Shown piece by piece: positions 1 to 12,474 of a DNA stretch of 12,474 bases. The DNA lies in the NCBI GenBank assembly GCA_030691435.1, contig JAUYEK010000162.1, forward strand, positions 1 to 12,474. The letters run 5' to 3'. The stretch comes from Sulfuricella sp. Lineage in GTDB: Bacteria; Pseudomonadota; Gammaproteobacteria; Burkholderiales; Sulfuricellaceae. The stretch's first letter is position 1; each line of letters begins with the position of its first letter. The notes under the pieces were generated by a model. That model did no database searches, had not been told where the DNA came from, and worked only from the letters and a program-made list of their open reading frames with translations. The position numbers and the translations under genes are program-made.

Positions 1-1
1 C

Positions 2-1480
2 AGGCTGGCCGGGGTACGGGTGCTGGTGGTGGACGACAACGAAACCGCGCGCGCGATATTCAGCGAGATACTGCGGCATTTCGGCATGCGGCCTGAAACC
101 GCCGAGCACGGCGAACAGGCTCTGGAAATGCTGCGCCGCGCGCAACTTGAAACGGATCCCTTCCGCGTGGTGCTGCTCGACTGGATGATGCCGGGCATCG
201 ACGGAATAGAAACCGCGCGCCGGATTCGCCAGGAAGACCAGCCCTTGGGCACGATGCCGGCGATCCTGATGATTACCGCCTACAGCCAGGAAAAGCTCTC
301 CTTCGAGGCCGAACAAGCCGGTATCGGCCATCTGCTGACCAAGCCGATCAGCGAGTCGACGCTGCACGATGCCATCGTCGAATCGCTGCTGGGGGACGAA
401 ATTGCCGGTCAGCGCCACCGCTATCGCCACAGTGCGCAGGCTCAAAGCCGCGACTTGAGCGCATTGCGCGGGGCGAGCGTGTTGCTGGTCGACGACAGCC
501 CGCTTAACCGCGAGGTGGCGATTGAATTCCTTAACGACGCGGGGCTTGCCATCGACGAGGCGGTCAATGGCCGCGAAGCGGTGGAAAAAGTATTTTCCGG
601 CGATTACCAATTGGTTTTGATGGACATCCAGATGCCCGAGATGGACGGCATCACGGCCACCCGGCTGATACGTGCCGACCCGCGCTTCCGCGATCTCCCC
701 ATCATCGCCATGACCGCGCACGCCATGGCCGGCGACCGCGAGCACAGCCTGGAAGCAGGCATGAACGACCACATCACCAAGCCGATCGATCCCGAGGTGC
801 TGTATGCCGCGCTGCAACACTGGATAGTCTGCGCCCCCCCAAAAAAAATCCCGGTGGCCGCACGGACGGAAACTGCTTCGACACCGGAATTTTTTCTCCG
901 GCTGGACGGCATAGACACCCGCGAGGGACTGCGCAACCACATGGGCAAGGAAGCTTTTTACCTGCGCATCCTGCGAATTTTCCGGCGCGACTTCAGCGAC
1001 GCCGGCAGCCGCATGCGCGACCTGATCGAGCGCGGCGAACTAGGCGAAGCAAGGCGCCTGGCGCACTCGCTCAAATCCGGCGCCGCCACCATCGGCGCGA
1101 TGGAACTTTCCGCCCACGCCAGGGAACTCGAGCTGGCGCTTGCCGAGGGGCGAGCGGCATCCGCGCTGGTGGAGAGCTTTGCCGAATCGGCGCGTCATAT
1201 CGCATTGTCTCTGGATGCGTTGCCCGCCGAAGAGCAGGCCCCCACCACGACCGCGCAAGGCGCCGACATCGCGCCGTTGCTGACCAAGCTCGAAGTGCTT
1301 TTGGCCGATGACGATGCCGCTGCCGACGATGCCTTCCTGGCGCTACGGAATACCATCTCCGACCCCAACCTTGACGACTTGCTGGGCAGGATAGGCGATC
1401 TGATCGAAGATGTGGAATACAAAAAGGCGTTGGAACTGCTCGCCGAAGCCAGCCTGAGCATGAAAGGAAAAACCACATGA
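2..1480 (+). CDS. Hybrid sensor kinase, 3' part (receiver-receiver-HPt), truncated at window start
   Basis: The reading frame is already open at base 2, inside the first beta strand of a receiver domain, so the gene begins upstream of the window. Residues are counted from the GTG at 20. Receiver 1 covers about 1-125, with the acidic pair D5/D6, phospho-acceptor D54 (LLDWMMPG), T86 and K108. Receiver 2 covers about 152-270, with D158/D159, phospho-acceptor D202 (LMDIQMPEMDG), T232 and K254. An HPt domain follows at about 300-400, with phospho-histidine H349 in RRLAHSLKSGAA. The last 80 residues are acidic and helical. This order is typical of the C-terminal half of a BarA/ArcB-like hybrid histidine kinase; the sensor and kinase core would lie to the left. 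The linker between receiver 2 and HPt carries a C7A8 tract. The stop overlaps the next start (ATGA), so the two are probably co-translated partners of one phosphorelay. Confidence 0.93.
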   Translation, partial: RLAGVRVLVVDDNETARAIFSEILRHFGMRPETAEHGEQALEMLRRAQLETDPFRVVLLDWMMPGIDGIETARRIRQEDQPLGTMPAILMITAYSQEKLSFEAEQAGIGHLLTKPISESTLHDAIVESLLGDEIAGQRHRYRHSAQAQSRDLSALRGASVLLVDDSPLNREVAIEFLNDAGLAIDEAVNGREAVEKVFSGDYQLVLMDIQMPEMDGITATRLIRADPRFRDLPIIAMTAHAMAGDREHSLEAGMNDHITKPIDPEVLYAALQHWIVCAPPKKIPVAARTETASTPEFFLRLDGIDTREGLRNHMGKEAFYLRILRIFRRDFSDAGSRMRDLIERGELGEARRLAHSLKSGAATIGAMELSAHARELELALAEGRAASALVESFAESARHIALSLDALPAEEQAPTTTAQGADIAPLLTKLEVLLADDDAAADDAFLALRNTISDPNLDDLLGRIGDLIEDVEYKKALELLAEASLSMKGKTT

Positions 1481-2601
1481 CGCAAAAACATTCGATACTG
1501 GTGGTCGACGACGAAAAGCAGAATCGGACGCTGCTTTCCGAACTGCTCAAGGACGATTATAAAATTTTACTCGCCAAGAACGGTGCGCAGGCGCTGGAGC
1601 GGGCGCGCAAGCATCTTCCCGACCTGATCATGCTGGACGTGCTGATGCCGGAAATGGACGGCCACCAGGTGATACGCGAACTCAAGTCAGACGAACTGAC
1701 CTGCGACATCCCGGTGATTTTCATTTCCGCGCTGGATTCTGCCTGCGACGAGGAAAAAGGGCTGGAACTAGGGGCGCTGGATTACATTTCCAAGCCCTTT
1801 CATCCCCCCATCGTGCGGGCGCGGGTGCGCAACCACCTCTCCCTGTGCGCCGCGCTGAGCCAGTTGCGCGCCCAGAAACAGTCCCTGGAAGAGGCCGCCG
1901 TGCTGCGCGACGATGTCGAGCGGATCATGCACCATGACCTCAAAAACCCGCTCAACGGGATTCTAGGCGCGGCGCAAATGATGCTCAGCGACAGCCCCAC
2001 CGAAGATGAGAGCATCGAATGGGCCAAAATGATCGAGCGATCCGGCTACACCATGCTGGACATGATCAGCCGCTCGCTCGACCTGTACAAGATGGAGCAG
2101 GGGCTTTACCGCTTTGAGCCGCAGCCGGTCGATCTGATCCCCATCCTGAAGCGGGTTATCAGCGACAATGGCGCACTGGTGCGCATGCTCCATCTTGGCG
2201 TGGCATTGAACGTCGGCGACCATGAAGCGGGTGGCAGCGAGGTTTTCCTGGTGCCCGGCGATGCCCCCCTTTGCTATTCGATGCTGGCCAACCTCATCAA
2301 AAACGCCATGGAAGCATCAAATGAGCAAGGCAGCGTCGCCATCGGCCTGCGTTGCGGTGTCTCCGGCTCGACGGTCAGCATACGCAACCAGGGCGAAATA
2401 CCCGAAGAGATACGCGAACATTTTTTCGAGAAATATGCGACCTCAGGAAAGTTCAGCGGTACCGGCCTGGGAACCTACTCCGCCCGCCTGATGATGCAAA
2501 CCATGGGCGGCGACATCGGCTTCGAAACCTCGGCGGAAAGCGGAACGGAAGTGATGGTACGATTCCCGCTGTTTTCCGGGGATTTCGCCGCGATGAATTA
2601 A
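1477..2601 (+). CDS. Response regulator-histidine kinase (receiver-HisKA-HATPase_c)
   Basis: A cytoplasmic 374-residue protein with no membrane segment. The N-terminal receiver (about 5-122) has D11/D12, phospho-acceptor D54 (IMLDVLMPEMDG) and K106. A short helical linker leads to a HisKA-type dimerisation helix with H-box HHDLKNPLNG, H153 being the likely phosphorylated histidine. The HATPase domain has an N-box around N276 (LIKNAMEAS), a G1-like box IRNQGEIP and a G2 box SGTGLGTYSARLM at 327-339. The start is the ATG in the ATGA overlap with the hybrid kinase gene, with an AAAGGA Shine-Dalgarno about 8 nt upstream. The receiver probably takes phosphate from the upstream HPt, or modulates the kinase of its own polypeptide. 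No DNA-binding or enzymatic output domain is present, so a further partner outside the window is expected. The domain calls are firm; the signal sensed is unknown. Confidence 0.93.
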   Translation: MTQKHSILVVDDEKQNRTLLSELLKDDYKILLAKNGAQALERARKHLPDLIMLDVLMPEMDGHQVIRELKSDELTCDIPVIFISALDSACDEEKGLELGALDYISKPFHPPIVRARVRNHLSLCAALSQLRAQKQSLEEAAVLRDDVERIMHHDLKNPLNGILGAAQMMLSDSPTEDESIEWAKMIERSGYTMLDMISRSLDLYKMEQGLYRFEPQPVDLIPILKRVISDNGALVRMLHLGVALNVGDHEAGGSEVFLVPGDAPLCYSMLANLIKNAMEASNEQGSVAIGLRCGVSGSTVSIRNQGEIPEEIREHFFEKYATSGKFSGTGLGTYSARLMMQTMGGDIGFETSAESGTEVMVRFPLFSGDFAAMN

Positions 2602-2606
2602 CCAGG

Positions 2607-2846
2607 AAAAAGCAGTTCAAGCCACGGAGAACGGCAATCAATCCAGATTATCCATTAGAGCCAAAACACCGCTGTGGGAGCGGCGCCAACCCTCTCTCCA
2701 ACTCTCCCCCAAAGGGGGAGAGGGCGATCGTCCCTTCCCCTTCAAGGGGAAGGGTGGGGATGGGAGTTGGCCGCGATTTGCGGCCGCATTCGCGCCGGGG
2801 GCGGCGCTCCTACAGGCACGAACATTCCAATGGACAATCTGGGATA
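2607..2846. repeat. Mosaic nested palindromic (REP-like) element between convergent genes
   Basis: Several inverted repeats are nested here. The outermost is 2641-2656 against 2829-2845 (imperfect). Inside it, 2672-2687 pairs with 2800-2815 (14 of 16 matching). The core has a hairpin at 2702-2722 (CTCTCCCCC, AAA loop, GGGGGAGAG), a perfect 11-bp stem at 2732-2742/2744-2754 (CCCTTCCCCTT) and a GGCCGC/GCGGCC stem at 2769-2785. The left margin (2607-2628) shares a 22-base motif, with a one-base shift, with 8559-8580. The element lies 6 nt after the kinase stop and 28 nt before the end of the minus-strand PII-like gene, so it could serve as a two-way terminator. No ORF in it looks real. It resembles bacterial REP/BIME-type intergenic repeats. 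Confidence 0.8.
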
Positions 2847-2874
2847 AACACACCGAACTGATGGTCTTCTCTTG

Positions 2875-3204
2875 CTACGATTCGACTGGCTCGACGAATG
2901 GCATCGACCGCGTGGTTTTTTCCATGACGATCATGCCTGCATGGGGCTCGTTGATCCCGGCGGCGAAATACAGGAAGCGAAAGATTTCATCTGCCCGATG
3001 GGCCGGAACCAGTGCCGTGATGATTTCCCTCTCACTATAGAAAAGCTTCTTTGCCTGAACATTGCCGACCCCGATCCCGCGCGCGTGGTGGACAAATGCG
3101 TCGTTGATGTCCATTTCCTTGCGCAGTTCCTCAAGCACGCGCTGCCCACGTCCTGCCGGACAAAAACAGGTGATGGCCTTGTAATGGGTTGCGCCCGGTT
3201 TCAT
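2875..3204 (-). CDS. PII-like signalling protein (109 aa)
   Basis: A small soluble protein with the length and alternating strand-helix pattern of PII-superfamily trimers. A beta strand (HYKAITCFCPAG) leads to a helix (GQRVLEELRKEM), the loop region with ARGIGVGNVQ at 41-50, a strand EREIITALVP, a helix ADEIFRFLYFAAG, and a final GMIVMEK strand at 90-96. The GlnB/GlnK uridylylation tyrosine and its YRGAEY-type T-loop are absent, so this is not a canonical nitrogen PII protein. The start ATG overlaps the stop of the upstream PII-like gene (ATGA) and only a weak GGAA precedes it, which points to translational coupling. It is the last gene of a three-gene operon after a DUF1538 membrane protein. 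A role as ligand-sensing regulator of that membrane protein is inferred from context, not shown by sequence. Confidence 0.8.
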   Translation of the reverse strand: MKPGATHYKAITCFCPAGRGQRVLEELRKEMDINDAFVHHARGIGVGNVQAKKLFYSEREIITALVPAHRADEIFRFLYFAAGINEPHAGMIVMEKTTRSMPFVEPVES

Positions 3205-3569
3205 GATTCCGAATCGGTGAACTTTTCAATGAGTTCGGCCGGGATGTGGGTGGCCATTTTTTCCAGCGGCGTGATGTAGGCCATCCCCATGCCGGGAGTG
3301 TCCAGCTTGGCGGTGGTGAAAATGCGCTCGAAGATATGGTCAGCCTGATCGGTGGAGGCCACGATGTAGATGACCTCCTTTTCCGCGTTGACCGTCACGC
3401 CGAGAACGCCCATGTGGCGCTGGCGCACACCCATGCCGCGGGCGTAAAACACGGTCGCTCCCTGCGCGCCGGCCCTGCGGGCGGCACGCACCACTTCATC
3501 GGCCACGCCACGCTGAACAATCGCCGTGATCAGCACCGCATCCGTCAATACGATAATTTCGTCGCTCAT
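3201..3569 (-). CDS. PII-like signalling protein (122 aa)
   Basis: A second PII-like protein, paralogous in layout to the one that follows it. Strand EIIVLTDAVLITAIV is followed by helix GVADEVVRAARRAG, loop region with FYARGMGV at 41-48, strand KEVIYIVAS, helix DQADHIFERIFTTAKL, and C-terminal strand GMAYITPLEKMA. The ARG(I/M)GV motif is shared with its neighbour, but overall identity is low, so they are probably distinct subunits and not a recent duplication. No GlnB-type uridylylation tyrosine is seen. The ATG at 3569 was chosen over an upstream in-frame start at 3620 because it makes an ATGA overlap with the DUF1538 stop and has AAGGG about 10 nt before it; the extra 17 residues would also be atypical for PII. 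A function in controlling the adjacent membrane protein is inferred. Confidence 0.82.
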   Translation of the reverse strand: MSDEIIVLTDAVLITAIVQRGVADEVVRAARRAGAQGATVFYARGMGVRQRHMGVLGVTVNAEKEVIYIVASTDQADHIFERIFTTAKLDTPGMGMAYITPLEKMATHIPAELIEKFTDSES

Positions 3570-5275
3570 TCCAATATCACCCTTGCGCGCCGCTCCAGGG
3601 CGGTCCTCATGCGTATCCACAATCCCACCGCCAGCACGCTGACGATCGGGCCTACCGAAGCCATCGCCAGAATGCCGAACCCATCCTGCACTCCGACCGC
3701 CTTGCCCAGCCCCAAACCCAACGCGAGCACCAAGGGAACCGTCACCGGCCCGGTGGTAACGCCAGCGCTATCCCAGGCGAGGTTGACGTACTCCTCGCCG
3801 GAAAATAGGGTCATCAGCAGGGCGAGCATATAACTGGGCAACAGCAGCCAGGCAATCGGCAAATTAAAAATGATCTTGGCTACACCGATCGCTGTGCCGA
3901 CACCCACCCCGAAAGCGACTGCCCTGATCAAAGTGCTTTTGGCGAAAGCACCATCGGTCAATTCCTGCACCGTCATGCCCATGGCGTTCAGGGCGGGCTC
4001 GGCGAGCGTTGCGCCAAAACCCAGCAACAAAGCAAACAGCAAGGTCAAGGCTATGCCAATACCGTGGGAATACAAAGGCGAACCCGGAACCGACTCGAAA
4101 CGGGAGAATGAGGCCGGAAAAAGTTCGCCAGCCTGTGCGCCAAGCGTGGTCAGACCATAATCCAGGCCGATTGAGAACAGGGCCATGCCGAGTATGGCCA
4201 GCACAACGCCATACACGATAATATTGAGGTGCTGCTGCTTCTCCTTCAGCAGGAAACGCTGCACCACCCACAGGAACAACACCAGCGGCAGGATCGCGCG
4301 CAACGCCATAAAGATGTCGGCAAACGGCTCCATGTGCTGTCCATTCTCGCTGGGTGCGGTTGCCAGCAGGCTTTCGAGCGGAACATCGACCATCCACCCC
4401 CATTCCACGAACAGCCCCAGCAGCATCACCGCCATCACCGGGAACAGGGAGGCGAGTGTGACGATGCCGAAGCCGGAAAGCGGGTTGTCCTCCCGACCGG
4501 TAGCCGCGGAAACGCCGATACCGACAGCCAGAACCAGCGGAACCGTTACCGGCCCGGTGGTGATCGCGCCGCAATCCCAGGCCAGTCCGAGTATCGGGGC
4601 CAGCCTGGGATCGGACGCCAGGTATGCTGTAAGCATCAGACACGGAGGCACTGCGATAAACAGAATGGTCTTCAGGCGCCAGTTGAAATAGAAGCGCAGG
4701 ATGCCGACCAGCACGGCAAGTCCGACCCCGATCGCCACGGCGAACACCAGCCAGTGCACCCGGTCATGCAAAAGACTATAAAGGTGAGGCGCGGTTTCCG
4801 CGCTGGTCAGGCTGCCGGCCGCCTTGAGCGCCCCGATGGCCGGCTCGGCCAGCGTTGCCGCAGCCCCCAGCACAAAAGCCACCAGCGCTACGCTCATCAG
4901 GGACGACCGGCCCGGCATGGTATAGCCGATATTCTCGCTGAAGGGCATCAGGCCGTGCTTCACCCCTTCCATGAACAACATCAGGCCGACCATGATGCCG
5001 ACGAGACCCAGGGCCACACCCCCGGGATTAGCCACCCGAACATGCAACACGGCCAGCAGGAACAGCACCATGAACATGGCCAGTGGCACTACCGCCCGAA
5101 CCTGATCGAGAAAACGCAAACCGACATAAGGCGCGATCAGGCGGTACATATCCACCGCGCGCAGACGCAAACGGCGCCGCAACGGCGCATGTGCCGTCAC
5201 CGCGTTGTAGCTGATGGCATGCTGCCGGTGCCGGACGGCGCCGAGATAGTCTCCGTAACGGATGCGGGTCTTCAT
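3566..5275 (-). CDS. DUF1538-type polytopic membrane protein with internal duplication
   Basis: A 569-residue inner-membrane protein built of two homologous halves. Each half has ATLAEPA (140-146 and 422-428), AWD...TTGPVTVPLVLA (232-250 and 500-518) and GFGI (268-271 and 532-535), among many hydrophobic segments from about residue 62 to 555. This arrangement matches proteins with two DUF1538 domains. Biochemical function is not established to my knowledge; repeat symmetry and the conserved TTGPVTVP segments are transporter- or channel-like (inference). A basic cytoplasmic N-terminus (about 60 residues) precedes the first membrane segment. I chose ATG 5275 (MKTRIRYG); a GTG at 5317 in the same frame would add 14 residues and neither start has a good Shine-Dalgarno. 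It overlaps the first of two PII-like genes by ATGA, a link comparable to SbtA/SbtB or AmtB/GlnK pairs. Confidence 0.87.
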   Translation of the reverse strand: MKTRIRYGDYLGAVRHRQHAISYNAVTAHAPLRRRLRLRAVDMYRLIAPYVGLRFLDQVRAVVPLAMFMVLFLLAVLHVRVANPGGVALGLVGIMVGLMLFMEGVKHGLMPFSENIGYTMPGRSSLMSVALVAFVLGAAATLAEPAIGALKAAGSLTSAETAPHLYSLLHDRVHWLVFAVAIGVGLAVLVGILRFYFNWRLKTILFIAVPPCLMLTAYLASDPRLAPILGLAWDCGAITTGPVTVPLVLAVGIGVSAATGREDNPLSGFGIVTLASLFPVMAVMLLGLFVEWGWMVDVPLESLLATAPSENGQHMEPFADIFMALRAILPLVLFLWVVQRFLLKEKQQHLNIIVYGVVLAILGMALFSIGLDYGLTTLGAQAGELFPASFSRFESVPGSPLYSHGIGIALTLLFALLLGFGATLAEPALNAMGMTVQELTDGAFAKSTLIRAVAFGVGVGTAIGVAKIIFNLPIAWLLLPSYMLALLMTLFSGEEYVNLAWDSAGVTTGPVTVPLVLALGLGLGKAVGVQDGFGILAMASVGPIVSVLAVGLWIRMRTALERRARVILE

Positions 5276-5377
5276 CGCTGGTTCGGGATTGGGACAGAGG
5301 GTGAAAGTATCGCACACTCCGGCATGGCAACATTGATTATTGCGACTTGGCCAGACCGGCGCGCGGCAAGTATTTTC

Positions 5378-5406
5378 TTGACTAACCCCCGGTTTAAGGC
5401 TTTAAT
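5378..5406 (+). promoter_or_regulatory. Sigma70-like promoter for tRNA-Phe
   Basis: A TTGACT -35 box (5378-5383) is separated by exactly 17 nt from a TTTAAT -10 box (5401-5406). The next bases, AGCGCGC, form a GC-rich discriminator, as is common for stable-RNA promoters under stringent control. Transcription would start near 5413, giving a leader of about 65 nt that RNases would trim from the tRNA. It is read from sequence only. Confidence 0.72.
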
Positions 5407-5479
5407 AGCGCGCTTTGGTTTTGGCTGGTTTGATCTTTCATTCCGAGCAAAATCAGACCCCGCTTAATATAGATAGCAT

Positions 5480-5555
5480 GGCCCGGTAGCTCAGTCGGTA
5501 GAGCAGAGGATTGAAAATCCTTGTGTCGGTGGTTCGATTCCGCCCCGGGCCACCA
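5480..5555 (+). tRNA. tRNA-Phe (anticodon GAA)
   Basis: A complete 76-nt tRNA with encoded CCA (5553-5555) and discriminator A5552. The acceptor stem 5480-5486 pairs perfectly with 5545-5551 (GGCCCGG/CCGGGCC). The D arm is GCTC...GAGC. The anticodon stem is 5506-5510/5518-5522 around the loop TTGAAAA, with anticodon GAA at 5513-5515. The T arm carries GGTTCGATTCC. It is a single-gene transcription unit with its own promoter upstream and a hairpin terminator immediately downstream. Confidence 0.98.
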
Positions 5556-5561
5556 ATCTTC

Positions 5562-5595
5562 AAGGCCGACTGTTCTCAGTCGGCCTTTCCTTTTC
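5562..5595 (+). terminator. Rho-independent terminator after tRNA-Phe
   Basis: A perfect 11-bp stem, AAGGCCGACTG (5562-5572) with CAGTCGGCCTT (5577-5587), closes a TTCT loop and is followed by the T-rich tract TCCTTTTCC. It begins 7 nt after the tRNA CCA end, so it is the natural end of that transcript. Confidence 0.9.
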
Positions 5596-5792
5596 CGCGA
5601 TTCCCGCACACTACACGTGGTTCCGCCCAATTCTGCATGTGCCACGCCTCTGGTGGGATCTGAAAATTCATGCCCGTTTCCGCCGCCGTTCGACCATTTT
5701 TTGCTTTCTGTTCTCAACAAATAGTGGAGAACCGCGCGCATTTGGCACACGCGGTACACCTTTGCCGGGATGCATGAAAGTCAATTTTTATG

Positions 5793-5798
5793 TATAAT
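5793..5798 (+). promoter_or_regulatory. Candidate -10 box of kor operon promoter
   Basis: A consensus TATAAT lies in AT-rich DNA 143 nt upstream of korA. No good TTGACA-like box sits 16-18 nt upstream, so the promoter may depend on an activator or the match may be chance. The resulting leader would be about 135 nt. Confidence 0.35.
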
Positions 5799-5887
5799 GG
5801 AATAACTTTTAGCCTTAGATGTTGTCTATTATTTTGTGCGTGGCTGAATTGTAGATAAATCCTTAAATTTATGCCTCGCCGTATTAA

Positions 5888-5919
5888 TCGGGAAGAGCTT
5901 ATGCTCGGCGCGCTCCCGA
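5888..5919 (+). promoter_or_regulatory. Leader hairpin upstream of korA
   Basis: TCGGGA (5888-5893) pairs with TCCCGA (5914-5919), and an inner GAGC (5895-5898) can pair with GCTC (5903-5906). The hairpin ends 7 nt before the AAAAGGGA Shine-Dalgarno of korA. It lacks a T-run, so it is not an obvious terminator; mRNA stability or regulator binding are possible roles. Confidence 0.35.
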
Positions 5920-5926
5920 CACAATG

Positions 5927-5934
5927 AAAAGGGA
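5927..5934 (+). promoter_or_regulatory. Ribosome binding site deciding the korA start
   Basis: AAAAGGGA lies about 8 nt before ATG 5942. The earlier in-frame ATG at 5924 has no Shine-Dalgarno, and the later one at 5951 has a purine run only 1 nt away. The start at 5942 is therefore preferred. Confidence 0.7.
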
Positions 5935-5941
5935 CAACGAT

Positions 5942-7666
5942 ATGCAGGGTATGACCAAGAACGATCTGATTATTCGTATCGCCGGCGAAGGTGGCGAGGG
6001 GATTATTTCCGCTGGCGACTTCATCACGCAAGCCTGCGCGCGCATGGGCCTCGAGGTCTATACGTTCAAGACGTTCCCGGCGGAGATCAAGGGCGGCTAC
6101 GCGATGTACCAGCTGCGTACCTGCCCCCAGCGCATCTACAACCAGGGCGATACTTTCGACATCCTTTGCGCGTTCAACGGCGAGGCCTACGACCTGAACC
6201 GCGACCGGCTCAAGCCGGGCACGGCCTTCGTCTACGACAGCCCGGGCGGCGACTTCGAGCCGGATATTCCGCCCGGCGTTCATGCCTACCCCATCCCCAT
6301 GACCCTGACGGCACGCGAGCTGAACAGTCCGAAAGCCAAGAATATGGTGGCCATGGGCGCCTTGTCCACTCTGTTCAACATCCCTGAAGCCGCTTTGCGC
6401 GAGGTGCTTTCCGCCAAATTCGCGCGCAAGGGCGAAGCCGTGGTTCAAGGCAACCTGGCGGCTTTCGAGCGGGGCCGCGAACTGGCATCGGCGCTGAAAA
6501 AGACCGATTCCTTTGCCATCAAAGCGGCCGAAACCAAGCGCGATGTGGTAGTGATGTCGGGCAACAACGCCGTCGGCCTGGGCGCCCTGATCGCGGGGGT
6601 GGAATTCTTTTCCGCTTATCCCATTACCCCGGCGACCGAAATCGCGCAGTATGTGTCCAAGCATCTGCCCAAGCGCGGCGGCACCTTGATCCAGGCCGAG
6701 GACGAGATCGCTTCCATCTCCCATGTGGTCGGGGCATCCTATGCCGGCAAGAAGGCCATGACCGCCACTTCCGGCCCCGGCCTGGCGCTGATGAGCGAGA
6801 TGCTGGGCATGGCCTTCATGAGCGAAACCCCGTGCGTGGTGGTGGACGTGCAGCGCGGCGGCCCTTCCACGGGCTTGCCCACCAAACACGAACAGTCGGA
6901 TCTGTTCATGGCGGTACACGGTTCCCATGGCGATGCCGGACGCATCGTGCTGTCCGTGGAAGACGTGAAGGACTGTATCGACCTGACCGTGGCGGCCTTC
7001 AACCTGGCGGAGAAATACCAGTGCCCGGTGCTGCTGCTTTCCGACAGTTCCCTGGCGTTCTCGACCCAGACCATGCCTTATCCGAACCCGGACAGCTATG
7101 TCAATGTGGGCCGCAAGCGCTGGGACGGCGAGGGCGAATACCGGCGCTATGCGCTGACCGAGGACGGCATTTCGCCCATGGTCGATCCGGGCACGCACGG
7201 CGGCATGCACATCGCCACCGGCCTGGAACACAACGAGGCCGGCGCGCCCAACTACTCGGCGGCCAACCACGAGACCATGCAGGCCAAGCGTTTCGGCAAG
7301 CTCAAGGGGGTCATCAACGATTTCCCCGCCGTGGAAGAGGACGGGGAGGGCGAAGCCGACATCGGCATCATCGCTTGGGGCGGCACCATCGGCGTGGTGC
7401 GCGAGGGATTGCAACGGCTGCGCGCCGAAGGCTACCGGGTCAAGGGTTTCTATCCCAAGCTGCTGTGGCCCCTGCCGGTGGAGCAGTTCGAGCGCTTCGG
7501 CGCTTCCTGCACCAGGCTGTTGCTGCCCGAGGTCAATTACCTGGGGCAACTCGCCCATTTCGTGCGCGCGGAAACTTCGTTGCGCCCCGAGTCCTACACC
7601 ATTTGCGGCGGGCTACCCTTCACGCCCGACATGATAGTCCGTAAAGTCAAGGAGATGCTGGCATGA
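5942..7666 (+). CDS. korA: 2-oxoacid:ferredoxin oxidoreductase, fused gamma-alpha subunit (probably 2-oxoglutarate)
   Basis: A 574-residue cytoplasmic subunit of a CoA-dependent 2-oxoacid:ferredoxin oxidoreductase. The N-terminal gamma domain (about 8-190) opens with IRIAGEGGEGI and carries the FPAEIKGG segment. The alpha (pyrimidine-binding) domain follows from about 200, with SGNNAVGLGALIAGV and the family hallmark SAYPITPATEIAQYV at 224-238, then EDEIASISHVVGASYAGKKA, TSGPGLALMSEM and QRGGPSTGLPTKHEQSD. The fused gamma-alpha form with a separate beta subunit is the KorAB layout; there is no ferredoxin (delta) domain. Reaction: succinyl-CoA + CO2 + reduced ferredoxin to 2-oxoglutarate + CoA, or the reverse. 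Specificity for 2-oxoglutarate over pyruvate is inferred from architecture and the fumarate-reductase neighbours. It overlaps korB by ATGA. Confidence 0.93.
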   Translation: MQGMTKNDLIIRIAGEGGEGIISAGDFITQACARMGLEVYTFKTFPAEIKGGYAMYQLRTCPQRIYNQGDTFDILCAFNGEAYDLNRDRLKPGTAFVYDSPGGDFEPDIPPGVHAYPIPMTLTARELNSPKAKNMVAMGALSTLFNIPEAALREVLSAKFARKGEAVVQGNLAAFERGRELASALKKTDSFAIKAAETKRDVVVMSGNNAVGLGALIAGVEFFSAYPITPATEIAQYVSKHLPKRGGTLIQAEDEIASISHVVGASYAGKKAMTATSGPGLALMSEMLGMAFMSETPCVVVDVQRGGPSTGLPTKHEQSDLFMAVHGSHGDAGRIVLSVEDVKDCIDLTVAAFNLAEKYQCPVLLLSDSSLAFSTQTMPYPNPDSYVNVGRKRWDGEGEYRRYALTEDGISPMVDPGTHGGMHIATGLEHNEAGAPNYSAANHETMQAKRFGKLKGVINDFPAVEEDGEGEADIGIIAWGGTIGVVREGLQRLRAEGYRVKGFYPKLLWPLPVEQFERFGASCTRLLLPEVNYLGQLAHFVRAETSLRPESYTICGGLPFTPDMIVRKVKEMLA

Positions 7667-8553
7667 ACGACACAGCCCAGAAACACCTGCACCGGGTCGA
7701 ACTCAAGTCCAAGGAATACAAAAGCGACATCCCCGTGGTCTGGTGCGGCGGTTGCGGCCACCACGGCGTACTGACAGGCTTGCTGCGGGCGCTGTCGGAA
7801 CTCGGTGTCGATCCGAACTTTCTGGTGAATGTTTCCGGCATCGGTTGCTCCTCGCGTCTGCCGTATTTCGTGCAGTCCTACAAGATGCACACCCTGCACG
7901 GTCGCGCGGGCCCGGTGGCCACGGGCGTCCAACTGGCGCGCCCCGATCTGGCCGTGGTGGTTTCCGGCGGCGACGGCGACGGCTTCTCTATCGGCGGCGG
8001 GCACATGCCGCACCTGGCGCGCAAGAATATCAACATGACTTACGTGCTGATGGACAACCATATCTACGGGCTGACCAAGGGGCAGGTATCGCCCACCTCC
8101 CGCAGCATCCTGAAAGCCTACACTACCCCTTACGGCGGCGTGGACGAACCCATGGACCCGATTCTGTACATGCTCACCTATGGCGCCAGCTACGTGGCTC
8201 AAGCCTTCGCCGGCAACGTCAAGATGGTCACGCAGCTCATCAAGGACGGCATGGAGCACAAGGGATTTTCCTTCATCAATGTCCTCTCCCAGTGCCCGAC
8301 CTTCAACCAGATCGACACTGCCGCCTACTTCAAGAGCATCTGCAACGAAGCCGTCGCCGATCACGACGTATCCGATCTGGATGCCGCCATGCACGTGGTC
8401 AATCAGGCGATACGCGAGGAGCGCGTGCCCACCGGCCTGTTATACAAGGTCGAGCGCGCCACGCTGGACGAGCGCATGGCCGCGCTGGTGGAACATGTAG
8501 GCGGGCACCCGGATTACGACCTGAGAAAGATCATCGACCTTTCCCGCCCGTAA
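7663..8553 (+). CDS. korB: 2-oxoacid:ferredoxin oxidoreductase, beta (TPP-binding) subunit
   Basis: A 296-residue subunit carrying thiamine diphosphate and one [4Fe-4S] cluster. Cluster ligands are visible as C28 and C31 (WCGGCGHHG), C62 (GIGCSSRLPYF) and C211 (LSQCPTFNQ). The TPP/Mg motif begins GGDGDGFSIGGGH (102-114) and ends near N132 (VLMDNHIYGLTKGQ). The SHGRAGPVATG-type segment (LHGRAGPVATG, 78-88) is also typical. Length and motifs match KorB. Translation starts in the ATGA overlap with korA, with AAGGAG 8 nt upstream. Partner of KorA in an (alpha-beta)2 enzyme. Downstream, a repeat-filled 178-nt gap separates it from the iron-sulfur/flavoprotein/NuoF-like genes, which may supply or receive its electrons (inference). 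Confidence 0.94.
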   Translation: MNDTAQKHLHRVELKSKEYKSDIPVVWCGGCGHHGVLTGLLRALSELGVDPNFLVNVSGIGCSSRLPYFVQSYKMHTLHGRAGPVATGVQLARPDLAVVVSGGDGDGFSIGGGHMPHLARKNINMTYVLMDNHIYGLTKGQVSPTSRSILKAYTTPYGGVDEPMDPILYMLTYGASYVAQAFAGNVKMVTQLIKDGMEHKGFSFINVLSQCPTFNQIDTAAYFKSICNEAVADHDVSDLDAAMHVVNQAIREERVPTGLLYKVERATLDERMAALVEHVGGHPDYDLRKIIDLSRP

Positions 8554-8573
8554 ATCCTAAAAAAGCAGTTCAG

Positions 8574-8701
8574 CCACGGATTAGCACAGATATACACGGA
8601 TTATCAATGAGTTGCCACCATCACCCCAGGCACCTTTTGGGTGAGAGGTGAACCCACAATAACACATTGTTTTATCTGTGTTAATCCGTGTTTATCCGTG
8701 G
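8574..8701. repeat. Long inverted repeat with period-10 arms in korB to iron-sulfur gene gap
   Basis: The left arm (8574-8603) and the reverse complement of the right arm (8672-8701) match at about 23 of 30 positions. Each arm consists of three tandem 10-nt units of the type CACGGATTAA or CACAGATAAA, so the repeat has a period close to one DNA helical turn. The spacer (8604-8671) has no gene. The left margin (8559-8580) resembles 2607-2628. The element begins 20 nt after the korB stop and ends 30 nt before the next start. It looks like a mobile or expanding intergenic repeat, not a CRISPR. Confidence 0.8.
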
Positions 8702-8731
8702 ACAAAAGAGGTTTTAAGATCAATCTCACTC

Positions 8732-9406
8732 ATGACAAACGATAGCGACAATTCGCAAACCATCAACCTGACCATCAACGGGGTGGCTGTCGCGGCATCC
8801 GCGGCGATGACCCTGGTCGAGGCCGCCTGGCACGGCGGCGTGCCGCGCGTGACGGCGGTGAGCTGTCTCGAAAGCGTGTGCGGCTCCTGCCGCGTGCTGT
8901 TGCGGCGCGGCAAGGAGGTGACGGTGAACCTCGCCTGCCAGACCTTTGTCGAGGAGGGTATCGAGGCCGTGTTCCTGCCGCCGCAGGTGCCCCCGCTGCA
9001 TCACTACGAAATCGGCGACTTCACCGATGGCTGGAACATCCAGGCGCGTTTCCACGAGATATTTCCCGAGGCGTCCCATTGCCGGAATTGTCACGGCTGC
9101 GTGCGTTCCTGCCCCAAGGGGATCGATGTCGAGGGCGCTATTGCCTTGGCGGCGGCGGGCCATTTCCGCGATGCCGGGGAGGCCTTTCTGGAGTGCGTGA
9201 TGTGCGAACTCTGCGACAGCGCCTGCCCGGAGCTGATCGCGCCGGCTCACGTCGGGCTGTTCTGCCGGCGGATAACGGCGCATTTCCACCTGCGTCCGCC
9301 CAACCTCATCTACCGGCTGGAAGAGCAGCGCAAAGAGAAGGCGGGGCTCGCGGCAGGGGAATCGCACTACACGATTTCCCCCTTTGTAAAAGGGGGAAGT
9401 CGATGA
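8732..9406 (+). CDS. FrdB/SdhB-like iron-sulfur protein ([2Fe-2S] + two [4Fe-4S])
   Basis: A 224-residue soluble electron-transfer subunit. The N-terminal plant-type ferredoxin domain (about 10-85) binds [2Fe-2S] through C45, C50, C53 and C69 (CLESVCGSC...C). An alpha-helical domain has two full CxxCxxCxxxCP motifs, at 117-128 and 155-166. Classical SdhB/FrdB has one such motif plus a [3Fe-4S]/quinone-site motif, so this protein is closer to TfrB/GlpC-type arrangements and has no obvious quinone site. The ATG at 8732 was chosen because the ferredoxin domain begins just after it; in-frame sequence upstream (from 8678) is repeat DNA, and no strong Shine-Dalgarno is visible. The last residues, ISPFVKGGSR, are encoded by a palindromic repeat. 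It overlaps the flavoprotein gene by ATGA and should carry electrons between the flavoprotein and the NuoF-like subunit. Confidence 0.88.
   Translation: MTNDSDNSQTINLTINGVAVAASAAMTLVEAAWHGGVPRVTAVSCLESVCGSCRVLLRRGKEVTVNLACQTFVEEGIEAVFLPPQVPPLHHYEIGDFTDGWNIQARFHEIFPEASHCRNCHGCVRSCPKGIDVEGAIALAAAGHFRDAGEAFLECVMCELCDSACPELIAPAHVGLFCRRITAHFHLRPPNLIYRLEEQRKEKAGLAAGESHYTISPFVKGGSR
9372..9402 (+). promoter_or_regulatory. Hairpin covering the Shine-Dalgarno of the flavoprotein gene
   Basis: Bases 9372-9385 (CGATTTCCCCCTTT) pair with 9389-9402 (AAAGGGGGAAGTCG) over 14 bp with one G-U pair and a GTA loop. The helix ends exactly at the ATG at 9403, and its 3' arm contains the AGGGGGAAG ribosome-binding sequence. 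It also lies within the last codons of the iron-sulfur gene. Ribosomes finishing that gene would melt it, so obligatory translational coupling is likely. Its effect in cells is inferred. Confidence 0.7.
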
Positions 9407-11001
9407 GCATGATTAACGCCATGCCTCTGGCGCAAGCCCGCGCCCTCTACCGGCCCGATGCGGACATCGGCCCTCCGCCCGAACTGGCCGACCCGCTGGC
9501 GCTGCTCAACGCCTTTCACCCCGACTACGTGAGCAGCAGCGTGGCCAAGCTGGCCGTGGGCGCCAACGCGGGCGACAACTGTCAGCGCGAACTGGCCGAA
9601 CTGCTGCAAGCCGAGGCCATCATCGACGAAGCCGACCTGGCCGGCGCCCCCGTGACCGATACCGACGTGCTGATTATCGGCGGCGGCGGCGCGGGTTGCG
9701 CGGCGGCGCTGGCGGCGGCCGAGCGCGGCGCCCGTGTGCTGCTCGTCACCAAGCTGCGCCTGGGCGACAGCAACACGGTGATGGCGGAAGGCGGCATCCA
9801 GGTCGCCATCGAACCGGACGACTCGATCCAGCGTCACATTGAGGACACCCTGCGCGGCGGCCACGACATCGGCAACCCGGCACTGGTGGCGGCCATGGCG
9901 GAAGACGGCCCGGACGTAATCCGCTGGCTGATCCACGAGGGCATGCAGTTCGAACAGGAACCCAGCGGCGACCTGTGTACGCGGCGCGCGGGGGGCATGA
10001 GTGCCGCCCGGATCGTGCATTGCCGCGATTACACCGGGTTGGAAATGATGCGCGTGCTGCGCGAAGCCGTCATCCAGCACCGCTCCATCGAGGTCTGGGA
10101 GCAAAGCCCCGCCGTGGAACTCCTTTCCAATGAAATCGGCCAGAAATGCGTGGGCGCGGTGTTCAAATCCCTGGCCGACGGGCGTTTTCGCATGGTGCGT
10201 ACCCATTCCGTGATCCTCGCCACAGGAGGATTGGGGCGGCTGCACCTGAACGGTTTCCCCACCTCCAATCACCTCGGCGCCACGGGAGACGGCCTGGTTC
10301 TGGCCTACCGCATGGGCGCGCGCCTGCGCGATCTCGATTCCTTCCAGTATCACCCCACGGGCCTGGTGTACCCGCCCCACCTGTCGGGCAAACTGGTGAC
10401 CGAAGGCGTGCGCGCGGCTGGCGCCCAGATGCTGAATGCCGCAGGCCAGCGCTTCATCGACGAACTGCTGCCGCGCGATATAGTGAGCGCCGCCATCCTG
10501 CGCGAATGCCAGGAAGGACGCGGCATCCGCGTCGATGACGGGCGCGTCGGGGTGTGGCTGGACACGCCCCGGCTGGAACGCTCCCAACCGGGACTGCTGG
10601 AGCGGCAGTTTCCCAAGCTGCTGGCGCGTGCGCGGGTGTCGGGCATCGACCCGCGTCTCGATCCCTTGCTGATCCACCCGACCCTGCATTACCAGAACGG
10701 CGGCGTAGTGATCGACGTCAACGGCGCCACCACGGTGCCCGGCCTATACGCGGTAGGCGAGGTGGCGGGCGGCATCCACGGGCGCAACCGGATCATGGGC
10801 AATGCCCTGTTGGACATCATCAGCTTCGGACGACGCGCCGGCGTGGCCGCTACCTCGCAACGCGACCGTGGCCCCAAGAAAGTGACCCTGGAACACGTCA
10901 ACCGCGCCCGGCGCGAGCTGACACTGGCCGGCATTCCGCTCACCCATGAAGCGCCGCAAATCCTGCCGGACTACGCAGCGAAGGGCATATGGAATCGTTG
11001 A
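9403..11001 (+). CDS. FrdA/SdhA-family FAD flavoprotein, probably soluble fumarate reductase catalytic subunit
   Basis: A 532-residue cytoplasmic flavoprotein. An unusual N-terminal extension (1-87) precedes the FAD Rossmann motif DVLIIGGGGAGCAAALAAAE (88-107). Family residues are present: AEGGIQVAI (128-136), HPTG with H317/T319, TEGVRAAG with E334, RFIDELLPRDIVS with catalytic-type R358, LHYQNGG with H429, and HGRNRIMGNALLD with R463. The histidine that binds FAD covalently in SdhA/FrdA (SHTV) is replaced by N124 (SNTV), so FAD should be non-covalent, as in soluble fumarate reductases and L-aspartate oxidase. Only about 50 residues follow the FAD domain, so the usual long C-terminal helical region is missing. 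The start at 9403 has a strong Shine-Dalgarno and an ATGA overlap; the frame is open further upstream only as a shadow. L-aspartate oxidase is less likely given the iron-sulfur and NuoF-like neighbours. Confidence 0.87.
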   Translation: MSMINAMPLAQARALYRPDADIGPPPELADPLALLNAFHPDYVSSSVAKLAVGANAGDNCQRELAELLQAEAIIDEADLAGAPVTDTDVLIIGGGGAGCAAALAAAERGARVLLVTKLRLGDSNTVMAEGGIQVAIEPDDSIQRHIEDTLRGGHDIGNPALVAAMAEDGPDVIRWLIHEGMQFEQEPSGDLCTRRAGGMSAARIVHCRDYTGLEMMRVLREAVIQHRSIEVWEQSPAVELLSNEIGQKCVGAVFKSLADGRFRMVRTHSVILATGGLGRLHLNGFPTSNHLGATGDGLVLAYRMGARLRDLDSFQYHPTGLVYPPHLSGKLVTEGVRAAGAQMLNAAGQRFIDELLPRDIVSAAILRECQEGRGIRVDDGRVGVWLDTPRLERSQPGLLERQFPKLLARARVSGIDPRLDPLLIHPTLHYQNGGVVIDVNGATTVPGLYAVGEVAGGIHGRNRIMGNALLDIISFGRRAGVAATSQRDRGPKKVTLEHVNRARRELTLAGIPLTHEAPQILPDYAAKGIWNR

Positions 11002-12233
11002 ACACCGTCCTGCTTCACCCCGACCGGAGCATCGGCGCCGACATGGAGCGCTGGCGCAAATCGGGCGGCGGCCAGGCGCTGGCGCGCGCCGCGAACGACC
11101 CCGCCGCCGTGCGCGAGGCGATCCGCCAGGCCGACCTGCGCGGCTTGGGCGGCAGCGGCTTTCCGGTGTGGCGCAAGTGGGATGCGGTTGCCGCCGAATC
11201 GCCCAAACCGGACAAATACCTGGTGGTGAACGGCAACGAGGATGAGCCGGGTACCTACAAGGATCGCCTGCTGCTGGAGGAAACGCCGCACCAGGTGATC
11301 GAAGGCGCCTTGGTGGCCGCCCTGGCGGTCGGCGCCAACCGCGTGGTGTTTTACGTCAATCCCGATCTCGCCCTGTCCTTGGCGGCACTGAAAATGGCAA
11401 TCGAGCAGTGGCAGGCATCGGAGCTGCTCGACCTGGCCTCGACCGCGCTGGGCAGGCCGCTGGAGCTGACGCTGCTGCCCGGTTCCGGGCACTACATCGG
11501 CGGCGAGGAAACGGCGGCGATGGAATGGATCGAAGGCCGTTTTCCCTTCCCGCGCGGCAAGCCGCCCTATCCGGCACAGGTGGGGGTGCATGGCTGCCCC
11601 ACCCTGATCAACAATGTGGAAACCCTGGCGCATGTGCCGCACATCGTGGTGCACGGCGCGGACTGGTTCCGCGCCCTCGGCAAAGCGCCCGGCACCGGCA
11701 CCAAGCTCTATTCCCTGAGCGGCGACGTGCTCTACCCGGATGTCTACGAACTGCCCATGGGCACCACGCTGCGCGAACTCATCTACGTTCACGGCGGCGG
11801 CCTGCTCTCGGGCAAACCGCTCAAGGCGGTATTCACCGGCGGCCCCTCCTGCACCCTGCTGGCGCCCGACGACCTGGACGTGGCGCTGGATTTCGACTCC
11901 CTGCGCGCGCGCGGCGCCAGCCTGGGCACCGGCGCGATGATCGTGATTTCCGAAGGCACCGGCATCGTCAAGCGCGTCGCCGAATATATGCGCTTCTTCG
12001 CCCACTCCTCCTGCGGCCAGTGCATGTCGTGCAAGACCGGCACCGCCACCATGAGCCTGCTGCTGGATCGCATCGACACCGGGCGCGGCACCGCGACCGA
12101 CCTCGCCACCCTGGAAAACCTCTGCGCCATGCTGCCCGGCACCGGCCGCTGCCACCTGATCACCGGCGTCGTGCAACTGCTGGACAGTTCCTTCCGCCAT
12201 TTCAAGCACGAGTACCAGCAAGCGCTACGCTGA
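10989..12233 (+). CDS. NuoF-like NADH-binding FMN/[4Fe-4S] protein
   Basis: A 414-residue protein homologous to the 51-kDa (NuoF) subunit of complex I and of soluble NAD(P)H-dependent oxidoreductases. The FMN/NADH fold shows RGLGGSGFP (51-59), VNGNEDEPGTYKDR (80-93) and YIGGEETAAMEWIEG (169-183), then the SLBB-like segment around 236-285. The cluster motif CGQCMSC (C342, C345, C348) with C388 matches the N3 [4Fe-4S] ligands. No thioredoxin-like 2Fe-2S (NuoE) domain is fused and no NuoE or NuoG gene is adjacent, so this is not a complex I operon. It overlaps the flavoprotein gene by 13 nt, with AAGGG 3 nt before the ATG. It probably takes electrons from NADH and passes them through the iron-sulfur protein to the FrdA-like subunit, as a diaphorase module. 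NAD versus NADP preference cannot be judged here. Confidence 0.9.
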   Translation: MESLNTVLLHPDRSIGADMERWRKSGGGQALARAANDPAAVREAIRQADLRGLGGSGFPVWRKWDAVAAESPKPDKYLVVNGNEDEPGTYKDRLLLEETPHQVIEGALVAALAVGANRVVFYVNPDLALSLAALKMAIEQWQASELLDLASTALGRPLELTLLPGSGHYIGGEETAAMEWIEGRFPFPRGKPPYPAQVGVHGCPTLINNVETLAHVPHIVVHGADWFRALGKAPGTGTKLYSLSGDVLYPDVYELPMGTTLRELIYVHGGGLLSGKPLKAVFTGGPSCTLLAPDDLDVALDFDSLRARGASLGTGAMIVISEGTGIVKRVAEYMRFFAHSSCGQCMSCKTGTATMSLLLDRIDTGRGTATDLATLENLCAMLPGTGRCHLITGVVQLLDSSFRHFKHEYQQALR

Positions 12234-12401
12234 GCCCAAGAACGGCCGAACAGCCATTTTGAATTTCGCGAGTTGTACCAGGCGCAGCGAAGCACAACAT
12301 AGGCGATTCCGCAAAAAGCATATACCTTGATATATCCCACCATCAGACATGCTGTTACGTACCACACTGATTTAGACCCGATGTTCCCCCCTATTCGAGG
12401 T

Positions 12402-12444
12402 TAAAAAACGGAGCGTGTCCCGATTGATTTTCGGGGGAACACGC
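12402..12444 (-). terminator. Probable minus-strand terminator or REP-like hairpin near right edge
   Basis: GCGTGT (12413-12418) plus CCCGA (12419-12423) pair with TCGGG (12431-12435) plus ACACGC (12439-12444), with a bulge at 12436-12438. On the minus strand the hairpin is followed by GTTTTTTAA (12401-12409), as in a rho-independent terminator. That would end a minus-strand gene lying beyond the right edge. The bulged palindrome could also be a REP-type repeat. The rest of 12234-12474 holds no recognisable gene. Confidence 0.5.
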
Positions 12445-12474
12445 CCCTTGCTTAACGCGGGTCGAACGGGCTAT

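Follow-up and report, generated by a model that had tools for sequence, protein, structure and literature searches.

The three genes that follow korAB in the 12,474-nucleotide stretch of DNA analysed here (the window), from Sulfuricella sp., a relative of sulfur and iron oxidisers, are likely to encode a soluble three-subunit NADH:fumarate oxidoreductase, which would serve the reductive branch of the TCA cycle. They close a set of five co-directional genes on the + strand (5924-12233), korA-korB-frdB-frdA-nuoF (Table 1), the order given in the initial annotation. Most of the genes overlap (by 4 nt at korA/korB and frdB/frdA, and by 13 nt at frdA/nuoF), and the sole gap lies between korB and frdB. 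In 30 relatives the median at this junction is -4 nt, and the frdB-like gene of the window has an alternative GTG start at 8678. A family scan of the nine window proteins returned no match to membrane-anchor families, in agreement with the earlier statement that anchor genes are absent.

Table 1. Features of the kor-frd-nuoF locus in window coordinates.
Feature	Position	Strand	Description	Family, fold or structure match
korA	5924..7666	+	fused gamma-alpha subunit of a predicted two-subunit 2-oxoglutarate:ferredoxin oxidoreductase	TIGR03710, 6n2n_A
korB	7663..8553	+	beta subunit, TPP domain	TIGR02177, 6n2n_B
spacer korB-frdB	8554..8731		178 nt; imperfect inverted repeat, arms within 8575-8606 and 8673-8700	
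frdB-like Fe-S adaptor	8732..9406	+	[2Fe-2S] motif, then two [4Fe-4S] motifs	Fer2, Fer4 families
frdA-like flavoprotein	9403..11001	+	532 aa	FrdA/SDH-type fold, fumarate-site residues
nuoF-like NADH/FMN subunit	10989..12233	+	414 aa	PF01512, SLBB, PF10589

KorA scores 627 bits against TIGR03710 (cut-off 482.75) and KorB 277 bits against TIGR02177 (cut-off 261.9). For both subunits the 2-oxoglutarate:ferredoxin oxidoreductase of Magnetococcus marinus (6n2n/6n2o), which has the same two-subunit architecture, is by far the top solved match: KorA aligns to 6n2n_A with 920 bits over residues 10-578 (runner-up, 245 bits), and KorB to 6n2n_B with 423 bits (runner-up, 194 bits). With a gamma-alpha fusion in KorA, a separate KorB and 6n2n as the nearest structure, KorAB is by sequence an enzyme of the M. 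marinus type, and 2-oxoglutarate is its predicted substrate.

The FrdA-like flavoprotein (model mean pLDDT 89.2) finds fumarate reductases and succinate dehydrogenases as its top solved matches. Six fumarate-site residues, H232, T244, E245, R287, H355 and R390 in E. coli FrdA numbering, are present at the aligned positions in the window protein and in 81/81 sequences, so the earlier claim that the catalytic residues are kept holds. The histidine that links FAD (position His44) is replaced by asparagine in all 81, and the FAD is thus probably not covalently bound. The chain carries an N-terminal extension of ~85 residues with an invariant cysteine, and it is shorter than E. coli FrdA at the C-terminus, the match to the latter stopping at chain residue 509 of 577. 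An assignment to L-aspartate oxidase (NadB) was rejected: the TIGR00551 score of 329 bits is below the cut-off of 452.75, and the position of Glu121, presumably a functional residue of NadB, is occupied by Ala in 71, Pro in 9 and Gly in 1 of 81 sequences. An ordinary complex II (SQR/QFR) was rejected as well, as there are no adjoining anchors, no histidine for covalent FAD and no [3Fe-4S] motif. Both the fold of the flavoprotein and the six residues of the fumarate site are shared with the E. coli quinol:fumarate reductase FrdAB (1kf6), which differs in having adjoining anchor genes, the FAD-linking histidine, a longer FrdA C-terminus and a [3Fe-4S] motif at the end of FrdB, where the protein described here ends in a second [4Fe-4S] motif.

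The FrdB-like protein contains 12 cysteines, each found in 72-74 of 74 sequences (the shortfall is due to gaps). They form a [2Fe-2S] motif and two copies of CxxCxxCxxxCP, the last of which differs from the [3Fe-4S] motif of SdhB/FrdB; the [2Fe-2S] plus double [4Fe-4S] protein recognised in the initial annotation is thereby confirmed, with its final motif now defined. Matches to the Fer2 and Fer4 families were obtained, several of them near or below the cut-off. The model is of moderate quality (pLDDT 78.2, pTM 0.54), and shows a weak fold likeness to the [2Fe-2S] domains of NuoG/HydA in the first half and to the diclusters of CODH/HdrC/RnfC in the second. In the NuoF-like protein (383 bits against TIGR01959, below the cut-off of 558.65) the FMN/NADH motifs and the cysteines of the N3 [4Fe-4S] cluster are conserved. 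It amounts to a bare NADH/FMN/N3 core, with neither an N-terminal NuoE/thioredoxin-type domain nor a C-terminal ferredoxin domain, and aligns only to residues 138-523 of 597 of 7t2r_B; no NuoE gene lies beside its gene.

The invariant FrdA-type site, the lack of an anchor in the window and a subunit predicted to bind NADH together fit a soluble NADH-dependent fumarate reductase. In the complex that FrdB, FrdA and NuoF would form, NADH would hand two electrons to the FMN of NuoF, and these would pass one at a time through the N3 [4Fe-4S] cluster, and then through the two [4Fe-4S] clusters and the [2Fe-2S] cluster of FrdB, to the non-covalent FAD of FrdA, where fumarate would be reduced to succinate in practically one direction. 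KorAB would synthesise 2-oxoglutarate with electrons from reduced ferredoxin, made most likely by Rnf from NADH and an ion gradient and not by FrdB-FrdA-NuoF. KorAB and the three-gene unit would thus supply the two TCA steps whose oxidative enzymes (2-oxoglutarate dehydrogenase and succinate dehydrogenase) reverse poorly.

The gene neighbourhoods were compared in the best 80 of 144 loci, in which tblastn searches with the window proteins and one gamma KorAB served to identify FrdB, NuoF and Kor, so that distant versions may be missed; the 48 genomes behind these loci were chosen mainly for long contigs. FrdB is adjacent to FrdA in 70 of the 75 loci that extend 800 nt or more upstream, and NuoF is adjacent in 64 of the 73 that extend 1300 nt or more downstream. 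Across 68 sequences the pairwise identities of FrdA correlate with those of NuoF at 0.94, and one set of 15 rows recurs with full support in both trees, which suggests that the three genes are mostly inherited together. Within the taxonomic family of the window the main FrdA co-occurs with the window-type KorA in the same 8 of 22 genomes; from this, and from the adjacency of FrdB and NuoF across loci, the association of the five genes is more than chance. Among the 50 well-flanked loci of the same 80, KorAB of two dissimilar types adjoins the unit, each type on a different side (upstream in 18, downstream in 10), and Kor is non-adjacent in 22, in one of which (L096) it lies slightly farther off. 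A unit found mostly apart from korAB had been named as an observation that would speak against the initial reading, and the 22 non-adjacent loci, set against 28 adjacent ones, go half of the way towards it.

No match to fused KorA (E <= 1e-60) was found in 6 of the 49 FrdA-bearing genomes, and fused KorA is missing from two Nitrotoga and from Nitrosomonas mobilis, all of which carry the unit. Also among the best 80 loci, five gamma loci have FrdBA without an adjoining NuoF, and three (L072, L085, L091) have FrdA with neither FrdB nor NuoF beside it; NADH may therefore not be the donor everywhere. The other neighbours of the unit are TCA or redox genes, such as aconitase and PntAB (e.g. L078, L089), or SucC after NuoF in L081 (checked by family), L088 and L092. 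In the locus of the Escarpia laminata symbiont FrdBA-NuoF precedes a dimeric KorAB.

The connection to the reductive cycle comes from the genomic context. ATP-citrate lyase (ACL) is found in 26 of the 49 FrdA-bearing genomes and in 4 of a class sample of 369 (raw counts, kinship ignored), with no match in the other 23. In two Gallionella genomes (L122, L123) a single co-directional run of nine genes, ACL-acn-idh-korAB-frdBA-nuoF, is present. In the window's family ACL occurs in 1 of 22 genomes, namely G003, one of the 8 operon carriers. The co-occurrence with ACL that had been proposed as a check is therefore seen overall and in the Gallionella runs, though in only 1 of the 8 operon carriers of the window's own family, and the same context upholds the fumarate reductase part of the initial reading. 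In the ACL-bearing relatives the operon probably serves a complete reductive TCA cycle that exists alongside the Calvin cycle. This closed-cycle reading is not extended to the window's genome (79% complete), since no match for ACL, RuBisCO, Sdh_cyt or the OGDH E1 component was found there. OGDH E1 is present in 38 of the 48 genomes behind the other loci and the membrane SDH cytochrome in 42 of 49, so that in most genomes the operon duplicates these two steps. The family genomes that bear the operon have OGDH E1 in 5 of 8 cases, with no match in G000, G003 and G008 (79-89% complete); together with the 38 of 48, this led us to reject a simple replacement of 2-oxoglutarate dehydrogenase as a general rule. 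The 8-genome and 48-genome sets seem to overlap in part, as the coordinates of OGDH are identical in G002 and G060.

The initial annotation had further proposed that the unit bifurcates electrons. NuoF-FrdB-FrdA would then split two NADH into two electrons for fumarate and two for ferredoxin, or directly for KorAB, so that one fumarate would be reduced for each 2-oxoglutarate made. Such a scheme is thermodynamically feasible, and Kor, adjacent in the 28 well-flanked loci, needs low-potential electrons. The top Foldseek matches of the FrdB model come from the Fe-S portions of bifurcating complexes (8oh5_C, 9bov_A, 9mqx_A), albeit with TM-scores of only 0.23-0.26, and a proposed bifurcating complex holds a comparable place in Hdr-Flx reductive-TCA clusters, according to PMC6315080 and PMC11636981. 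The known NuoF-type bifurcating complexes (HydABCSL, 7t30; StnABC, 8oh5; NfnABC, 9bov; the aldehyde oxidoreductase 9mqx) likewise combine a NuoF-like subunit, an Fe-S adaptor and a catalytic subunit, but the NuoF described here has neither their bifurcating residues nor their extra Fe-S domains. According to PMC7311640, three residue criteria separate bifurcating from NADH-only subunits. The bifurcating ones carry Ala/Glu and Met close to the NADH site, Phe close to the FMN site, and GGPSG in the SLBB domain. In our alignment the NADH site has Thr and Lys (T-x-K) in 69/69 sequences, the FMN site has Tyr in 68/69, and GGPSG occurs in 0/69 (the fifth residue is S in 32, N in 31, C in 5 and a gap in 1), whereas another NuoF-like protein elsewhere in the same genome (L002/L133) carries the bifurcating residues at both sites seen. 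Rnf genes, which adjoin ACL in a relative, are present in the window's genome and can supply the ferredoxin; the lack of an adjoining NuoE and the six genomes without fused KorA point the same way. Bifurcation is thus disfavoured by the sequences, and we regard it as highly improbable.

The other two alternatives concern the purpose of the unit. By analogy with NAD(P)-linked 2-oxoacid oxidoreductases, KorAB might oxidise 2-oxoglutarate while the Fe-S protein, flavoprotein and NuoF relay the electrons to NAD+, the FrdA fold being a mere relay. The adjacency to Kor and the three operon-bearing family genomes lacking an OGDH E1 match are compatible with this, and according to Rubin-Blum et al. 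(PMC6315080) the dimeric korAB of the Escarpia laminata symbiont lies with citrate synthase and may serve either the cycle in its oxidative direction or a reverse cycle without ACL. A relay, however, would not need fumarate-site residues that are invariant in 81 sequences, OGDH E1 is already encoded in most genomes and those three are incomplete, and some loci carry SucC or aconitase/transhydrogenase instead of Kor. An NADH module for Kor, mentioned initially as the simpler alternative, is weakened by the six genomes without fused KorA and by the 22 non-adjacent loci, and we consider it unlikely. It is rather doubtful, too, that an NADH:fumarate reductase would chiefly take up surplus electrons or help to supply succinyl-CoA at low oxygen, with no CO2-fixing reverse cycle and with the nearby Kor helping redox balance only. 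The 23 genomes and 7 of 8 family operon carriers without an ACL match speak for it, as do SucC after NuoF and the Nitrotoga and Nitrosomonas units; the enrichment of ACL and the nine-gene runs that contain it speak against it.

A fumarate reductase serving the reductive branch, the reading we prefer, has two counterparts among known systems. Hydrogenobacter thermophilus reportedly has a soluble NADH-dependent fumarate reductase, which the predicted enzyme would resemble in its solubility, its NADH donor and its service to the reductive TCA cycle. That enzyme, FrdABCDE, has five subunits encoded by scattered genes, which sets it apart from the three adjacent genes found here. TfrAB of the Hdr-Flx reductive-TCA clusters (tubeworm symbionts, Thioflavicoccus; Rubin-Blum et al. 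2019, PMC6315080) is also linked to Kor, ACL, aconitase, PntAB and Rnf. Our FrdA is 45-46% identical to the TfrA-like proteins of apparent Hdr-Flx clusters in G003, G014 and L131, and the N-terminal extension is common to both. The present unit differs in having a lone NuoF in place of HdrABC and FlxABCD, and a two-subunit KorAB in place of KorABCD; hdrABC/flxABCD are absent from the window, L122 and L123, and present by eye in L131, L129 and L132.

Among the matches listed, parts of the unit are named 'L-aspartate oxidase', 'succinate dehydrogenase / fumarate reductase flavoprotein subunit' and 'NADH-quinone oxidoreductase subunit F'. The words 'NuoF' and 'Gallionella' have no match in the main text of PMC6315080. 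In the main text of a study of 103 Gallionellaceae genomes (PMC10734462), 'TCA', 'citrate lyase' and 'fumarate' have no match, the carbon-fixation passage treats RuBisCO, and the function of Rnf in that family is called unknown. The same three terms have no match in the text of the paper on the Ca. F. straubiae isolate (PMC12622760), which names the Calvin cycle.

With doubt slightly outweighing belief, we tentatively suggest that neutrophilic iron oxidisers of the Gallionellaceae (including Ca. Ferrigenium straubiae, which is in culture), as well as several related groups, have a second CO2-fixation pathway beside the Calvin cycle, namely a reductive TCA cycle encoded either in a single run of nine genes or in a few clusters (ACL, aconitase, isocitrate dehydrogenase, KorAB, FrdBA-NuoF), with a new minimal NADH fumarate reductase and Rnf-made ferredoxin. 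As a cultured strain exists, the question is directly testable. If true, a three-gene NADH:fumarate reductase would recur in the metabolism of chemolithoautotrophs and could serve pathway engineering as a convenient minimal enzyme, and the iron-oxidising relatives of Gallionella would hold the genes for the reductive TCA cycle in addition to those for the Calvin cycle.

The five genes named in the initial annotation, korA, korB, frdB-like, frdA-like, and nuoF-like, are indeed present in the window and run in one direction (see table; L and G numbers denote the loci and genomes of relatives, G000 being the window's genome). The junctions are overlaps of a few bases throughout, korB-frdB excepted, where a 178-nt spacer with an imperfect inverted repeat is found. 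Since the median korB-frdB junction in the 30 relatives with both genes is -4 nt, the window's lineage seems to have gained the spacer by insertion, apparently of a small repeat element. Of the other genes, those at the DUF1538 locus possibly form a PII-regulated cation antiporter.

Features of the window
Feature	Position	Strand	Remark
End of a protein with two receiver domains	within 2-2601	+	domains read by eye
Receiver-plus-histidine-kinase protein	within 2-2601	+	
DUF1538 protein, UmpA-like and UmpB-like halves	within 2875-5317	-	Na/Li/K:H+ antiporter models, below cut-off
PII-family protein, then small protein without family match	within 2875-5317, after DUF1538 protein	-	
korA, korB, frdB-like, frdA-like, nuoF-like	5924-12233		one direction
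Imperfect inverted repeat, korB-frdB spacer	8575-8700		
frdB start	8732		ATG, used; GTG alternative at 8678

The closest named relatives of the window FrdA belong to a Hydrogenophilales MAG (L035, 92%) and a Gallionellaceae MAG (L036, 88%). The protein aligns to chain residues 6-414 of E. coli FrdA, and the fumarate-site residues H232, T244, E245, R287, H355, and R390 (E. coli numbering) are kept in all 81 sequences, i.e. the window and 80 loci; for the window, the initial annotation had noted that the catalytic residues are kept. The position of the FAD-linking His44 is Asn in 81/81; E. coli His44 variants, with non-covalent FAD, reportedly favour fumarate reduction and are hampered in succinate oxidation. 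Ala, Pro, or Gly occupies the NadB-specific Glu position. The N-terminal extra stretch shows invariant HPD and G-x-N motifs, and its Cys (residue 62 in the 534-residue numbering; window ~9580) is found in 81/81, whereas the two TfrA-like proteins read have Leu. FrdB contains twelve cysteines in three four-Cys sets, each in 72-74 of 74 sequences (missing cells being gaps). NuoF consists of a 414-residue core that carries the FMN/NADH motifs and the N3 cysteines.

The genes frdB, frdA, and nuoF mostly behave as one unit. Among the best 80 of the 144 FrdA relatives in the GTDB genome scan, which were used as loci, FrdB lies directly upstream of FrdA in 70 of the 75 preceded by at least 800 nt, and NuoF directly downstream in 64 of the 73 followed by 1300 nt or more. 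Pairwise identities correlate across 68 sequences (FrdA-NuoF 0.94, FrdA-FrdB 0.91, FrdB-NuoF 0.87). When FrdA and NuoF were placed in maximum-likelihood trees (the window and 33 loci, with two TfrA-like rows added for FrdA), both recovered an identical, fully supported 15-row set that includes the window, with partial agreement in the finer branching. FrdBA stands without adjoining NuoF in L073, L078, L079, L080, and L089, and FrdA without either neighbour in L072, L085, and L091; in L086, L071, and L074 one neighbour is missing and the other side is too short. The Beggiatoaceae-type FrdA of L072, L074, and L091, with no FrdB or NuoF found near, comes after two conserved proteins, of which the larger lacks a Pfam match (tested in L072). 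In the FrdA tree, Nitrotoga and Nitrosomonas mobilis units (L084, L093, L111) nest inside gammaproteobacterial ones, and alphaproteobacterium-labelled units (L058, L064, L065) sit among Gallionella-like ones; the three genes may therefore have been transferred together as a cassette.

Both KorA and KorB find their best solved match in 6n2n, the Magnetococcus marinus 2-oxoglutarate:ferredoxin oxidoreductase (920 and 423 bits; next solved relatives 245 and 194), an enzyme covered, with its TPP-bound intermediate (6N2O), in the CO2-fixing-enzyme chapter of a review (PMC10176493). Window-type KorAB lies upstream of the unit in Gallionella-like loci (29/80; 18 of the 50 well-flanked, which have 3.3 kb at either end). 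Gammaproteobacterial loci instead have another KorAB, its KorA 31-32% identical to that of the window, downstream of the unit (10/80, all within the well-flanked 50). Two unlike types on opposite sides suggest that they joined the unit independently. Neither type was found within the 3 kb searched in 22/50 well-flanked loci, one of which (L096) has gamma-type KorAB slightly farther away. In the window's family, Sulfuricellaceae, the 8/22 genomes with the main FrdA are also those with window-type KorA, and G003 and G014 have additional diverged copies of both. It counts against an obligatory partnership that no fused KorA matched at E <= 1e-60 in 6 of the 49 genomes searched (G000 plus the genomes to which 48 of the 80 loci belong), two Nitrotoga and Nitrosomonas mobilis being among the six. 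Downstream of gamma-type KorAB, L112:14945-19540 encodes an RnfB-like protein, a POR_N/PFOR_II protein, and an 822-residue protein in which Pfam recognises a ferredoxin domain at the C-terminus and nothing else; L097, L104, L108, and L109 show a similar set, families being checked in L112 only.

Electron bifurcation, also raised in the initial annotation, finds little support in NuoF. The part of PMC7311640 comparing bifurcating with NADH-only enzymes gives three residue criteria; among 69 operon NuoF sequences Thr-x-Lys is present in 69, Tyr in 68, and GGPSG in none, so that by its residues the protein is non-bifurcating under all three, although these were worked out on hydrogenases, formate dehydrogenases, and complex I, and they are no proof for a new complex. 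For that reason, and because FrdB weakly resembles Fe-S parts of bifurcating enzymes, a small probability remains that FrdB-FrdA-NuoF bifurcates electrons. As a control, another NuoF-like protein of G000 (L002/L133) has Ala/Met and GGPSG at the two sites seen. It belongs to a NuoE / bifurcating-type NuoF / GltD-NuoG fusion set (L133, G000:C58) resembling StnABC/NfnABC transhydrogenases, a naming that we infer. The same contig holds dsr-like sulfur-oxidation cluster genes, read by eye. RnfA, RnfC, RnfD, and RnfE of G000 score over cut-offs. At L135 (G000:C270), an apparent hydrogenase large subunit start follows genes resembling HoxF and HoxU, which score below the cut-offs of these families, and the genome probably carries an NAD-reducing hydrogenase there.

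The suggested co-occurrence with ATP-citrate lyase (ACL, PF16114) holds overall, in 26 of the 49 FrdA-carrying genomes vs 4/369 in an even class-wide draw (Fisher p ~8e-24, kinship not corrected for), but not in the window's family, where ACL occurs in 1/22 genomes (G003) and in none of the other seven operon carriers (G000, G001, G002, G007, G008, G013, G015). In Gallionella STC_117 (L122, contig of 217,585 bases) and STA_52 (L123, 226,089 bases), a single co-directional run comprises ACL small and large subunits, aconitase, and monomeric isocitrate dehydrogenase (Pfam-named in L122, by likeness in L123), then KorA, KorB, FrdB, FrdA, and NuoF. G045, G046, G048, G049, G051, and G053 (Ca. Ferrigenium straubiae KS03) gave one KorA match each, which is window-type; in the stretches retrieved around their ACL genes, aconitase and isocitrate dehydrogenase accompany ACL, and no Hdr-Flx genes were seen. 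Near ACL are also found Rnf in L125 (RnfC and RnfD over cut-off, others by eye), pyruvate:ferredoxin oxidoreductase in L130 (TIGR02176, 1758 bits), and a biotin-carboxylase / pyruvate-carboxylase-B pair in L124. L115, L116, L129, L131, and L132 carry, additionally or instead, a by-eye Hdr-Flx/TfrAB/KorABCD/ACL cluster, of a kind described for tubeworm symbionts in PMC6315080; the TfrA-like protein encoded there shares 45-46% identity with the window FrdA.

RuBisCO is present in 42/49 genomes, the membrane succinate dehydrogenase (SDH) cytochrome in 42/49, and 2-oxoglutarate dehydrogenase (OGDH) E1 in 38/48. For most of these genomes, the operon thus doubles two steps for which the cell already has oxidative enzymes, in keeping with a reductive role. 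The Escarpia laminata symbiont speaks against this: its dimeric korAB (the type of L083) adjoins citrate synthase, and the authors of PMC6315080 allow an oxidative role for it. G000, which is 79.37% complete (1.84 Mb, 453 contigs), yielded no match to ACL, RuBisCO, SDH cytochrome, or OGDH E1, so that this incomplete genome shows no closed cycle for the window's own species.

In general, FrdB-FrdA-NuoF is most likely a soluble three-subunit NADH:fumarate reductase, its chemistry, complex formation, and flux direction being what we infer, acting alongside a 2-oxoglutarate synthase of the M. marinus type in the reductive TCA branch. In relatives that carry ACL, the same enzymes probably operate together with it in a full reductive cycle.
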